A stretch of DNA of 64,000 nt. Source: Methanoregula sp. SKADARSKE-2. Its GTDB lineage: Archaea; Halobacteriota; Methanomicrobia; Methanomicrobiales; Methanospirillaceae. The notes beneath the pieces are model-generated. The model saw only the letters and a list, made by a program, of their open reading frames with translations, ran no database searches and was not told where the DNA came from. The stretch lies in contig CP121470.1 in NCBI GenBank assembly GCA_030919125.1, positions 1,116,001 through 1,180,000 on the forward strand, given 5' to 3'. The position numbers and the translations under genes were made by a program. Below are positions 1 through 64,000 of the stretch, piece after piece. The first letter of the stretch is position 1. Each line of letters starts with the position of its first letter.

Positions 1-444
1 AGATGCTGCATGTACCTGGGTGATTATATCGCAATAGAGGAGCAGCTCGACCGGTTTACCTTTGCCTGCGAGTCCATCTCGACCGGTACCCCGTTTATCG
101 CTGAAGTCGATGAAGACAAGCGGGAGATCTTCCTGGATTTTACCTTCCCAAAGAGACATCCGACGGCCTGCCGGTTCCTCCGTCCGGACGGTGATCTTCT
201 CCGCTGCACCATCCACCGGGACAGCCCGGCCCAGTGCAAGTTTTACCGTTGTGTTGTAATGAAAATTTACGACCGTTCCGAAAACCGGATCGGGACCGTT
301 ACCGGGACCTTTTCATTGCATTCGGAGGATGCGAACCTGCGTAAAGTCTGGGAGAGGGCTGAACGCACCATTTCCGATAATGATCCGGATGCTGAATCCC
401 GGTTCCGGTCGTTCCTCGAGGAAGACGGGTACCTGGTCCGATAG
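1..444 (+). CDS. YkgJ-type cysteine-cluster protein (5' end outside window)
   Basis: The reading frame is open from base 1 and reads Arg-Cys-Cys directly before the first ATG (base 10), so the gene starts upstream of the window. Cysteines lie in the pattern CC (edge), TACRF, LLRC and QCKFYRC, the layout of the YkgJ/UPF0153 family of putative zinc- or iron-binding proteins. The C-terminal 50 residues are charged and probably helical. The biochemical role of the family is not established. Family assignment rests on the cysteine spacing; partner and pathway are unknown. Confidence 0.75.
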   Translation, partial: RCCMYLGDYIAIEEQLDRFTFACESISTGTPFIAEVDEDKREIFLDFTFPKRHPTACRFLRPDGDLLRCTIHRDSPAQCKFYRCVVMKIYDRSENRIGTVTGTFSLHSEDANLRKVWERAERTISDNDPDAESRFRSFLEEDGYLVR

Positions 445-615
445 CCCTTATTCCTAGTCCGAGGGCAGACCGTTTTCTGTTCTTGAGAAAGATAAGGACT
501 CTCTTATCTCTTGCCGTAACTGAAGTCCGGGAACGAATACACACGAGAGAACGACTCCGCAGACACTGGTCTTACAGGTAACTTCAAATCCGCGGAAAAA
601 GACCAGAAGAAAGAA

Positions 616-688
616 CGCCCAGGTCGGAATTCGAATCCGAGTCGATTGCGTGACAGGCAATCATGATAGGCCACTACACTACCTGGGC
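616..688 (-). tRNA. tRNA-Asp (GTC)
   Basis: On the minus strand the acceptor arms GCCCAGG and CCTGGGC pair perfectly. The anticodon stem ATTGC/GCAAT encloses the loop CTGTCAC, giving anticodon GTC. The T-arm carries TTCGAAT. The discriminator base is G and the length is 73 nt without encoded CCA. Confidence 0.95.
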
Positions 689-705
689 ATATGAGTAAAC
701 AGTTA

Positions 706-811
706 TCCCGCCTCCCAGATTCGAACCGGGGACATCGCGGTAGCCGCGCAGTTACCGATAGCGGTAAACCATTCTACAGCCGCGCACTCTACCAGGCTGA
801 GTTAAGGCGGG
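706..811 (-). tRNA. tRNA-Tyr (GTA) with intron
   Basis: Acceptor arms CCCGCCT/AGGCGGG give the C1-G72 pair typical of archaeal tRNA-Tyr, with discriminator A. The anticodon stem CGCGG/CCGCG brackets a loop reading CTGTAG, an insertion, then A, so the anticodon is GTA. The insertion at plus-strand 742-773 (32 nt) sits after position 37, the canonical archaeal intron site cut by the splicing endonuclease. Removing it leaves a 74-nt tRNA. It lies 17 bp upstream of tRNA-Asp on the same strand, so the two may be co-transcribed. Confidence 0.93.
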
Positions 812-972
812 GCACTGCTCTATAATGTTGGGGTAGTTTGGTATTAAACATATCGGAGAAGTTTCCAGAATCCCCGGTCTATAAGGGTCAGTTCCGGGAC
901 AATTTCTTGCGATCCGGGATTTCTTTAAATAATCCGCACTCCAATACAGGAGATGGATGACTCGCAAGGATT

Positions 973-2490
973 TTGTGGGGGATCGTCTTCTTTGTCGATA
1001 ACTCCGCACACGAGAGAGTAACTGTTTTTGACACAACACTCCGGGATGGGGAACAAACCCCGGGAGTAGCCCTCAGATTCGAGCAGAAACTTGAGATCGC
1101 TCGCCAGCTCTCCGATATCGGCGTCCATGTAATCGAGGCAGGCTTTCCTGCATCTTCGAAAGCCGAGAGAGAGATGGTAACAGCAATCAAAAAACTCGGA
1201 CTGGAAGCGAAGATCTGCGGGCTCGCCCGTTCCGTAAAAGCCGACATCGATGCCTGTCTTGATTGTGATGTGGACATGGTCCACGTCTTTATCCCCACAT
1301 CGGATATCCAGCGGGAGAACACGATCAACAAGAGCCGGGAGGAGGTTCTCGCGATAACGGCAGATATCATCGGGTACATCCGGGAGCACTCAGACCAATG
1401 CATATTCTCCGCTATGGACGCAACCCGGACAGACTGGGATTATCTTATCGAGGTCTTCCGGGCAGCGGCGGATGCCGGGGCAACGATCATCAATGTTCCT
1501 GATACGGTAGGCGTCATCTCGCCCTCGGCAATGAAGATGCTGATAGCCCGGATCAACCGGGACGTGGACTGCCCCATCGACGTCCACTGCCACAATGACC
1601 TCGGGCTTGCGGTCGCAAACACGATCGCGGCGGTCGAGGCAGGTGCCTCGCAGGTGCAGGTTACGATCAATGGGATTGGCGAACGCGCGGGGAATGCAGA
1701 TCTCGCACAGACCGTCATGATCCTGGAGTCGATGTACCGGATAAAAACCGGAATCAGGAAGGAGCGACTGGTCGAGACCTCGCGCCTCATCTCCCGGTTC
1801 ACCGGCATCGCCATACCGCCCATTCAGCCTGTTGTTGGGGAGAACGTCTTCTCCCACGAGAGCGGCATCCACTCCTACGGGGTCATGAAATGTTCGGAGA
1901 CATTCGAACCGGGTATCATGACCCCTGAGATGGTTGGCCACCGGAGGCGGCTGACGCTCGGGAAGCATGTCGGCCGCCATGCGGTACGCCAGATACTCGC
2001 CGATGTCCATATTGTACCGACCGATCCCCAGATCGACGTCATTGTTGAGAAGGTCAAAGCAGTTGCCAACAAGGGGAAACGGGTTACCGATACAGACCTC
2101 TACGAGATCGCGGAGAGCGTGATGGGAATAGAACTGAACCACAAGGCTTTCGCACTCGAAGATATCGCCATCATGACCGGCAACCATGTCATCCCTACGG
2201 CAAGCGTCAGGGCAAAAGTGAAGGGAACGGACCATGTCTTCTCTGCAACCGGCAACGGGCCGGTCGATGCAGCACTCAAGGCAATCCTCGGTACCGCCCC
2301 CTCCCGGATACAACTAAAGGAGTTTAACATTCAAGCAATTTCCGGGGGATCGGATGCGATCTGCCACGTGACGATTGCAGTCGAGGACGATCATGGGAAG
2401 ATATTCGATGCCAGCGGGAGCGGGGACGACATTGTTCTTGCCTCGGTCGAAGCGATGGTCAACGCGGTCAATCTGGTCGACAGGGCCTGA
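973..2490 (+). CDS. leuA: 2-isopropylmalate synthase (LeuA/CimA family)
   Basis: A 505-residue acyltransferase of the HMGL-like family that condenses acetyl-CoA with a 2-oxo acid; LeuA makes 2-isopropylmalate for leucine. The signature DTTLRDGEQTPGV lies near residue 22, the metal-binding HCHND near 206 and GIGERAGNA near 236; residues beyond about 370 form the LeuA dimer/allosteric domain (GTGNGPVDAA-like segment). The segment EAGFPASSK resembles LeuA more than methanogen CimA, but citramalate synthase is the main alternative. The only in-frame start is TTG at 973, with a stop at 958. It is monocistronic, following tRNA genes on the opposite strand. Confidence 0.85.
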   Translation: MWGIVFFVDNSAHERVTVFDTTLRDGEQTPGVALRFEQKLEIARQLSDIGVHVIEAGFPASSKAEREMVTAIKKLGLEAKICGLARSVKADIDACLDCDVDMVHVFIPTSDIQRENTINKSREEVLAITADIIGYIREHSDQCIFSAMDATRTDWDYLIEVFRAAADAGATIINVPDTVGVISPSAMKMLIARINRDVDCPIDVHCHNDLGLAVANTIAAVEAGASQVQVTINGIGERAGNADLAQTVMILESMYRIKTGIRKERLVETSRLISRFTGIAIPPIQPVVGENVFSHESGIHSYGVMKCSETFEPGIMTPEMVGHRRRLTLGKHVGRHAVRQILADVHIVPTDPQIDVIVEKVKAVANKGKRVTDTDLYEIAESVMGIELNHKAFALEDIAIMTGNHVIPTASVRAKVKGTDHVFSATGNGPVDAALKAILGTAPSRIQLKEFNIQAISGGSDAICHVTIAVEDDHGKIFDASGSGDDIVLASVEAMVNAVNLVDRA

Positions 2491-2494
2491 TCAC

Positions 2495-3115
2495 TCACTC
2501 CATTTTCAGTTCGCTGTTCCTGATGGTCACCAGCAGATCGAGAGCGGTTCCGTATCCGTACAGCGCTGCCCGGGTCGAGAGCTTTTCGATAATCTCATCC
2601 GTAGATGCAAGATAACGACGGGTAAACCTGCCGTTTCTTCCTGCTGAATCGAGAAGGTTGTCGATGCGATCGCAGAGCTTGACGAGCGTGGCTTCGGGAG
2701 GGGCATTGAGGATACGGTCGATGCTGTCCGAGAGCCGCGCCCCTTTACCCCGGATGGTATTTTTCTTGGTCAGTGCATCTAAAATAGCACCCATCTCGAC
2801 CTTCTCATCAGGTATAAGGGACAGGGAGAAGAGGAGAGAATCAGTTTTCATGATCCATTCGGGAGTGCAGTCCTCATACACATCGTGGAGCCATGCCGAC
2901 ATGATTGCGATATGGGAACCGCCAAACATACCGGTAAGGGCGGCTACTTTTGCCGGGTGGCTGATAAACGGGGTCTGACGGTCTCTCCGGAACTGCCCTT
3001 TATGAGCCCGGGTGGCATGATCTGCAACTACTTTGATGGCGAGAAGACGGCGGGCAGGATCCTGCCTGACAAAGTCCGGAGGCTCACCCATAGTTAGAAA
3101 ATCCGCAGGGATCAT
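2495..3115 (-). CDS. RelA/SpoT-like HD-domain hydrolase (small alarmone hydrolase type)
   Basis: About 206 residues with the HD layout of the RSH hydrolase domain: a helix with H-KGQ (near 38-41), ISHP (near 53), AWLHD (near 77) followed by YEDC. This is the metal-binding set seen in SpoT hydrolase and MESH1-type enzymes that remove the 3'-pyrophosphate of (p)ppGpp. No synthetase or TGS domain is present. I chose ATG 3115, preceded by AAAGG; a GTG at 3142 would add nine residues. It is convergent with leuA, with a 4-bp gap, and is the last gene behind pfdB. Its substrate in archaea is unproven. Confidence 0.75.
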   Translation of the reverse strand: MIPADFLTMGEPPDFVRQDPARRLLAIKVVADHATRAHKGQFRRDRQTPFISHPAKVAALTGMFGGSHIAIMSAWLHDVYEDCTPEWIMKTDSLLFSLSLIPDEKVEMGAILDALTKKNTIRGKGARLSDSIDRILNAPPEATLVKLCDRIDNLLDSAGRNGRFTRRYLASTDEIIEKLSTRAALYGYGTALDLLVTIRNSELKME

Positions 3116-3177
3116 TGAAGTGCCTTTCGCGGTTTTTAACACGCTGAGGCGCCTGAACTGATGCCGTTTAAAAAAAA

Positions 3178-3540
3178 TTATGCAGCCTGCGGGGCGCTCT
3201 TGCCCTCGAGGGCCGCTTTGATCTGGGCCTGAAGCTGCTCGAACTTGCCCTGAAGCATCTGTTCCTGGCGCTCAAGGGATTTGATCCTGAGTTCCAGAGT
3301 CTCGACCTTCTCAGTGAGTTTTGTGTTTACGACAGTTTTTTTCTTCTGCATCATGACCGTGCCGACGCTCATGTACATTACCGCGTCTTCAGCAGAGTCG
3401 CTGATCTCTTCCTGGGCACGCTTCGCCTCGCGGACTGCCATCTCGTACTGGGCTTTCTGCGAGAGGACGGTCTGGAGCTGTTGCTGGATCTGCTGGAGCA
3501 TGCCGAGCTGGGTCTGCACTTTGGGTGAGATATTGTTCAT
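3178..3540 (-). CDS. pfdB: prefoldin beta subunit
   Basis: A 120-residue protein with N- and C-terminal coiled coils (heptads in residues 1-45 and 75-115) around a short beta-hairpin (VMYMSVGTVMMQKK), the fold of prefoldin beta. Archaeal prefoldin is an alpha2-beta4 hexamer that hands unfolded proteins to the thermosome. It ends the eL15-to-Pcc1 superoperon, its usual place in archaea. The alpha partner is encoded in this window at 41270-41719. Confidence 0.93.
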   Translation of the reverse strand: MNNISPKVQTQLGMLQQIQQQLQTVLSQKAQYEMAVREAKRAQEEISDSAEDAVMYMSVGTVMMQKKKTVVNTKLTEKVETLELRIKSLERQEQMLQGKFEQLQAQIKAALEGKSAPQAA

Positions 3541-3843
3541 AATCTGGTCTCTCCTTTACGTTGAACAGTAATCTGGATCTGGGACTCTCGGGTGCAGAAC
3601 TGCACCACCCCAATCTTCAGGTAGTGTTGATCGCACGATGACATAAAAGATAGCGTGGAACCTGCAGACAATACGAGATAAAAATCTGAATCTCTGCCGG
3701 TCATCAGCAACCATTGCCCGGAAGATCGGGCAAAACGCGTGATGCTCAGAAAATCTCCAGCAGAAGAACAGGCAACCCATCCCTCCAGAGAGCAGCCAGG
3801 GGGACCGGCGGGATAAGGATCCGGCAAAGTCTTAACGGATGTT
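3541..3843. other. intergenic region with a perfect 7+7 dyad
   Basis: No convincing gene in this 303-bp gap between pcc1 and pfdB. A perfect inverted repeat lies at 3591-3606: GGTGCAG, spacer AA, CTGCACC, about 50 bp upstream of the pfdB start. It could be an operator or an RNA hairpin in the pfdB leader. Archaeal superoperons often carry a DUF3194 gene near here; I could not read one in any frame. Confidence 0.4.
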
Positions 3844-4107
3844 TTACGTCCGGGATGACATAGACTCTCCCATAATCTGGTGCATCTCCTCAGCGACATT
3901 CACCAACCGGAGGCCCATATTCAGCGCAGCGCGCAAAGCAGCGGTATCCTGCGCCTCAACTTTGAGGATAAGGACGTTTCCGCATTCTACATGGCATGTT
4001 GTCGTGGACCGGGAATTTACCTCCTCGGAGAGCTCGGGCTCGACAGCCTTGAGAATCTTTTCGGCATTGTCAGACCGGAACCGGAAGACTGCTTCTGCAT
4101 GCGGCAT
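3844..4107 (-). CDS. pcc1: KEOPS complex subunit Pcc1
   Basis: An 87-residue small alpha/beta protein matching the Pcc1/CTAG family by length, sequence pattern (AEAVFRF near the start, then AALRAALNMGLRLV, a long helix) and location beside rpoP and pfdB. Pcc1 is the dimerising subunit of KEOPS, which makes N6-threonylcarbamoyladenosine at tRNA position 37 and helps dock tRNA. I chose ATG 4107; an in-frame TTG at 4134 would add nine residues. The promoter-like AT-rich tract near 4146 fits a short leader. Confidence 0.85.
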   Translation of the reverse strand: MPHAEAVFRFRSDNAEKILKAVEPELSEEVNSRSTTTCHVECGNVLILKVEAQDTAALRAALNMGLRLVNVAEEMHQIMGESMSSRT

Positions 4108-4189
4108 GGAATGTATAATGGAATCTATGCACAAAAAATGATAATAAATATTGGGGAACCGGTCTTACCGGTTACAGGAAAAGGCCCGG

Positions 4190-4324
4190 TTACCGGGACT
4201 TGAGTTCCTTGATAGCGGCGCCGCGCTCTTTGAAGAGGATCCGGTGTCCACAGTAGGGGCACCGGACGTTGACGTCGATCTCAACCTTCTGTTTGCACCG
4301 TGCGCACTTGTATGAACTTGCCAT
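4190..4324 (-). CDS. rpoP: DNA-directed RNA polymerase subunit P (Rpb12)
   Basis: A 44-residue gene. It starts [10 protein letters not shown] and contains the zinc-ribbon cysteines YKCARC and VRCPYC, followed by GHRILFKER, the Rpb12/RpoP signature. The subunit binds one zinc and helps hold Rpb3/Rpb10 in the polymerase assembly platform. It lies 15 bp after the eL37Ae gene and ahead of pcc1, the conserved archaeal order. Confidence 0.95.
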
Positions 4325-4339
4325 TCGGGATCCTGTGCC

Positions 4340-4636
4340 CTACTTGCGGCCTTCTGCAATTGTCCGGTCAATTGCCCGCTGGACAATCTTCATAGCGGGG
4401 GTCTGCGGCTGGTAGGTACCGCCCGCGAACTTGTAACCGCACTTCCGGCATCCCCAGATACCGGTGCCCAGGCGGGAAACCGATTCCATATCGCACTTGG
4501 GGCAGCGGTGGAGCTTTCCGGAGATTGCTTCGATCTCGGCGACTCGCTTGCGCACGAATCTTCCGTACCTGCAGCCGAAACGACCGGCACTGCCGGTGAC
4601 TTTTCCCTTTGCCTTGTGAGTTGACAATTTTGCCAT
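4340..4636 (-). CDS. rpl37ae: large ribosomal subunit protein eL37Ae (L37Ae/eL43)
   Basis: A 98-residue protein beginning MAKLSTHKAKGKV. It has a C4 zinc finger, HRCPKC and WGCRKCGYKF, near residues 42-64, and a C-terminal helix. It is a structural zinc-ribbon protein of the large subunit. The chosen ATG at 4636 matches the family N-terminus; an upstream in-frame ATG at 4654 would add six residues. It sits directly after the SBDS gene, where archaeal exosome genes normally intervene. Confidence 0.95.
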   Translation of the reverse strand: MAKLSTHKAKGKVTGSAGRFGCRYGRFVRKRVAEIEAISGKLHRCPKCDMESVSRLGTGIWGCRKCGYKFAGGTYQPQTPAMKIVQRAIDRTIAEGRK

Positions 4637-4681
4637 GTTAAAATCCTCTCGCAATCTGTCTTCTCTAATTTGTTCTTACGG

Positions 4682-5386
4682 CTAATATACTTGATTGAGG
4701 ATCTTGACCTGCCCATCCCCTTTTGAGAGCTTGTTAATGAGGTCATAAAACTCGACCTGGATGCCGGCCGGGATCCGTACGACACAGACCCATGAGCCGT
4801 CTTTTAACCACTCGTCCTTTTCCATGATCGATCCGGCCGCAATGTCCCCGTAGGCTTTTGCCGCAAAATCGGGTGGGATCTTTATTGCGAGCCGAAGTTC
4901 CTCGAACCGGATAGGGAGGAGAGGACGCAGGGCCTTGACAACCTCTTTGACCTGTTCATCGAGATGCTTGAAAGGGTCGATATTGACCCGGGCCTCTTCC
5001 ATTGCCATCTCGATACGGTGAACCGGGTGGGGATGCCCGGTCTGCGGATTGACCGCATTCCGCGAGATGAAGGTCACCACCTGCCGGCGCCTCTCCTCGA
5101 CCATATGCTTCCGCTGATCGGCAGTGAGGTGGATCTCACCTCTCTCAATGATCTTCCGGGCCACCGTGGTAAAATCGGTGGTATGGAAGACCTTCATCAG
5201 GGATTCATCGGATGCCCGGGTCGCTTTCGAGGCATTGCCAAAGACATTGAGCGCGGCTACGACATCCTCGATATCCACGGGCTGGCCCTGCCGCACAAGG
5301 GCAGCCTGATCGGGGTCAACGAGGATCTCGAACTTCTCCCCGAAACTCTCGAGCCGTGCTACCACTGCGTTATCGAGCAGTATCAT
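4682..5386 (-). CDS. sdo1: ribosome maturation protein SBDS/Sdo1
   Basis: A 234-residue protein of the usual length for archaeal SBDS. The N-terminal FYSH domain (residues 1-90, with EKFEILVDPD and QPVDIEDVVA), a central helical bundle (HLTADQRKHMVEER; NPQTGHPHP) and a ferredoxin-like third domain (PIRFEELRLAIKIPPD) follow in order. In eukaryotes SBDS releases eIF6 from 60S subunits; a similar role is inferred in archaea. It starts 6 bp after psmA stops, so the two are translationally close. Confidence 0.95.
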   Translation of the reverse strand: MILLDNAVVARLESFGEKFEILVDPDQAALVRQGQPVDIEDVVAALNVFGNASKATRASDESLMKVFHTTDFTTVARKIIERGEIHLTADQRKHMVEERRRQVVTFISRNAVNPQTGHPHPVHRIEMAMEEARVNIDPFKHLDEQVKEVVKALRPLLPIRFEELRLAIKIPPDFAAKAYGDIAAGSIMEKDEWLKDGSWVCVVRIPAGIQVEFYDLINKLSKGDGQVKILNQVY

Positions 5387-5392
5387 GAAGGA

Positions 5393-6115
5393 TCACTGCT
5401 TGAATTGTCCGACGTAGGTTGCGACTTCTTCGCGGCTCATCTTGCGGAAGACCGGGTCCTCCTTTGCAATGACACCTATCTCGACCGTGTCCACATCGAA
5501 CTTGCCCTCTGTTGCCGAGTGGAGCGCCTTGAGACCGAGGAGGATTGCATCCTTCATCATCGTTTCTGGGTTGTACTCCTCCTCAAAGACCTTCATAGCT
5601 GCCGGGCGCCCGATACCGATACCGGTTGCCTTGTACTCAAGAAGCGTACCGGAGGGGTCGGTCTCAAAGAGCCTGCATTCGCCATCGCTCACACCTGCAA
5701 TGAGGAGCGCTGTGCCGTACGGGCGGATACCCCCGTACTGGGTGAGGGTCTGCATGTGATCGCAGAGTTTCTTTGCCAGTGCCTCGACCTCGATCTTCTC
5801 GTCATACGAGACACGGTTGATCTGGCACTCGACCCGGGCCCGGTCGACAAGGGCCCGGGCATCGCCAACAAGCCCTGATGATGCCACCCCGATGTGGTCG
5901 TCGATCTTGAAGATCTTCTCTATAGATGAGGCTTCAAGGAGCTTCGAGCTGACGCGCTTATCAACAATAAGGACAATCCCGTCTTTTGCCTTGATACCAA
6001 CCGCGGTTGTCCCGCGCTTTACGGCTTCCCGGGCATATTCCACCTGGTACAGCCTTCCGTCAGGCGAAAAAACGGTAATCGCCCGATCATATCCCATCTG
6101 ATATTGTGGTTGCAT
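5393..6115 (-). CDS. psmA: 20S proteasome alpha subunit
   Basis: A 240-residue protein. The alpha-type signature [20 protein letters not shown] occupies residues 9-28, the N-terminal gate segment and H0 helix that cover the proteasome pore. [10 protein letters not shown] and [19 protein letters not shown] follow as in archaeal PsmA. It forms the outer heptameric rings; the beta subunit is not in this window. The stop overlaps nothing but lies 6 bp before sdo1, and its ATG abuts the stop of the Pop5 gene. Confidence 0.97.
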
Positions 6116-6672
6116 TAGGATTCCTCCAGATCTTCGCTTGTCAAGAACAATCGGTTTGTGTTTTTAAATCCCTTTTCAATTAGATTAACCTTCTTTCCCT
6201 CACAGTGCACTGCCATAAATTTTTTGCCTGCAATAGAAATTTCCGGTGTCTCCACACCTTCCGTGCCTCCTCCCTCACCCGATCTTCCCAGACTCCCGCC
6301 ACCGGAACCTTCAGCCCCTGCCACCTTCTTCACCGGTTCCCGGGAACGGATCCGTTGCCGGAGGCTGGCCATTGTTCCCGAGAAGGCAACGGGTCGCAGG
6401 GTAATCCGTACATCCCTGCACGAGGTAATGGTAGAAATGGCAAGCGCAAGATCCCCTTCGGCACCTCTCCGACACCGGATAATGACGTGTCCTTTTTCTG
6501 CGGCAACAACTGCCTGCGCCACAACCGCTGCTTCGGCATCACCCCAGAGCGAGGTGACCGCATCCGATATCGCATAATAGAGATCCTTCTGTTCGGGAAT
6601 CACATCGTCCGGCTCAATCCGGGCAAGCAGGTACCGCTTCTTCTCCCGCAGAGTGGGTGGACGGGGGCTCAC
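6115..6672 (-). CDS. rnp2: RNase P protein component 2 (Pop5/Rpp14) with C-terminal extension
   Basis: Residues 1-115 match archaeal Pop5: an N-terminal [14 protein letters not shown], then a ferredoxin-like fold with [10 protein letters not shown]. Pop5 and Rpp30 pair as the catalytic-domain cofactor of RNase P, which trims tRNA 5' ends. At 185 residues it is longer than the usual 110-150. A Gly/Ser-rich linker (about 119-137) leads to an extra basic module of about 45 residues beginning [19 protein letters not shown]. Its start overlaps the rpp30 stop by 4 bp, indicating coupled translation. Confidence 0.88.
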
Positions 6673-7313
6673 CGGATCACCTTCACAGCCACATTCCGTG
6701 GATCAGTTACTCTTCCGATACTGTCAAGTGCCGCTTCCACATCCGGCTCATCCATCCCCACGAGCGAGCAGAGACCGGTAATCTCCCGAACCGACCGCAT
6801 CTCAAGGATAGACCGGGCGTGGGACGATAGGGTGACCGGAAACCCGAACCGCCCGGCAAACATCAGGATGTCCCGGTACCGATGGATCGCCCGCTGGCGT
6901 CCGATCCCCCGCCCGGATATGATGGGGGAGAGGTCGAGATCGAGCACGACACCGTTATCCGCCGCCATCTTTGCGGTCACGTGATCGAACGCTTTCTTGT
7001 CAGCGGTATGGATTCCCGTCAGGCAGTGAAGACCTTTGATCCCGATGACCGCCCGGTTGAACCCGTTATCCCCGGCAAGGACCGATATGACCCTGCCTTT
7101 GTCCCGGGCCCGCTTGACCTGGTTGATAACCTCCCGGGCCGTGCGGTCCCGGAGAAGAGTGCCGCCGATGATCTCCACCCCGGCGTATTCTCCAGAAGGG
7201 GCATCGATGGCAACTATGCTGTCGAAACCAAGTTCACCGGCTTCAAGCGCAAGCCGCCGCACTGACGAGTCGCCAAGCGGATACGGGCAGACACAGGCAT
7301 CGGTTATCTTCAT
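6669..7313 (-). CDS. rnp3: RNase P protein component 3 (Rpp30)
   Basis: A 214-residue PHP-like TIM-barrel protein beginning MKITDACVCPYP. Strands such as FDSIVAID and VLDLDLSPII and the HARS segment fit Rpp30. It binds Pop5 in archaeal RNase P. Gene order eL15-Rpp30-Pop5-PsmA-SBDS and the 4-bp overlap with Pop5 support the assignment. Archaeal homologues are usually 210-240 residues, so this one is full length. Confidence 0.92.
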   Translation of the reverse strand: MKITDACVCPYPLGDSSVRRLALEAGELGFDSIVAIDAPSGEYAGVEIIGGTLLRDRTAREVINQVKRARDKGRVISVLAGDNGFNRAVIGIKGLHCLTGIHTADKKAFDHVTAKMAADNGVVLDLDLSPIISGRGIGRQRAIHRYRDILMFAGRFGFPVTLSSHARSILEMRSVREITGLCSLVGMDEPDVEAALDSIGRVTDPRNVAVKVIR

Positions 7314-7345
7314 GAGCTAAGCGTTTGCGTAAAAAAAGAATAAGA

Positions 7346-7936
7346 TTATTTGCCCTGGTTCGCATGAGAGCGAATGCTCGGGCGGGTCTTCTCCGTACCC
7401 TTGCCGCGGTATAACATGCCCCGGCCCTTCAAGCCGGCAGAGGTCTTGCCGCGCTCCGCACGACCGCGGTGTACCGGGTCTGCCATCCATGCAAGGTTCT
7501 TGTCTGCACGGATCGAGGGGTGGTGACCGTCGACGAGGATAACTTCATAGTATTTCAGTTTCCCGTCCTGCCCTACCCAGTAGGAGTTGAGAACTTCCAT
7601 GTTCGGGAACTTCTTCGAGGCGCGCTCCTCTGCGATCCTCTGGATGCTCTTTCCTGCGGTGAGCTTATTCTTACCCATCCGGGCTGAACGGCGTGCGCGG
7701 ACGTATCGGGATGCCCGGCGGCCCCCCCGGCGGACCTGGACACGTGCAATGGCAATGCCCTGCTTTGCCTTGTAGCCGAGCGAGCGTGCGCGGTCGATAC
7801 GGGTCGGGCGCTCGATGCGCACGACACTGCCTTCACGGCGCCATTCCTGCATCCGGTTCCAGAGGAGTTCCTTGACCCCGCTCTCTGCCGGTACTTTCCA
7901 TGCCTCCCTGACGAAGGCGTACATTGACTTTACCAT
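7346..7936 (-). CDS. rpl15e: large ribosomal subunit protein eL15 (L15e)
   Basis: A 196-residue very basic protein with hallmark stretches [38 protein letters not shown] and [19 protein letters not shown]. It is a core large-subunit protein found in archaea and eukaryotes. It is the first gene of the superoperon running to pfdB; upstream of its start (8000-8030) lies an AT-rich tract suited to a promoter. Confidence 0.97.
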
Positions 7937-8128
7937 GGTACTCTCCTAAGGTTCGGCCCAAAGAGGGCTACATTCCTTCTCACACGGGACGGATCCCGCA
8001 TTCCTATATACTACGACCGGGAGGGTATTAAAAGTACGCCGGATTTCCGGGGGATACAAATGATCGTGATATCGGAACTTTCCCCTGGATCTTCTCCATG
8101 AAATTATGAGGCAGTCTGGTTTTTGGGG

Positions 8129-8599
8129 TCAGCACCCCTTCTTCTTTTCCAGGACCCGGATCCCCTCGATCCGGGTTACCGGATACTGCCCATCCTTATC
8201 TTTCTCCGCCGACTTCACCATGTCCCAGATCGTGAGGAGAGCAACCGCTACCCCGGTCAGCGCCTCCATCTCGATCCCGGTCTTGCCGGTCATCTTCACC
8301 CGGACCGTCGCCTCGATGAAATCCCCACGTTCGACAAAATCCACAGAAACCGAACTGATGGGAATGGGATGGCACATCGGGATCAGGTCTGACGTATTCT
8401 TGACCGCCATGGTAGCAGCAACCCGGGCGGTGGCAAGGACATTCCCCTTTACGACCGTGCCCTCGCGGATAGCGGCAAGGGTCTCGGGCCGAAGAGAGAT
8501 CTTACCGGAAGCGGTCGCCTCGCGGGCCACATCGCCTTTCCCGCTGATATCCACCATCTGCGCCTTCTCATCCTGTATGTGCGAAAATTCCACCATCAT
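8129..8599 (-). CDS. moaC: cyclic pyranopterin monophosphate synthase MoaC
   Basis: A 156-residue protein with [18 protein letters not shown] near the start and [12 protein letters not shown], the MoaC active-site region, followed by [25 protein letters not shown] and a KD(K)DGQYP segment. MoaC converts the MoaA product to cPMP in molybdopterin synthesis, needed here for formate dehydrogenase and formylmethanofuran dehydrogenase. Its start overlaps the stop of the NAD(P)HX-repair gene by 4 bp. MoaE and MoaD lie 42 kb away. Confidence 0.95.
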
Positions 8600-10008
8600 T
8601 CACCTTTTCCGAACAATATTTTCGGTATACGATCCAGGATGTCGGAAGCGAGCATCCCCCCACCCCGCTCAGCCGCGATCGCCTCGCCGGCCTTTCCGTT
8701 CACGTAGGCAGCTATGCATGCCGCCTCAAAGGAGGGCAGCTGGCAGAGGAGAGCTCCGCAGATCCCGGCAAGGAGATCGCCGGTCCCCCCGACCGTCATC
8801 GCAGGGTGGCCGGTCCTGTTGAACCGGACACGGTCCCCGTCAGTGATCACATCGATGTGCCCCTTTAAAAGTACCGTGCCTCTGATGCCGGCAGCTTTTG
8901 CAGCCCGCCCTCTCCCGACCGTGTCGTCGGGAGGGTTCATCCCCGTGATTCGCGCAAATTCCCCGGCATGGGGTGTATAGATCGTCTCATCCTTTCCTGA
9001 GGGTAGGGGGAGGTGGAGGGCATCCGCGTCGAAGACTGCCTTCCGGCAATACGGGGCAACCTCCAGGACCACCTCGTGGCTCCCGGTCCCAAGCCCGTTC
9101 CCGCAGACCACCACATCAGCACGCCCGGCAAGGGTGATGAGACATTCGAGATGCTCCATTCCGATCCGCTTCCCATCGAGCCGTTCGTAGATGAGGTCCG
9201 GGACAGGTTCGAAGACCGGCGACGCTATCCGCACAATATCCGCCCCTGCACGCAGCGCACCAAGACCGGCAAGGTAAGGCGCCCCCTGGTACGGCCCGCC
9301 CCCGATGACAAGAACTTCGCCCCCGACACCCTTGTGGGCTTTTTTTTTCCGTGCCGGAAGAAGCGTCAGCTCACCCGGTCCCGTAAAACACTCCGCTTCT
9401 GCGGGGATGCCGATCTCGATGACGGTCGTAGATCCCGGATCGTTTCCAGCCTTGGTCCGATGGAAAGCGGCGATCCGATCGGCACGCATTGCCGGGGTCG
9501 GGAGATCGGCAGCGAGGATCTTTGCGCGGGATGCATTCGCCATCGCCACGCAGGTTTTGAGCGGCTCGGTGAGGTTCCCCGATGCACCGATTCCAAGGAG
9601 GGCATCAATGATGAGATCCGCTTTTTCAAAGACAGGGCGGAGCGCTTCGAGATCGTCCCGGCACGCAAACGGGTGGAGCGAGACCCGGCAGTGACCGAGC
9701 GCGGCGAGCTGGTGCCCGCATGAAGGCGTTCTCTCCCCCAGGTCAAGATAGCAGAGATCGGTCTCTGCACGGTGCTGGAGGTGCCGGGCTGCGACCATCC
9801 CGTCCCCACCGTTGTTCCCCTTCCCGGAGAGGACGAGAACCCGGCCCGGGTTCATGGAAAGGGCACTCTCCGCAAGGGCATGCCCGGCGCTTTCCATCAG
9901 CTGGAGCTCCGTAACGCCAAGAGCGATCGCGTTTGCATCCACCACCCGCATCCTGGCGGCTGATATTATTCCCGTTTCAGAGAACCCGTCGGTCTGGTCA
10001 GGTCGCAT
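8596..10008 (-). CDS. nnr: bifunctional NAD(P)HX epimerase/dehydratase
   Basis: Residues 1-200 form the YjeF-N epimerase domain (LMESAG near 40, [20 protein letters not shown] near 60). Residues 215-470 form the ribokinase-like ADP/ATP-dependent dehydratase ([42 protein letters not shown]). Together they repair hydrated NAD(P)H. The frame stays open further upstream, but that part mirrors recJ on the other strand; I chose ATG 10008 because the family starts near the [10 protein letters not shown] segment. ATG 10020 or ATG 9951 are alternatives. A TATA-like AT-rich tract lies near 10045. Confidence 0.9.
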
Positions 10009-10053
10009 GAGTGAGCACATTTCATCTGTATGAACATTCCTAAATAATAGGCA

Positions 10054-11454
10054 ATGGGTTTTTCCGATGATGTCGATGCTGCCGCGGAGCAGATCCGGGC
10101 GGCTGAAGAGATAACCATCATCTCCCACATAGATGCTGATGGCATCTCCTGCGAGGCTATCCTCTCGCAGGCGATATCCCGGCAGGAGATCAAGGTCAAA
10201 TCTGTTTTTGTCCGGCAGCTTGAGCCTCTCACGATGCCGCAGGTCCCATCCGATTCTTCCCTCAAGGTCTTCATGGATCTCGGGGCCGGGCAACAGAACC
10301 TCTTCGAGGAGCACTGCCTCACCGAGAGGGAGGTCTTAATCATCGACCACCACGTCAGCCAGCAGGTAAAACGGCAGTATACGCAGGTCAACTGCCTGCC
10401 CTACGGGATCGACCGGATGAGTGCTGCCGGTGTCGCCTACCTTGTCGCAAAACGGATGGACAGCGCGAACACCGATCTTGCGAAGCTTGCGATTATCGGT
10501 AATGTCGGCGATATGATGGCCCGGGAGAAATGCGGTCTTGTAGGCATGGTCCGCACCACTATTGTTGAAGATGGCATTGCGCACGGGAATGTCGAGGTCA
10601 GGAAGCGCGACCTGAACTGCTACGGCACCGCGACCCGCCCGCTTCACCTGTCGCTCGCATACAACGACGACCCGTTTGTCAAGGGGATCAGCAACAATCC
10701 TGAAGGTGCACGCCAGTTCCTCAAACGGCTCGGGATCCGGCAGCAGACCGAGAAGGGGCGCTGGTACGTCTGGGAGGAGATCTCCCTGGAAGAGAAACGG
10801 ACGATCATCTCCGCGCTTGCCGAACAACTCATCGCAAACGGTGAGAAGACCGACCGGCTCTTTGCCGAGAGCTATGCGTTTCCCGATGAGCAGCCCCGAA
10901 CCCCCCTCCGTAATGCCCAGGAATACGCAACCCTGCTCAATGCCTGCGGCCGGTGGTCGAAACCGCAGGTCGGCGGCGCGATCCTCCGGGGCGATCGCGG
11001 GACGGCGTACCGGGACGCGGAGCACATGCTCAACAACCACCGGGCCATTATCCGGAACCTCCTCCAGTTCATTCTCGATACCGGAGTGAAGGAACTGGAG
11101 AACCTCCAGTGGCTCCATGTGGGGGGGCGCTACCCGGATACGATCGTGGGTATCGGGGCAGGCATGGCTCTCTCGAAACTGAACAACAAAAAACCCATCC
11201 TGATCATGTGTGAGGTGCCGGAGGACACCGGTCTCACAAAAGTCTCGATGCGGACAACCGAGCGGGTCGTTGAGCGGGGCATCGATCTCCAGCAGGCGCT
11301 CAGCGATGCCTCGGCAGAGTACGGTGGCGGTGGCGGCGGGCATAAGATCGCGGCGGGCGCGTATATCCCCAAAATAGCAGAAGAGGAGTTTGTGATTCGT
11401 GTCAACAGGATACTCGGAGAACAGTTCGATAAGGCGTGTCCAGCTCATCGCTGA
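10054..11454 (+). CDS. archaeal RecJ-like DHH nuclease (GAN/RecJ family)
   Basis: A 466-residue DHH/DHHA1 phosphoesterase. Motifs: SHIDADGISCEAI near residue 28, FMDLGAG near 75, LIIDHHVS near 95, a central region with NVGDMMAREKCG, and a C-terminal DHHA1 RNA/DNA-binding part with YGGGGGGHKIAAGA near 437. Archaeal members degrade single-stranded nucleic acid 5'-3' and associate with GINS at replication forks; whether this is GAN or a related RecJ paralogue cannot be told. It is divergent from nnr over a 45-bp gap and overlaps the next gene by 56 bp. Confidence 0.88.
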   Translation: MGFSDDVDAAAEQIRAAEEITIISHIDADGISCEAILSQAISRQEIKVKSVFVRQLEPLTMPQVPSDSSLKVFMDLGAGQQNLFEEHCLTEREVLIIDHHVSQQVKRQYTQVNCLPYGIDRMSAAGVAYLVAKRMDSANTDLAKLAIIGNVGDMMAREKCGLVGMVRTTIVEDGIAHGNVEVRKRDLNCYGTATRPLHLSLAYNDDPFVKGISNNPEGARQFLKRLGIRQQTEKGRWYVWEEISLEEKRTIISALAEQLIANGEKTDRLFAESYAFPDEQPRTPLRNAQEYATLLNACGRWSKPQVGGAILRGDRGTAYRDAEHMLNNHRAIIRNLLQFILDTGVKELENLQWLHVGGRYPDTIVGIGAGMALSKLNNKKPILIMCEVPEDTGLTKVSMRTTERVVERGIDLQQALSDASAEYGGGGGGHKIAAGAYIPKIAEEEFVIRVNRILGEQFDKACPAHR

Positions 11455-11953
11455 TTACCAGTTCGGTGGAGCGGTCGGGACCGGGCTTTTTCCAGAAGAG
11501 TGCGGGTTCATCTATTCGACTACGGGACGCATCCGGCAGGTTCTGCTGGGAGGGGGCCGGCTCGCAACCGTCCGTGCATCAGATGGCAGGCTGACGCTTG
11601 GCATTGAAGGAGCAAAGCGCCTCCAGGCGCTCCTTCCGGCACCCGGGTACCGGGTTGTTATCCGGGAGGATGTTGCCGGGTTCGTGGCACAGGGGAAGAA
11701 TGCGTTTGCAAAACACGTTGTCGGCGCAGATCCCGTTATCCGCGCGGGCGATGACGTCCTGGTAGTCGCCGGGGAAGATCGGCTTATCGCCTGCGGAGCA
11801 GCGGTCGTTTCCGGTGCGGAGATGCTGACATTTAATTACGGAGTAGCGGTAAAAGTACGGCAGGGTAGTGAGAAAGATGCTTCCGGGAAATATCAATCCA
11901 CGCCAGATGAAGGCGATGATGAAGAAACTCGGCATGAATGTCGAGCAGATTGA
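11399..11953 (+). CDS. PUA-domain RNA-binding protein
   Basis: A 184-residue protein whose C-terminal part (residues 95-165) matches a PUA domain: NAFAKHVVGADPVIRAGDDVLVV, then RLIACGAAVVSG, then FNYGVAVKVR. PUA domains bind RNA in tRNA/rRNA-modifying enzymes; no catalytic domain is present. The start is GTG 11399 with GAGGAG 9 bp upstream, so it overlaps the recJ 3' end. It also overlaps the NAC gene by 77 bp. In archaea this small protein commonly precedes NAC, which suggests a ribosome-linked task. Confidence 0.82.
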   Translation: MSTGYSENSSIRRVQLIADYQFGGAVGTGLFPEECGFIYSTTGRIRQVLLGGGRLATVRASDGRLTLGIEGAKRLQALLPAPGYRVVIREDVAGFVAQGKNAFAKHVVGADPVIRAGDDVLVVAGEDRLIACGAAVVSGAEMLTFNYGVAVKVRQGSEKDASGKYQSTPDEGDDEETRHECRAD

Positions 11954-12215
11954 GGATGTCCAGTGTATTGTCATAAAGACGCCGAAGGGGAACTGGATCT
12001 TTGACTCGGCCGAGGTCTCTGCGATGACCATGCAGGGAGCGACCACGTACCAGGTTGCCGGGACACCGAGGTTCGAGCCGGCCGCTGTCGAGATCCCAAA
12101 GGAAGACATTACCATGGTTGCATCCCAGGCAAATGTCACTGAGGAGAGAGCAAAAGCAGCCCTCATCGCGACGAACGGCGACATCGCAGAAGCGATCCTG
12201 CAGCTCGCCCGATGA
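11877..12215 (+). CDS. nac: nascent polypeptide-associated complex protein (alpha-NAC homologue)
   Basis: A 112-residue protein starting MLPGNINPRQMKAMMKKLGM. The NAC beta-barrel segment (IEDVQCIVIKTPKGNWIF) is followed by a C-terminal UBA domain (ANVTEERAKAALIATNGDIAEAILQL). Archaeal NAC is a homodimer at the ribosomal exit. A GTG at 11868 would add three residues; the ATG matches family starts. Its TGA overlaps the ATG of trmI. Confidence 0.93.
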   Translation: MLPGNINPRQMKAMMKKLGMNVEQIEDVQCIVIKTPKGNWIFDSAEVSAMTMQGATTYQVAGTPRFEPAAVEIPKEDITMVASQANVTEERAKAALIATNGDIAEAILQLAR

Positions 12216-12937
12216 TCGGACCGGGCGATCGCCTTCTTCTTGTTGGGGAGGGACGGGAATTTTTTGTAAAAGCCGGACCGGGCAGACTCTCGACAGATAA
12301 GGGACAGCTGGAACTTGGATCCCTGGTCGGCCTTTCCGGGGGCGACATTGTCGAGACCCACAATGGTTCAAAGTTTATGGTCAGGATCCCCCGGCCCACC
12401 GATTTCTTCACGTACGGCAAGCGATCGGGTGCGCCGATGCTCCCAAAGGACATCGGCCTTGTCATTGCCTATACCGGCATGAACCACAAGGACGAGGTAC
12501 TTGATGCCGGGACCGGCAGCGGGATCGCAGCAATCTATTTCGGCGGGGTTGCAAAGTCTGTAAAAACCTATGAGCTGAGGCCTGAGTTCTTGACGCTTGC
12601 GAAGAAGAACATCGCCGACGCGAAACTCGCAAACGTCGAAGCGATAGCCGCGGATTTCCTTGCCGCAGAGGGACTCTACGATGTCATCCACCTCGACCTC
12701 CAGATCCAGCCGGAGCACGTAAAACACGCGTACTCGCTCCTGCGATCGGGCGGGTATCTCGCGGTCTACACACCATTCCTCGAACAGATGGCAATCGTTC
12801 TCGATGCTGCGGAAGGACGCTTTCCCGAGATCCACACCCACGAGCTGATCGAGCGGGAGATGACCCGTTCCAAAAGGGGAACCCGGCCTTCAACCAGCGT
12901 CTGTCACTCGGGTTACGTGACGATTGCGAGAAGATAG
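12212..12937 (+). CDS. trmI: tRNA (adenine-N1)-methyltransferase TrmI (A57/A58)
   Basis: A 241-residue class I SAM methyltransferase. It has an N-terminal beta domain (residues 1-60), the TrmI segment RPTDFFTYGKRSGAPMLPKD, then the SAM motif VLDAGTGSGIAAIYF near 95 and DVIHLDLQ near 155. Archaeal TrmI methylates A57 and A58 in the T-loop. Start ATG overlaps the nac stop (ATGA), so translation is coupled. Together with Pus10 and TrmY at 37-39 kb it covers T-loop modification. Confidence 0.92.
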   Translation: MIGPGDRLLLVGEGREFFVKAGPGRLSTDKGQLELGSLVGLSGGDIVETHNGSKFMVRIPRPTDFFTYGKRSGAPMLPKDIGLVIAYTGMNHKDEVLDAGTGSGIAAIYFGGVAKSVKTYELRPEFLTLAKKNIADAKLANVEAIAADFLAAEGLYDVIHLDLQIQPEHVKHAYSLLRSGGYLAVYTPFLEQMAIVLDAAEGRFPEIHTHELIEREMTRSKRGTRPSTSVCHSGYVTIARR

Positions 12938-12965
12938 ATCCCAGCTCTCTCCGTTATACCTTATT

Positions 12966-13459
12966 TTACGAATGTTCCCAATCCAAATTCCCTTTAAAAA
13001 ATTGTGACACCTCCCCGAATGCATCGATCTTCCATCCGGTATTAGGCATGGTAAGAGGAATCTCGTACCTCCCCAAAAAGGTGCGGGTGTTCCGGTTGGG
13101 AAGGGAAGGGCGTGCAAGATCGTAGCAGGCAACATCAACAACCTTGCCAACCGTGAAATTTCCGATAGGTGATGGATTGCCTTGAGAGGCCGGAGGTCCT
13201 TTGTCCCCCGGTTACCATGCCGTTTCAGCCGGGGTCTCGGCGGGCGCACCCCCGTTAAGCGAACTCATCTCGGAGAGGACCTGATCGGCAAAGCAGTCCC
13301 GGACTGCTCCCCAGTAACGTTTATGGTAGTGACAAAGGGCGTCGTCACCGCCTCGATGATCCGTTCCCGCTCGCTCATGAGGCTATGATGCATGTCTATA
13401 ATGATCTCTCCGCAGGCTTCCGGTTTGAGAAAACATCCCCAAAAAAACTTCTGGTTCAC
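12966..13459 (-). pseudogene. decayed unidentified gene (frameshift plus in-frame TAA)
   Basis: On the minus strand, GTG 13459 opens a reading frame (MNQKFFWGCF, then IIIDMHHSLMSERERIIEAV) that appears to continue, after a shift near 13340, as HYHKRYWGAVRDCFADQVLS and on to a TAA at 13212-13214. The same frame continues past that stop with clearly protein-like sequence (NFTVGKVVDVACYDLARP; RNTRTFLGRYEIPL; NTGWKIDAFGEVSQFFKG) to a TAA at 12966. I do not recognise the family. Codon use resembles neighbours. A strong TATA-like box precedes it, so the promoter may still be intact. Confidence 0.5.
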
Positions 13460-13482
13460 GGGAATGAAGTTCCTGCAAACCC

Positions 13483-13494
13483 AATATTATATAC
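13483..13494 (-). promoter_or_regulatory. TATA-like box
   Basis: The minus strand reads GTATATAATATT. Its centre is about 28 bp upstream of the GTG at 13459, the right spacing for a leaderless transcript of the decayed gene. Confidence 0.45.
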
Positions 13495-13713
13495 GGCGTC
13501 GATTCTCCACTTGTGGGATCGAGAGAGCGCGGCCAGACAGAATTCCGGCTGATCGAGTACAGGAAATACTGGAAATCCCAGCAAAGGACTTGGAGGTGAG
13601 GAGGCGGATCCTTTCCGGTTCAGGTTCGAGGAGTCCGGAGATCTGTTCTTTTAAAAACAACGAGTCAACCCGTTGCTGCAGATAAAAGGAGAGAGCCTAA
13701 AAAGGGAGAGGAA

Positions 13714-15147
13714 TTACCCTTCCACAATCTCGTGCCCGTTCTTGTCCCCGCGTCCGATCCCCTTGTAGACGAACCCCTGCGCGATAAACAGGTCAGGGTC
13801 TGCCATGTTCCGGCCATCGATGATAATCGGGTGTTCTCTACCGGATAATCTCCGGATCCGGGCGGGATCAAGGTTCCGGTATTGCTGGTGGCCGGCAAAG
13901 ATGATGACAGCATCGGTATCTTTCACCGACGTTTCGATATCGGCGCTAATCTGGAGACCTGAATAATCGCAGACATACGCATCGTGCACGGCAACCTGAC
14001 ACCCTTGAGCAAGCAACAGGTCCCGGAACGGTTCCGACGGCGTGTTGCGGGTATCGTCGGAGTTTGAGAGAAATGCCCAGCCGAGGATTGCGATCTTCGC
14101 CCCGCGGGGGGAGAGACCGATACGTCTCATCGCGTCCATCGTGAGCCGGAACATATGCTTCGGCATGAAGTCGTTGATGTGCCGGGCCAGAACGTAAAGC
14201 GAGGGTTCGTTCTCCGGGTAATCGAGTCTCTCCTTCCCGAGAACCTGTACACCCCGCTCGAGATGGTAGGTGTCCTTGGTCAGGCAGTGTCCGCCGACAC
14301 CTGCACCCGGCCAGAGCAGCGCCCGGGTGATCCCCTCGCCCTTGAGGCTGTCGATCCCGGTCCGGACGTCGTACACATTGATCCCCATCGCTTCGCAGTA
14401 GAGCGCAAGCTCATTGATCGCTGCAATCTGGAGATCGCGGAAGGTATTCTCCGCAGTCTTCGTCACCTCAGCAGCGGTAGCCGACATGGGGATGACTTTT
14501 CCGAATGTGAGCACGGGGGAGTAGAGTTCAGTTGCCCGCTCTGTGCTGGGCCCGTCGATTCCTCCCACTATCCGGTCGTGTTCCCTTATGTTCCGGAGGA
14601 GCCGGCCAACCATAACCCGTTCCGGGGCATGGGCGAGGGCAAAGTCGATCCCTGCTTTCAGGCCGGAATCTGTTTCGAGGATAGCACGGGCCATGCCGGT
14701 CGTTGTGCCGGGGGTAATCGTTGATTCAAGCACGACAAGAGTCCCGGGTCTCATATGCTTTCCGACCTGGTGAAGACCTTCCTGCAACGCGGAAAAATCC
14801 GGGAGGAGATCTTCTTTCGAGAGGAAGGGGGTCTGGATAGAGAGCGTAACCGCATCGACCTCCGCGATCTTCGAGAAATCCGGGGTGCATTCGAATTTCT
14901 TTTCGGCTACAACCCTCTTCAGCAGTTCTTCAAGACCCGGTTCTTCCCCTTTGAGCGGGCACTCCCCCCGGTTCAGCATCGCGATCTTGTAGCCGGACGA
15001 TGAGGAGTCACGCTGGAACCCGTATACCTGATCAAAAACGAGGGAGTCTGCAAAGAGTGCCGCTGCAGGGATACCGACATATCCCATCCCGATCACCCCG
15101 ATCTTCTTTATCGGCCCGCGTCTGGCGATAAGTTCTCCAAGCGTCAT
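13714..15147 (-). CDS. UDP-GlcNAc/ManNAc-type nucleotide sugar 6-dehydrogenase (WbpA/WecC family)
   Basis: A 477-residue UDP-glucose/GDP-mannose dehydrogenase family enzyme. The Rossmann motif IGVIGMGYVGIPAAALF lies near residue 16, LESTITPGTT near 150, the conserved TKTAENTFRDLQIAAINEL near 225 and the catalytic-cysteine motif GVGGHCLTKD near 280. It oxidises C6 of a UDP-N-acetylhexosamine to the uronic acid. I start at ATG 15147 (MTLGELIARRG) because upstream sequence belongs to the preceding gene. It is last of three same-strand genes with an oxidoreductase and an aminotransferase, the WbpA-B-E pattern. Confidence 0.88.
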   Translation of the reverse strand: MTLGELIARRGPIKKIGVIGMGYVGIPAAALFADSLVFDQVYGFQRDSSSSGYKIAMLNRGECPLKGEEPGLEELLKRVVAEKKFECTPDFSKIAEVDAVTLSIQTPFLSKEDLLPDFSALQEGLHQVGKHMRPGTLVVLESTITPGTTTGMARAILETDSGLKAGIDFALAHAPERVMVGRLLRNIREHDRIVGGIDGPSTERATELYSPVLTFGKVIPMSATAAEVTKTAENTFRDLQIAAINELALYCEAMGINVYDVRTGIDSLKGEGITRALLWPGAGVGGHCLTKDTYHLERGVQVLGKERLDYPENEPSLYVLARHINDFMPKHMFRLTMDAMRRIGLSPRGAKIAILGWAFLSNSDDTRNTPSEPFRDLLLAQGCQVAVHDAYVCDYSGLQISADIETSVKDTDAVIIFAGHQQYRNLDPARIRRLSGREHPIIIDGRNMADPDLFIAQGFVYKGIGRGDKNGHEIVEG

Positions 15148-15158
15148 GGGTCCACCAT

Positions 15159-16070
15159 TCAAGAGAGACCCGCCATGATCTCTTCGCAGATACGCAGGTT
15201 CTGGATCGCCTGGTCCGGGGTAATCGGGAACGGGCGGTTGTTCGCAACGCAATCGATGAAGGTACTGAGCTCACGCTTCAGCGGTTCGAGCTTGTTTACC
15301 ATTACCTTCTCGATGATGTTTTCCTGCACGTAGCGCTCGTCCTCGACCTGGTATCGTCCCGGCTTCCGGTAGATCGTCACTTCCTGGGTCATGAAGTCCC
15401 CCTCGATCGTAAAATCCTCTCCCTCGACGTACACGAGCCGGATCTTCTTGGACGATTTCCTGCTCGCCGAGAGGGCAATCGGCACCTTCCCGCTCCGCAT
15501 CAGCACGCTGCAGATGTCGGCGCTTCCCGAGCTCCGGATATCCTGCGGATTTTCAAAAAACGTAGTCAGCAGGATGTCGATGTCATGGATCATCAGGTCT
15601 TCGACAACCGTGCTTCCGGTAACCCTTGCCGATGTGGGGTTGTGCCGCTTCATCTCAACATACAGGGGTTTGTCAACAATTTTTTTGAGCTCCTCTACGA
15701 TCGGGTTGAACCGCTCGATGTGCCCGACCCCGATTGTTATCCCTTTCGGGGCGCTCTTCATCAGCTGGAGAGCTTCCTGAGAGGTGGCGCAGATCGGTTT
15801 TTCGATCAGGACCGAGGTCCCGCTCGCAAAGACTCTTCCGACAACATCCGCATGGAACTGCGTCGGGACGCAAACGCTCACCGCATCGGAGTTTTCCAGG
15901 AGTTCGGCTATCGTTTCATACGCAGTCGCACCGTGGCGCTTCGCTATCGCCTGAGCAGCTACGGTGTTGACATCATAGATGCCAAGGGAGGTCACGCTCT
16001 TTAACTCGGAATAGACCCGGACATGGTTCCTTCCCATTGCTCCGATGCCGATGACACCGACACGCATCAT
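15159..16070 (-). CDS. Gfo/Idh/MocA-family oxidoreductase (WbpB-like)
   Basis: A 303-residue NAD-dependent enzyme. The N-terminal Rossmann motif VGVIGIGAMGRNHVRVY is followed by AVSVCVPTQFHADVV and the family motif VLIEKPICAT near residue 93; the C-terminal domain has VEDLMIHDIDILL near 165. In the amino-uronic pathway WbpB oxidises the C3 hydroxyl of UDP-GlcNAcA ahead of transamination. Its stop lies 11 bp before the dehydrogenase start and its start overlaps the aminotransferase stop by 4 bp, so the three form an operon. Exact substrate is inferred from context. Confidence 0.82.
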   Translation of the reverse strand: MMRVGVIGIGAMGRNHVRVYSELKSVTSLGIYDVNTVAAQAIAKRHGATAYETIAELLENSDAVSVCVPTQFHADVVGRVFASGTSVLIEKPICATSQEALQLMKSAPKGITIGVGHIERFNPIVEELKKIVDKPLYVEMKRHNPTSARVTGSTVVEDLMIHDIDILLTTFFENPQDIRSSGSADICSVLMRSGKVPIALSASRKSSKKIRLVYVEGEDFTIEGDFMTQEVTIYRKPGRYQVEDERYVQENIIEKVMVNKLEPLKRELSTFIDCVANNRPFPITPDQAIQNLRICEEIMAGLS

Positions 16071-17161
16071 TTCACCTTGTTGATGGTCTCGCAGATATAT
16101 GCCAGTTCCTTGCTGTCGAGGAGGGGGTGGACCGGCAGGCTGAGCACCGATGATGAGAGGGCGGTCGCGTTCGGGCAGGGATCAGGATCGTTTGCGAGCG
16201 CGTACACCGGCTGGCGCTGGATCGGGATCGGATAGTGGATCGCAGATCCGATACCTTTTGCTTTCAGGTATTCGATGAAGTCCGCTCGTGAGAGGGGGAA
16301 CTCTTCGGTGAGGCGGACGACGTACTGGTGGTATACGTGATTGACGCCCTCTGAAACCCTGGGGATCTCCAGTCCTCTGACCTTCAGGTTTGCATCATAG
16401 AATGCCGCATTCTTCCGGCGCCGCAGGTTGAACTTCTCCAGTTTCTTTAACTGGACGAGCCCGATGGCTGCTGCCATATCGGTCATCCGGTAGTTGTATC
16501 CGATCCGGGTGTGGAGGTACTTCTCGCTCTGCCCGTGATTGGTGATAAGCCGGAGGCGTTCGTTGTATGCCTTCTCGCTCGTGGTTACCATGCCACCTTC
16601 GCCGGTGATCATATTCTTGGTCGCATAGAAGGAGAAACAACCAAAGTGGCCGAATCCGCCGACACGCTGCCCCTTGTACTGGGCCCCGTGAGCCTGGGCT
16701 GCGTCCTCGATAAGCTTCAGGTTGTGAGCCTCGCAGATCTTCCGGACAGCCTCAACATCAAACGGCTGGCCGAAGAGGTGAACGCCGATAACCGCTTTTG
16801 TCTTCGGGGTTACCCGCTCCTCCATCTGTTGGGGGTGGATGTTGAAGCTCGTCGGATCGACATCGACAAACACCGGGCGGGCGCCGCAGATGGAGACTGC
16901 CGATGCGGTTGCGATGAAGGAGAAGGCCGGTACCAGGACTTCGTCGCCATATCCGATATCTGCTGCAAGAAGCGCTGCGTGGAGTGCGGCAGTGCCATTA
17001 TTGATGGCGACCGCGTGCGTGGTCCCGCAGTAATCGGCAAATCTCCTCTCAAAATCTACGACTTTTTCCCCGGATGCAAGCATACCGGATTCAAGAACCT
17101 CGGTGACTGCCGCTATCTCATCCTGGCCAAGCGCGGGTCGCGCAACGGGAATATGGTCCAC
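16067..17161 (-). CDS. DegT/DnrJ/EryC1-family sugar aminotransferase (WbpE-like)
   Basis: A 364-residue PLP enzyme: IPVARPALGQDEIAAV at the start, SGMLASG, NNGTAALHAALLAADIG, the PLP-site LIEDAAQAHGA and the lysine segment FSFYATKNMITGEGGM near residue 180. It transfers an amino group to a keto-sugar nucleotide; with its neighbours the likely product is a UDP-3-amino uronic acid. I chose GTG 17161, preceded at 6 bp by GGGGAG, over an upstream in-frame ATG at 17227. It is first gene of the cassette. No acetyltransferase or glycosyltransferase follows it here. Confidence 0.87.
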   Translation of the reverse strand: MDHIPVARPALGQDEIAAVTEVLESGMLASGEKVVDFERRFADYCGTTHAVAINNGTAALHAALLAADIGYGDEVLVPAFSFIATASAVSICGARPVFVDVDPTSFNIHPQQMEERVTPKTKAVIGVHLFGQPFDVEAVRKICEAHNLKLIEDAAQAHGAQYKGQRVGGFGHFGCFSFYATKNMITGEGGMVTTSEKAYNERLRLITNHGQSEKYLHTRIGYNYRMTDMAAAIGLVQLKKLEKFNLRRRKNAAFYDANLKVRGLEIPRVSEGVNHVYHQYVVRLTEEFPLSRADFIEYLKAKGIGSAIHYPIPIQRQPVYALANDPDPCPNATALSSSVLSLPVHPLLDSKELAYICETINKVK

Positions 17162-17349
17162 TCGTTCTCCCCTTTTGTAAAGCCTGATAATACGGGTAAA
17201 ACGTTCGTACCGATCTGATAATATCATTCCTGTAGTTGCTTCCGGAGTCCCGAAAAAACCAGTACCTGCCGGATCGTGAACAGGTGCGTTTGAAAGATAG
17301 GTAGTTAGTCAAGTACTTCCAATGGATAGTAACACCGGGAGGGGTGGGA

Positions 17350-18246
17350 ATGCACCATATCATATCCATTGGGGATTTTGACCGGAACGAGATCGACCGC
17401 CTGCTGGACCACGCGCGTCAGATCGACGCCAAAAAATACGATAAAAATGCCTTATACGGCAAAATCCTTGCTGTCCTCTTCTTCGAACCCAGTACCCGGA
17501 CCCGGATGTCCTTCGAATCCGCAATCGCGCGCCTCGGGGGCACATCGGTCTCTGTGGGGAGCGTCGAGGCGTGCTCCATGGCAAAGGGGGAGACTCTTGC
17601 CGACACGGTCCGTGTCGTGAGCGGGTATGCAGACGCAATCGTCATCCGGCACCCCCGGGAAGGGGCAGCCCGGCTCGCGGCCGAGTTTGCAACCGTTCCA
17701 GTGATCAATGCCGGGGACGGGGCGGGGCAGCACCCGTCCCAGACCCTTCTCGACCTCTATACGATCAGCCAGTCCATGCCTATCGACGGTATCGACATCG
17801 CGCTTGTAGGCGATCTCCGGTACGGGCGGACCGCCCACTCTCTCGCCTCAGCCCTCTCCCTGTATAATGCCCGGCTCCACGCCATCTCCCCCCCCGGACT
17901 GGAACTGCCCTCTGCGCTCTCCGCAGATCTCAAGGATAAGGGGATGGAAATTGTCGAGCACGACACGATTGACGATGTTATAAGTGCCCTCGATGTTCTC
18001 TACGTTACCCGGATCCAGCGGGAACGGTTCCCGGACTCTGCCTCGTACTTCAACGTCACTTCGAGCTACCGGATCACGCCCGAACTTCTCGCTGACGCAA
18101 AGAAGAACCTCATCGTCCTCCACCCCCTCCCCCGCGTCGATGAGATCGACCCCCGCCTTGACGAATCCCCTCATGCGCGCTATTTCGAACAGTCGAAGAA
18201 CGGGGTCCCCGTGCGCATGGCAATGCTGATGAAGGTGATGCAGTGA
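17350..18246 (+). CDS. pyrB: aspartate carbamoyltransferase catalytic subunit
   Basis: A 298-residue enzyme with the carbamoyl-phosphate motif FFEPSTRTRMSFE near residue 45, HPREGAARLA near 103, NAGDGAGQHPSQTLLDLYT near 124 and HPLPRVDEID near 258. It condenses carbamoyl phosphate with aspartate in pyrimidine synthesis. ATG 17350 follows GGGAGGGG; GTG 17344 is a weaker alternative. It is coupled by a GTGA overlap to pyrI. Confidence 0.97.
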   Translation: MHHIISIGDFDRNEIDRLLDHARQIDAKKYDKNALYGKILAVLFFEPSTRTRMSFESAIARLGGTSVSVGSVEACSMAKGETLADTVRVVSGYADAIVIRHPREGAARLAAEFATVPVINAGDGAGQHPSQTLLDLYTISQSMPIDGIDIALVGDLRYGRTAHSLASALSLYNARLHAISPPGLELPSALSADLKDKGMEIVEHDTIDDVISALDVLYVTRIQRERFPDSASYFNVTSSYRITPELLADAKKNLIVLHPLPRVDEIDPRLDESPHARYFEQSKNGVPVRMAMLMKVMQ

Positions 18247-18716
18247 ACCGGCAGGAAGATGCAGAGAACGAGGGCCTGCTCGTCCGCAGGATCCGGAACG
18301 GGACGGTGATCGATCACATCGACTGCGGGGAAGCGCTCAACGTGGTCAAGATCCTGGGGATCACCGGGACAACGCAGGAAGCCCTCTCCATTGCAACCAA
18401 TGTCCAGAGCAAGGAGTTGGGGCGCAAGGACATTGTCAAGCTCACAAACCGGGAACTATCAAAAGAGGAGGTCGACCGGATAGCCCTCATCTCACCCAGT
18501 GCGACCATTAATATCATCCGGAACTTCACGGTCTGCGAGAAGAAAGGCGTGGAGATCCCAGGAGAGATCGTGGGTATCGTGAAGTGCCCTAACCCCGGTT
18601 GCATCTCGAACACGAATGAACCGATTGAGAGCAAGTTCGAAGTCCTGCCAAAAGGCCTCAGGTGCCATTACTGCGACTGGATGATAACCCGGGATATCAC
18701 GAGCCATATCCTCTGA
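18243..18716 (+). CDS. pyrI: aspartate carbamoyltransferase regulatory subunit
   Basis: A 157-residue protein. The N-terminal nucleotide-binding domain has GTVIDHIDCGEALNVVKILG. The C-terminal zinc domain has KCPNPGC and LRCHYCDW, four cysteines that bind the structural zinc and contact PyrB. It allosterically controls PyrB by CTP/ATP. GTG start overlaps the pyrB TGA. Confidence 0.96.
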   Translation: MNRQEDAENEGLLVRRIRNGTVIDHIDCGEALNVVKILGITGTTQEALSIATNVQSKELGRKDIVKLTNRELSKEEVDRIALISPSATINIIRNFTVCEKKGVEIPGEIVGIVKCPNPGCISNTNEPIESKFEVLPKGLRCHYCDWMITRDITSHIL

Positions 18717-18762
18717 ACGGGTTTCTTACTCCCTCAGGAGACGTCAGATCTGGTTTAATTTT

Positions 18763-19242
18763 TCATTCTTTGATCTTTCGTTCCTGTTTCATCAGGTGAC
18801 CGTGGATATCGATCTCGCCCCGGTAGATACGGGTGCTTGAGATCCAGCGCCCGTCTTCGGCAAGGACGCAGCTGATCTGGTGGATATCCACCTTCTTCCT
18901 TCCCTTTTCGCGACGGAGCTTGTTGATCTCGACTGCCACAGGGAGCGTCTCCTCGGAGACGATGATTGCGTCAAAATCGGCATCGATGGCCGAGCCATAC
19001 CGGTCGCTGAGCGGTTCAACGATCCATGGGGGGGAATACTGTTTGTTCGCTATGTACCGTTCGAGATCCGCCTCCCGCTCCGCAAAGGGCCGGATCGGGT
19101 GGATCTTGCAGCTGGCAAACGAGTCTGTCGTGAGGCCGATGACTACATGCCCCCAGGGTCCGGCGATCTCAAACGACCGGTCCAGCAGCCTTTTGTGACC
19201 GTTGTGAAGGGGATCAAAGGTGCCCCCTACCATAACCTTCAT
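18763..19242 (-). CDS. coaD: phosphopantetheine adenylyltransferase, archaeal type
   Basis: A 159-residue cytidylyltransferase-like protein with MVGGTFDPLHNGHKRLLDRS near the start (T/HxGH nucleotide-binding motif) and the C-terminal ISSTRIYRG, which matches the ISSTxI motif. It makes dephospho-CoA from phosphopantetheine and ATP. The sequence, especially LPVAVEINKLRREKG, is of the archaeal/eukaryotic PPAT type and not bacterial CoaD. It is divergent from the carbonic anhydrase-like gene with only 30 bp between starts. Confidence 0.9.
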   Translation of the reverse strand: MKVMVGGTFDPLHNGHKRLLDRSFEIAGPWGHVVIGLTTDSFASCKIHPIRPFAEREADLERYIANKQYSPPWIVEPLSDRYGSAIDADFDAIIVSEETLPVAVEINKLRREKGRKKVDIHQISCVLAEDGRWISSTRIYRGEIDIHGHLMKQERKIKE

Positions 19243-19272
19243 GCCTTTTGGTTCTTAATTTCCTATGTTATT

Positions 19273-19767
19273 ATGCGTATGGATGCTTCCGTCACCGGAG
19301 TGCCGCTGTTTGTGGCCGGCAATGCGACCGTTATCGGCGATGTCACGATCGGGAAAGAGGTGGGGATCTGGTTCGGGGCAGTGATTCGCGCCGACAAGGA
19401 GAGGATCGTTATTGGTGACCGGTCGAACATCCAGGACAACTGCGTCGTGCATACGAGCAAGGGGTTCCCCGTCGCTTTAGGCACTGACGTATCGATCGGG
19501 CACGGTGCCATACTTCACGGCTGCACGATTGCTGACAAGGTCCTTGTCGGGATGGGCGCAACCGTGCTGAACGGTGCAAAGCTTGGATCCGGAACCGTAA
19601 TCGGGGCCGGTGCGGTTGTCACGGAAGGCGCGGATATCCCTGCAAACTCGGTAGTCGTCGGCATTCCGGGGAAGATCATCAAACAGTCCACGGAAGAACA
19701 ACGAGAGCATATCCTGAAGAATGCTGCCTCTTACATTGAACTCGCAGAGGAGTACGCAGGGCTATGA
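19273..19767 (+). CDS. gamma-carbonic anhydrase-like hexapeptide-repeat protein
   Basis: A 164-residue left-handed beta-helix protein with hexapeptide repeats (VIGDVTIGKEVGIWFGAVI; NIQDNCVVH; VSIGHGAILHGC) and zinc-ligand histidines H-near-63, H-near-80 and H-near-85 in the positions used by gamma-class enzymes (YrdA/CamH type). CO2 hydration or a scaffold role are both possible. ATG 19273 is used; ATG 19279 is equally good. Its stop overlaps the HdrA-like start (ATGA), starting a tight operon through mtnA. Confidence 0.85.
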   Translation: MRMDASVTGVPLFVAGNATVIGDVTIGKEVGIWFGAVIRADKERIVIGDRSNIQDNCVVHTSKGFPVALGTDVSIGHGAILHGCTIADKVLVGMGATVLNGAKLGSGTVIGAGAVVTEGADIPANSVVVGIPGKIIKQSTEEQREHILKNAASYIELAEEYAGL

Positions 19768-21044
19768 GCAATGTCGTTGTCATCGGGGCCGGGATAACCG
19801 GCATCCAGACCGCACTTGATATTGCAGGTCACGGGATCCACGTCGATCTCATCGAACGTGAGCCAAGTATCGGCGGCCATATGGCCCAGCTCGACAAGAC
19901 GTTTCCCACAAATGACTGCTCGATGTGCATCCTCTCCCCGAAGATGGTGGATGTTGCCCGCCACCCGGCTATCTCCATCCATCCATGCGCCGAGGTTGAG
20001 TCAGTTGAGGGTGAAGTCGGCCGATTCCAGGTACGGGTGAGAAAGTCCCCGCGCTATATCGATGAGGAGACCTGCACCGGGTGCGGAGACTGCATCCAGA
20101 TCTGCCCGGTCGAGGTTTATAACCGGTTCGATGCGGGAATTGGTGTCCGGAAGGCGATCTACAAGCCGCACGCCCAGGCAGTTCCCGATGTCGTGGTCAA
20201 GGATAACAACCATTGCATCGAATGCGGCCTCTGCTATGACACCTGTGGCCCGGGGGCAATCAGGCGCGAGGATGAGGGAAGGGAGCTGATCCTTGACGCG
20301 GCAAGCGTCGTCATCACTACTGGATACACGGTGTTCGATGCACGCGGAAAGCCCCAGCTGGGTCACCTCATCTATCCGGATGTGGTGACCAGCCTCGAAC
20401 TGGAGCGGATGATCAATGCAAGCGGCCCCACCGGCGGCAAGATAAAACGACTGAGTGACGGCGAGGTCCCAAAGAGTGTCGTCTTTATCCAGTGCGTCGG
20501 GTCACGCGATATGACCATAGACCGTCAGTACTGCTCCTGCGTCTGCTGCATGCAAGCGATCAAGAACGCGATGCTGATCAAGGAAAAATCACCCGAAACG
20601 GAGATCTTCATCTTCTACATGGATCTCCGGGCCTATGGTAAGGGATACGAGGAATATTACGAGCGTGCTGTCGGGAAAGGGATCAGATTCCTCCGGGGAA
20701 TGCCCTCCGATGTCATTGCCGACCGTAAGGGGATGACGATCCAGATCGAGAATACCGAAAACGGGGAGGTCCTGCTCCTCCACCCGGAGCTTGTCGTGCT
20801 CTCGGTAGGTCTTGGTCCGGCAGAGGAAATGCCTGCACTCGCCCGGAAACTCGGGTTCACTCTCGAAGATAACGGATTTGCAAAACCGGTGAACGATGCC
20901 GTGGATACCGTTGCAACCATCCGCCCGGGAATCTACCTTGCCGGTACGGTGACGGCGCCCCGTGATATTCCCGACTGTGTTGCTTCCGGTGGATCTGCTG
21001 CGATGCGGGCATATATCGATGCAATGAGGGTGCTATCCGCATGA
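19764..21044 (+). CDS. short HdrA-like FAD/iron-sulfur protein
   Basis: A 426-residue relative of heterodisulfide reductase subunit A. It has FAD motif VVVIGAGITGIQTALDIAG at residue 4, the HdrA segment DKTFPTNDCSMCILSPKM, two [4Fe-4S] motifs (CTGCGDCIQICP near 108; CIECGLCYDTC near 152), QCVGSRD and YCSCVCCMQAIKNA near 253. Canonical HdrA is about 650 residues and has a further C-terminal ferredoxin domain, absent here. No hdrB or hdrC is nearby. It is overlapped by gamma-CA and mtnA, so it may act with them and not in the main Hdr complex. Redox partner unknown. Confidence 0.85.
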   Translation: MSNVVVIGAGITGIQTALDIAGHGIHVDLIEREPSIGGHMAQLDKTFPTNDCSMCILSPKMVDVARHPAISIHPCAEVESVEGEVGRFQVRVRKSPRYIDEETCTGCGDCIQICPVEVYNRFDAGIGVRKAIYKPHAQAVPDVVVKDNNHCIECGLCYDTCGPGAIRREDEGRELILDAASVVITTGYTVFDARGKPQLGHLIYPDVVTSLELERMINASGPTGGKIKRLSDGEVPKSVVFIQCVGSRDMTIDRQYCSCVCCMQAIKNAMLIKEKSPETEIFIFYMDLRAYGKGYEEYYERAVGKGIRFLRGMPSDVIADRKGMTIQIENTENGEVLLLHPELVVLSVGLGPAEEMPALARKLGFTLEDNGFAKPVNDAVDTVATIRPGIYLAGTVTAPRDIPDCVASGGSAAMRAYIDAMRVLSA

Positions 21045-22084
21045 AGGTGGAGACAACACTCTGGTGGGATGCCCGAGGAAACTGCATCCGGTATATCGAT
21101 CAGACCCTCCTCCCGAATGAGTATAAAATTGGAGAGTGCCGGGACATTGAACGGTGGGCAACAGCTATCCGGAGGCTCGAAGTCCGGGGAGCGCCGGCTC
21201 TCGGCGTTGCGGGGGGGTACGGGGTAGCTCTCGCCTCGGTGCTCGCAGATGAGGAGAGCTTCTCCCGGTTCATGGACAAAGTCAGGCGCGACGGGGAGTA
21301 TCTCAGGGCAACGCGCCCCACGGCTATCAACCTTGGATGGGGAATTGACCGGGTGCTTGGCCGGATGGCTGTTGAAGCGAGTATCCCGGCTGCACGATTG
21401 GCGGCAATTGCAGAAGCAGAGGAGATTGCCCGCGAAGATACGGAATGCTGCCACGCGATCGGCGATTTCGGGGCATCCCTCCTCCCGGACAACTGTACCG
21501 TAATGACGCACTGTAATGCCGGCGCACTGGCGTGTTCCTCGTGGGGAACGGCACTCGGGGTAATCCGGTCGGCAGTGAAGAGGGGGAAAGAGGTTAAGGT
21601 TATCGCCTGCGAGACCCGGCCGCTCCTCCAGGGTGCCCGGCTGACCGCATGGGAACTTGACCGGGATGGTATCGATGTCACCGTGATCACGGATTCCATG
21701 GCTGCCCATGTTCTGCGCACCCGGAAGATCGATGCAGTCATTGTCGGCGCTGACCGGATTACCCGGGATGCGGTCTTCAACAAGATCGGCACGTATGGAC
21801 ATGCAATATCCGCAAAACATCACGGGATTCCGTTCTATGTGGCGGCACCAAGGTCCACGTTTGATCCTGTGAACGGGGAGAAAGACGTAATTATTGAAGA
21901 ACGGAAGCGGGACGAAGTGACCACACTAGGGCAGAGGATCTTTGTGCCACCAGGAGCCGGTGTCCTGAATTTTGGCTTCGATGCAACACCCATTGACCTG
22001 GTGACTGCGGTGGTGACCGAATGCGGGGTGTTCCGTCCACCAATTGATATTAAGGCACTTTTATCACGGCCGGCCGTAAAATGA
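21041..22084 (+). CDS. mtnA: S-methyl-5-thioribose-1-phosphate isomerase / eIF2B-alpha-like isomerase
   Basis: A 347-residue member of the MtnA/eIF2B family: RRLEVRGAPALGVAGGYGVAL near residue 42, catalytic-region MTHCNAGALACSSWGTALG near 150, and GADRITRDAVFNKIGTYGHA near 235 containing the catalytic Asp. It isomerises methylthioribose-1-phosphate to the ribulose form in sulfur salvage; a ribose-1,5-bisphosphate isomerase role is the alternative in archaea. ATG overlaps the HdrA-like stop by 4 bp. Confidence 0.9.
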   Translation: MKVETTLWWDARGNCIRYIDQTLLPNEYKIGECRDIERWATAIRRLEVRGAPALGVAGGYGVALASVLADEESFSRFMDKVRRDGEYLRATRPTAINLGWGIDRVLGRMAVEASIPAARLAAIAEAEEIAREDTECCHAIGDFGASLLPDNCTVMTHCNAGALACSSWGTALGVIRSAVKRGKEVKVIACETRPLLQGARLTAWELDRDGIDVTVITDSMAAHVLRTRKIDAVIVGADRITRDAVFNKIGTYGHAISAKHHGIPFYVAAPRSTFDPVNGEKDVIIEERKRDEVTTLGQRIFVPPGAGVLNFGFDATPIDLVTAVVTECGVFRPPIDIKALLSRPAVK

Positions 22085-22103
22085 TTATCCCGGTATGACC
22101 TGA

Positions 22104-22805
22104 ATGACTATCGATTATACCCCACTCAGCTCGCTCATCTTTCTCATTGGTGAGGCCACGATAATTCTCATAGCGAGTGCGGTTGTGGTCGCCTTCATTC
22201 TGGTAATTATCTCCCTCTACTCCATCAGGACAGGGAAGCTGTACATCCCCCAGACGCTCAGGGCCGGGATCGTCCTTATGGAAGGGCTCATGAAGGCAAT
22301 ATTCAGGCTCGTCGGTCTTGAAGACCGGGAGATGCTTGCGTTCTTTATCAAACTCCACAATACTATGAACAAGGCCGCCTTCGAGAAGATACCGGTAGCG
22401 GAACGGGCGCTCTTCATGCCCCAGTGCCTCCGGTCATCGCAGTGCCCCGCCCACCTCTCTCAGGAAGGGCTGAAGTGTACATCCTGCGGAAGGTGCACTG
22501 TCGGGCAGGCCCAGAAGATGCTCGGCAGGATGGGCTACCGGATCTTCATTGTGCCCGGCTCATCGTTCATCAAAAGAATGGTCCAGAAATACCGGCCCAA
22601 GGCCCTGATCGGCATCGGATGCCTCAGCGAGGTGAAAGAAGGGATCGACATGGCCGACAAGATGGGGCTTGTCGTCATGGGTGTCGTGACAATAAGGGAG
22701 GGGTGCGTTGAGACGATTGTTGAATGGTCCGAAGTATATGAAGTGGCTCTTCTCGGGCTTGACCCAGCCTCAATTCCCGAGGACCTTCATATTCCTGCCA
22801 ACTAG
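22104..22805 (+). CDS. DUF116 membrane-anchored cysteine-rich protein
   Basis: A 233-residue protein. A hydrophobic N-terminal segment at residues 8-37 is a probable membrane anchor. A cysteine-rich core (MPQCLRSSQCPAHLS, then LKCTSCGRCTVGQ near residues 105-135) suggests an Fe-S or zinc site. A C-terminal alpha/beta half has IGIGCLSEVKEG. This is the DUF116 pattern of methanogens and clostridia; function is unknown. It follows mtnA by 19 bp and overlaps the bactofilin gene, convergent, by 36 bp. Confidence 0.85.
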   Translation: MTIDYTPLSSLIFLIGEATIILIASAVVVAFILVIISLYSIRTGKLYIPQTLRAGIVLMEGLMKAIFRLVGLEDREMLAFFIKLHNTMNKAAFEKIPVAERALFMPQCLRSSQCPAHLSQEGLKCTSCGRCTVGQAQKMLGRMGYRIFIVPGSSFIKRMVQKYRPKALIGIGCLSEVKEGIDMADKMGLVVMGVVTIREGCVETIVEWSEVYEVALLGLDPASIPEDLHIPAN

Positions 22806-23189
22806 TCTCCCGCTTTTTATCTTGCCGTGCACGATGATCGTGTCGTCGCTGGTCACATCGCCCACGGAAACACCCCTGCGCAGGATTACTTTCCCCCTGG
22901 CCTGTATGGAGTGAACGACCGCATGATCGAGAATGGTGACGTCACCATGGGCAACGATGGGACCCTTAACCTTTGAATTGCTCCCGATGATCGCATTCCA
23001 GCAGTTGAGATCCAGGGCAACGCTGGAACGCGGGCCCAGTTCAAGGGTTCCGGTCACGAGAAGTTTTCCCCAGAAATGCGTATGGGCCGGAACAACAAAG
23101 TTCCCGTCAATCCTGACGTTCCCTTCGAAATACGATCCCTTTGGTGCGAAAAATGTATCACCTTTCTGGATTACGGTTGGCGTCGGCAT
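22770..23189 (-). CDS. bactofilin/polymer-forming cytoskeletal-type beta-helix protein
   Basis: A 139-residue protein made of short repeating beta strands (YFEGNVRIDGNFVVPAHTHF; GKLLVTGTLELGPRS; GDVTILDHAVVHSIQARGKV), the right-handed beta-helix pattern of bactofilin (DUF583). No signal or membrane segment is seen. Bactofilins polymerise and scaffold membrane-associated processes in bacteria; the archaeal role is not known. The 3' end overlaps that of DUF116. Confidence 0.75.
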   Translation of the reverse strand: MPTPTVIQKGDTFFAPKGSYFEGNVRIDGNFVVPAHTHFWGKLLVTGTLELGPRSSVALDLNCWNAIIGSNSKVKGPIVAHGDVTILDHAVVHSIQARGKVILRRGVSVGDVTSDDTIIVHGKIKSGRLVGRNMKVLGN

Positions 23190-23297
23190 TGAACTCTCAG
23201 GAAAGGTGAGGTACGATCAGATGATAAACTTTGTTACCAGAAGATTTCCTTGCAGATTTTATTTTGAGGAAACCAAAACGCGGGAGACGGGAAGCGG

Positions 23298-24137
23298 TTA
23301 GAGGAAGAGGGCGGAGACTGTGAAGATCGGAAGGGAGGCAAAAAACCCGATTTTAAGGAGGGTTGCAGCCCCGGATTTTTTTATGCAATCCGCAGTAGTA
23401 CAGGCTGCACCACGGAATGCAGCAATGATAATAATCCCATCCACAATCGAGATTCCCACGAGATAGACCGGTCCCCACCAGAGGAAAGGAATGAGACTGA
23501 TGGCAACCGCAAAAGCCGCGCAGGAGTAGGCAAGTTTTGCAGTGACCGGAATTCCGGCCCGGATAGGGAAGGTATCCGCACCGCCGTTCCGGTCGCCTTC
23601 GATATCTTCGGCTGCCTTGAAAAGTTCCCGGGCGAGCATGGCAGAGAAGGTTATCGCCGCTACGGGGATGACATGAAGGAGACTGCCGGGGCCATTGAGT
23701 GAACCCCCAAAGATGAACATGCTTCCCGAGAGGTACGAGACAGCAACATTACCAAGGAGGGGCAGGCGCTTGAGCCGTGCAGCATAAGCGTAGAGCAGGG
23801 CTGAGTTGATGATCGCGATAGCGATGCAGAGCGGGGTCGTGAAGAGGCACAGGCCGATCCCTGCAAGGAAGAGGAGGATTGCATAGGAATGTGCGGTCGT
23901 CCTGCTGATGGCACCCGATGGGATAGGGCGGTCTGGGCGATTGACCGCATCGATCTCTGCATCGAAAAAATCGTTTATGGCATTGCCTGCTGCGGTGATA
24001 AGCGCAACAATGGCAAGAAGGATCCAGGCTTGCGGTATCAGGGTGCCGGTTGCAATGAGGTACCCGATAATTGCAGCTATTCCGGCGAAAAGAGAGTTTG
24101 CCGGCCGGGTGATCCGGAAGAGAGCTGCGGGATTCAT
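23298..24137 (-). CDS. digeranylgeranylglyceryl phosphate synthase (UbiA family)
   Basis: A 279-residue integral membrane prenyltransferase with about eight hydrophobic helices and the two Asp-rich motifs: NAINDFFDAEIDAVNRPDRP near residue 55 and ELFKAAEDIEGDRNGGADT near 178. DGGGP synthase adds the second geranylgeranyl chain to make archaeol precursors. The N-terminal segment ITRPANSLFAGIAA matches this branch. It is a single gene followed downstream by bactofilin on the same strand. Confidence 0.9.
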   Translation of the reverse strand: MNPAALFRITRPANSLFAGIAAIIGYLIATGTLIPQAWILLAIVALITAAGNAINDFFDAEIDAVNRPDRPIPSGAISRTTAHSYAILLFLAGIGLCLFTTPLCIAIAIINSALLYAYAARLKRLPLLGNVAVSYLSGSMFIFGGSLNGPGSLLHVIPVAAITFSAMLARELFKAAEDIEGDRNGGADTFPIRAGIPVTAKLAYSCAAFAVAISLIPFLWWGPVYLVGISIVDGIIIIAAFRGAACTTADCIKKSGAATLLKIGFFASLPIFTVSALFL

Positions 24138-24203
24138 TCTTGATCTCTCATCTGTCAGCCTGAGTAATAAAGTGCACGAAAACCAGGACCGGGTGAATTT
24201 TTA

Positions 24204-24278
24204 CGGGCGAGGGGGGATTTGAACCCCCGGCGTTCAGCTTAGGAGGCTGACGCTATGTCCGGGCTAAGCCACTCGCCC
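24204..24278 (-). tRNA. tRNA-Arg (CCT)
   Basis: Acceptor arms GGGCGAG/CTCGCCC pair fully, and T-arm GGGGG-TTCAAAT-CCCCC pairs fully. The anticodon stem TCAGC/GCTGA holds the loop CTCCTAA, anticodon CCT. Length 75 nt, discriminator G, no encoded CCA. Confidence 0.95.
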
Positions 24279-24422
24279 TGCCTATATGAATTGAAGACGA
24301 AACTGGATAAGTATTTGGTTTTCTTGGTCCCTCACGCGCTCCCAGAACGGGGTTCCGGCATCGGTTTTTTGGGGCTACCGGAGAAGGTATAAGCCATCAG
24401 ACACCATTTTTCACCGGAATTT

Positions 24423-25538
24423 ATGGATTTGACCGAGATAACGGAAGGCAGGACGACGTTTTTTGTCCCTGCGCAGGATACTGCCGCCCAGTTCCCCCCG
24501 GGATCTGCTCCGATTTTCTTCAACCGGCGGATGGAACTGAACCGTGACGCAACCGTTCTCCTCCTCTCGGTTCTCGAGCCATCGGAATATCTTGACGCTA
24601 TGGGTGCCACCGGTGTCCGGGGCCTCCGGATCGCAAATGAATGCGGGATCCCCGCAACGATCAACGATCGCGAACCCGAGGCGATCGAACTTATCCGGAC
24701 CAATGTCGCCCGGTCGGGATTGCCGGTCGAGATCGTCCAGGGAGACGCGAGCGCACTCCTGTCCGAGCGGGCATTCGATGCTGTGGATCTCGATCCCTTC
24801 GGGACACCGGCCCCGTTTATCGATGCCGGTATCCGGGGATGCCGGAGATTCCTCTCCGTAACAGCAACCGATACTGCACCCCTTTGCGGGGCGCACCTCC
24901 GGGCCGGTAAAAGGCGGTATTTCGCACATCCTATGAATACAGAGTACCACAGCGAGGTCGGTCTCCGTATCCTGCTCGGTTTCGTTGTCAGGGAGACGGT
25001 GAAATATGATCGGGGGATCGAACCACTCTTCTGTTTTGCCCGGGAACATTTCGACCGGCTTCACCTGAGGATCCTCCGGGGAGCTGAAGCGGCCGACAGG
25101 ACCCTCGAGAGGATTGGTTTCATCCACCAGTGCAGAAAATGTCCTTACCGGTCAGAAGAGAAAGGGATGGTGCCGACCGATCACGTATGCCCTGACTGCA
25201 GCGAGCCGCTCCAGCCGGTGGGCCCCCTCTGGCTGGGAAAGATCCAGAAGAACGAGATCCTCGACCAGATGCTCGCGCAGATGGACGGGATGAACCTTGG
25301 GACGGGAAAGCAGCTGGAAAAACTTATTCCCCTGTGCCGGGATGAGCTGCCAACCTCCAGCTATTATGACTATCACTGCCTTGCAAAATGTTACGGCTGT
25401 TCGCCACCGGAGATCCTGACGCTTCTCCATCGGATCCATGAGGCCGGGTATCTTGCCACCCGGACGCATTTTTCCGGGTATGGGATCAAGACGGAAGCTC
25501 CGGTTGATATACTCAGGGAGGTAATCCTGCGGAAATAA
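24423..25538 (+). CDS. trm1: tRNA (guanine26-N2)-dimethyltransferase Trm1
   Basis: A 371-residue SAM enzyme. ITEGRTTFFVP at the start and FFNRRMELNRD near residue 38 lead to the SAM motif DAMGATGVRGLRIA near 60, and DLDPFGTPAPFID is the catalytic loop near 120. A zinc-binding part has CRKCPYR and CPDCSEPLQPVGPLWLG near 240-265. It dimethylates G26 of tRNA. It is a single gene following tRNA-Arg on the opposite strand. Confidence 0.96.
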   Translation: MDLTEITEGRTTFFVPAQDTAAQFPPGSAPIFFNRRMELNRDATVLLLSVLEPSEYLDAMGATGVRGLRIANECGIPATINDREPEAIELIRTNVARSGLPVEIVQGDASALLSERAFDAVDLDPFGTPAPFIDAGIRGCRRFLSVTATDTAPLCGAHLRAGKRRYFAHPMNTEYHSEVGLRILLGFVVRETVKYDRGIEPLFCFAREHFDRLHLRILRGAEAADRTLERIGFIHQCRKCPYRSEEKGMVPTDHVCPDCSEPLQPVGPLWLGKIQKNEILDQMLAQMDGMNLGTGKQLEKLIPLCRDELPTSSYYDYHCLAKCYGCSPPEILTLLHRIHEAGYLATRTHFSGYGIKTEAPVDILREVILRK

Positions 25539-25872
25539 GGGGGGATCACTCATCATCCTTTGAAAGGATTTCCTGCTACGCACTTCTTTGACGGCCGGAA
25601 CGGGCCGTGAGGAATGAGGATCACAAAACCATACCCCTTCTGTCGGATCCTCCCTCCATTGTGGATCGAGAAGATCTCACGGATTCGGGTGAGGCTGTAC
25701 CCGAAGTTCTTTCCTCTCCCGGAACATGTGAGGCCGGGATGCTCCAGCAATTCCGGGATCGTTGTCTTTGTAAGTAATACTCAGGTTGTCGTTTTCCTGC
25801 CGGCAGGAAGACCGGATCTCCGTTGCCCTCTCGCCATGACGGAAGCGTATCGTTCATGAGCAGGTAAAAACC
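25539..25872. other. intergenic region with a 16-bp perfect palindrome
   Basis: I see no convincing gene here; short open frames on both strands do not match any family I know. A perfect palindrome, TTCCTGCC/GGCAGGAA, lies at 25794-25809, about 64 bp before the small gene at 25873. It may be a regulator site. Confidence 0.4.
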
Positions 25873-26049
25873 TTGGCAAGAATTGGATCCGCAAAAGATC
25901 GCGATCTCCTCGCACGCCGGGTTCGCCTCACGGTTATTGCAGTTCCGGGACCGCCTTCCGGATCCTACGCATGGCTACGCCAGAAAGAAGGATTGCATGA
26001 AGAATATCTTGTTTTTTATGAGGAAAAGGGGCATTTCCACGAGAAGTAA
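25873..26049 (+). CDS. small basic protein of unknown function (58 aa)
   Basis: A TTG-started frame reads MARIGSAKDRDLLARRVRLT, then VIAVPGPPSGSYAWLRQKEG and LHEEYLVFYEEKGHFHEK before TAA. The composition is protein-like, with a beta-type strand and a charged, aromatic C-terminus, and it fills the gap before the convergent DRG gene (12-bp gap). I do not recognise the family. The upstream GAGCAGGT is a weak ribosome site. It could also be the tail of a broken longer gene, since the frame has a stop just upstream at 25839. Confidence 0.45.
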   Translation: MARIGSAKDRDLLARRVRLTVIAVPGPPSGSYAWLRQKEGLHEEYLVFYEEKGHFHEK

Positions 26050-26061
26050 AAGTCACTCTCT

Positions 26062-27174
26062 CTAATGTTCAACGATGATGGTCAGCAGATCGCTGTCGAT
26101 AAGTTTGTGAGTAAGGCCGACACGCTGGCCGGGATGTTTGACCGACTTTCCCCAGACTCGCGCATACCGGAACTTCTGAACAAATTCCCGGTGCAGTTTG
26201 TTACAGACATCTTCAACCGTGCTTCCCTTTCGTATAATCAGGGGCTCTTCAAGATCGGCCTCGCCACCGTGGGGTTTGAGATAGAGCCGGATAAAACCGA
26301 GGCAGTCATAGAGTGCATCCTTGAGCTCCTCGAGATGGTAGCCCGCCGCAGCCGAGATCATTATCGGCTGGCTTCCGAAGCGTTCCGCAATATCGTGCTC
26401 GATCTCAAGATAGCGTTCCTTATCCACGAGATCGACTTTATTGACAGCGATAAAGGCAGGGATATAGACACGGTTGCCCTGCACTGCATCGATGAGGTCA
26501 TCCTGCGTCGCATTCCCGCGGATGAGGATGTCGGCGTTCATCATCTTGCTCTCGGCAAGAATCGAGCGCACCTCTTCGATATCCAGATCGAGCGTCCCGA
26601 CTGCGTTGAGCCGGACACCTCCCATCGATGACTTCTTGATGGTGATATCAGGCTTCGGTACATTGACCCGGATGCCGGCGTCGTACAGTTCCTTCAGGAG
26701 CACGTCGAAGTGCCGCTCATTGAAGACATCGACAAGAATAATGATGATATCCGCGCCACGGACGACGGCGATCACTTCCTTGCCACGGCCTTTACCCATT
26801 GCCGCTCCAGCAATCAGGCCGGGGATATCGAGGAGCTGGATCTTCGCACCCTTGTGCTCCAGTGCGCCGGGAACAACGGTGAGAGTAGTGAAAGCGTATG
26901 CCGCAACGGCACTCGCGGTGCCGGTCAGCTTATTGAGAAGTGTACTCTTACCGGTCGAAGGGAAACCAACGAGAACTGCTGTGGCGTCCCCGGATTTCTT
27001 GACGGAATAGCCCTCACCGCCACCGCCCGCTTTCATTGCGCGGTTGACAGCCTCATCGCGGAGACGCGCTATTTTTGCCTTCACTCTGCCGATGTGCTTT
27101 GACGTAGCCTTGTTATACGGAGTTTTGACGAGCTCATCTTCGAGCTCTTTTATCTGATCTTCAAGACTACTCAT
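26062..27174 (-). CDS. DRG-family GTP-binding protein
   Basis: A 370-residue GTPase. An N-terminal coiled helix (residues 1-50) precedes the G domain: G1 LVGFPSTGKSTLLNKLTG near 68, G3 DIPGLIAGAAMGKGRG near 115, G4 NKVDLVD near 247. A C-terminal TGS domain has GSTVEDVCNKLHREFVQKFR near 310. DRG proteins associate with translating ribosomes in eukaryotes. Archaea have one copy, and this one is full length. Monocistronic. Confidence 0.96.
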   Translation of the reverse strand: MSSLEDQIKELEDELVKTPYNKATSKHIGRVKAKIARLRDEAVNRAMKAGGGGEGYSVKKSGDATAVLVGFPSTGKSTLLNKLTGTASAVAAYAFTTLTVVPGALEHKGAKIQLLDIPGLIAGAAMGKGRGKEVIAVVRGADIIIILVDVFNERHFDVLLKELYDAGIRVNVPKPDITIKKSSMGGVRLNAVGTLDLDIEEVRSILAESKMMNADILIRGNATQDDLIDAVQGNRVYIPAFIAVNKVDLVDKERYLEIEHDIAERFGSQPIMISAAAGYHLEELKDALYDCLGFIRLYLKPHGGEADLEEPLIIRKGSTVEDVCNKLHREFVQKFRYARVWGKSVKHPGQRVGLTHKLIDSDLLTIIVEH

Positions 27175-27982
27175 TCTTATATTAATCGCCGCACGACCGA
27201 GATATAGTTATTTACCCTGACGGACTCTGCGGTGGGCAGGAGGGGATATTGATTCAACGCAGGGGGATCCACTACTGCCCCAAAGTATGCCAATATGCGA
27301 GATTCAGTACGCAAAACCATTTATGAACAACGAAGACCGCAGGGGACGTAAATGCGAGCCCGGCACCTTCTTCTCCCCGGGGCTGCAGAGCTATCCCTGC
27401 CCCGGATGCCTGAAGTGAACCCCTCTACGATTCGTGCGGAACCCGATCTCTACCGGGATGCTCAGCCGGGTTCACCGGGGCAGCAATCGCTATCGGCGAA
27501 CTGCTCGTTATCCCGGCAATTGTCAAAAGGGTCTGTCTCAATCTGGATGAAGATCAAGGCCGAGGAGGTACCTCGCGTATTGCCGGAGGGTGAGTGCACT
27601 TATTCCAGGGATTTTGTGAGACCGCGGTTAAAAACCCGGAGAGATCGATGGTCTCTTTCAGCACCGGGGGTGGATCATAAACCTGAAAATTCCCCGCATG
27701 GCAGGTGGCAGGCTTTGTTTACCCGTTGTCTCATGGTTGGGAAGAGAGGATGCAAGGGAAGAGGGCAGCTCTTCTCCCCGAGATCGTTAGCAATCTCCGG
27801 GATCCTTGACACTACGGAATGGCAAATGCCGGCCATCACGAAGGTATCGTGATCGTTGAAGGAGGGAGAGTTCCCCATCGTCAGGAACCTTACTCAAGCT
27901 CCTTTCCGGATTAAATCCTGCACCGGGACAACCCGTAAAAAACTATAAGTAAACACATCGCCCATTTTATTAGGCAACTCTT
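27175..27982. other. 808-bp region without an established gene
   Basis: No complete gene is recognised. A 31-codon frame at 27323-27418 (MNNEDRRGRKCEPGTFFSPG, ending YPCPGCLK) has a CxxC pair and may be a micro-protein or a fragment. Downstream, 27419-27600 reads in one frame GFTGAAIAIGELLVIPAIVK, which is membrane-like but lacks a start. A frame at 27352-27852 is open but has no protein-like features. The stretch may hold remnants of lost genes. Confidence 0.35.
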
Positions 27983-28057
27983 GCTGCTATAGTGTAGTCC
28001 GGCCAATCATGCGAGCCTCTCACGCTCGCGACTGGGGTTCGAATCCCCATAGCAGCA
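27983..28057 (+). tRNA. tRNA-Glu (CTC)
   Basis: Acceptor arms GCTGCTA/TAGCAGC are perfect, T-arm TGGGG-TTCGAAT-CCCCA. The anticodon stem CGAGC/GCTCG encloses CTCTCAC, anticodon CTC. Length 75 nt, discriminator A. Confidence 0.95.
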
Positions 28058-28318
28058 TCCGGGTGGACGGCTTCACCCAGCACTCCTTTTTCTGGATTAT
28101 GAAGGATTTTTTTCGAGATCTGATCCTTTTGATCTCCTGCATCCACTTCGTAAGATAGTGGATCCGTGCGAATCCTGCCATGATCTCCCCGGCCCGGGCC
28201 GTACACCCGGCAGTCACTTTCATCCATCCTGAAATGTTCCGGGTATTATAAAAAATTGGGGCTGAAAATATCCGGTGGGTCTCGGATTTTTGCGTTCGGG
28301 AGGAAAAAAGCAATTTTA

Positions 28319-28684
28319 TCAGGGACGGAGGGCGCCGCCGATCGCCCCTCCGATGAACGAGAGGATGGGGAAGTAGAAGAGGGCGAGCACCAGGAAGAGG
28401 ACACCGGTGAACGGGGGGAACGCGGGGACAGCCTTGGAGAGGAGGGAGGTACTCAGCTCGAAATCGATGCCCACAACAACAGCACCGATAAGCCCGGCAA
28501 CGACACCGGCCTTCGCCCCGTTGATGTGCCCCTTCCCGATGATCAGGCCCGCCGCAACACCTCCGATGACCGGACTGATGAAGGGGATCAGTCTCAGGAT
28601 ATTGATCGTAACGAGTGAGAGAAGAAGCATCACCACAACACCGCCAACAATGGCAGTCCCGAACCGTATATCGTTCTTATCCAT
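28319..28684 (-). CDS. small membrane protein, DUF5518 type
   Basis: A 121-residue hydrophobic protein beginning MDKNDIRFGTAIVGGVVVML. Four membrane segments are visible at roughly 9-30, 35-58, 60-80 and 95-118, with Gly-rich repeats (VIGGVAAGLIIG; GAKAGVVAGLIGAVVVG). This matches the DUF5518 pattern common in methanogens and haloarchaea; no function is known. ATG 28684 removes an unlikely upstream extension. Confidence 0.75.
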   Translation of the reverse strand: MDKNDIRFGTAIVGGVVVMLLLSLVTINILRLIPFISPVIGGVAAGLIIGKGHINGAKAGVVAGLIGAVVVGIDFELSTSLLSKAVPAFPPFTGVLFLVLALFYFPILSFIGGAIGGALRP

Positions 28685-28802
28685 ACCAAGCACATCAGCC
28701 GGGAGAATAAAAAGGTTAGCGGTTTGTATTCCGGCCCTCTGCCCGTTCCGGGGGCGAACGACGTCAGCATAAGCAAAACACCGCACGAAAAATGTTGATG
28801 CT

Positions 28803-29072
28803 TCAAGAAGCAACCCGGAGTGACAGTGAGGATGAGATCAAAACGAGATATGCCGATTCCGGCGTTCGAACCCCGCGAAACAGAGGGTGAGGAATCTTTT
28901 GACGATCATTGTGACCCTCTTCTTTTTTGATCACAATTTTTATCGCTCTCTCTTTGTAGTCAGCTTCGAAGATCCCGAACGTTTCTGAAATCGGGAAGCC
29001 TCTTAAAGTGCGGTCATATCTCTTGCGGGTCATACGTTTGAGATCGTCGCCTTCGGAGATCACCTTTCCCAT
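28803..29072 (-). CDS. small basic protein of unknown function
   Basis: An 89-residue frame starting MGKVISEGDDLKRMTRKRYD, with GGAGG six bases ahead of the ATG, followed by FPISETFGIFEADYKERAIK and IVIKKEE. The first 55 residues look like a real small alpha/beta protein. The last 30 residues look less protein-like, so the gene may be frameshifted near its end. It is divergent from the gene at 29232. Family unknown. Confidence 0.42.
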   Translation of the reverse strand: MGKVISEGDDLKRMTRKRYDRTLRGFPISETFGIFEADYKERAIKIVIKKEEGHNDRQKIPHPLFRGVRTPESAYLVLISSSLSLRVAS

Positions 29073-29231
29073 TCCGTTCCTCCGTTTCCTGATCGAGGGA
29101 TGTACATAAATTTGCGCGATTTCCCCTTCCGGGAAAAATTTCGGGCCTGTGCCTCCGTTCTGCCCGTATTTTCGTCGATTTATGAGGGAAACATTAATTA
29201 TTGTAACCCGGCATATCCCTATTGGAGATTT

Positions 29232-29639
29232 ATGAGCAGGGAGAAGATTAGAGTCCCGGGAAAAGCCTATGAGGAGCTGACCTCGCTCCAGCGTGAGATT
29301 CATTTCACGCTCGATCACAACGATACGGTAAAGAAGGCGGAAGACCGCGGATACATGGTTGCCGCAAACTGGATCCGGCAGAACGAAAATGCCTATAAGG
29401 TCGGTTTCTCATGGGGTTTTGAACCCATGAAGGACGAACCGCAGAGCCTCATCCGCGATCTCCCCCAGAGGGAGGTTCCCCAAGTCCGGAGGACGATCAC
29501 GCACCCCCCCATGCAGACCATGGAACGGGTTGATCCCCCCGAACGCAGATCTCCATCGCGATCCAAGCAGCGATCATCGGGTTCCAGTGACAATGGTATT
29601 TTTTCCGGTATCAAAAAGTGGCTCGGGAAATACTTCTGA
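29232..29639 (+). CDS. hypothetical protein, helical N-terminus and basic disordered tail
   Basis: A 135-residue protein from ATG 29232 (MSREKIRVPGKAYEELTSLQ). Residues 5-60 appear helical and charged; 60-80 contain IRQNENAYKVGFSWGFEPM; residues 85-125 are Pro/Arg/Ser-rich and probably disordered; the end GIFSGIKKWLGKYF is amphipathic. No family is recognised. An AT-rich tract (attaattatt) about 35 bp upstream could be its promoter. The basic tail suggests nucleic-acid or membrane contact, which is only an inference. Confidence 0.6.
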   Translation: MSREKIRVPGKAYEELTSLQREIHFTLDHNDTVKKAEDRGYMVAANWIRQNENAYKVGFSWGFEPMKDEPQSLIRDLPQREVPQVRRTITHPPMQTMERVDPPERRSPSRSKQRSSGSSDNGIFSGIKKWLGKYF

Positions 29640-29842
29640 TATAGTTCATCTCTTTTATTTTCCCATACAATATCTCGGTGTGTTCCTGTCAGATGAGAGA
29701 ATCCGGCATTTTCTCCCTGAAGGAAGGGGCACTCGGAAACCTTGTTTCTGGGAAAAAGTTCCTGATTCGCAACAATAAGGGTAGAATCAAAATAGCTCCA
29801 ACGAACAAGTACTCTCATTATCATTTGCTGGAGTGAATTAGG

Positions 29843-30190
29843 TTGGCTCGGGAACTTTCGGAGAAAGATATTGCACTACTGAAAAAACTCGCCCCGGAAT
29901 GCGGAGATCTCTCCTGCTCGGGTTCGGGTCATATGTTCCACTCGATCCTCCCCCCGGTCTCGAACCACTTCTCGGAGGACCCGAGAGATTTTATCCGGAG
30001 GATCAGTTCCCTCTCAACGGAAGAGCTCACCTATGTCATAGCTCTGATCCAGACGGGCGAGGAGAGTCTCGGGTGCCTTCCGGTAGAAGACGTAGAAGCT
30101 CTCGTCCATTACGTTCACGACAAAATTTCCCCCGAGACTGCTCAGTTGATCCTTGCGGCGTATGAATCGGGCGACGGGTGCGGGGTATAG
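29843..30190 (+). CDS. hypothetical small helical protein
   Basis: A 115-residue protein starting at TTG 29843 (MARELSEKDIALLKKLAPEC), with GGAG about 11 bp upstream. It is helical by pattern, with SLSTEELTYVIALIQTGEES and PVEDVEALVHYVHDKISPET. Cysteines occur at C20, C25, C78 and C113. No catalytic motif is seen and I do not recognise the family. It precedes the HEAT-repeat gene by 16 bp in the same direction, so the two probably form an operon. Confidence 0.6.
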   Translation: MARELSEKDIALLKKLAPECGDLSCSGSGHMFHSILPPVSNHFSEDPRDFIRRISSLSTEELTYVIALIQTGEESLGCLPVEDVEALVHYVHDKISPETAQLILAAYESGDGCGV

Positions 30191-30206
30191 GAACACCCGC
30201 ATTTTT

Positions 30207-30695
30207 ATGGATTCGCGAGATAACCGTGCTACGGCAGAAACATCCTGTCATTCAGCGGTAAAAACCCCATCGGTCAGGAAACGCCGGGAAACTGCAGAGG
30301 TTCTGGGAAGATCCGGCAACCCGGCCGCGATTCCTGCCCTCTTAACAACGCTCAGTGATCCTTCCCTGGAAGTCCGCAAGGCCGCGATCCTCGCCCTCGG
30401 TCGAATCCGGGATTCCGACGCGGTTCCCGGACTTGTCTGCAGCTTGGAAGATCCCGATCCCCGCGTCCGGGTAGTGGCAATTTCAGCGCTCGGAATGATA
30501 AAGGACCGTTCGATCTCTCCTGCACTCATCCATTGTCTCAATGACCGGGACATGACGGTGAGAATGGGGGCGATCGAAGTCCTGGGCAGACTGGGCGTGA
30601 CATGCGCCCTCAGCCCCTTGGAGAGACTCCTTCTCGATCCATCTTCGGATATCCGGGTGGCAGCCGGTAGGGCGATCGAGAGAATTCGTAAATAA
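30207..30695 (+). CDS. HEAT/PBS-lyase-repeat protein
   Basis: A 162-residue protein. After a short polar N-terminus it consists of about four 31-residue HEAT-like repeats (PAAIPALLTTLSDPSLEVRK; DAVPGLVCSLEDPDPRVRVV; SISPALIHCLNDRDMTVRMG; CALSPLERLLLDPSSDIRVA). Such repeats bind other proteins; no enzyme domain is present. ATG 30207 is chosen over an upstream start that would overlap the preceding gene. Partner unknown. Confidence 0.78.
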   Translation: MDSRDNRATAETSCHSAVKTPSVRKRRETAEVLGRSGNPAAIPALLTTLSDPSLEVRKAAILALGRIRDSDAVPGLVCSLEDPDPRVRVVAISALGMIKDRSISPALIHCLNDRDMTVRMGAIEVLGRLGVTCALSPLERLLLDPSSDIRVAAGRAIERIRK

Positions 30696-30996
30696 CTCAC
30701 CCGGCAAATCCCGCACAACCTTTTTTTGCCAGTCTTCAACAAGTACGATTGCAGGAACGGGATCGCTAAAAATGGCAGAAAAATTTTCTCTGATGGGGCA
30801 TGTTACGAGCTTCTTCCCGCTCGTGCCGTAGTCGCCTTCCTTGCGGTCCTGATCATCGGGATAGTATTTGTGCAACCCGCGACCGGTGCATAATCCATCT
30901 CTCCTCGCTGAACGAGGAGAGGGCAGGAACAAGGCCTGAACGTGAGGATTCATATAAAAAAATACCTCAACTGAACCAATTCCGGAGGAATCCGGC
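30696..30996. other. 301-bp region with a possible membrane-peptide remnant
   Basis: ATG at 30773 opens MAEKFSLMGHVTSFFPLVP then stops at TAG. A different frame over the same bases continues as ARAVVAFLAVLIIGIVFV to a TAA at about 30891. This resembles a small membrane protein split by a frameshift. Nothing else is visible. Confidence 0.3.
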
Positions 30997-31119
30997 ATTA
31001 TCAGGGCCGGGGATCTTGTGAAGGCATTTGGCGATCTTAAAGCGGCTGATGGGATACAATTCTCCGTAAAGAGGGGGGAGAAATCTCCGGATTTCTCGGG
31101 CCGAAGGGTGGTGGCAGGG
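30997..31119 (+). pseudogene. remnant of an ABC transporter ATP-binding protein
   Basis: In one frame the sequence reads IIRAGDLVKAFGDLKAADGI then QFSVKRG; after a one-base shift in a run of G it reads GEISGFLGPKGGGR. This is the N-terminus of an ABC-type export ATPase (DLVKxFGxLxAxDGIxFxV, then GEIxGFLGPNGAGKTT) with a broken frame and a damaged Walker A (no GKT). The rest of the ATPase is missing; the stretch ends against the convergent methyltransferase gene. Confidence 0.6.
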
Positions 31120-31217
31120 CTTCTGCCATCTTATCGGATGATTCAGAGCGCGAGAGAGACCAGATGCACATTTTCCTGCACGAAGTCTTTTTGCTCGCAT
31201 TCTCAAAGATCGCCATC

Positions 31218-31772
31218 TTACGGGGTACGTACCATTTTCAGGACATACAGGACTTCGTCTTCAACAATCTGCTCACGAACAATCTCCGAAGAAAAACCCT
31301 GCCGAGAAAAGAGAACTTCCACTTCATGAAGCCCAGTGAGTGAAGATATCAGGATCAGAATTCTCCCTTTCCGGGCGAGAACATCTCCCACGGTTTGTGC
31401 AAATCTCTCTATCAGATCCCGGCCATCAGGCCCGCCATCGAGAGCGTACTCCAGCCAGTCGTCGATCCGCTCTTCCGGGCTTGTGGGCAGATAGGGGGGA
31501 TTGAAGATAACAAGATCGAACGATCCGCAGATCCCGGCGAGAAGATCCGTGCGGATGATCTCAGCCCCACGCCTTCTCGCAGCCACAACTGCATGGGGGT
31601 TTATATCAGTTGCAACAACCTGACCAGCACGGGAAAGTTCTGCGGCGATCAAGCCCGAGCCCGTACCGGTTTCCAGGACCTGATCCCCGGTACTCACCTC
31701 GGCGAGTGCTGCCTCGAGCAGAAGATAGGTGTCTGCTTCGGGCCAGTAGACCTGGGCGGGATCGTAATTCAT
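31218..31772 (-). CDS. HemK2/PrmC-type glutamine N5-methyltransferase
   Basis: A 184-residue SAM enzyme: YWPEADTYLLLEAAL near residue 9, SAM motif VLETGTGSGLIAAELS near 33, and catalytic FDLVIFNPPYLPTS near 86. The NPPY motif marks N-methyltransfer to amide or amine; HemK2/Mtq2-type enzymes methylate the GGQ glutamine of aRF1/eRF1. It is a single gene and lacks the N-terminal domain of bacterial PrmC, as usual in archaea. Confidence 0.88.
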   Translation of the reverse strand: MNYDPAQVYWPEADTYLLLEAALAEVSTGDQVLETGTGSGLIAAELSRAGQVVATDINPHAVVAARRRGAEIIRTDLLAGICGSFDLVIFNPPYLPTSPEERIDDWLEYALDGGPDGRDLIERFAQTVGDVLARKGRILILISSLTGLHEVEVLFSRQGFSSEIVREQIVEDEVLYVLKMVRTP

Positions 31773-31908
31773 CCCTGAAAAATACGACCCACCGGGTAAA
31801 AAGGGATCGCACGAGAGCAGGAGAGGTCACTTTATAAAATTCCTGTCACGAAAGGTATCCTTATAGGTCCCGGGTTACCCATAATAATAAAGATCAGAGG
31901 AGTTTCCC

Positions 31909-32601
31909 ATGAATACGACCCGTTCGCAGCTCTGCTTTCTTATCGTGCTTGCGCTGGTAATAATGCCTGTATCCGGAGAGGGCAATATCACGAGTACCCC
32001 GGTCATCCCGACCACGACAATCACAAACATCACGGTCACGACCGTTCCCCCGACCCCCGCCAATACCTCCGGAACGATTGCCCCGCAAACACCAACAACC
32101 CTGCCGGCGGCAACCCTGCCAAACGCGACAACGGTAACGACCGAGGCGACGCAACCACTGACCGGGGATCTCTTTGTTGTATCTTCCCCGGCAGGGGCCA
32201 ACCTCCTGATCGATGGCATCTATCGTGGCAGCACACCGGTTAACCTGACGGGACTCGCGGCAGGAAGTCACCTCCTGCGCCTCACCCTGAGCGGATACTA
32301 CGATTATGAGACGAGCATCTATGTGATCCCGGGGGAGACTATCCCTGCTTATGGAACGCTCCCCCCCTTGGGAAATACCAACCCGCAGCAGGCTGTCCAG
32401 GATACCCCGGCCACGGTGCCACAGACCCCGATCACGACTGTCGTGATTGTCCAACCCACGCCAACCTCAACTCCTGCACCAACACCGGCCGGGATCCTCG
32501 GAAACCCCACACTGCTCGCAGCGATAATCGGGGTCATTACCGCGTCGCTCGGAGCGGCAGCGGCTTTCCTGACCCATATCGGGAAGTTCAGGAAGGGTTA
32601 G
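31909..32601 (+). CDS. secreted PEGA-domain surface protein with C-terminal anchor
   Basis: A 230-residue protein. A signal peptide (LCFLIVLALVIMPVSG, residues 8-23) is followed by a Thr/Pro/Asn-rich stalk (26-82) with several N-x-S/T sites. A PEGA domain (86-150; GDLFVVSSPAGANLLIDGIY, then GSTPVNLTGLAAGSH) follows, then another Pro/Thr stalk and a C-terminal hydrophobic segment (201-222) ending in a basic tail. This is a cell-envelope protein; ligand unknown. GAGGAG precedes ATG 31909 and ATAATAATAA at 31881-31890 may be the promoter. Confidence 0.85.
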   Translation: MNTTRSQLCFLIVLALVIMPVSGEGNITSTPVIPTTTITNITVTTVPPTPANTSGTIAPQTPTTLPAATLPNATTVTTEATQPLTGDLFVVSSPAGANLLIDGIYRGSTPVNLTGLAAGSHLLRLTLSGYYDYETSIYVIPGETIPAYGTLPPLGNTNPQQAVQDTPATVPQTPITTVVIVQPTPTSTPAPTPAGILGNPTLLAAIIGVITASLGAAAAFLTHIGKFRKG

Positions 32602-32802
32602 GGCCTAAAAGCAAACTTTTTTCCGGGCGGGTCTTCGATTGCGATTACCGCACTTCACGTTTGCATTCGGTACGAAATCTGCCAGAGGTGTGGGGGCTCC
32701 TGATACTTTCGAACCCGATACCATATATGAGAGTTAACCGGATTCAATCCAGCAGCAATTTAAAAAAATGCCTCCCAGATCTTGGAGAAGAGCAAGAACT
32801 GC

Positions 32803-33965
32803 ATGCGAACACTCGTTGAAGATGCACGGAATGGTTCGATCACGCCCCGGATGCGGCAGGCATGCAGCGCGGGAAGCGATCTGTCGGTATTGGCAGGGAT
32901 CTCCGGACAAAGGTCAATGTAAATCTTGGGACATCGACCGGAAAAGTGAGCGTTGACGACGAGATTGAGAAGGCACGAATTGCAGAGACCTTCGGAGATG
33001 ACACCATCAGCGACCTTTCGATGGGAGGTGACATCACGGCTATCCGGAGATCTATCCTTTCCCATACTACCCTTCCGCTCACCACGGTCCCGGTTTACCA
33101 GACTGTGGCCGAGCACGGTTTCAGGGACATGACTTCCAGCGATATCCTTGATACCCTCCGTTTGCAGGTAAAAGAGGGGATCAGCTCCTGTGTCGTACAT
33201 TGCGTCAGCGGGGAGATGCTGAAACGGTATAAAAAGAAGAAGCGGGTTCTCGAGCTCGTTTCAAAAGGGGGTTCGATAACAAGCGCGTTCATGCTCCCCA
33301 ACAAGTGTGAAAATCCCTTCATCGAAAACTTCGACGAAGTGCTCTCCATCTGCAAGAAAAATGACAGTGTCCTCTCGCTCGGAAACACTGCGCGGAGCGG
33401 GTGTATTCACGACGCGAGGGATTCCATGCAGAGGGAGGAGATCCGCAACAATGCCCACCTTGCGGCAGAGGCCCACGACGCGGGAGTTCAGGTTATTATC
33501 GAGGGTTGCGGCGGTCATATCCGAGGCGATCGGATTGGACGGTATGTCAGGGATCAACGAAAAATTTCCCCCTTCCCGCTCTTTGTCGCCGGGCTTCTTC
33601 CCACAGATATCGGCGCAGGGTACGACCACATAGCCGGAGCGGTAGGTGGCAGCATGGCAAGTGCAGCCGGGGCAGACTACCTCTGTTTTATCACTCCTGC
33701 AGAACATCTTGGGCTTCCGGGGCCGGATGCGGTCAAGGAGGGGCTCATGGCATTCAGGATTGCAGCACATATCGGCGACACCGCAAAATACGGAAAGGAT
33801 GGGCCGGATAGAGAAGTGGCCGGGCTCCGGGCATCGCTCGACCGTGAAGGTCAGATCCGCTGTGCCTTGGATCCTGCACGGGCCCGGGAACTTACCGATG
33901 GGGAGGGCGAATGCACGTTAAGATTATGCGGGAATTTTAAATCGTCCCGTCCTCTCATCGGATGA
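32803..33965 (+). pseudogene. thiC: decaying ThiC paralogue (phosphomethylpyrimidine synthase-like)
   Basis: ATG 32803 starts a ThiC-like N-terminus (MRTLVEDARNGSITPRMR) that runs to a stop at 32920. The body continues in another frame, open from ATG 32862: SVGIGRDLRTKVNVNLGTST, then ISDLSMGGDITAIRRSIL, LPLTTVPVYQTVAEH and YLCFITPAEHLGLPGPDAV. The N-terminal linker is shortened and the frames do not join. The C-terminal cluster motif, normally CxxCx4C, reads ECTLRLCGNFKSS: two extra residues and no third cysteine. A radical-SAM ThiC should not work without it. An N-terminally trimmed protein could still be made. Confidence 0.65.
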
Positions 33966-35019
33966 TGGAATCACTGAAGATTCCACGCCCTGCGTTCTCC
34001 CCATGCCGCTGGTGGTTTATCGTTACCCGCAAAGGTGAGGTATTCGCATAGCAGTACACGCACAGATGCATGCAGGTTGAGTACTGCCCGATATCCTTGG
34101 CGACGATGCAATTGCAGGCATTCTTCTGCCCCGGATCCTTGAGCCACCGGGACGGACTGGCGGATGGTAAAGGGCCGGTCAGGGTCTGCTGCCCCGCTCT
34201 ACCGGGCTGCAGGAGATCCATCAGAATCGGATCCTTTCCGAACTCTTTTCTTATGAGATCGAAACTTATGCACTGGCCCGGCAGCACACCAAAAGCAGAG
34301 AGATCCCGGGGCTCTCCGCACGCAAAGAGGGAAAGACCCCAGCGGCGGTTGAGATCTGCAAGGCCAGCGCAGAATTCTCTCACTTCCGCATCGGTGAATT
34401 CGCGGACCGAGGGAAATCCCCTGGTGCGAAGGTTCCTCCTGACCTTTGCGTACTTTTCGATGTTTACAAAACTGAAGATCATCCGTTCGCAGTATGGGGA
34501 GATCCGATCGCCGATGAGTTCGATTCGTTCCAGAAGAGACCTGACGGTAATTGCATCCGAGAGAATGAGCGGATCAAACCGCCAGAGAAGCTTCCCCTTC
34601 CCAATTCGTTCGGACAACCGGATGAAGGTCTCTATCCGGTCTGCAACCGGAGGGAGATTCGGTTCCAGCCCATCCCGATCATAATCGTTGAGTGTATAAA
34701 GGAAGTAATACCCGTAGCCTCCACTCTCGATAGTGTTCAGGTTCTGGATAAAGGGTTCGGGGTTCTTCGACCAGAAGACAAAAAGCCGGGTTTTTTGGAA
34801 GGAGACATAAACGGGTTTGCCCCAGAACGGGCTCTTCCAGGTAACGTACCCGCTCCGGAGCCGGGAGATGAACCAGTCGCCATAGAACGCAGGGATATCC
34901 GTTGAACGGCTGGCAGAAACAATGAGCGGTGCAATGGCATCGACCGTTTGGGTCCCGCCATCCGGCAACCCGGGATCTCCAATCTCCAGCGGGAGACGTT
35001 CCCAGCCTCTCCATCGCAT
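33955..35019 (-). CDS. DUF1848 protein with C-terminal Fe-S-type cysteine motif
   Basis: A 354-residue protein. IVSASRSTDIPAFYGDWFIS near residue 32 and GKPVYVSFQ...FVFWSKNPEPF near 67 are typical of DUF1848. The C-terminus carries CNCIVAKDIGQYSTCMHLC followed by VYCYAN, a CxC and CxxxCxxC pattern resembling radical SAM cluster ligands. Function is unknown. The start could be internal near residue 29; the listed ATG is the longest reasonable one. Its 3' end overlaps the ThiC remnant by 11 bp, convergent. Confidence 0.8.
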   Translation of the reverse strand: MRWRGWERLPLEIGDPGLPDGGTQTVDAIAPLIVSASRSTDIPAFYGDWFISRLRSGYVTWKSPFWGKPVYVSFQKTRLFVFWSKNPEPFIQNLNTIESGGYGYYFLYTLNDYDRDGLEPNLPPVADRIETFIRLSERIGKGKLLWRFDPLILSDAITVRSLLERIELIGDRISPYCERMIFSFVNIEKYAKVRRNLRTRGFPSVREFTDAEVREFCAGLADLNRRWGLSLFACGEPRDLSAFGVLPGQCISFDLIRKEFGKDPILMDLLQPGRAGQQTLTGPLPSASPSRWLKDPGQKNACNCIVAKDIGQYSTCMHLCVYCYANTSPLRVTINHQRHGENAGRGIFSDSIIR

Positions 35020-35068
35020 TCCCTCTTTCCCCCACCGTTTTTACGTCTCCCGGTAGAGCGGAAAACCG

Positions 35069-35836
35069 TCACTCAAAATTTGCTATGGTTGCGTAATCTT
35101 CGAGATACAATTCTTCCGGTCGGCTTTTTAAGATCTCCTCCGGAAGAGCTCCGATAACCCGGTCAACCCAACCCCGTTCGAGCATGCTTCCCACCGATCC
35201 CCGGAGGCAGTTCCTGACAGTCTTGCGGCGGTGGGAGAAGAGCGCCCGGACAACATCCGCGTAGAATTTGCGGTTGTTGACACCAAAGATCGGGTCCCGG
35301 GGGACGATCTTCACGACCATCGAGTTGACCTCAGGCTGGGGAGAGAAAGATGAAGGCGGGAGCCGGAAGCAATTCTGGACGGTCGCGTACGTCTGGACCA
35401 TTATGGAGAGACGACCGCAGTCCTTTGTCCCGGCCGGGGCGACCATCCTCTCTGCAAACTCGGCCTGGTACATCAAAACTGCGGCCTCAAAGCCGATATC
35501 CAGAAGGCGGAACGTGATCTTTGAAGAGGCGGAATACGGAAGGTTTGCGACCACAAGCTCAAAATCCGGCAGATCACATCTCGTGGCATCTCCATGGATC
35601 ACTTCGAGCCTGCCCTCCGCAATCTCGGAGGAGAAATGGTCAACCAGATCTTCGCAAAGACTGCCATCGAGCTCGACAGCATGGACAGAGGCCCCGCGAT
35701 CAAGAAGGGCGGCCGTAAGTGCTCCATCTCCCGGCCCTACTTCCAGCACATGCCGGCCCTGCACCTCAACAATACCGGAGATCCGGTCGATCGCATTCCG
35801 GTCAATGAGGAAGTGCTGGTCGTGGCGTGCTTTCAT
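35069..35836 (-). CDS. rsmA: 16S rRNA dimethyladenosine transferase
   Basis: A 255-residue KsgA/Dim1 enzyme: DQHFLIDRNAIDRI at residue 5, VLEVGPGDGALTAALLDRG near 31, and the catalytic NLPYSASSKI near 100. It dimethylates two adjacent adenosines in helix 45 of 16S rRNA, a late check in small-subunit assembly. ATG overlaps the DUF655 stop by 4 bp. Gene order eL21-RpoF-DUF655-RsmA is conserved in archaea. Confidence 0.96.
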   Translation of the reverse strand: MKARHDQHFLIDRNAIDRISGIVEVQGRHVLEVGPGDGALTAALLDRGASVHAVELDGSLCEDLVDHFSSEIAEGRLEVIHGDATRCDLPDFELVVANLPYSASSKITFRLLDIGFEAAVLMYQAEFAERMVAPAGTKDCGRLSIMVQTYATVQNCFRLPPSSFSPQPEVNSMVVKIVPRDPIFGVNNRKFYADVVRALFSHRRKTVRNCLRGSVGSMLERGWVDRVIGALPEEILKSRPEELYLEDYATIANFE

Positions 35837-36396
35837 TTCGTGGTAAATACGTGGTATTTAACTTCCGGATCCTGGAGCTCTTCGAGAATCCGGGCAATGA
35901 CCATCTTATCCGGGTGGGGAATTGACTTGATCCTTGTGGAGATATCCACGAAGTTCGCAAACGGTCTCTTATCCCGCTCTTCGAGGATCTCCCACATCAG
36001 TTTCTTTCCGATACCCGGGAGCAGGTGAAGCATGTGAAGTTTTGGCGTGATGGAAATTGCCTTGTTAAAGAATGTGACAAAATCCGCTTCGCGATCCTTC
36101 ACAACTTTCTCGATGATGAACGGAAGTTCGCCTCTTGCGGTGTGCGTAAGTTCATTGTACCCGATGCGGCGCTTAACCCGCTCGATCTTCAGTCGTTCGG
36201 AATCTCCGATATAGACTTTTTCATGAAGGTCGATAATCACATTCGGCTTGGGGACAAGCTCGAGGAGCTTGAACTGTTCAATACCCATTGCCTGAATGAT
36301 CGGCTCCCGCTTGAAAGGAGGGCGGGGGTCATCAGGGTGCCCCTTCATGAGCACATCCAGTACTATCGCATTCTCCTCTTTTTTCTCCACCTTCAT
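35833..36396 (-). CDS. DUF655 protein (S1-like and HhH domains)
   Basis: A 187-residue protein. The N-terminal half is OB/S1-like (ENAIVLDVLMKGHPDDPRPP; NVIIDLHEKVYIGD). The C-terminal half has helix-hairpin-helix sequence LHLLPGIGKKLMWEILEERD near residue 122. DUF655 is found next to rpoF and eL21 in archaea and is presumed to bind nucleic acid; no activity has been shown to my knowledge. Coupled by overlap to rsmA. Confidence 0.93.
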   Translation of the reverse strand: MKVEKKEENAIVLDVLMKGHPDDPRPPFKREPIIQAMGIEQFKLLELVPKPNVIIDLHEKVYIGDSERLKIERVKRRIGYNELTHTARGELPFIIEKVVKDREADFVTFFNKAISITPKLHMLHLLPGIGKKLMWEILEERDKRPFANFVDISTRIKSIPHPDKMVIARILEELQDPEVKYHVFTTK

Positions 36397-36407
36397 GGAA
36401 TCACACC

Positions 36408-36758
36408 TCAGAAGTGTGTCATTACCAATTCGATAATGCTATCGAGTTCCTCAGAAAAGAGCGTGAACCGTTCCTTCGCAAAGATCGCCCGCACTTCATC
36501 GCGGGTCTTTGGCATGATATTGGCGATGCGGTAGGCGATCTCAGGCTTCATCTTCTCCATTTTGATGAGCTCGGCAACCAGTGCACGGGCCTTTTCCGGA
36601 GTGGTTTTTGCAAGCTGGTTGGCATGCTCCATACTGCGCCGGAACTCATAGGACATCTCCTTTTCCGCTGCGATCCGTTCGGACTCGACCCCTTGCAGGG
36701 TTTCCCGCAGCCCGGGGAGCGTGACCTTCTCTTCGCTAATGATACCCTTGACTTTCAT
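36408..36758 (-). CDS. rpoF: DNA-directed RNA polymerase subunit F (Rpb4)
   Basis: A 116-residue helical protein with MKVKGIISEEKVTLPGL at the start and the HRDC-like C-terminal half (KARALVAELIKMEKMKPEIA; RDEVRAIFAKERFTLFSEEL). Rpb4 pairs with RpoE (Rpb7) in the polymerase stalk. It lies 22 bp after the eL21 gene and 11 bp before DUF655. Confidence 0.93.
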   Translation of the reverse strand: MKVKGIISEEKVTLPGLRETLQGVESERIAAEKEMSYEFRRSMEHANQLAKTTPEKARALVAELIKMEKMKPEIAYRIANIMPKTRDEVRAIFAKERFTLFSEELDSIIELVMTHF

Positions 36759-36780
36759 GCCAAATACCAGATGAGTGAAT

Positions 36781-37071
36781 TTACTTTTGTGCTTTTAGAT
36801 GTTGTGGTCTTGAGATGATGATCTTGTCTGCATCACCATCGCGGATTGTGAGCATCCAGGCCCGGCCACGCTGCCCGATGACCGTGCCCGTCTTCCCGTG
36901 AAAGCGGCGGTGGGGCATGCCTTTCTGGATGCTCGGCTCGACTACAACATGGACGCGGTCGCCGATCTCAAAACGCTGGATAACGGAGGTTACTGGCGGA
37001 AGCCCGCGCTTTCTTAAGTCTTTCTTGAATTTATACCGTGTCTTCTTTCGTGGACCATTGTGATGTGCCAT
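36781..37071 (-). CDS. rpl21e: large ribosomal subunit protein eL21 (L21e)
   Basis: A 96-residue basic protein starting MAHHNGPRKKTRYKFKKDLR, with IGDRVHVVVEPSIQKGMPHR and FHGKTGTVIGQRGRAW, the eL21 SH3-like core. It begins 2 bp after the stop of pus10 and heads the rpoF-DUF655-rsmA run. Confidence 0.97.
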   Translation of the reverse strand: MAHHNGPRKKTRYKFKKDLRKRGLPPVTSVIQRFEIGDRVHVVVEPSIQKGMPHRRFHGKTGTVIGQRGRAWMLTIRDGDADKIIISRPQHLKAQK

Positions 37072-37073
37072 GG

Positions 37074-38306
37074 TTATTCTCCCTCCTTTGCTCCTTCCAC
37101 CTGCGTGACGTCGAGGCTGGTGACATGAGCCTTTCTTTCCAGGATCTCGGCGAGACTGGGACGTGTCCTGCCACCATCCCCTGATACGAGTTCCTTGATG
37201 TAGAGACCAGCTTCTCCGAGGACTTCGACAACAAATTTGCCGTCCTGTACACCCAGGGATTCGATATCGAGGACGGTTCGCTCCCGGATCTTGTCTGATC
37301 TCCGGTGAGCGACCCGTTCGGGCGTGCGCTGATGTATTGTGACGCCCTGCAAGGTTTTAACGGCCTTTGCGAACTCGTCCGCAGATAAATCGCCGTCAAC
37401 CTCGACCAGGATCCTGTATTTTTTATGCGCTTTGTTTGATTTAAGGGTTTCCACCTCCGGACGGTCGCTCCAGCGTTTTATCGCAACGGAAACCCGTCCT
37501 TCGGCAGTCCTGTTGATCGCGGCTTCGAGTTCTGCGAGATCCAGGGATCTCTTTTTTGGTTCGACAACTTCGAGGATGAAGGGCCGTCCCGTCCCGACCA
37601 TCCGGGCATCGATATCCTCCCGCCCCGCACCATGGAGGATCACGCCCTTTGCATCGAACGCTCCAATTACCGGTCTGCCGATCAGCTCCTCGACCGAGTC
37701 GAGGTACTGGGCACCGGTGAAGTTGCACTTCTTGCACCCCGCACCCTTGCAGGCACGGCAGTCCCAGTGCGTCTGCGGGATCCCCCGCTCGAATTTCTGG
37801 TACCTGCCATAGAAGAAAACCGAGTTTATCAGGACTTCAACGTTCCCATTTGCAATGTCGAGAATGCAGACGATCTCGGGTGTCTTGAAATTAACAACCT
37901 TTCCGGTCCGGGCCGAGACTGCCTTCCCGACCTCCCGGTTCACTTCGGATTTGAACGGTTCCGGTTCGGAGAGGGAGAGATCGCTCCAGACCATCTCCTC
38001 GTTCTCCGCGATGAGCGGTGGTACACGACACCCTATGAGGAAGGTGGAAAACTTTATACCCTCAACCGCTTCTCCCACTTTTTCTGCCCATTCGGGCACC
38101 GTCTCAAAGAAATCCGCACAGACCCAGCAGTCGCCTGAAGGCCTTTTGTAAGGTTTGTTCTCTGTCAGGGCTGAGGCGATCCGGAGACCACAGCCCCGTT
38201 CGTCATTTGTCAGACCGTGCGATCGTTTCCCAAAGAACCGCCCGAGGCAGTGGTCGCAGGTCTCCCCATACCTGAGAATCGCGGTCACCTGTTCGTTTAT
38301 TTCCAT
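37074..38306 (-). CDS. pus10: tRNA pseudouridine 54/55 synthase Pus10
   Basis: A 410-residue protein. The N-terminal THUMP-containing part has zinc cysteines (TCDHCLGRFFGKR near residue 16 and WDCRACKGAGCKKC near 180). The C-terminal catalytic domain has FDAKGVILHGAGREDIDARM, containing the catalytic Asp near 231, and RPFILEVVEPKKR. Pus10 makes pseudouridine 54 and 55 in archaeal tRNA. It overlaps the trmY 3' end by 10 bp, placing the two steps to m1-pseudouridine 54 side by side. Confidence 0.95.
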   Translation of the reverse strand: MEINEQVTAILRYGETCDHCLGRFFGKRSHGLTNDERGCGLRIASALTENKPYKRPSGDCWVCADFFETVPEWAEKVGEAVEGIKFSTFLIGCRVPPLIAENEEMVWSDLSLSEPEPFKSEVNREVGKAVSARTGKVVNFKTPEIVCILDIANGNVEVLINSVFFYGRYQKFERGIPQTHWDCRACKGAGCKKCNFTGAQYLDSVEELIGRPVIGAFDAKGVILHGAGREDIDARMVGTGRPFILEVVEPKKRSLDLAELEAAINRTAEGRVSVAIKRWSDRPEVETLKSNKAHKKYRILVEVDGDLSADEFAKAVKTLQGVTIHQRTPERVAHRRSDKIRERTVLDIESLGVQDGKFVVEVLGEAGLYIKELVSGDGGRTRPSLAEILERKAHVTSLDVTQVEGAKEGE

Positions 38307-38878
38307 GATGATACCCTCCGGTCAAGTTCGTTGTGCAATACCGTTATCGTGTGATCTGCATGGAGACACCTCGGGCCGACTGAGTACCGGGCGCAGTCTC
38401 GGAGAAGGCCTTCCTCCGGCTCCGTAAAATTCTGGTGATCCGAGAGGAGGAACGCATCGGGAAGGGGAGCTTCGGTCCGGATGTCCTTCCCGTCCTCATC
38501 GAGCACCGCAAACGTGTGCTCGGTCATGAGGCGTTCAAGCCCGCCTTTCCGGACCATGATGCCCGGTGCAGCTTCGCGGAACTCACTCCCGCAGGGGATA
38601 TCGAGCGCTTTTTTGATGAGCGAACCGGCACTCCGCTCGTCCGGAGAGAGCGACCGGACTCCATTCCCGGAGAATCGCACGGTCTTTGGGCCCGAGGGCT
38701 CTCCGCAGAGGAGCAGGTAGCAGTCCACGTCCCTGCGGAGATCGTGCGAGAGGAAGAACGATGCGTTCACGCACCGGCAGAGCACATCCATGCGTCCCCC
38801 CCCTCCCGGGAGATCGTTGATCGAGAAGGATCCGTCCGTCCGGGCGATATGCCCGATGATGGCAAAGGCCGTCATCAC
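38297..38878 (-). CDS. trmY: tRNA pseudouridine54-N1-methyltransferase TrmY
   Basis: A 193-residue SPOUT-class protein (DUF358): [20 protein letters not shown] at the start, [20 protein letters not shown] near 25 and the knot region near 150-180 with [13 protein letters not shown] and [19 protein letters not shown]. It methylates N1 of pseudouridine 54, the product of Pus10, its downstream neighbour. ATG overlaps the srp54 stop. Confidence 0.94.
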
Positions 38879-40197
38879 CGCAGTCCGGAGAAGCGCTTCA
38901 TTAAGCGCTGCATGTCGAATTTCCCGCCGCCACCACGCATCGTCTTTAACGTGCGCTGCATCATCTTGAAATATTTCAGGAGCTCGCGGACTTCATCCGG
39001 GGTGGACCCCGCCCCGTGCGCGATCCGCTGCATCCGGGAACTGTTGATCAGCGCCGGGTCATCGAGCTCCTTGGGGCTCATCGAATCCATGAGGATCCGG
39101 TACCGGACCATCTTTGTGCTGGTGACATCGTACACCCCTTCGGGCAGCTCCATGTTTCCCATAGGGAGCATGCTCATGATCTGTTTCAAGGGCCCCATCT
39201 TGTTGAGGGCTTCGAGCTGCTTGTACATATTGCGGAGGGTGAACTTGCCCTTCAACATCGCGTTGACATCGACGTCCTCTGCAATTGAGGCCTGTTCGAC
39301 TCTCTCCGCAAGGGCTTTTAAGTCCCCCATACCGAGCAGCCGGGAGATGAACCCGTCCGGGTTGAACCGTTCGAGATCCTCGATCGTCTCCCCGCTGCCG
39401 ATGAAGACGATCCCGCTCTTGGTCTCCGCGACCGCTGACATGGCGCCACCGCCTTTTGCAGTTCCGTCCATCTTGGTGATGATGACCCCATCGATCCCGA
39501 TCGCTTCGTGGAACCGCCGGGCCTGCTCGCTTGCCGCCTGACCGAGCGCTGCGTCGATAACGAGCCACCGGTGGGTCGCCTTCGTGATCTCGTTGAGATC
39601 GATGATCTCCTGGATGAGATCCCCTTCGAGCGCGTGGCGGCCCTGCGTGTCGACAATGATGAGTTCGTCATCCTTGAGGGTGACAAGCCCGTCCTTTACA
39701 ATCTGCCGGGCATCGGTTGCCTCGGGATTGCCGAAGATGGGGACATTGATCTTCTGGCAGAGCGTGGCGAGCTGGTCGTATGCCCCCGGGCGGAACGTAT
39801 CGGCGCAGATTACTCCAACTTTGAGACCCTTCTTCTGGAAGTACCGGGCCATCTTGGCGGTTGTCGTAGTCTTACCGCTGCCCTGCAGGCCGGCCATCAG
39901 GATTGTCTGGGGCTCGAGTTTGACTTCGGTCGATGCCCAGACGAGCCTGACGAGCTCCTGGTACACGATGCGAAGGACGTGCTCCCGGACATTGGTGCCT
40001 TTGGGAAGTTCCTCCTCGAGTGACCGGGTACGGATGGCCTTTGAGAGCGCCATAACGAGTTTGACATTGACATCGGACGAGATGAGCGCCCGCTGGAGAT
40101 CCTTGATCAGCTCATCGACAGCAGCCCTGTCCACGACCGTCTTGCCGGCCAGCTTCTTGAGCGCATCCTTGAGCGATGTGGAGAGATTGTCAAGCAT
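38875..40197 (-). CDS. srp54: signal recognition particle 54 kDa protein
   Basis: A 440-residue SRP GTPase: N domain (1-90), P-loop [18 protein letters not shown] near 104, [21 protein letters not shown] near 183 (usually DTAGR), [15 protein letters not shown] near 243, and a Met-rich M domain (310-440). It binds signal peptides and 7S RNA. The Ala-to-Gln change in DTAGR also occurs in archaeal SRP54 proteins. It is preceded by ftsY with a 2-bp gap. Confidence 0.97.
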
Positions 40198-40199
40198 CC

Positions 40200-41252
40200 T
40201 TAAGATCCTCCCAGCAGTTCGTCAACGACTTGGGTGGGATCGAAGGGCAGGATATCATCGTATGCCTGGCCGACGCCAAGGAACATAAGTGGTTTTCCGA
40301 TGGTGTAGGCAATAGATATGGCTGCACCGCCCCGCGAGTCCATATCCGCTTTTGTAAGGACAACAGCGTCCGTCCCCACGGCCCGGTCGAACTCCGCAGC
40401 CCGGGTGACGGCATCGTTCCCTGCAACCGCCTCATCGACGTACACAATCAGGTCGGGTTTCATTACGCGCCGGATCTTGTCGAGCTGGTTCATCAGGTTC
40501 GATTTGTTATGGAATCTTCCAGCAGTATCGGCAAGCACGACATCGATCTTATGTGACAGCGCGTACTGAACGGTGTCAAAGAGCACGGCCGACGGATCTG
40601 CACCTTCCTGGTGCTGGATGATCTTAATGTCGAGACGTCCGGCATGCACGCCGATCTGCTCTATCGCCCCCGCACGGAACGTATCGCCCGCGCCGATCAC
40701 GATCGTAAACCCCTGTTCTTTCAGGTATGCCCCGATCTTTGCAACCGTCGTGGTCTTGCCGGTTCCGTTGACTCCGGTGAAGAGGATCTTTACCGGGCGC
40801 CCGTGGCTTCTGATATACGCGGAGAGATCGAACCCTTTGCCAAGGACTTCGAGAAGGGCATCTTTCAGGGCACCAAGAACGAGGGCATCCACGGATTCGC
40901 CAATCTTCCGGTGCTTCCCGACAAGCCCGGTCCGGACATGGGCAATTATGGCATCGGTGACGGGGAGCGCCACATCACTTTCGAGGAGGGTCATCTCCAG
41001 TTCAGCGAGCGCATCAACAATATTTTTTTCGGAGACGACAAGCTCCCGCTCGGTGATCAGGACCTTCATCTTCTCGACAAAAGTCGGGCCGGCTGCCGGG
41101 GCTCCTTTTTGGACTCGGGCGTTCGTCCCTGATCCCGGCGCAGGCGTATATGCTGCCTGATCCGGGGCAGCCGTTTGTGTTTCCGCAGCCGCAATACTGC
41201 CGCTCAACCGGTTTCTTGCGGCCAGCAACTTCTCTTTGAGCCCACCGAACAT
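40200..41252 (-). CDS. ftsY: signal recognition particle receptor FtsY
   Basis: A 350-residue SRP-receptor GTPase. A short acidic/Ala-rich N-terminus (1-50) precedes the NG domain: [20 protein letters not shown] near 155, [35 protein letters not shown] near 240, and [17 protein letters not shown] near 300. ATG 41252 ([16 protein letters not shown]) is the family-like start. It works with SRP54 encoded next to it at the membrane. Confidence 0.96.
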
Positions 41253-41269
41253 GGACGTAGTAACCTCTT

Positions 41270-41719
41270 TTATTCCGAATCCTGGCCTTCGGGCACACCC
41301 TGCTGGCATCCCGAATCGAGTCTTCTTGTTATCTCGTTCATCTGGGAACGGAGCTTGTCGAGCGTCTCGGAGACTTTTTTCTGGGATGCTTCCATCTCGA
41401 TAATACGGTCTTTTAAGTATTCGATCGAATCCTTGTTGGTTCGCTCGACTACGACTTCCGCGCCAATGCTGAGGAGAATCTTCTCCGGGTCGAGAACCTT
41501 TACGCGGACGCTTGCCCCGCCTCCGATACCGAGAAGAACGGTCCCCTCTTCGGTCATCATCGCTTCAAGCGTCTCAATGGCGGCAAGCGCCTCCATTCTT
41601 CCGTTCTCCAGCAGTTCCAGCTGGCCGACAAAAACTTCTGCCTGCTGTCCGTACTCTTTCAGGTAGTGCTGGAGGGTCATCACTTCGCGCTGATCAATCT
41701 GCTGCATCGTCGTTGCCAT
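41270..41719 (-). CDS. pfdA: prefoldin alpha subunit
   Basis: A 149-residue protein with coiled coils at residues 8-50 and 95-140 around two beta-hairpins (TVLLGIGGGASVRVKVLDPE; KILLSIGAEVVVERT), the prefoldin alpha pattern. It leads the pfdA-ftsY-srp54-trmY-pus10 run. A TATTTAAA box at about 41792-41799 (minus strand) fits its promoter. In many archaea a ribosomal protein (eL20/LX) gene precedes it; none is present here. Confidence 0.93.
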   Translation of the reverse strand: MATTMQQIDQREVMTLQHYLKEYGQQAEVFVGQLELLENGRMEALAAIETLEAMMTEEGTVLLGIGGGASVRVKVLDPEKILLSIGAEVVVERTNKDSIEYLKDRIIEMEASQKKVSETLDKLRSQMNEITRRLDSGCQQGVPEGQDSE

Positions 41720-42272
41720 ATTCGTCCGCCACCCTCAGGTCTCCATAAAATGGATAACGCTTACTCCTGTTATGTATGTCCCTCATCGGTTTAAATACAT
41801 CATTATGGGTGCCTGCCCGGCCCTCACTTCGGTGAAACACAAACGAACACAGAGTGTCTTATCATCCTTCTGGATTCGAGGAGCGGCGTCTCCCGGTTAT
41901 TGCGACAGGCAGAAACCATCGGGAAAAGATCCTATTATCTCTCTTTTTTTTCACCGGAATCTTCTGTCGGGTCATCACAAATCTGCCTTTGCCCCTCTCT
42001 CCGGATACTACAGACGGGACAGATCCCAAGAAAGATGACTACTCTACCAACCGCAAGGATAAGGGGATCGATCTGAAGTATGAGGAGGCTGGGACCAGAT
42101 GCCCTGTACCGGGGACCGGGAAGGATCGTTTTGATTCAGCTCAAGCCCGCCGGTCCACGGGCCTTCGTCTCTGGTAGTCACCGGTTCTTCCTCTTCCACA
42201 ATCGGGAATGCATTGATGAGAATTCTGAAAAATTCCCCCTGTAGCCGGTAGTACTTTATCTTAGTACGATCA
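41720..42272. other. 553-bp region upstream of the IS5-type transposase
   Basis: Holds the pfdA promoter (41780-41800) and no complete gene. On the minus strand 42044-42250 reads INAFPIVEEEEPVTTRDEGP, then WTGGLELNQNDPSRSP, which looks like the C-terminus of a protein whose upstream part would have been cut by the insertion of the transposase unit. I cannot name it and did not find the other half. Confidence 0.35.
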
Positions 42273-43250
42273 ATGACGAGTATGGAAAATCTGGTTGATT
42301 TTGCGTTCGAGAAGCGGTATGAGAGTATCAAACGACTCGGGGATCGGCTTGACGGATTTTCGACATTAATCAATTGGGAGAGGTTTCTGATGGTAGTGGG
42401 AGGTCTGTATCGAAACCAGACCGAAGAGGGCGGTCGACCGAATATTGATATCGTTCTCATGGTTAAGATGCTGGTACTCCAGTCGATGTACAGCCTGTCC
42501 GATCCCGAACTTGAGCGTCAGGCCAATGATCGCATATCATTTATGAAATTCCTCGGGTATCCTAACAAGGTCCCGGATCAGACCACCGTCTGGTATTTCC
42601 GGGAGCGGTTGGCAAAGACCGGAAAGGATAAGGCTATTTGGGATGAGCTCCAGCGACAACTCGATGCACAATGTCTGAAAATCAAAAAAGGCACCATTCA
42701 GGATGCGACTTTCATCACCTCAGAGCCCGGTCATGCTTCAACGAATACACCCCGGGGTGATGCTGCAAAAACTCGAAGAAGCCGGGATGGAACATGGGCG
42801 ATAAAGGGCAAGAAATCTTATTTTGGATACAAACTCCATACCAAAGAGGATTGTGACTTCGGACTGATCCGGGCTCTCGAGGTTACAACTGCCTCAACCC
42901 ACGATTCGCAAATCGACCTGTCGAACGAAGGAGAGGTGATCTACCGTGACCGAGGATATTTCGGTACCAAAACAAAAGGTTTCAACACCACCATGCAACG
43001 GGGTGTTCGTGGGCATCCGATCGGTATCCGCGATGTTCTCAAAAACGCTCGAATCTCTCGAATCCTATCTCCCGGGGAACGCCCATATGCCGTCATCAAG
43101 AATGTGTTCCATTCTGCTCATACCAGAGTCACAACCGTTCTCAGGGTGTATACCAAAATGCTGTTCTCGGCCTTCTGCTTTAACTGGTTTCAACTAGCAA
43201 CCCTCAAAAAACGAGGGGTTCTTGAGCGGATGCTCTCGACAAAAAACTGA
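42273..43250 (+). CDS. IS5-family (ISH1-type) transposase
   Basis: A 325-residue apparently intact DDE transposase. The N-terminal DUF772 region has RPNIDIVLMVKMLVLQSMYS near residue 55 and PDQTTVWYFRERLAKTGKDK near 100. The catalytic core has GTIQDATFITSEPG (first Asp), VIYRDRGYFGTKT (second Asp) and the C-terminal ERPYAVIKNVFHSAHTRVTT (Glu), ending FNWFQLATLKK. I could not find convincing terminal inverted repeats or a target duplication by eye, so element ends are not given. Confidence 0.9.
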   Translation: MTSMENLVDFAFEKRYESIKRLGDRLDGFSTLINWERFLMVVGGLYRNQTEEGGRPNIDIVLMVKMLVLQSMYSLSDPELERQANDRISFMKFLGYPNKVPDQTTVWYFRERLAKTGKDKAIWDELQRQLDAQCLKIKKGTIQDATFITSEPGHASTNTPRGDAAKTRRSRDGTWAIKGKKSYFGYKLHTKEDCDFGLIRALEVTTASTHDSQIDLSNEGEVIYRDRGYFGTKTKGFNTTMQRGVRGHPIGIRDVLKNARISRILSPGERPYAVIKNVFHSAHTRVTTVLRVYTKMLFSAFCFNWFQLATLKKRGVLERMLSTKN

Positions 43251-43464
43251 AATGTGGCCTGAAAATGCAAGAACCGGATACATAGACCCACTCACATTGG
43301 TGCTATTTTGTAAAATTGGGGCAAGCCGAACGCTCGGGAAGCACCCCTTTCCGGTACGATCGTAAAATAAATGGGTTATTCGTTATCCTCGTTTATAGGA
43401 CTTACGCGTTTGAAGGCAGATTCGAGCAAGAAATATTCATCACAGCACTACAAAAATAATCAGA

Positions 43465-44433
43465 TTAGAACGCCGTGGAAGCGATAAAGAGAGAAGAAGC
43501 GGATCGATGAATCGAGCGTTTCGACTCGTACCAGCTGGAACCTGTATTCAATCGATGGGTTTCGAGGCGAAGAAATGCCAGCAACGAGAGCAGAATATGT
43601 CCTCGTTGAACAACCTCTTTTGGGACCCTGGCATCTCTCGATGCCACAACCTTGCTTGATGCCACGGTGATCCTCTTCGATATTTCATCCAAGTTCCTTG
43701 AACGTTTTTCTGTCGGTTTCCGATGCATCGAGAATATCGGTAGCCCAATGTTCGGGTTCCTTATCAGAGTGAACGATCCTAAATAGCTTGATGAAACCGT
43801 ATTGTCTCAGATGAACAACTCTTCCTTCGGGAGGAATCTCAATCTCAGAAACTGAACGGTTGTACGTATTATCAGGATCAACCAACCGGTTGGATTTGAG
43901 ACGGGTACACCAATGCCACTTCAGCGTGCGGATCAATTTCAGGTTGGCGATACTCGAATACCACGAATCAAAGATGACACATCCCGGCTGAAACTTTCTT
44001 TCTTCGGCTGCTCGTAGCATATCCCGGAAATGATCATTTTTGTTTTTCCCGTCTTTGTCTGGACAATAGATCCGGAAATCTACCGAAACTATCGCAGAAC
44101 CATCAGTCCAAATGGTTGAGATTAGGTTGATTCCCTGAACTACCCGATGATGCTTCCCACTCCAGTGCCGGGTCACCAGTTCAATCTGATGGGAATACGG
44201 TTTGTCGAGGGTACTATCATCGATTACCAATACTCCTTCGTTAGCCCGGAGCAACCGTTGCGCTTCCTCATGCAGCGCCCCCGTGTGGTGAGGCTGGCTG
44301 CCTCTCTAACAAACGCTTGACGGAAGCGTGAGCTATTGATACTGGTTCAGCGGGAAAACACCGGGATGCCTCTGTACACGAGCAAACCTGATACGTCGAT
44401 ATCAAAAAGTTTACAAAATTGCCGCTCGTGCAT
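43465..44433 (-). pseudogene. inactivated IS701-type transposase
   Basis: Minus-strand pieces rebuild a DDE transposase. From ATG 44433 (MHERQFCKLFDIDVSGLLVY) the frame breaks near 44345. It resumes as IAHASVKRLLERQPHHTGAL, then GVLVIDDSTLDKPY, RHWSGKHHRVVQGINLI, FDSWYSSIANLKLIR and EIEIPPEGRVVHLRQYGFIK. A TGA (43685-43687) replaces the expected Trp before NIEEDHRGIKQGCGIERCQ, and a further shift leads to HILLSLLAFLRLETHRLNTG and the normal end. At least two frameshifts and one nonsense codon mean it cannot be active. Confidence 0.75.
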
Positions 44434-44604
44434 TTCGGAGGATTCACTCTCGTTCGATCTCCATCCCGGGTTTGTCTAACCCTTGGATGGGCGCTACTAA
44501 CTCTTAGATCTTTCGGTCAAAACCAAGGGCGTAAATCCTATATCCTATAAATAATTTACCTGACCCTGTTAACAGGTAAGTTCACGATAGTGAACGAAAT
44601 GATT

Positions 44605-44675
44605 GCCATGATGGCGGAGTGGCTACGCGGCTGACTGCAGATCAGCGGAACCCGGTTCGATTCCGGGTCATGGCT
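44605..44675 (+). tRNA. tRNA-Cys (GCA)
   Basis: Acceptor arms GCCATGA/TCATGGC, T-arm CCCGG-TTCGATT-CCGGG, and anticodon stem GCTGA/TCAGC around CTGCAGA give anticodon GCA. Length 71 nt with discriminator T. A TATAAATA at about 44545 lies upstream. Confidence 0.93.
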
Positions 44676-44744
44676 CTTGCATAACCTGGGGCGAATGAAG
44701 TTTTTTCTTAATTATCGTGACAATTTCATCTACCGTGGAGTTTT

Positions 44745-45740
44745 ATGGAACGGGGACTTACTGCAGAAACAAAAGCAATCCTGATAAGTATCGGGAATGC
44801 AGCTATCGATCCATCCCTTCTTCCCGAGGATCTGAAAACAACGGCGACCGCTGGTCCGGGTGCAGGGGGCCCTTCATTTTTTATCTACTCGGGTGGACAC
44901 CGGGTCCGGCTTTCCTTGAACCCTGATTCGTCGCTTAAAGTCATTCCCTGGAAGGATGGGGTCGCGGTCACAAAAGAGGGAAACATAATCGCATTCGGTA
45001 CTCTCGAACGTCCGCTCTGCCACTGTCCGCAGCAGGCGTATATAACGGTCAGCGAGCGCTGCATTTACAATTGTAAATTTTGCCCCGTCCCGCTCGTTAA
45101 CGGGCATGCGAAGACTATAGACGAGATTATTGGAATGGTTGATGCGGCCCGCACCGCAGGAGAGATTACCGCGATATCGTTGACGAGCGGGGTTGCGGAA
45201 TCCCCTGAAAAGGAGGTTGAATACATGGTGATGGTTGTTGCAGAGCTCTCAAAACGCTACGAACTTCCCATAGGGGTCTCAGTATATCCGACGGCCAGAT
45301 CATCTCTCGATCTCTTTGCAGCCGGAGCCTATGAGGTCAAGTACAACGTAGAAACAATGAATCCGGCAATCTTTGCGACGGTCTGCCCGGGCCTCTCGCT
45401 CGATGGAATCCTCTCTACTCTGGAGGCTGCGGTGACGATTTTTGGAAGGAATCACGTTTCATCGAACTTCATCATAGGACTCGGGGAAACCGATGAATGC
45501 GTGGAACTGGGCATTGAGCGGCTTGCAGAAATGGGAGTGATTACCAACCTCCGCCCGATATCTGCACATCCGCTCAGGAAGGGAGATATCATGGTCAAGC
45601 GCTCATCATCGTACCGGATTCTCCGGCTGACCCGGAAAAACAAGGAAATTCTTGAACGGCATGGGCTCTCGGCCCTCAAGGCAAAGACGATGTGCCTTCC
45701 CTGTACAGGGTGCGACCTTGTTCCACAAAGGGATCTCTGA
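44745..45740 (+). CDS. radical SAM protein of unknown function
   Basis: A 331-residue protein. The first 90 residues lack a known fold assignment (FIYSGGHRVRLSLNPDSSLK). The radical SAM motif CIYNCKFC (Cx3Cx2C) lies near residue 107, followed by ISLTSGVAESPEKEVEYM (GGE-like position) and VKYNVETMNPAIF near 205. The C-terminus ends MCLPCTGCDLVPQRDL, three cysteines that may hold a second cluster. Overall shape resembles biotin-synthase-like methanogen proteins. It is a single gene between tRNA-Cys and an aminotransferase remnant; pathway unknown. Confidence 0.78.
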   Translation: MERGLTAETKAILISIGNAAIDPSLLPEDLKTTATAGPGAGGPSFFIYSGGHRVRLSLNPDSSLKVIPWKDGVAVTKEGNIIAFGTLERPLCHCPQQAYITVSERCIYNCKFCPVPLVNGHAKTIDEIIGMVDAARTAGEITAISLTSGVAESPEKEVEYMVMVVAELSKRYELPIGVSVYPTARSSLDLFAAGAYEVKYNVETMNPAIFATVCPGLSLDGILSTLEAAVTIFGRNHVSSNFIIGLGETDECVELGIERLAEMGVITNLRPISAHPLRKGDIMVKRSSSYRILRLTRKNKEILERHGLSALKAKTMCLPCTGCDLVPQRDL

Positions 45741-45801
45741 ATTGCAACAGCAAAATTTTCCCGTACCGAAGCGTATATCCGAAGATGAAAACCGGTACGG
45801 T

Positions 45802-46503
45802 ATGAACCCGGGAAAGAAAGCGATAACCTCACCAAATGACCCGCTCAAAAATTTCTTCGTCCGCCGTCCGTCACGGGCCGACAGTTTCACCAAGTCGGTC
45901 CTACGGGAGATGACCCGGCCCGCGCTGAAGCACAACGCGATCATCGACGAGATCTACGGGCCCATTCTCTACGATGGCAAGGAGCCACGTCCCCATTGGT
46001 ACCCTCGACGGGATGGCCTCCCGGACGATAACCATCGGGTCGTTCTCGGAGACCCACAGCGTCACCGGGGGCGTGTCGGGTATGCCCTTGCCGGTGAGGA
46101 GCTGACGGGGCGGATCCGAAAGATCCACGATTTTTTCACGGTCGGCGCACCTGTACCGCTCCAGAAGGCATCTGCGGAGGCGCTTGCGCTGCCGGAATCC
46201 TACTACCGCGTGCTTGATACAGAACACGACCGCAAGAGGCAGATCCTCTCTCCCGGGCCCCGCAAAGCCGGGCTCTCCTGCTCGCTTCCCGAAGGAGCGT
46301 AGTATATCTTCATGGACATCACCGGCTTTGGCATGAATGTTTGGGAGTTCGCCCGGTATCTGGTCGAGGAGGTCGGGGTTGCTGCGGTCCTGAAAAGTTC
46401 GTTCCCTCACCAAGGTGGCGAGACAAAACTCCGGTTCACCTTCACCAAGAAGGACGAGACGCTCGTCGAGGCGTCCAACCGGCTGGAGAGGAACGAACGT
46501 TAA
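45802..46503 (+). pseudogene. class I/II aminotransferase remnant (AspC-like)
   Basis: Only the C-terminal two thirds remains. Main frame: KKAITSPNDP, LKHNAIIDEIYGPILYDGKE. Between about 45978 and 46075 the match moves to another frame (HVPIGTLDGMASRTITIGSF, then SETHSVTGG), then returns: RVGYALAGEELTGRIRKIHD, FFTVGAPVPLQKASAEAL. A TAG at 46300-46302 replaces Tyr in PEGAYYIF, after which WEFARYLVEEVGVAAV and the normal end follow. The PLP-lysine motif SFSK reads SFSE. Two shifts, a nonsense codon, a lost catalytic lysine and a missing N-terminus show a dead gene. Confidence 0.8.
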
Positions 46504-46766
46504 GGGGGATGGAGAGAGAAAATTACCGGTCTTCCGCCAGGATTTATCGTTTTTCTGCCCTGGGTTCTCATTCTCCTGTAATTTGGCGGTTACCGGGATC
46601 TCTTTCAGCTGGTATCAATAACGTCTCAATATTTAAGCCTGATTCAGCCAAAACTTACAGAGAGCTCCTGCCGATCCCCGCCGGACTGGACCGTTCGTCG
46701 CGGGAAATGGCTTTATCGCACAGTTCGATAAGAAAAAGTCAGCCTGCGATCATCGAAACGATAAAC

Positions 46767-47687
46767 ATGGATTTCCTCACCGTAATCTCTGCAATTCTCC
46801 TTCTCTTCCTGATCATAGGGATCGGGTACGTCCTGCGGAGACACGGTTCTCTCAACAGTTCCAGGGTCCACGGGCTCTCCCATATCCTCGTCAACATCGC
46901 CCTCCCCGCGCTTACGATCAGCAGCATGCAGATCCCGTATACCGAAGCTTCGGCAGGAATCGCGGACAGCACCCTCACCCTCGCATTCGGGTACTACATC
47001 GGAGCGTTCTTCCTGGGCCTCGTCATCTGCCATTTCCTCCCTTCAACCAAAGCGGAGAAGGGGGTATTCCGGTTCATGCTCGTCTTTCCGAATGTTGGAT
47101 TCATGGGGATCCCGGTCTCGGCGGCAATACTTGGACATGACGCCCTCTTCTACGTCATCCTCTTCAACCTCCCCTTCAACCTGCTGGTCTTTACTATGGG
47201 CGTCTCCCTTCTCGCCCACGGCCGACCCGGGAAACTCGATCCAAAACTTCTCCTTACTCCGGGGCTTGTCGCATCCATCATCGGCCTCGCCTTCTTTCTT
47301 CTGGGGTACGACATCCCGTTCCCGGCCGATGCCGCCCTGCGCTGGATCGGCGAGGCCACAACCCCGCTTGCCATGATTATCGTTGGCGCCATGCTCGCGA
47401 CCCTCCCGGTCTCGCGGCTTGCTGGGGACTGGCGGATCGCGCTCATCTCTGGCCTGAGGCTTCTTCTCCTCCCGATCCTTGCCTTTCTCATTCTCACCCC
47501 GTTTATCCACGACAAGCTCCTGCTGGGTACCGTCGTTCTCCTTATCGCGATGCCGGTGGCGGTAAATACGGTGCTGCTCTCCGAGGAGTATAAAGTGGAC
47601 GCGACCCTGGCATCCCAGGGGGTCTTCCTCTCGACCGTCCTCTGCCTCGCGACCATCCCCCTGCTCGAACTCTTCCTCTTTGCTTAA
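46767..47687 (+). CDS. AEC-family (auxin efflux carrier type) permease
   Basis: A 306-residue membrane protein with about ten hydrophobic helices. It starts MDFLTVISAILLLFLIIGIG, contains RVHGLSHILVNIALPALTIS near residue 35 and the paired LVFPNVGFMGIPVSAAILG near 110, the AEC hallmark. Family members move organic acids or other metabolites; substrate unknown. I use ATG 46767; upstream sequence is non-coding and includes a CAATATTTAAG promoter-like box at about 46628. It stands alone between pseudogenes. Confidence 0.88.
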   Translation: MDFLTVISAILLLFLIIGIGYVLRRHGSLNSSRVHGLSHILVNIALPALTISSMQIPYTEASAGIADSTLTLAFGYYIGAFFLGLVICHFLPSTKAEKGVFRFMLVFPNVGFMGIPVSAAILGHDALFYVILFNLPFNLLVFTMGVSLLAHGRPGKLDPKLLLTPGLVASIIGLAFFLLGYDIPFPADAALRWIGEATTPLAMIIVGAMLATLPVSRLAGDWRIALISGLRLLLLPILAFLILTPFIHDKLLLGTVVLLIAMPVAVNTVLLSEEYKVDATLASQGVFLSTVLCLATIPLLELFLFA

Positions 47688-47752
47688 ACGATCCTATGAA
47701 GGGTGGTACATCCTTTGCCGGAAGCAGAAGTTACCGGAGAACGGCTTACGCT

Positions 47753-47941
47753 ATGAAAGATAAGCCGGATCAGAACCTTTCGGCCCCGTTATCCAAACAG
47801 AAAGTCGCCGTGTGCGCTGACGGCCCGTACTTCGTCACCGGTTCAGTCCCTCGTGCCAGAGCTGAAAATTACGCACGATACAGGTGGCTATCCCATCGGC
47901 TGGAAGGAGGAAGAGCGAGGCATGCCGAAGGGGTTACCGGG
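47753..47941 (+). pseudogene. truncated, frameshifted CDGSH iron-sulfur protein
   Basis: ATG 47753 starts MKDKPDQNLSAPLSKQKVAV, then CADGPYFVTGSVP; the match then continues one frame over as LVPELKITHDTGGYPIGWKE, EERGMPKG. This is the N-terminal domain of archaeal CDGSH proteins (GPYxVxGxVPL...GxPxxW). The CxCx...CDGxH cluster segment that should follow is absent, and the frame runs into the 3' end of the dead copper ATPase. No functional cluster protein can be made. Confidence 0.55.
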
Positions 47942-50081
47942 TCAACCGGGCTCTGCTTTAAAAAAAATCCCTTGTTTTTGTATCCCCAACTTTACCTCGG
48001 GAACATACGTCTTGAGCAGCAGCGAGAGGCTCACCACCGTTACCGAACTCAGTGCCATCGCAAAGGCACCAAACTCAGGACGGAACGTAATCCCGAACGG
48101 GAGATACAGGATACCGGCAGCGACCGGTATCAGGGCCGCATTGTAGGCAAACGCCCAGAAGATATTTCCCCGGATCCGGCCCATGACCTTCTTCGAGAGC
48201 TGGATTGCGGCGACCGAATCGAGAAGGTCGTCCCGGATCAGGACAATATCCCCGCTCTCGATTGCAACATCCGTCCCTCCGCCAATTGCGATCCCTACAT
48301 CCGATTGTGCAAGTGCAGGTGCATCGTTGATCCCGTCGCCCACAAACGCGACAATCTCTCCCTGCTCCTGGAGTCTTTTTACTTCCTCTGCCTTATCCAG
48401 CGGCAGGTCTCGGCAATGACCGTCTCGATCCCTATCTATCGGGCAATGGCTTCCGCGGTGCGCCGGTTGTCACCGGTGATCATGACAATTTTCTTCCCCA
48501 TGGTTTTCAGGGCAGCCACTGCAGCCTTCGACGTCTCCTTAAGGGGATCGGCGATGGCGAGAATTCCCGCCACCTGCCCGCCGGCAGTGATGAGGACTGC
48601 TGTTTTGCCATCCCCTTCAAATCGGACCAGCGCCTCTTCTGCGTTCCCGGGCACCACATCAGGATGCCCAGCTCCGCCCCGCGCTCGACCCCTACCGTGA
48701 CCGCAGTCGGCGTGGCAAGCCCGAGGGCGCACGGGCAGGCTATGACAAGGACGGAGATAAGCGCCGTGAGCGCAAAGCGCAGTCCCACTCCAAGGATGAA
48801 ATACCACACAATGAATGCGAGTGCTGCGATCCCAAGGACCGTGGGAATAAAGTACGTGACCGCGAGGTCGGCGATCCGCTGGACCTGCGGCTTTGACCCC
48901 TGGACCTCCTCGACGAGCTGGATGATCTGGGCAAGGACCGTCTCCCTCCCGACCTCCTTTGCCTTTACGGAGAGGACACCATCCTGGTTGATCGTCCCGG
49001 CCACGACATTGCTCCCGCGCCCCTTCCGGACCGGCACCGGTTCCCCGGTTATCATCGACTCGTCGACGTAACTTGCACCGGCCACGACATCGCCGTCGAC
49101 GGGGATCTTCCCCCCGGGCTTTACTATCACAATATCATCCACGATGACGTCCTCGATCGGGTGCTCTTCTTCGATGCCGTCCCGGACTACGGTCGCTCTC
49201 TTCGGCATCAGCCCGGAGAACTTCGTGATGGCATCTGATGTCCTTCTCTTGGCCCGGGCTTCGAGATATCGCCCGAGCATGAGGAACGCAGCGAGCATGA
49301 TCGCCGTATCGTAGAACATGAACTCGGTGGTCAGGATCATCCCGAACGTTCCGAGGACGCTTGCGACAAACGACATCCCGGTACCCATCGCATACATAAC
49401 GTCCATGTTCAGCGTCCGGTTACTGAGCGCCATGCGGGCGGCCCGGAAGATAGGGGAGGCGACGTAGACAAAAACCGGCGTGGCGATGACGAGCATGATG
49501 TACGCGAGGGTCTGCGTCGTTATCGGAAGGGGCACCCGCATCGCCGCCATCAGGGGGGTACTGACCGCAAAACCCACCATGAACCGGAGGAATTTGTCGT
49601 GGAGATCGCGATCCCGCACCCGTTTTTCAGTCTCCCCACTCACTTCCCCGGCGATCCCGAGGTACTGGTAACCCGCGCCCTCTATCGTTTTTTTCATCTC
49701 ATCGATGGTTGTGAGGGATGGGTTATAGATGACGGAAGCCTTCTCGGTGGCAAGGTTTACGGATGCGGACACAACCCCGCGGAGTTCCTTAAGTGAGGCC
49801 TCGATGGTCTTGATGCACGTCGCGCACATTATGCCACCCACCTTTACCGTCACTTCGTGATTGACAACCTCATACCCCGCGTCGCAAAGAGCCCGTTCGA
49901 GATCGGTAAGTTTGACCTTCGCAGGATCATACTCCACCCAACAGGAATCGGTGCCGAAATTTACCTGCGCACCGGTCACATCCTTGAGCTTTGCCAAGGC
50001 TTCCTCGATATTGAGAGCGCAGGTGGCAGAGCTCATCCCGGAAATTTTCAGCTCGGCTCTCTTCTTCTCCGCGTCCATCAT
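47942..50081 (-). pseudogene. copA: copper-type P1B ATPase (CopA) pseudogene lacking the phosphorylation site
   Basis: From ATG 50081: two HMA domains (first with ATC and its first Cys changed to Ser, second with MCATC), membrane part, TGE loop ([13 protein letters not shown] near residue 355) and [20 protein letters not shown] near 470. Right after GAELGIL the sequence jumps to the late P domain in another frame ([34 protein letters not shown]), so the segment with DKTGT is deleted. A TAG follows EAIAR (CAG expected), then another shift, then [20 protein letters not shown] and the last helices. Non-functional as a pump. Confidence 0.88.
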
Positions 50082-50277
50082 GGGTGACTTCCTCTGCTGA
50101 CCGGGTTGTCGTGATATATATTTAGATTCTCGGAGGTTATGCAGATCCGGTCAGCCCGGGTTTCAGGAAAAATCCCGGCAATATCTCTAGAAGAACTTCC
50201 GTCCCTCCGGAAAAGCGCGATCAGACCTGATCTGTTATATCGTACTAGGTGAACTGAGAGATCAGAGGAGGCATGAA

Positions 50278-50418
50278 ATGGCAGTCGATCCGATTTGTAA
50301 GATGACCGTTGATGAAAAGACCGCAAAATACACCAGCGAATACAAGGGGAAGAAGTATTACCTCTGTGCTCCGGGCTGCAAGAAGAGGTTTGATGCTGAC
50401 CCGGCTACATATGCCTAA
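50278..50418 (+). CDS. YHS-domain protein
   Basis: A 46-residue gene: MAVDPICKMTVDEKTAKYTS, then EYKGKKYYLCAPGCKKRFDA. DPICxM, YYLCAPGCKKRF and DP mark a YHS metal-binding domain, often found alone or fused to copper ATPases. GGAGG precedes ATG 50278 by 7 bp, and TTATATCG near 50235 may be the promoter. It is divergent from the dead copA, so it probably belonged to a copper-handling pair. Confidence 0.85.
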   Translation: MAVDPICKMTVDEKTAKYTSEYKGKKYYLCAPGCKKRFDADPATYA

Positions 50419-50469
50419 TTCCCTGCTGACAAAAACCTGAACAAAACATCTCTCCGGGACCTCCCGGAT

Positions 50470-50895
50470 CTAATTCTTACCCATCCCGCATCCGTGCGGG
50501 TGCTCGCCCGGCACCCACCGGTCGCCATCCTTCCGGAGCTCCTTCTTCCAGATCGGGACCCCGGCCTTGATCGTCTCGATGATATAACGCGATCCTTCGT
50601 ACGCTTCCTTCCGGTGACCGGCGCCGACGATGATGATCAGGATGTTCTCACCGATCGCAAGCCTGCCGATCCGGTGGATGATGTCAACCGAGAGGAGACC
50701 AAATTTTGCCTTCGCATCTGAGGCTATCTGTTCGAGTTCTCTTAAGGCGACCTCTTCATAGGACTCGAGTTCCATCTCACAGATGTCGTCATCCCGGACG
50801 ATACCATCGAAGAGAACGATTGCCCCCATGCCGCGCTGTTTGGCATCATTGATGAGGTTCCCGATATCCACATCTTCCTTCTGGATGGCGATCAT
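50470..50895 (-). CDS. moaE: molybdopterin synthase catalytic subunit MoaE
   Basis: A 141-residue protein: GAIVLFDGIVRDDD near residue 24, HRIGRLAIGENILIIIVGAG near 74, HRKEAYEGSRYIIETIKAGV and PIWKKELRKDGDRWV near 115, the conserved MoaE active-site lysines. It adds the dithiolene sulfurs to cPMP using MoaD thiocarboxylate. It follows the MoaD-like gene by 18 bp on the same strand. moaC is at 8 kb. Confidence 0.95.
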   Translation of the reverse strand: MIAIQKEDVDIGNLINDAKQRGMGAIVLFDGIVRDDDICEMELESYEEVALRELEQIASDAKAKFGLLSVDIIHRIGRLAIGENILIIIVGAGHRKEAYEGSRYIIETIKAGVPIWKKELRKDGDRWVPGEHPHGCGMGKN

Positions 50896-50913
50896 TGCTG
50901 CCCCCGCCTCTCT

Positions 50914-51192
50914 TCAGCCGCCGGCAACCGGGGGGAATACTGCTACTTCATCGCCATCGGTGACGAGAATTTTTTCGGCATCAGCAGTGTCGACGCGTTT
51001 TGTGTTCCGCATCAGGATGACAAACTCGCGGAAAGCACCCTGCTCATCAAAGATGGCATCGTATCCTTCCTTGTTCTCTCCCGCAACATCTTTGACAAGA
51101 CCGGAGAGGGTCATCCCAGGAGCCGGCGTTGCCAGTACATCGGTTCCGAGCAGTTCCCGGAACCGTGCAAAAAAACGGATCTTTACGCTCAT
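50914..51192 (-). CDS. moaD: MoaD/SAMP-type ubiquitin-like sulfur carrier
   Basis: A 92-residue beta-grasp protein starting MSVKIRFFARFRELLGTDVL and ending DEVAVFPPVAGG. The C-terminal GlyGly is the site of adenylation and thiocarboxylation. MoaD family length is 80-95. I chose ATG 51192, removing a charged N-terminal extension. It lies between moeB and moaE, which indicates molybdopterin synthesis; a second role as protein modifier (SAMP) is known for haloarchaeal relatives. Confidence 0.9.
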   Translation of the reverse strand: MSVKIRFFARFRELLGTDVLATPAPGMTLSGLVKDVAGENKEGYDAIFDEQGAFREFVILMRNTKRVDTADAEKILVTDGDEVAVFPPVAGG

Positions 51193-51256
51193 CGTTCTTT
51201 CCTTCTCTGTTTCTGCTTCTTTATCAGAATATTCGAAATCGTTCATCCAACCTGTT

Positions 51257-52012
51257 TTAGTTCAACCGCAGTTCTCTTCCCCTGGGTTTTCCGGTACCGC
51301 AGGCTGCGCAGCAGGAATTGGCTTCAACACAGATCTCCTCTGACCGGGACTCCAGCCCGTCCCAGATGAAGAGCCGGCCGGTAAGAAGGTTTCCCCGTCC
51401 AAGGAGATATTTCAGAACCTCGGTTGCCTGGATCATGCCGATGCACCCGGGCGTGACCCCGACCACCGGGAAGACCTCTTTTGGCGGCGCTTTTGGAAAG
51501 ATACAGGCAAGACAAGGGCTCTTCCCGGGGAGGATGGTCGTTGCCTGGCCATAGAACCCGCGGATAGCGCCGTGAAAAAGAGGAATTTTTTTCCGGAGGG
51601 CAACGTCGTTCAGGAGATACCGTGTGGTGAAATTGTCCATCGCATCGACAATGCCATCCGCGGTCCCGATCATCTGGTCCGCGTTCGTCTCGTCAATTTT
51701 CTCATCTCTTGCGGTGACGACGATATCCGGGTTGATCTCTCGGAGTTTCTCCTCAGCGGATGCCGTCTTCTTCTTCCCGACATCCCGATCAAAATGAAGG
51801 ATCTGCCGGTTGAGGTTGGACTGGTCGACCACGTCCATGTCGACGATGGTTATGTGCCCAACCCCGGCGACCCCAAGATAGATCGAGACCGGGGAACCAA
51901 GGCCCCCGGCACCCGCGATGAAGATATGGGCCTTTTTGAGTTTTTCCTGCCCTTCATCGCCAAACAGCATCATCTGGCGCTTGTACCGCTCCCGTTCCCG
52001 TTCCGTTATCAT
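51257..52012 (-). CDS. moeB: MoeB/ThiF/E1-like adenylyltransferase
   Basis: A 251-residue E1-like protein: RYKRQMMLFGDEGQEKLKKA at residue 8, ATP site IAGAGGLGSPVSIYLGVAGV near 31, DQSNLNRQILH near 64, DAMDNFTTRYLLND near 127, the zinc cysteines CLACIFP near 175 and CCAACG near 238. It activates the GlyGly end of the MoaD-like carriers. It follows nifU by 39 bp on the same strand. Confidence 0.94.
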   Translation of the reverse strand: MITERERERYKRQMMLFGDEGQEKLKKAHIFIAGAGGLGSPVSIYLGVAGVGHITIVDMDVVDQSNLNRQILHFDRDVGKKKTASAEEKLREINPDIVVTARDEKIDETNADQMIGTADGIVDAMDNFTTRYLLNDVALRKKIPLFHGAIRGFYGQATTILPGKSPCLACIFPKAPPKEVFPVVGVTPGCIGMIQATEVLKYLLGRGNLLTGRLFIWDGLESRSEEICVEANSCCAACGTGKPRGRELRLN

Positions 52013-52051
52013 CGGTCACAGTTCTCCGATATGAGTTTTAAACGGATGCGC

Positions 52052-52486
52052 TCAGTGCTGGCACTCCACGTCATTGTCGTGATCGTGGATGTGCAGGTTT
52101 TTCTCCTCCCATTCGGGAAGGCTGTGTCGTCTCCGGTAGTCATTGATCGCCTTGTGGATTCCCCCCTCGGCAAGGACCGAGCAGTGCATCTTTATGGGGG
52201 GCAGGCCTTCGAGCGCCTCCGCAACCGCCTTGTTCGAGACCTCCCAGGCCTCTTCGAGCGTTTTTCCCCGGACAAGCTCGGTAGCCATGCTGCTCGATGC
52301 GATCGCTGCCCCGCACCCGAAAGTCTTGAACTTTGCATCTACGACGATGTTGTTCTTGATCTTCAGGGTGATCTTCATAATATCGCCGCAGGAGGGGTTT
52401 CCGACTTCACCGATACCATCGGCGTCCTCTATCTCCCCGACATTCCTGGGGTTCTTGAAATGATCCATCACTTTGTCGCTATACAT
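52052..52486 (-). CDS. nifU: IscU/NifU-type Fe-S scaffold protein
   Basis: A 144-residue scaffold: YSDKVMDHFKNPRNVGEIED at the start, GNPSCGDIMKITLKIKNN with the first Cys near 33, FKTFGCGAAIASSSMATELV with the second near 59, and KMHCSVLAEGGIHKAINDY with the third near 101. These three cysteines assemble the cluster. The C-terminal HIHDHDND is His/Asp-rich. Its start overlaps the nifS 3' end by 8 bp, so the desulfurase and scaffold are co-translated. Confidence 0.95.
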   Translation of the reverse strand: MYSDKVMDHFKNPRNVGEIEDADGIGEVGNPSCGDIMKITLKIKNNIVVDAKFKTFGCGAAIASSSMATELVRGKTLEEAWEVSNKAVAEALEGLPPIKMHCSVLAEGGIHKAINDYRRRHSLPEWEEKNLHIHDHDNDVECQH

Positions 52487-53675
52487 CGCACCTCCGATCC
52501 TTCTCGGTTTTCTGATGCAGCGGAGACATCTCCCTCAACTTTGATACAACCTTCGGGAGCACGTCCAGGATCACATCCACATCACCGGGCTTGTTCGCGT
52601 CGCCGAGCGTGAGCCGGAGCGAGCCGTGGGAGATCTCAACCGGCAGGCCGGTCGCGAGGAGGACGTGGGAGGGTTCGAGCGATCCGGAGGTACAGGCGCT
52701 TCCCGTTGAGGCACAGATCCCCACGTCATCGAGCCAGATGAGTATCGACTCTCCTTCGATAAACTCGAAACTGATATTGATATTTCCCGGGAGGCGCTTC
52801 TCCGGGTGGCCGTTGATCCGTGCATAAGGGATCTTCTCAAGAATTCCGGTAACGAGACGATCCCGCATCGCGGCGACCCGGGCGCTGTGCCCGGGGATGT
52901 CAGCGGTCGCGAGTTCGATCGCTCTCCCAAGCCCGACGATACCCGGAATATTCTCGGTCCCCGCCCTGCGCCTTTTCTCCTGCCCGCCACCGTGGAGGAG
53001 GTTCTCGATACGAACACCTTTTTTGATGTAGAGAGCCCCGATGCCTTTGGGGCCATAGAATTTGTGGGCAGAGAGGGAGAGGAGATCGATGTTCTGGGCT
53101 TTCACGTCAATGGGGACGCTCCCGATCGCCTGGACCGCATCGGTGTGGAAATAGACATTGTGCTTCCGGGCGATGGCACCGAGTTCGGCTATAGGTTCGA
53201 TGGTCCCAATCTCGTTATTCGCGTACATTATGGTGACAAGGATCGTCCTGTCCGTGATCGCCTTCTCGAGATCCTCCGGGCTGACCATCCCGTTCCGGTC
53301 AACCGGGAGATAGGTAACCTCGAACCCCTCCTTTTCGAGGAACTGGCAGGAGTGGAGAACCGCGTGGTGCTCGATCTTCGAGGTTATGATATGGTTCCCC
53401 CGCTTGCGGTTGGCCAAGGCAACCCCTTTGATCGCCCAGTTGTCAGATTCCGTACCGCCACCGGTGAAGTAGATCTCGTCCTGCTCGGCACCGAGTGCCG
53501 TTGCGACTTGGATCCGTGATCGCTCGATCGCCTCCTTCGTCACCCTGGCGATGCTGTAGACCGATGAAGGGTTACCGAAATGCTCGGTGAAATACGGGAG
53601 CATTGCGGATACTACGTCGGGACGGGTGAACGTGGTCGCTGCGTGATCCATATAGATGATGCGTCTCTCTGCCAT
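52479..53675 (-). CDS. nifS: cysteine desulfurase NifS/IscS
   Basis: A 398-residue PLP enzyme: YMDHAATTFTRPDVVSAMLP at residue 8, HHAVLHSCQFLE near 105, THSDAVQA-like FHTDAVQAIGS near 178, the PLP lysine LSLSAHKFYGPKGIGALY near 203 and the active-site cysteine loop STGSACTSGSLEPSHVLL near 330. It provides persulfide sulfur for NifU and probably for thiolation and molybdopterin genes nearby. It is the first gene of the minus-strand run nifS-nifU-moeB-moaD-moaE. Confidence 0.96.
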   Translation of the reverse strand: MAERRIIYMDHAATTFTRPDVVSAMLPYFTEHFGNPSSVYSIARVTKEAIERSRIQVATALGAEQDEIYFTGGGTESDNWAIKGVALANRKRGNHIITSKIEHHAVLHSCQFLEKEGFEVTYLPVDRNGMVSPEDLEKAITDRTILVTIMYANNEIGTIEPIAELGAIARKHNVYFHTDAVQAIGSVPIDVKAQNIDLLSLSAHKFYGPKGIGALYIKKGVRIENLLHGGGQEKRRRAGTENIPGIVGLGRAIELATADIPGHSARVAAMRDRLVTGILEKIPYARINGHPEKRLPGNINISFEFIEGESILIWLDDVGICASTGSACTSGSLEPSHVLLATGLPVEISHGSLRLTLGDANKPGDVDVILDVLPKVVSKLREMSPLHQKTEKDRRCDV

Positions 53676-53848
53676 TCTCCACCTTCTACCTGAATATGTG
53701 CACGGATCTCGGGATTATTCTTTCCCCTTTGGTGTTCCCGGAACATCAATGAAAGTGTCCCCCGGGAAAAACGATACGCGATCCAGATTCATAAGGAAGA
53801 TCCCCCGGGGGCGAATGGGAAGGTTTTTCTTGTTCTGCACCCCATTCA

Positions 53849-53879
53849 CAATTGTTAATTGCAATAAGTTATATTGCAA
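53849..53879. promoter_or_regulatory. candidate operator: nested inverted repeats
   Basis: Two overlapping dyads lie between the divergent nifS and HTH genes. CAATT-GTT-AATTG occupies 53849-53861, and TTGCAAT, 7-bp spacer, ATTGCAA occupies 53859-53879. Both are perfect. The second includes a TATA-like GTTATATT (about 53868-53875), roughly 35 bp before the HTH start. A factor bound here would block initiation on the HTH-larE-fdhD side and could reach the nifS promoter. Confidence 0.6.
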
Positions 53880-53906
53880 CTGGGATAACTTAAAGGTTGT
53901 GATACG

Positions 53907-54239
53907 ATGGAAGCACCCTGCCAGAAAATAGTTTGGGATGTCCTGCCCGCGATCCGCGCGGCAATTGCCGCGGAACTCGTAAAGGCCGGTGTTTCGCAGG
54001 TGGATGCCTCAAGGATGCTCGAGATCGCTCCCTCTGCCGTCTCGCAATACCTCTCCGGGAAGAGGGGATACCGGATCGAGTTCGAGAACGATGTGAAGGC
54101 ATCGATAGAGAAATTCGCCTGCGATCTCCGGGAAGGGCGTGATGTAAACCTCGTGAAACGCACCTGCGATATCTGCCTCCAGCTTCGCGAAGGCGACGAG
54201 AACCAGTGCAGGGCTGAATCCCGGCGGCGTGGATCCTAA
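53907..54239 (+). CDS. HTH regulator with C-terminal cysteine cluster (probable Fe-S sensor)
   Basis: A 110-residue protein. Residues 20-60 hold a helix-turn-helix (VSQVDASRMLEIAPSAVSQY, then LSGKRGY), as in phage-repressor/XRE-like folds. The C-terminal part has cysteines at 72, 87, 90 and 101 (ACD, TCDIC, NQC), plus C5: a spacing that could hold an Fe-S cluster or zinc. It is divergent from nifSU and followed by larE. Regulation of sulfur and Fe-S genes is an inference from location. I do not know a characterised member. Confidence 0.72.
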   Translation: MEAPCQKIVWDVLPAIRAAIAAELVKAGVSQVDASRMLEIAPSAVSQYLSGKRGYRIEFENDVKASIEKFACDLREGRDVNLVKRTCDICLQLREGDENQCRAESRRRGS

Positions 54240-54270
54240 GGATCCCCGGATCGTCTTCAGTCTATCCAAT

Positions 54271-54315
54271 TTGTTCTACCATGAATACCGAGATGTTTTA
54301 CCATGAATACCGAGA
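54271..54315 (+). repeat. 22-bp tandem duplication at the larE start
   Basis: TACCATGAATACCGAGA occurs at 54277-54293 and again at 54299-54315, with one mismatch in the rest of a 22-bp unit. The first copy places an ATG (54281) out of frame with larE; it would encode a 17-codon peptide overlapping the true start at 54303. Confidence 0.8.
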
Positions 54316-55127
54316 AGAAAATTCAGGCCGTTAAAGATAACATCGCCACCCGGGGATCGATGATCGTCGCGTTCTCTGGGGGGGTCGACAGCGCCCTCCT
54401 CGCCCTCCTCGCCCGGGAGACCCTGGGCGACAGGAGCCGGTGCGTCCTGCTTGACAGCCAGGTTGTGCCGAGATCCGAAGTCAGCGATGCGAGGGTGCTC
54501 GCAGAGAGATACAATCTCGATCTGGAGATCCTCCCGGTCTCAGTGATGGAGGACGAGCGGTTTATCAGGAACCCGGCCGAACGCTGCTACTTTTGCAGAA
54601 AGAATTCAGCGGTCGTCCTCAAAGGAAAGAAGGACGAACTTGGCTTTGCCTGTATCGCAGATGGTCTCAACACCTCCGACATGGGAGAGCACCGCCCGGG
54701 GATCGTCGCAAGCACGGAAGAAGGCATCATCCACCCATTCATCGAAGCGGGGATCACAAAAGACGATATCCGGGCGATCGCCCGGGAGCGAGGCTATTCG
54801 TTCTGGAACAAGCCCTCTGCTGCCTGTCTCTCCTCGCGCATCCCGTACGGGGAAGCGATAACATCCGGAAAACTCCGGATGATTGAGGCGGCCGAGGCCT
54901 TCCTTGCCGGGAAAGGCTTCTCCCAGTTCCGGGTCCGGATGCACGGGGATATCGCACGGATCGATGTCACGGGCGACGAGATCCCAAAAATAATGAAGAT
55001 GCGCATGGAACTAGTAAAGGAATTAAAACTGCTTGGTTTCCGGTATGGCGTGCTCGATCTCGAAGGATACCGGAGCGGGAGTATGGATGAGGTGCTTGAC
55101 CGGGAAGAACCGCCCGGCCATAACTGA
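54303..55127 (+). CDS. larE: LarE-type ATP-dependent sulfur transferase
   Basis: A 274-residue PP-loop enzyme: AFSGGVDSALLALLARETLG near residue 23, RCYFCRKNSAVVLK near 98, IADGLNTSDMGEHRPG near 122 and PSAACLSSRIPYGE near 172. LarE puts sulfur on the nickel-pincer nucleotide precursor. The CxxC plus the Cys of AACLSSR gives three cysteines, the arrangement of LarE forms that use a [4Fe-4S] cluster as sulfur donor and not a sacrificial Cys. No larA, larB or larC is visible in the window. Confidence 0.92.
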   Translation: MNTEKKIQAVKDNIATRGSMIVAFSGGVDSALLALLARETLGDRSRCVLLDSQVVPRSEVSDARVLAERYNLDLEILPVSVMEDERFIRNPAERCYFCRKNSAVVLKGKKDELGFACIADGLNTSDMGEHRPGIVASTEEGIIHPFIEAGITKDDIRAIARERGYSFWNKPSAACLSSRIPYGEAITSGKLRMIEAAEAFLAGKGFSQFRVRMHGDIARIDVTGDEIPKIMKMRMELVKELKLLGFRYGVLDLEGYRSGSMDEVLDREEPPGHN

Positions 55128-55138
55128 GGTATCAGGTT

Positions 55139-55927
55139 ATGGCGGATATGTTCAAACTCCTGCTCTGCATCAGGATTGACGGTGAAAAATTTGAGAAGGC
55201 CACTCACGAGGTCATCGAGGAGGTACCCTTCGCTCTCTTCATCAACGGGAGGCACGCCATGACCGCGATGCTCAGCCCGGTTGCGCTGGAAGACTTCGTC
55301 ACCGGGTACCTCTTCACCGAGCAGATCGTAAAAGATGTCGATGAGATCGAGTCGATCCGGATCGAGAAGAACCGGCTGAGCGTGATAACGAAGAACCTCT
55401 TCAAAGTTCTCGGCCCCAAAAAGACGATCCTCTCCGGCTGCGGCGGGAGTGCATCGTATATCGATGCTGAGAAACTCCCGAAGATCAGATCCGACTTCAC
55501 TATCAACACCGGTGCAATCGGGAGTCTCCTGAAGTCCGTCCTGAACTCGGAACTGCACCGCACAACAGGCGGGATCCATATCGTCGCGCTCGCGGACAAA
55601 GAGAAGATAATTGCTGTTTCCGAGGATATCGGGAGGCACAACGCTCTCGACCGGATCATCGGCAGCGGCATCCGGAGCGGGGTCGATCTTTCGAAGACTT
55701 TTGTCATCGTCTCCGGGCGGATCTCTTCCGAGATGGTCAGGAAATGCCTGATCGCAAACATCCCGGTCATCGTCTCCCGGGGCGCGACCACGACCCTTGC
55801 GGTCGAGATCGCTGAGAAGGCCGGGCTCACGGTGGTCGGGTTTGTCCGTGCGGGACGGATGAACGTGTACTCCCACCCATACCGGATAGAAGGAGCAGAA
55901 AACGGTCTGAACAGTCTCGAGCCCTGA
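55139..55927 (+). CDS. fdhD: FdhD sulfur-transfer protein
   Basis: A 262-residue protein: EEVPFALFINGRHAMTAMLS near residue 27, FVTGYLFTEQIV near 50, ILSGCGGSASY near 97, TGGIHIVALAD near 142, EDIGRHNALDRIIGSGIRSG near 161 and SGRISSEMVRKC near 190. FdhD passes sulfur from a desulfurase (here nearby nifS) to the molybdenum/tungsten cofactor of formate dehydrogenase. It has one Cys in the loop where many bacterial forms have CxxC. It follows larE by 11 bp. Confidence 0.95.
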   Translation: MADMFKLLLCIRIDGEKFEKATHEVIEEVPFALFINGRHAMTAMLSPVALEDFVTGYLFTEQIVKDVDEIESIRIEKNRLSVITKNLFKVLGPKKTILSGCGGSASYIDAEKLPKIRSDFTINTGAIGSLLKSVLNSELHRTTGGIHIVALADKEKIIAVSEDIGRHNALDRIIGSGIRSGVDLSKTFVIVSGRISSEMVRKCLIANIPVIVSRGATTTLAVEIAEKAGLTVVGFVRAGRMNVYSHPYRIEGAENGLNSLEP

Positions 55928-55934
55928 TAACCTT

Positions 55935-56861
55935 TTAGCGTTTGAGGGAGGGCAGGAGCTGGCAGACCTGGCAGAGCTCACCGGAGCAGGGGTCGCCGCA
56001 TTGTCTGCAGTGCCGAATCGGTCCTGCAATTTCCGTTCTCCCGAGATGTTCCCGGATCTTTTTCCGGCTTGTGACCAGATTCTTGAGGGTGCCGGGATAC
56101 TGGCATTCGAAATCTGACAGCATCCCCCTTACCTCTGCCCGGAGTGCGAACCGGGTGTACGGGCACTCAGGGAGATCATTCCAGTACCCCAGGATGATGA
56201 GATAGGCAGCAATCTCTTTTTCTGAGATATCCCGGAGAGGCTTTATCCGGGAGATGAAATATCCCGACTCCTCCCCACTCTCCCGAATGAGCCGGATGAG
56301 ATCTCCCCGCAGGGTATTCATCAGCACCGACTGCGCCTCGTCGTCGAGGTTGTGGCCGGTCGCGAGCCGGGTAGCACCCGCCCGCCCTGCGGAAATAGCA
56401 AGCGCTTTTTTCCTGAGGATACCGCAGACCGTGCAGGCCTGCTGCTCGCGCCCTTTGAGGAAGGCGTCAAGGGTTCCTCCGAAGAGATCGGAAAACGAGA
56501 TCGTGTGGTGCTCGATCCCAATCTCCCGGGTGAGAGCCTCCGCCGCACCAATGGTCTCCTCACGATAACCTGCGATCCCTTCATCAACCGTAATTGCAAC
56601 GATGCTGACATTGTCCCACAGGGGAAGGAGCGAATGTAAAAGAAGGAGAAGGGCGGTGCTGTCCTTGCCCCCGCTCAGGCCAACCGCAATGCGATCGCCA
56701 TTCTGGATCATGCCGTATTCCCGTATGGCCGAGAGCACCCGGGCCTCAATATCTTCCGAAAGGTGCTTTCCGCACAGGTGCCGGTTCGGTTCCCGGAGGC
56801 AGATCACCGCATCTTCCCCACAGAGGGAACATCCGGGGCGATCGGTCCTGTTGCCTGCCAC
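55935..56861 (-). CDS. TtuA/NcsA-type tRNA 2-thiolation enzyme
   Basis: A 308-residue protein. An N-terminal zinc finger (CSLCGEDAVIC, HLCGKHL), the PP-loop VGLSGGKDSTALLLLLHSLL near residue 59, QQACTVCGILRKKAL near 139, the cluster site GHNLDDEAQSVLMNTLRGD near 168 and a C-terminal zinc finger (CRQCGDPCSGELCQVC) follow in order. This is the TtuA/NcsA group that thiolates U54 or U34 using an Fe-S cluster. It is followed upstream on the same strand, 2 bp away, by a GG-ended sulfur carrier. Confidence 0.9.
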   Translation of the reverse strand: MAGNRTDRPGCSLCGEDAVICLREPNRHLCGKHLSEDIEARVLSAIREYGMIQNGDRIAVGLSGGKDSTALLLLLHSLLPLWDNVSIVAITVDEGIAGYREETIGAAEALTREIGIEHHTISFSDLFGGTLDAFLKGREQQACTVCGILRKKALAISAGRAGATRLATGHNLDDEAQSVLMNTLRGDLIRLIRESGEESGYFISRIKPLRDISEKEIAAYLIILGYWNDLPECPYTRFALRAEVRGMLSDFECQYPGTLKNLVTSRKKIREHLGRTEIAGPIRHCRQCGDPCSGELCQVCQLLPSLKR

Positions 56862-56863
56862 CC

Positions 56864-57058
56864 TTATCCCCCGTGAGAGACCCTGATGATCTTCAATTCA
56901 GCATCTTCCCCGACAAGGTAATCCTCGGGGAGAAGCTTCCCGTTACACGTGACAAGGACCTCGTTTGGCCGGATCCCAAGACCGAGAAGCACCTGCCCTA
57001 CGGTGGCGCCCTCAGCATCGACAACCTCATTGCTTTTATCCGGGAGTGTGACTCGCAT
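56864..57058 (-). CDS. MoaD/ThiS/TtuB-like sulfur carrier
   Basis: A 64-residue beta-grasp protein starting MRVTLPDKSNEVVDAEGATV and ending LKIIRVSHGG. The terminal GlyGly is the activation site. Length and the DAEGATVGQVLLGLGIRPNE stretch fit ThiS/TtuB. It starts the operon with the TtuA/NcsA-like gene (2-bp gap), so it is probably the sulfur donor for tRNA thiolation. MoeB at 51.3 kb is the likely activator. Confidence 0.88.
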   Translation of the reverse strand: MRVTLPDKSNEVVDAEGATVGQVLLGLGIRPNEVLVTCNGKLLPEDYLVGEDAELKIIRVSHGG

Positions 57059-57229
57059 AAATCTTTCAGGAGAGTCGGTGTATGCGGTCTTAAATATCCC
57101 GTTTGGAGTATCTCCCGACCACCATCTCACCTGACGTCTCCTGATTTGCAGTGCGGGGCTGGTCCATTTTCGGAAACAGCGACGGATTGATAAAAAGGAA
57201 TGGCGAACAGGATAAGAGGGATGTGCTGA

Positions 57230-58141
57230 ATGCAGGATAATGCAGCTCTCCGGGAGGAGATTTTCCGGCTGAAGGAAGAACGGCGCGCGATCATCCTCGT
57301 GCATAATTACCAGCTCCCCGAGGTGCAGGATATTGCCGACCTGACCGGGGACTCGCTCGAACTCTCCCGGGCCGCGGCCACGATGAAGGGCGATACGATT
57401 GTCTTCTGCGGGGTCGACTTCATGGCCGAGACCGCCGCCATCCTCTCCCCGCACAAGACCGTCCTCCTTCCGGCAATCGATGCCTGCTGCCCGATGGCAG
57501 ACATGATAACTGCGGATGAACTCCGTCTCGTAAAATCCCGCAGCCCCGGGGCAGCGGTCGTCTGCTATGTAAACACTACCGCCGAAGTCAAAGCCGAGAG
57601 CGATATCTGCTGCACGTCGTCGAATGCGGTCAATGTCGTGAATGCTCTCGGGGAAGATACCATCCTCTTCGTTCCCGACCGCAACCTCGCTGCGTACGCC
57701 GCACGGTTCACGAAGAAGAAGATCCTCCCCGGGGGGGGGGTCTGCATCGTCCACGACCAGATTACCCCGGACCACGTCCGGGAAGCCCGGCTGGCCCATC
57801 CCGAAGCGGAACTCCTCGTCCACCCGGAATGCCGGCCGGAGGTGATCGAGTTTGCGGACCATGTCGCAAGCACCTCCGGCATCATCAGGCGGGTCGGGGA
57901 ATCCCCAAAAGAGGAGTTCATCATCGGGACAGAAGTCGGGATTTTGCACCGACTCGCAAAAGAGTTTTCGGAGAAGCGGTGCTATCCGCTCTCCTCATCG
58001 GCGGTATGCAGGAACATGAAGAAGACCGATCTTGTGAAAGTCAGGGATGCACTCCTGACCATGTCCCCCAGCATCACCGTTCCCGAAGGAGTCGCTGCCC
58101 GCGCCCGGAGAGCCATCGAAAGAATGCTCGCTCTGACCTGA
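57230..58141 (+). CDS. nadA: quinolinate synthase
   Basis: A 303-residue enzyme: ILVHNYQLPEVQDIADLTGD near residue 22, FCGVDFMAETAAILSP near 60, ACCPMADM near 84 (first cluster Cys), VCYVNTTAEVKAESDICCTS near 108, VHPECRPEVIEFADHVAST near 203 and the end CYPLSSSAVCRNMKKT near 253. It condenses iminoaspartate with dihydroxyacetone phosphate using a [4Fe-4S] cluster. It begins 171 bp from the carrier gene, divergent. No nadB or nadC is in the window. Confidence 0.96.
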   Translation: MQDNAALREEIFRLKEERRAIILVHNYQLPEVQDIADLTGDSLELSRAAATMKGDTIVFCGVDFMAETAAILSPHKTVLLPAIDACCPMADMITADELRLVKSRSPGAAVVCYVNTTAEVKAESDICCTSSNAVNVVNALGEDTILFVPDRNLAAYAARFTKKKILPGGGVCIVHDQITPDHVREARLAHPEAELLVHPECRPEVIEFADHVASTSGIIRRVGESPKEEFIIGTEVGILHRLAKEFSEKRCYPLSSSAVCRNMKKTDLVKVRDALLTMSPSITVPEGVAARARRAIERMLALT

Positions 58142-58145
58142 CCGG

Positions 58146-58445
58146 TCAGCGGCGCTTTTTTCCGAGGGACTTTCTTCGGAAGGGTTCTTTTCCGGGGGTT
58201 TCTTCTCTGGGGGCTTTCCGCATAGCCATCAGCTTGTTGTACGTCTCTTCCCCGACACACTCCTTTGCATACTTGCACCACTGAACGCAGGAGACGATAT
58301 CGTTGAAGACCTCAAACCCGCACCTGCTGCATTTCACCGAGATGTCGTTTGAGAAGACCTCAATCTCCTCACCGCACTGCGGGCACCTCTTTATCGCGAG
58401 GGTGGGGGTTTTCAGGTTAAACGAACCGGGACAGTGATCGAGCAT
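58146..58445 (-). CDS. zinc-ribbon protein of unknown function
   Basis: A 99-residue protein. CPQCGEE and KCSRCGF form a zinc ribbon at residues 20-45. A second conserved part, SCVQWCKYAKECVGEETYNK (52-71), adds three cysteines. The C-terminal 25 residues are Lys/Arg-rich (RRKSLGKKRR). The SCxxWCKYAKECVGEE motif is shared with short proteins in methanogens and clostridia whose role is unknown to me. It is convergent with nadA with a 4-bp gap. Confidence 0.75.
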   Translation of the reverse strand: MLDHCPGSFNLKTPTLAIKRCPQCGEEIEVFSNDISVKCSRCGFEVFNDIVSCVQWCKYAKECVGEETYNKLMAMRKAPREETPGKEPFRRKSLGKKRR

Positions 58446-59080
58446 GAAAGAATGTTCACGGTCATCCTTTATTGAAGTGAGGGCGGGCCATCGTGCAAGC
58501 GCTGGACCGAATAACCGACCGGGCCGCGATCCGATTTACCAGAGAGACCCTGAGATCGGCTCGGACGCCTTTACCCTGATGAACCAGCGGAGGAGGGGGA
58601 TACACGGGGAGATTATCGAACCGGTCACCCTGATGCAGGAACCTACCTATCGTACCAGTTCCGAGGGCTCTTGGGGGGGCATGCTTCGATGCAGGCCCGG
58701 CACGAGCGGCAATCCGCTACCGGTTGATCGCGGGCAGGCCCCAGCTCGATCGCATGGTCGGTCAGGGCCGCCCCAAGGGCCGGGCACTTCCCGAACCTGG
58801 GGGGAGATAAGGAGGGTAGTGTTCCCTATCCACCTGAGACCAGTATCCTGCGCAGAGTGCTTGAGAGCGATGCTTCCCATAACCCTCCCGTCACGGATGA
58901 TAACGGAGTTTACTGCGGCAGCATCCGAACCACCTCCCTGTAGACGACGGAGAAGATGATCGGAGACCCGTGTTAGATTCCCCTCGACTCGCGGACCCGG
59001 GGGATCTACTGGTGCGATTCAAACCGTCCCCCACCCATACAAACATGTAATATCGCACGCCTCGTAAGTACCCGGCAGAC
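58446..59080. other. 635-bp region without an intact gene
   Basis: Contains the QueG-like remnant (58668-58960) and, at 59030-59070, an AT-rich tract (aacatgtaatat) likely to be the promoter of the methyltransferase at 59081. The part at 58446-58660 reads in one minus-strand frame as ordinary amino acids but matches nothing I know. Confidence 0.5.
58668..58960 (-). pseudogene. epoxyqueuosine-reductase-like (QueG family) remnant
   Basis: Minus-strand frame one reads AAAVNSVIIRDGRVMGSIAL, KHSAQDTGLRWIGNTTLLIS then PQ. After a frameshift, frame two reads CPALGAALTDHAIELGPARD and DCRSCRACIEACPPK. The KHxAxxxGLxWIGxxTLLI motif and the CxxCxxCxxxCP ferredoxin motif in this order mark QueG-like Fe-S proteins. 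Both ends are missing and the frame is broken, so this is a gene fossil. Confidence 0.6.
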
Positions 59081-60589
59081 ATGGAGAGCAGGCTTATCAC
59101 CGCAGTAAAAAACCTCGCCGCGAAGAGAGCGGTCTTCCGGCTCTCCGAGCTCCTGCCCAGGCTCGACGACTCGTATCTCGACCTTTCGCAGGAGGAGGTT
59201 CTTGCAGACATACAGCCGCACCTCACCTCCCTCCGGCTGAAAGCAGTAAGATCAGAAGATGACTACATCTTCTCACCCACCGGCCAGTCCCCGGTGATCG
59301 CACCCGGCGAGCCCGAAACCGGGCCGCAGGCAGCATTTTTCGCCGGGCGGAGGATCCCTGCGCTCATCGAGCGAAGCATCGAGGAATATATCACCAGAAA
59401 GGCGTCGAAGAACTGGGACGATCCCGAGACCCTCGCACGGCTCAAGAAGGCCATCGTCGCCCAGAAAGACGATTACTGGCGTCCGGCCTACCAGCGGCGC
59501 CTCAGGTACGCAAAAGGCTACAGTGTGCTTGGTTATCTCGCGTACCATTTCCCGGTCTATTTCATGCAGGCTGAGCATCTGCTTGCGATGCTTGCCCGCG
59601 AGGGGCTCCTGAAACCGTCTGCGAATATTCTCGATGTCGGGACAGGCCCGGGGGTTGTCCCACTCGCGATAGCCGACTTCTATTCCCGGCTGGATAACCG
59701 GAAAGCGACCGTTTACTCGCTCGAACGTTCGGAGGAGCACATCGAGGCATTCCTGTTCCTCCGGAAGCAGTGCACAACAAAAGGCGCGAAGGTGAGTGTC
59801 AAGGCACCGATCGCCATGGACATCACGAGCCCGGATCTCGCAAAAGTTCCCGGGAAGATCGATCTCATGATCTTCTCGAACGTGCTCAACGAGCTTCCGG
59901 GCGATTCTCCGGATGCCGGGGCGGGGATTGTTGCAGCGCTCGCCGGGAGGCTCGCACCGGACGGGACGGTGCTTATTACCGAGCCTGCCGATGAGGAGAA
60001 CGCGATGCGGATGCGATCGCTTACCGTTGCACTCCTCGGGCACGGATTTACGATCTATGGGCCCTGTGCGTTCCTCTGGGGAACGCGCTGCGAAGCCCCA
60101 CGGTGCTGGAGTTTTACGAGTGCCCGGCCTATCCTGCCCACGCATATCATGGAGGTAATGCGGCAGGACCCGGAGGGGTTCCGGTACGTCAATACCGATA
60201 TCAAGTACTCGTACGCGATTTTGCGGAAGGACGGGCTGACCCGGCAGGAGTGCAGGCCGCCTGCTGATGCAAAGTTCCTGCGATTATCCAAGATCAGCCA
60301 GCACGTCGGCAAGCGGATCAATGTGGCGGCGGCGAAGATGTCGGGAGAACTCGGGAATCCCAGATCGCACGTGATCAAGCTCTGCGACGGGACGGCGAAG
60401 GCACCCATCTACGCGGTGATGCCGGGGTATCATCGCACCGATGAGAACGAGCTGATCGTCAAAGCCCCGTACGGATCGCTCCTCGAACTGAGAGGCGTTC
60501 TCGTCCGGTTCAACAAGGCACACAATGCGTATAACCTGCTGGTGAGCAGGAATACGATTGTAACTGGGCTGGAAGATACCGAAGTCTGA
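59081..60589 (+). CDS. Rsm22/METTL17-type methyltransferase-like protein
   Basis: A 502-residue protein. The N-terminal region includes YWRPAYQRRLRYAKGYSVLG near residue 128 and YLAYHFPVYFMQAEHLLAML. The SAM-like motif ILDVGTGPGVVPLAIADFYS lies near 184 and FSNVLNELPG near 266. Cysteines YGPCAFLWGTRCEAPRCWSF near 330 may hold the Fe-S cluster known in METTL17. Rsm22 relatives assist small-subunit assembly. Archaeal members usually have this length. Single gene. Confidence 0.85.
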   Translation: MESRLITAVKNLAAKRAVFRLSELLPRLDDSYLDLSQEEVLADIQPHLTSLRLKAVRSEDDYIFSPTGQSPVIAPGEPETGPQAAFFAGRRIPALIERSIEEYITRKASKNWDDPETLARLKKAIVAQKDDYWRPAYQRRLRYAKGYSVLGYLAYHFPVYFMQAEHLLAMLAREGLLKPSANILDVGTGPGVVPLAIADFYSRLDNRKATVYSLERSEEHIEAFLFLRKQCTTKGAKVSVKAPIAMDITSPDLAKVPGKIDLMIFSNVLNELPGDSPDAGAGIVAALAGRLAPDGTVLITEPADEENAMRMRSLTVALLGHGFTIYGPCAFLWGTRCEAPRCWSFTSARPILPTHIMEVMRQDPEGFRYVNTDIKYSYAILRKDGLTRQECRPPADAKFLRLSKISQHVGKRINVAAAKMSGELGNPRSHVIKLCDGTAKAPIYAVMPGYHRTDENELIVKAPYGSLLELRGVLVRFNKAHNAYNLLVSRNTIVTGLEDTEV

Positions 60590-60860
60590 TGAGGGAGATA
60601 TTTACGGACCCGATCCCGGGTTGAGAAAATGATCCGAGGTCCGATGAATTCTGATTTTCTTGTTCGGAGAATGGGAGCCCGGGGCCATTGCTGTTTTTAG
60701 TATTTTTCGGGCGTACATTCTCATCAGAAGAGCGACCGGCTTGAGAGTTTGCGATGAAAATCCGGAGTATTTCAGGAGCCAGCCCCTGAGAGAAGAATTT
60801 TCTTCTCGGTTTACCCAATGACTGAGATATATTACTCAACGGAACAATTATTCCGGAAAG

Positions 60861-61862
60861 GTGTCCGACTTGACTCTCTCAGAAGGTTGCGTTCTCTGCC
60901 ATCAGGGCGCAAAAATGGTGCTCTTTGTGACGGGACGCTGTCACCGGAGGTGCTGGTATTGTCCCTTATCTTCGGAACGGAAAGGGACCGATACCGTATG
61001 GGCAAACGATCGCCCGGTGGACATCGATAAGGAGATCATCGAAGAGGCAGAGAAGATGAGCGCGCTTGGTACGGGAATCACCGGGGGAGAGCCGCTTCTC
61101 TGCCTTGAGAATGTAGCCAGGTACTGCAGGCTGCTCAAGGATCATTTCGGCCCGGAGCACCATATCCATCTCTATACGGCAAAGGCACCGTCGGAAACTG
61201 AACTTGCCGCAATGAGAGGCGTCGTTGACGAGATCCGGCTCCACCCGCCTCATGAAAACTGGCCTTTTATTCTGGATTCCGATTTTATTGCGTCGGCAAA
61301 ACGGGCAAAAGAGATGGGCTTTTCCATCGGGATTGAGGTCCCGTCACTTCCCGGCCTGGAGAATCTCATACCGGCACTGCCGTACCTCGATTTCCTCAAC
61401 ATCAACGAGCTCGAATGGGGAGAGACCAATGCGTATGCCATGCGGGAGAGGGGCTACGAGCTCGCCGACGCGTTGCACAATGCGATCGATGGTGCCCGAG
61501 CATGGGCGGATGAACTCTGCCGGCACGAGAAGGTTCACTGGTGCTCATCAGGGTTCAAGGACTCCGTACAGCTGCGCGAACGGCTGAAGCGAATCGCGGA
61601 GAACACCGCCCGTCCGTTCGATGAAATTACTCCTGACGGGACGATTGTGTACGGGGTGCTTGAACCTTCAGAAGAACAGATGAGTGCATCCATGGAGTTC
61701 TGCGAACGGAAGTTGGAACACGGAAGTTTTGAGAGCTGCGGGGAGAGGATCGAGATGGCGTGGTGGCTCCTGACAGAATATGCAGATGAGCTCTTCGGGA
61801 CAAAAACCGTTGTCGAACGGTACCCCGACAAGGGCACGATTGTTGAGGTGACGCCGGTTTGA
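60861..61862 (+). CDS. radical SAM protein coupled to cis-prenyltransferase
   Basis: A 333-residue protein from GTG 60861. The N-terminal EGCVLCHQGAKMVLFVTGRC leads into the radical SAM motif CHRRCWYC (Cx3Cx2C) near residue 27, then GITGGEPLLCLENVARY near 73 (GGE motif) and EIRLHPPHENWPF near 127. The rest is a partial TIM barrel. TTG of the uppS gene overlaps its TGA, so translation is coupled. A TATATTA box at 60826-60832 fits a near-leaderless start. Substrate unknown; context suggests lipid-carrier or isoprenoid chemistry, which is only an inference. Confidence 0.8.
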   Translation: MSDLTLSEGCVLCHQGAKMVLFVTGRCHRRCWYCPLSSERKGTDTVWANDRPVDIDKEIIEEAEKMSALGTGITGGEPLLCLENVARYCRLLKDHFGPEHHIHLYTAKAPSETELAAMRGVVDEIRLHPPHENWPFILDSDFIASAKRAKEMGFSIGIEVPSLPGLENLIPALPYLDFLNINELEWGETNAYAMRERGYELADALHNAIDGARAWADELCRHEKVHWCSSGFKDSVQLRERLKRIAENTARPFDEITPDGTIVYGVLEPSEEQMSASMEFCERKLEHGSFESCGERIEMAWWLLTEYADELFGTKTVVERYPDKGTIVEVTPV

Positions 61863-62626
61863 ATCTCCGCAATCTCGTCGAGCCGCTGTACGAGCGCTAT
61901 CTCCGGATGCAGGTCCGGCACGTCCCGAACCATATCGCGATCATCCAGGACGGAAACCGGCGCTATGCCAGGAGGCTCGGGGTCGAGACCGCACAAGGCC
62001 ACCGGGCCGGCGCTGACAGGACCGAGGAGATGCTTGACTGGGCATACGATCTCGGGATCAGCCACATTACCCTGTACACCTTCTCTACCGAGAACTTCTC
62101 ACGAAAAAGAGACGAGGTCGATCATCTCTTTGCTCTCTTCAGGGAGAAATTTCTCCGGGTGGTTGAAGACGAACGGGTCAGACGATACAGGATCCGCGTG
62201 CAGATGGTAGGCGATCGGGCCCTCCTTCCTGATGGTCTCAGGGCTGCGGTCGACTCTGCTGAAGAGGCGACAAAAAACAACGCTGGGTTCCATCTGAACA
62301 TCGCCCTCGCGTACGGGGGGCGGAACGAGATCGTCCTTGCAGCCCGGGAGATTCTTGAAGCCGTCGCTCAGGGGCAGGTAAGACCGGGGGATATCGATAT
62401 CCGGATGGTGGAGGAGCACCTCCACGGCGGCAAGGGCATCCCACCGGTCGATCTCATCATCAGGACCGGGAATGAATGGAGGACCTCCAATTTCCTGCCA
62501 TGGCTTGCAAACGGCCACGAATCTGCGGTCTACTTCTGTGCCCCGTACTGGCCCCTCTTCCGGAAGATCGACCTCCTCCGCGCTATCCGTACGTACGAAC
62601 AGCGGATGACCGCAAAAAACGGTTGA
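61859..62626 (+). CDS. uppS: cis-prenyltransferase (UppS/DHDDS-like), catalytic
   Basis: A 255-residue cis-isoprenyl diphosphate synthase: VPNHIAIIQDGNRRYARRLG near residue 22 (catalytic Asp), GHRAGADRTEEMLDWAYDLG near 44, YTFSTENFSRKRDEVDHLF near 70, and the C-terminal VDLIIRTGNEWRTSNFLPW near 200. It builds the long polyprenyl diphosphate that becomes dolichol-type glycan carrier lipid. TTG start overlaps the radical SAM stop. A second, catalytically incomplete homologue is 670 bp downstream on the other strand. Confidence 0.93.
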   Translation: MNLRNLVEPLYERYLRMQVRHVPNHIAIIQDGNRRYARRLGVETAQGHRAGADRTEEMLDWAYDLGISHITLYTFSTENFSRKRDEVDHLFALFREKFLRVVEDERVRRYRIRVQMVGDRALLPDGLRAAVDSAEEATKNNAGFHLNIALAYGGRNEIVLAAREILEAVAQGQVRPGDIDIRMVEEHLHGGKGIPPVDLIIRTGNEWRTSNFLPWLANGHESAVYFCAPYWPLFRKIDLLRAIRTYEQRMTAKNG

Positions 62627-62697
62627 TCGCCCTGATCTAAAAAAAACAGATCGCGTACTATATTTCCCTGCACGAGAAGAACATCAACTGATACCGC

Positions 62698-63228
62698 ATG
62701 GTAAAAAAAGGGAACGAAGACGGGTGGCGGGAGGCAACGGTTCTCCTCCGGGCTGATATCCTCGATGAGATTGAACGGCAGGGCAGGGATCTTGCGGAAG
62801 AATGCAATCTTGCCCTTGCCAAGACAGCAGATCCCCATCCGGTGATTATTGCACAAACTTCCGTGCCTCCGGTAACCAGGACGCTTCCCGGCAGACCATC
62901 GGAACCTGCCACTTTCTCCACAACGCCGGTCCTGAACGCCGAAGATCCGCGGATCGCAAAGGCCTTGAAATCTGGGGAGATTTCCTGGCAGAGACCGCAG
63001 GAGGCTCCTCAATCCGCCAGGGCTTCACAGGTCTAGCCTGAGGCATCTTCCCTGGCCCCTGCAAAACCCGCGACGCCAAAACAGGCCGGAAAACAGCGGG
63101 AAGAAGCCACGCCTTCCCGAAGAAAGATGGAAGGCCCGATCAAGAAATTTGTCTCCTCCATGGTAATCCGCAATGCAGACCCCGCTGCCGTTATCATGAA
63201 AGATGCGATGTACGCCGCTTTCGAATGA
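62698..63228 (+). CDS. unknown protein interrupted by an in-frame TAG
   Basis: ATG 62698 opens a 112-codon frame: GWREATVLLRADILDEIERQ (ribbon-helix-helix or CcdA-like by pattern), a helix, then a Pro/Thr/Ser-rich linker. It stops at TAG 63034-63036. The same frame then continues for 63 codons of linker (PAKPATPKQAGKQREEATPS) and an apparently folded end (GPIKKFVSSMVIRNADPAAV, then IMKDAMYAAFE) to TGA 63226. The continuity across TAG suggests a single gene with a nonsense mutation or readthrough. Either the 112-residue form or a remnant may be expressed. Family unknown. Confidence 0.55.
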
Positions 63229-63295
63229 TGGTGCCGGGATAAGAAATTCATCCCGGTCCCTGGAAAAATAACGAACGGTTGGAGGCCGAAACGGC

Positions 63296-63925
63296 TCACT
63301 TTCCAAACCGCCGGATTCGCGACTGGTAATCCCTGAGGATCCGGAGGAAATCGATCTTCCGCAGGTACTTCCAGTTCACATCCGAGAAGAAAAGTTCGGA
63401 ATAGACCGACTGCCAGATGAGGAAGTCAGTGAGGTGATCCCCGCCGCTCTTGATCACCACGTCAGGCGCATACTTGAACGTCAGGTACGACTCAAGCAGT
63501 CTCTCATCGATTTCAGAAGGACGGACCCCGGTCTCCGCCATCCTCCGGATGCAGGAGGTGATCTCCGCCCTCCCGCTCTTCCCGACCGCAACAACCACAT
63601 CCATGCCCTGACCGGAGATCTCTTCTTTGTCCCCGATATGAAGGATCAGGTGGGAGATGGAGCCGATCTTATCGATCTTCTTCCGATACCGGGTTATATC
63701 GTCAGGCCGGGTTGTCCCGATATGGAAGGTGACGCCCCGGATCCCATGAGAATTTACCGGCCGGGGCTTTCTGACCCGCTCCGAGATCTCTAAACACCAC
63801 CTGACGATAAGGAAGAGATTTTCCGGTGCCTCAGCCATATCCTGCCCGCTGATCATGAAACACACATGCCAGGGCAGTTCGGTGATCTGTCGCATGAGCA
63901 GGCGCTCGTAGAGCCAGTAAATCAT
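63296..63925 (-). CDS. non-catalytic cis-prenyltransferase homologue (NgBR/Nus1-like subunit candidate)
   Basis: A 209-residue UppS-family protein. Its N-terminus MIYWLYERLLMRQITELPWH aligns with LYERYLRMQVRHVPNH of the neighbouring UppS, but the next segment reads VCFMISGQDMAEAPENLFLI with no DGNxR motif, so the catalytic and phosphate-binding residues are missing. The C-terminus keeps the family fold: DVVIKSGGDHLTDFLIWQSV, YSELFFSDVNW and RKIDFLRILRDYQSRI. This is the pattern of accessory subunits in heteromeric cis-prenyltransferases. TATATAAA at 63929-63937 is close to the ATG; ATG 63895 is an alternative start. Confidence 0.8.
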   Translation of the reverse strand: MIYWLYERLLMRQITELPWHVCFMISGQDMAEAPENLFLIVRWCLEISERVRKPRPVNSHGIRGVTFHIGTTRPDDITRYRKKIDKIGSISHLILHIGDKEEISGQGMDVVVAVGKSGRAEITSCIRRMAETGVRPSEIDERLLESYLTFKYAPDVVIKSGGDHLTDFLIWQSVYSELFFSDVNWKYLRKIDFLRILRDYQSRIRRFGK

Positions 63926-64000
63926 CGCTTTTATATAATTGCCCCTGCAACTTAAAATTCCTTGAGGCCCGGATACCAAGGCCGGTCAATCGGTAACCCA

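Follow-up and report, generated by a model that had tools for sequence, protein, structure and literature searches.

Genomic Context of the nifS/HTH Intergenic Region

The locus raises the question of what is controlled by a small helix-turn-helix (HTH) protein encoded back to back with a cysteine desulfurase, and through which DNA site. The window (the whole stretch of DNA analysed, 64,000 nucleotides) carries nifS (52479-53675, minus strand) and a 110-residue HTH open reading frame (53907-54239, plus strand) in divergent orientation, separated by a gap of 231 bp. The close named relatives of the HTH protein were mostly from Methanoregula, and the window is methanogen DNA. The order on the nifS side is nifS, nifU, thiF-like, moaD and moaE, and on the other side come the HTH gene, larE and fdhD:

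50470..50895, minus strand: moaE, molybdopterin synthase large subunit (PF02391, above cut-off)
50914..51246, minus strand: MoaD/SAMP-like sulfur carrier (TIGR01687, above cut-off)
51257..52012, minus strand: ThiF/MoeB-like E1 adenylyltransferase (PF00899, above cut-off)
52052..52486, minus strand: nifU/iscU-type Fe-S scaffold (TIGR03419, above cut-off)
52479..53675, minus strand: nifS, cysteine desulfurase (NCBIfam TIGR03402, 614 bits against a cut-off of 531)
53907..54239, plus strand: putative HTH regulator, 110 residues (C5, C87, C90, C101; A41 opens the second HTH helix)
54303..55127, plus strand: LarE-like sacrificial sulfur transferase (TIGR00268, above cut-off)
55139..55927, plus strand: fdhD, formate dehydrogenase sulfurtransferase (TIGR00129, above cut-off)

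In most Methanoregula loci that were fetched, the HTH gene diverges from nifS-nifU. In six loci (L046, L048, L049, L050, L053 and L055), the HTH gene diverged instead from moaD or thiF, with no close nifS within the fetched 10 kb. As moaD, moaE and fdhD recur beside the HTH gene, a Moco-only regulator was considered; it was dropped once sites at tRNA-Cys, cysK and SepCysS were found.

The initial annotation of this locus proposed an autoregulated repressor of Fe-S assembly. That logic is half right, and both the operator it named and its Fe-S-only framing are to be replaced. It is likely that the HTH protein is an autoregulated repressor which binds another palindrome, TTCACAATTGTGAA, and lowers the expression of cysteine and sulfur genes when the sulfur or Fe-S supply suffices.

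A Conserved Palindrome Upstream of the HTH Gene

The check suggested for the earlier proposal, conservation of its dyad and of its cysteines, was carried out. The dyad and C72 were not conserved, whereas a different palindrome and the set C5/C87/C90/C101 were. The elements of the gap are as follows:

53844..53859, unstranded: O1, predicted conserved operator ATTCACAATTGTTAAT, consensus ATTCACAATTGTGAAT (sequence conservation and shuffles)
53859..53879, unstranded: first dyad, TTGCAATA-n5-TATTGCAA, present in the window and not conserved
53865..53892, unstranded: second dyad, TAAGTTAT-n12-ATAACTTA, interleaved with the first
53869..53874, plus strand: TATA-like TTATAT of the HTH promoter, between O1 and O2 (by eye; promoter function inferred)
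53873..53886, unstranded: O2, decayed second operator ATTGCAACTGGGAT, 28 bp from O1, at a position equivalent to the copies in relatives
53897..53903, plus strand: O3, half-site TTGTGAT just before the HTH start codon, conserved in relatives

Two perfect dyads with 8-bp arms are indeed present between nifS and the HTH gene. They had been described as nested and in fact interleave; the first spans TTATAT (53869-53874), in agreement with the claim that one dyad covers the TATA-like element. The dyads exceed chance, though not overwhelmingly: among 1000 dinucleotide shuffles of the whole gap, one such dyad arose in 75 and two in 4, and among 1000 shuffles restricted to 53840-53906, one arose in 42 and two in none. 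With up to three mismatches allowed, the motif TTGCAAT-n7-ATTGCAA, put forward as the operator, was found at a single one of the 54 homologous loci, namely the window, and at two of the 80 named-genome loci. Within its own genome, it had 96 matches at up to three mismatches against 44 for a reversed control, and the window site was the only exact copy. With 1/54 loci, this dyad was ruled out as the operator.

The conserved palindrome, TTCACAATTGTGAA, is present in the window as ATTCACAATTGTTAAT at 53844-53859, beginning 5 bases upstream of the stretch singled out in the initial annotation, where it had been missed. When scored with two 14-bp consensus forms, TTCACAATTGTGAA or TTAACAATTGTTAA occurred at up to two mismatches upstream of the HTH gene in 49/54 homologous loci. 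The same forms and threshold gave 66/80 named-genome loci across the Methanomicrobiales and Methanosarcinales, including Methanosarcina and Methanolobus, when 200 nt were searched. The two sets share genomes and together comprise 102 distinct loci; the 54-locus set leaves out L001 (a duplicate of L007), L051 (truncated) and L056 (a paralogue). Shuffling of the 54 upstream stretches never produced a match with zero or one mismatch, and produced a two-mismatch match 6 times in 2700. In the window gap, the best match had one mismatch and was equalled by 1 of 2000 shuffles. The end of TTCACAATTGTGAA lies mostly 45-48 nt before the HTH start codon in the 54 loci.

Further copies accompany O1. A second copy with up to three mismatches, 26-28 bp from O1, was present in 14/54 loci, the window being excluded from this count as its copy is decayed; the equivalents of O2 read GTCACAATTGTGAT in L019, L020 and L026, and GTGACAACTGGGAT in L029, L030, L033 and L034. 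In 44/54 loci, TTGTG stood no more than 18 nt from the start codon, in 33 of the 54 as TTGTGAT, and O3 would overlap the transcription start. The position of TTATAT matches that of TATTATGT in many relatives. As autoregulation would require, a conserved operator stands in the HTH gene's own promoter, beside the TATA-like and start region as placed by eye.

The HTH Protein and Its Cysteines

The cysteines at positions 72, 87, 90 and 101 listed in the initial annotation are all present; C72 was found in no other row of a 37-row alignment. C5, which had not been listed, was present in 36 of the 37 rows, and the resulting motif (C5, CxxC at 87/90 and a cysteine near 101) in 99/101 homologues. An AlphaFold2 model (pLDDT 73) showed an HTH with flanking helices, and had helices at 31-38 and 42-50. 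The model was weak at C5 and C101, with residues 1-7 and 97-110 below a pLDDT of 50. The protein matched PF01381 (XRE/HTH_3) over residues 21-53 with 21.1 bits (E 3.3e-4), below the gathering cut-off of 23, and precomputed PF01381 assignments were present on 9/120 homologues among the matches listed; a paralogue in the same genome scored 27. Among the matches listed, fold searches gave generic HTH folds. The label COG2522 was not counted as evidence.

A paralogue of the regulator with a similar cysteine pattern was noted at L056:4590-5140 (G000:C1:419589-420139). It overlaps an 81-aa winged-HTH-like open reading frame that resembles, by eye, the operator-linked winged-HTH described below. No operator with up to one mismatch was found at this paralogue among the matches listed in a looser-pattern genome scan.

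C5, C87, C90 and C101 would carry the sensor, which is most likely an Fe-S cluster, or else zinc or a thiol/persulfide switch; the four-cysteine pattern, as read from sequence, fits all three alike. A CxxC together with two further cysteines fits a zinc site too. This would suit a reading in which zinc bound by the cysteines is structural and a different signal is sensed, for instance cysteine or a sulfur metabolite; set against it, a protein of about 110 residues would leave scant room for a separate ligand domain, and we regard it as possible, if somewhat unlikely.

Predicted Operators at tRNA-Cys and SepCysS

A second predicted operator of the window lies ahead of a tRNA gene:

44581..44594, unstranded: predicted operator TTCACGATAGTGAA, 10 nt before tRNA-Cys (two mismatches to the consensus; weaker than O1)
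44605..44676, plus strand: tRNA-Cys (GCA), identified by ARAGORN
44745..45740, plus strand: radical-SAM-like gene after tRNA-Cys (radical-SAM models with E down to 8e-23, below cut-offs)

The score of this operator was reached by 3/5000 shuffles of the 61-nt upstream stretch. L110 shows an exact operator, tRNA-Cys and a similar radical-SAM-like gene in the same order as in the window. Another site in the window, at 45063 (ATTTACAATTGTAAAT), lies within the radical-SAM-like coding sequence and was taken as a coding coincidence. An inverted repeat, TTACCTG/CAGGTAA (44556-44579), was observed between the TATA-like element of tRNA-Cys and the operator; many relatives carry a further operator copy at this position.

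A scan of 35 operator-region loci gave 25 tRNAs, every one of them tRNA-Cys. Across all loci (122 distinct tRNAs), an operator with up to three mismatches was present in the 60 nt upstream of 56/78 tRNA-Cys genes versus 0/44 other tRNAs; many of the 78 come from loci fetched by the operator, and the 44 come mostly from four genomes, for which 30 of 183 tRNA matches had loci. Among loci found by tRNA sequence, 19/29 tRNA-Cys genes had an operator with up to two mismatches. This set consists of the first 30 matches, less L182, which had no usable upstream DNA, and is biased to similar tRNAs because the query was itself an operator-linked copy. For 22 of the 78 tRNA-Cys genes, no operator with up to three mismatches was found upstream, so only some copies can be controlled.

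SepCysS occurs as two paralogues. An operator lay within 350 nt of 26/26 genes of one paralogue with upstream DNA and of 0/3 of the other; L159, with no DNA before SepCysS, was excluded. The operator-linked SepCysS has about 60 residues ahead of the part matched by the SepCysS model, and these probably correspond to the SepCysE-like extension described in the text available of PMC5424206. An operator specifically upstream of tRNA-Cys and SepCysS is what would be expected of a regulator of RNA-dependent cysteine biosynthesis. Levels of SepCysS in M. voltae were reported to be similar on both sulfur sources compared (PMC8516115, as far as its accessible text extends).

Promoter Arrangement

The placement of the operators bears on whether they repress or activate. 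An operator near the gene was present in 40 tRNA-Cys promoters, of which 32 showed a TATA-like octamer in the range searched, the octamers having been picked after the promoters were read. Upstream of the gene, TATA-like centres fell at a distance of 51-59 nt and operator centres at 13-23 nt. A second operator, 26-28 bp farther upstream and against the TATA-like box, was present in 24/40. By eye, the same order of TATA-like box then operator was seen in 4/4 Methanosarcinaceae nifS and 3/3 cysK upstream stretches. Operators placed downstream of that box, with one near the 5' end of the tRNA gene, would be expected to repress.

The arrangement at nifS in Methanoregula would allow activation, because the shared O1 lies upstream of the nifS TATA-like element by about 27 bp (26-29 bp in 17 of the 18 loci with such an element, out of 29 examined). 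The HTH protein might then be an activator, or act in both ways, repressing its own gene and activating nifS from the upstream site. The operators downstream of the TATA-like box at tRNA-Cys, Methanosarcina nifS and cysK speak against an activator, and we consider this reading unlikely.

Extent of the Putative Regulon

Exact copies of TCACAATTGTGA were found at 89 sites in 39 of 60 genomes, the window's own being among the 60 searched, versus one site for the reversed control. The genes around the exact sites, among the matches listed, were cysteine synthase, PdxS, SepCysS, SufS-like, ThiI-like, NifS, NadA and radical-SAM-like genes. Cysteine synthase, PdxS and SepCysS were above the NCBIfam cut-offs, and SufS-like, ThiI-like and radical-SAM-like below them; the identity of NadA was taken via the window's own nadA, itself above cut-off, which had no operator at up to two mismatches. 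The 170 unique exact sites in the fetched loci were distributed over overlapping target classes, listed after the surroundings of the sites had been looked at: HTH 66, NifS 50, tRNA-Cys 34, SepCysS 26, CysK 11, radical-SAM-like 9, ThiF 9, PdxS 8, NadA 7, ThiI-like 4, and none of the listed genes 18. The HTH and NifS counts are raised because many loci were fetched by HTH homology, and a SufS count of 42 was left unused because SufS and NifS, being homologous, share members between their classes. Some sites stand before genes without an obvious link to sulfur (DUF63, a lipoprotein-like small protein and an ACT domain). In Methanosarcina, nifS has an operator of its own, and L268 and L283 carry HTH, nifS, cysK and tRNA-Cys operators all in one locus.

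The operator signal in the window's own genome is thin. This genome has no exact TCACAATTGTGA site and lacks the operator-linked SepCysS. The 16-mer with up to three mismatches gave 7 matches versus 1 for the control, and a looser pattern 10 versus 5, several of the looser matches falling inside coding sequence. A third site, TTAACAATTGTGAA at 1065676, lies ahead of a gene for a winged-HTH protein of 70 aa, with another tRNA-Cys behind it.

The winged-HTH gene at this third site (L115:4177-4830, G000:C1:1065676 on) has counterparts in L106 and L132. In these three loci, each with tRNA-Cys, a winged-HTH of 67-70 residues (HTH_24, scanned in L132) is encoded about 105-118 bp behind TTAACAATTGTGAA, and it might act as a further regulator of this group.

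The targets bear on the scope of control. A regulator of Fe-S assembly only, sensing its own cluster and controlling just nifS-nifU with all other sites minor, would suit the divergent nifS-nifU of most fetched Methanoregula loci, the separate nifS operator in Methanosarcina, the four conserved cysteines of the HTH protein and the activity of M. acetivorans IscU2 as an Fe-S scaffold in vitro, reported in the accessible text of PMC7585200. We find it very unlikely: the tRNA-Cys and SepCysS sites are equally close to the consensus, and the HTH gene is kept beside moaD or thiF in the six loci with no close nifS in the fetched 10 kb. In addition, deletion of iscSU2 in M. acetivorans left the Fe-S content similar and lowered cysteine desulfurase activity, and persulfide was lower with cysteine as the sulfur source (PMC7585200, the part available). 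According to its authors, IscSU1 and 3 may substitute for IscSU2, which is not essential (PMC7585200, same part). A non-essential IscSU2 serving cysteine-derived sulfur would be in line with a cysteine regulon.

The proposal of an autoregulated Fe-S assembly repressor thus stood as to the operator in its own promoter, the conserved four-cysteine motif and the neighbouring cysteine desulfurase, and failed in its scope. The term is too narrow because the operator also marks tRNA-Cys, SepCysS, cysK, pdxS, nadA and a thiI-like gene, and because in the six loci the HTH gene diverges from moaD or thiF without a close nifS.

For the repressor of cysteine and sulfur genes that we favour, the following course may be envisaged. 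In the window, the HTH protein would bind the TTCACAATTGTGAA variants that lie ahead of tRNA-Cys and of its own gene, and in relatives it would also bind at nifS, SepCysS, cysK, pdxS, nadA and the thiI-like gene. A sufficient sulfur or Fe-S supply would keep the cysteine and sulfur genes repressed, and on loss of the signal the regulator would let go of its operators. More tRNA-Cys and SepCysS would then allow cysteine to be made on tRNA, CysK would supply extra free cysteine and PdxS the PLP cofactor, and NifS would pass sulfur to NifU, MoaD, LarE and FdhD.

Probable Assignment of the Palindrome to the HTH Protein

The exact site was present in 37/46 genomes with an HTH orthologue versus 2/14 without one, at an orthologue cut-off of E < 1e-25 that was set after seeing the table, and with the genomes taken as independent of kinship. 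Of the two orthologue-less genomes with a site, one has it in a coding frame (L130) and the other is 77% complete. The third base pair of the operator changed with residue 41 of the protein: with A41 it was C/G in 61/74 loci and A/T in 1, and with T41 it was A/T in 10/11 and A/A in 1. An operator with up to two mismatches was missing in 14/88 A41 loci and 3/14 T41 loci (Methanothrix type). T41 occurred in two separate tree clades, one nested among A41 orthologues; two T41 events are a rough count because the bootstrap is unsettled and L057 forms a long branch.

These observations suggest that the HTH protein is the binder of the palindrome. The predicted operator, its conservation, its preference for tRNA-Cys, its placement relative to the TATA-like box and gene there, and its covariation with residue 41 can all be read from the DNA. 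It is highly improbable that the palindrome is bound by another factor with the HTH protein merely one target, for instance by the 67-70-residue winged-HTH, whose own gene lies 105-118 bp behind TTAACAATTGTGAA in the window's genome (L115), L106 and L132, given that the site stands at the HTH gene in 49/54 loci, tracks the presence of that gene and covaries with residue 41.

In the second T41 clade (L057-L062), the regulators diverge from a paralogue of fdhD that shares about 30% identity with the copy in the window. A TTAACAATTGTTAA site, TTAACAATTGTAAT in L057, was observed between the two genes.

Comparison with Known Systems

IscR, of the Rrf2 family, is the bacterial repressor of Fe-S biogenesis and has a three-cysteine [2Fe-2S] motif. 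Like IscR, the HTH protein is small, predicted to be autoregulated, has conserved cysteines and is encoded beside a cysteine desulfurase and a scaffold. Unlike IscR, it had no Rrf2 match among Pfam and NCBIfam profiles, its cysteines follow the layout C5...C87-x2-C90...C101 and not the three-cysteine motif, and its putative targets include tRNA-Cys and cysteine biosynthesis. The earlier suggestion of an IscR-like logic in a different family thus agrees with the lack of an IscR-family sequence match.

SurR and other archaeal thiol/redox regulators are small HTH proteins with a CxxC and a link to sulfur metabolism, features that the present protein shares. They would differ from it in family and in DNA motif. 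The M. acetivorans orthologue of the HTH protein presumably adjoins MA2718.

The M. acetivorans iscSU2 cluster, tied to the use of cysteine sulfur, has methionine and NAD biosynthesis genes as neighbours (PMC7585200, the part available), and L268 similarly has a nadA relative behind nifS-nifU. In contrast to the present finding, neither a regulator nor an operator is described in that part of PMC7585200. The neighbourhoods of clade VII SepCysS contain tRNA-Cys and "a few sulfur metabolism genes" (Mukai et al. 2017, PMC5424206, text available). A linkage of the same kind between SepCysS, tRNA-Cys and sulfur genes is seen here, and, unlike in that account, a shared operator ties in nifS, cysK, pdxS, nadA and the HTH gene. 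The word "regulator" does not occur in the main text of PMC5424206, and no operator is mentioned in the text available. In the texts reached by a literature search that covered few subscription journals, parts of PMC8762117 (a review on cysteine coding systems) included, no methanogen regulator acting on SepCysS, tRNA-Cys or nifS was found.

There is about an even chance that two methanogen orders have a dedicated cysteine-economy repressor, XRE-like and with a C5/C87/C90/C101 sensor, that controls particular tRNA-Cys copies and a second SepCysS. If so, a tRNA gene would be regulated as a biosynthetic enzyme gene would be, and a transcription factor singling out one tRNA species would show tRNA as a regulated biosynthetic cofactor. 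Cysteine made on tRNA would be matched to the withdrawal of sulfur by NifS for Fe-S clusters, molybdopterin and thiolation, and the cell's draw on cysteine sulfur would be governed by a single small protein. With the operator, the covarying residue and the Methanosarcina locus at hand, the idea is open to direct tests in strains with genetics.

Other Features of the Window

An IS5-family transposase open reading frame was noted at 42273-43250, and a second copy of 325 aa, almost identical to it, lies at another place in the genome (L056:7605-8582); compared by eye over the first 90 residues, the copies had one difference. A copper-ATPase-like open reading frame of 524 aa (48507-50081) is perhaps broken. 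It matches P-type ATPase models in its first part only (to about residue 249 of 542, TIGR01511).
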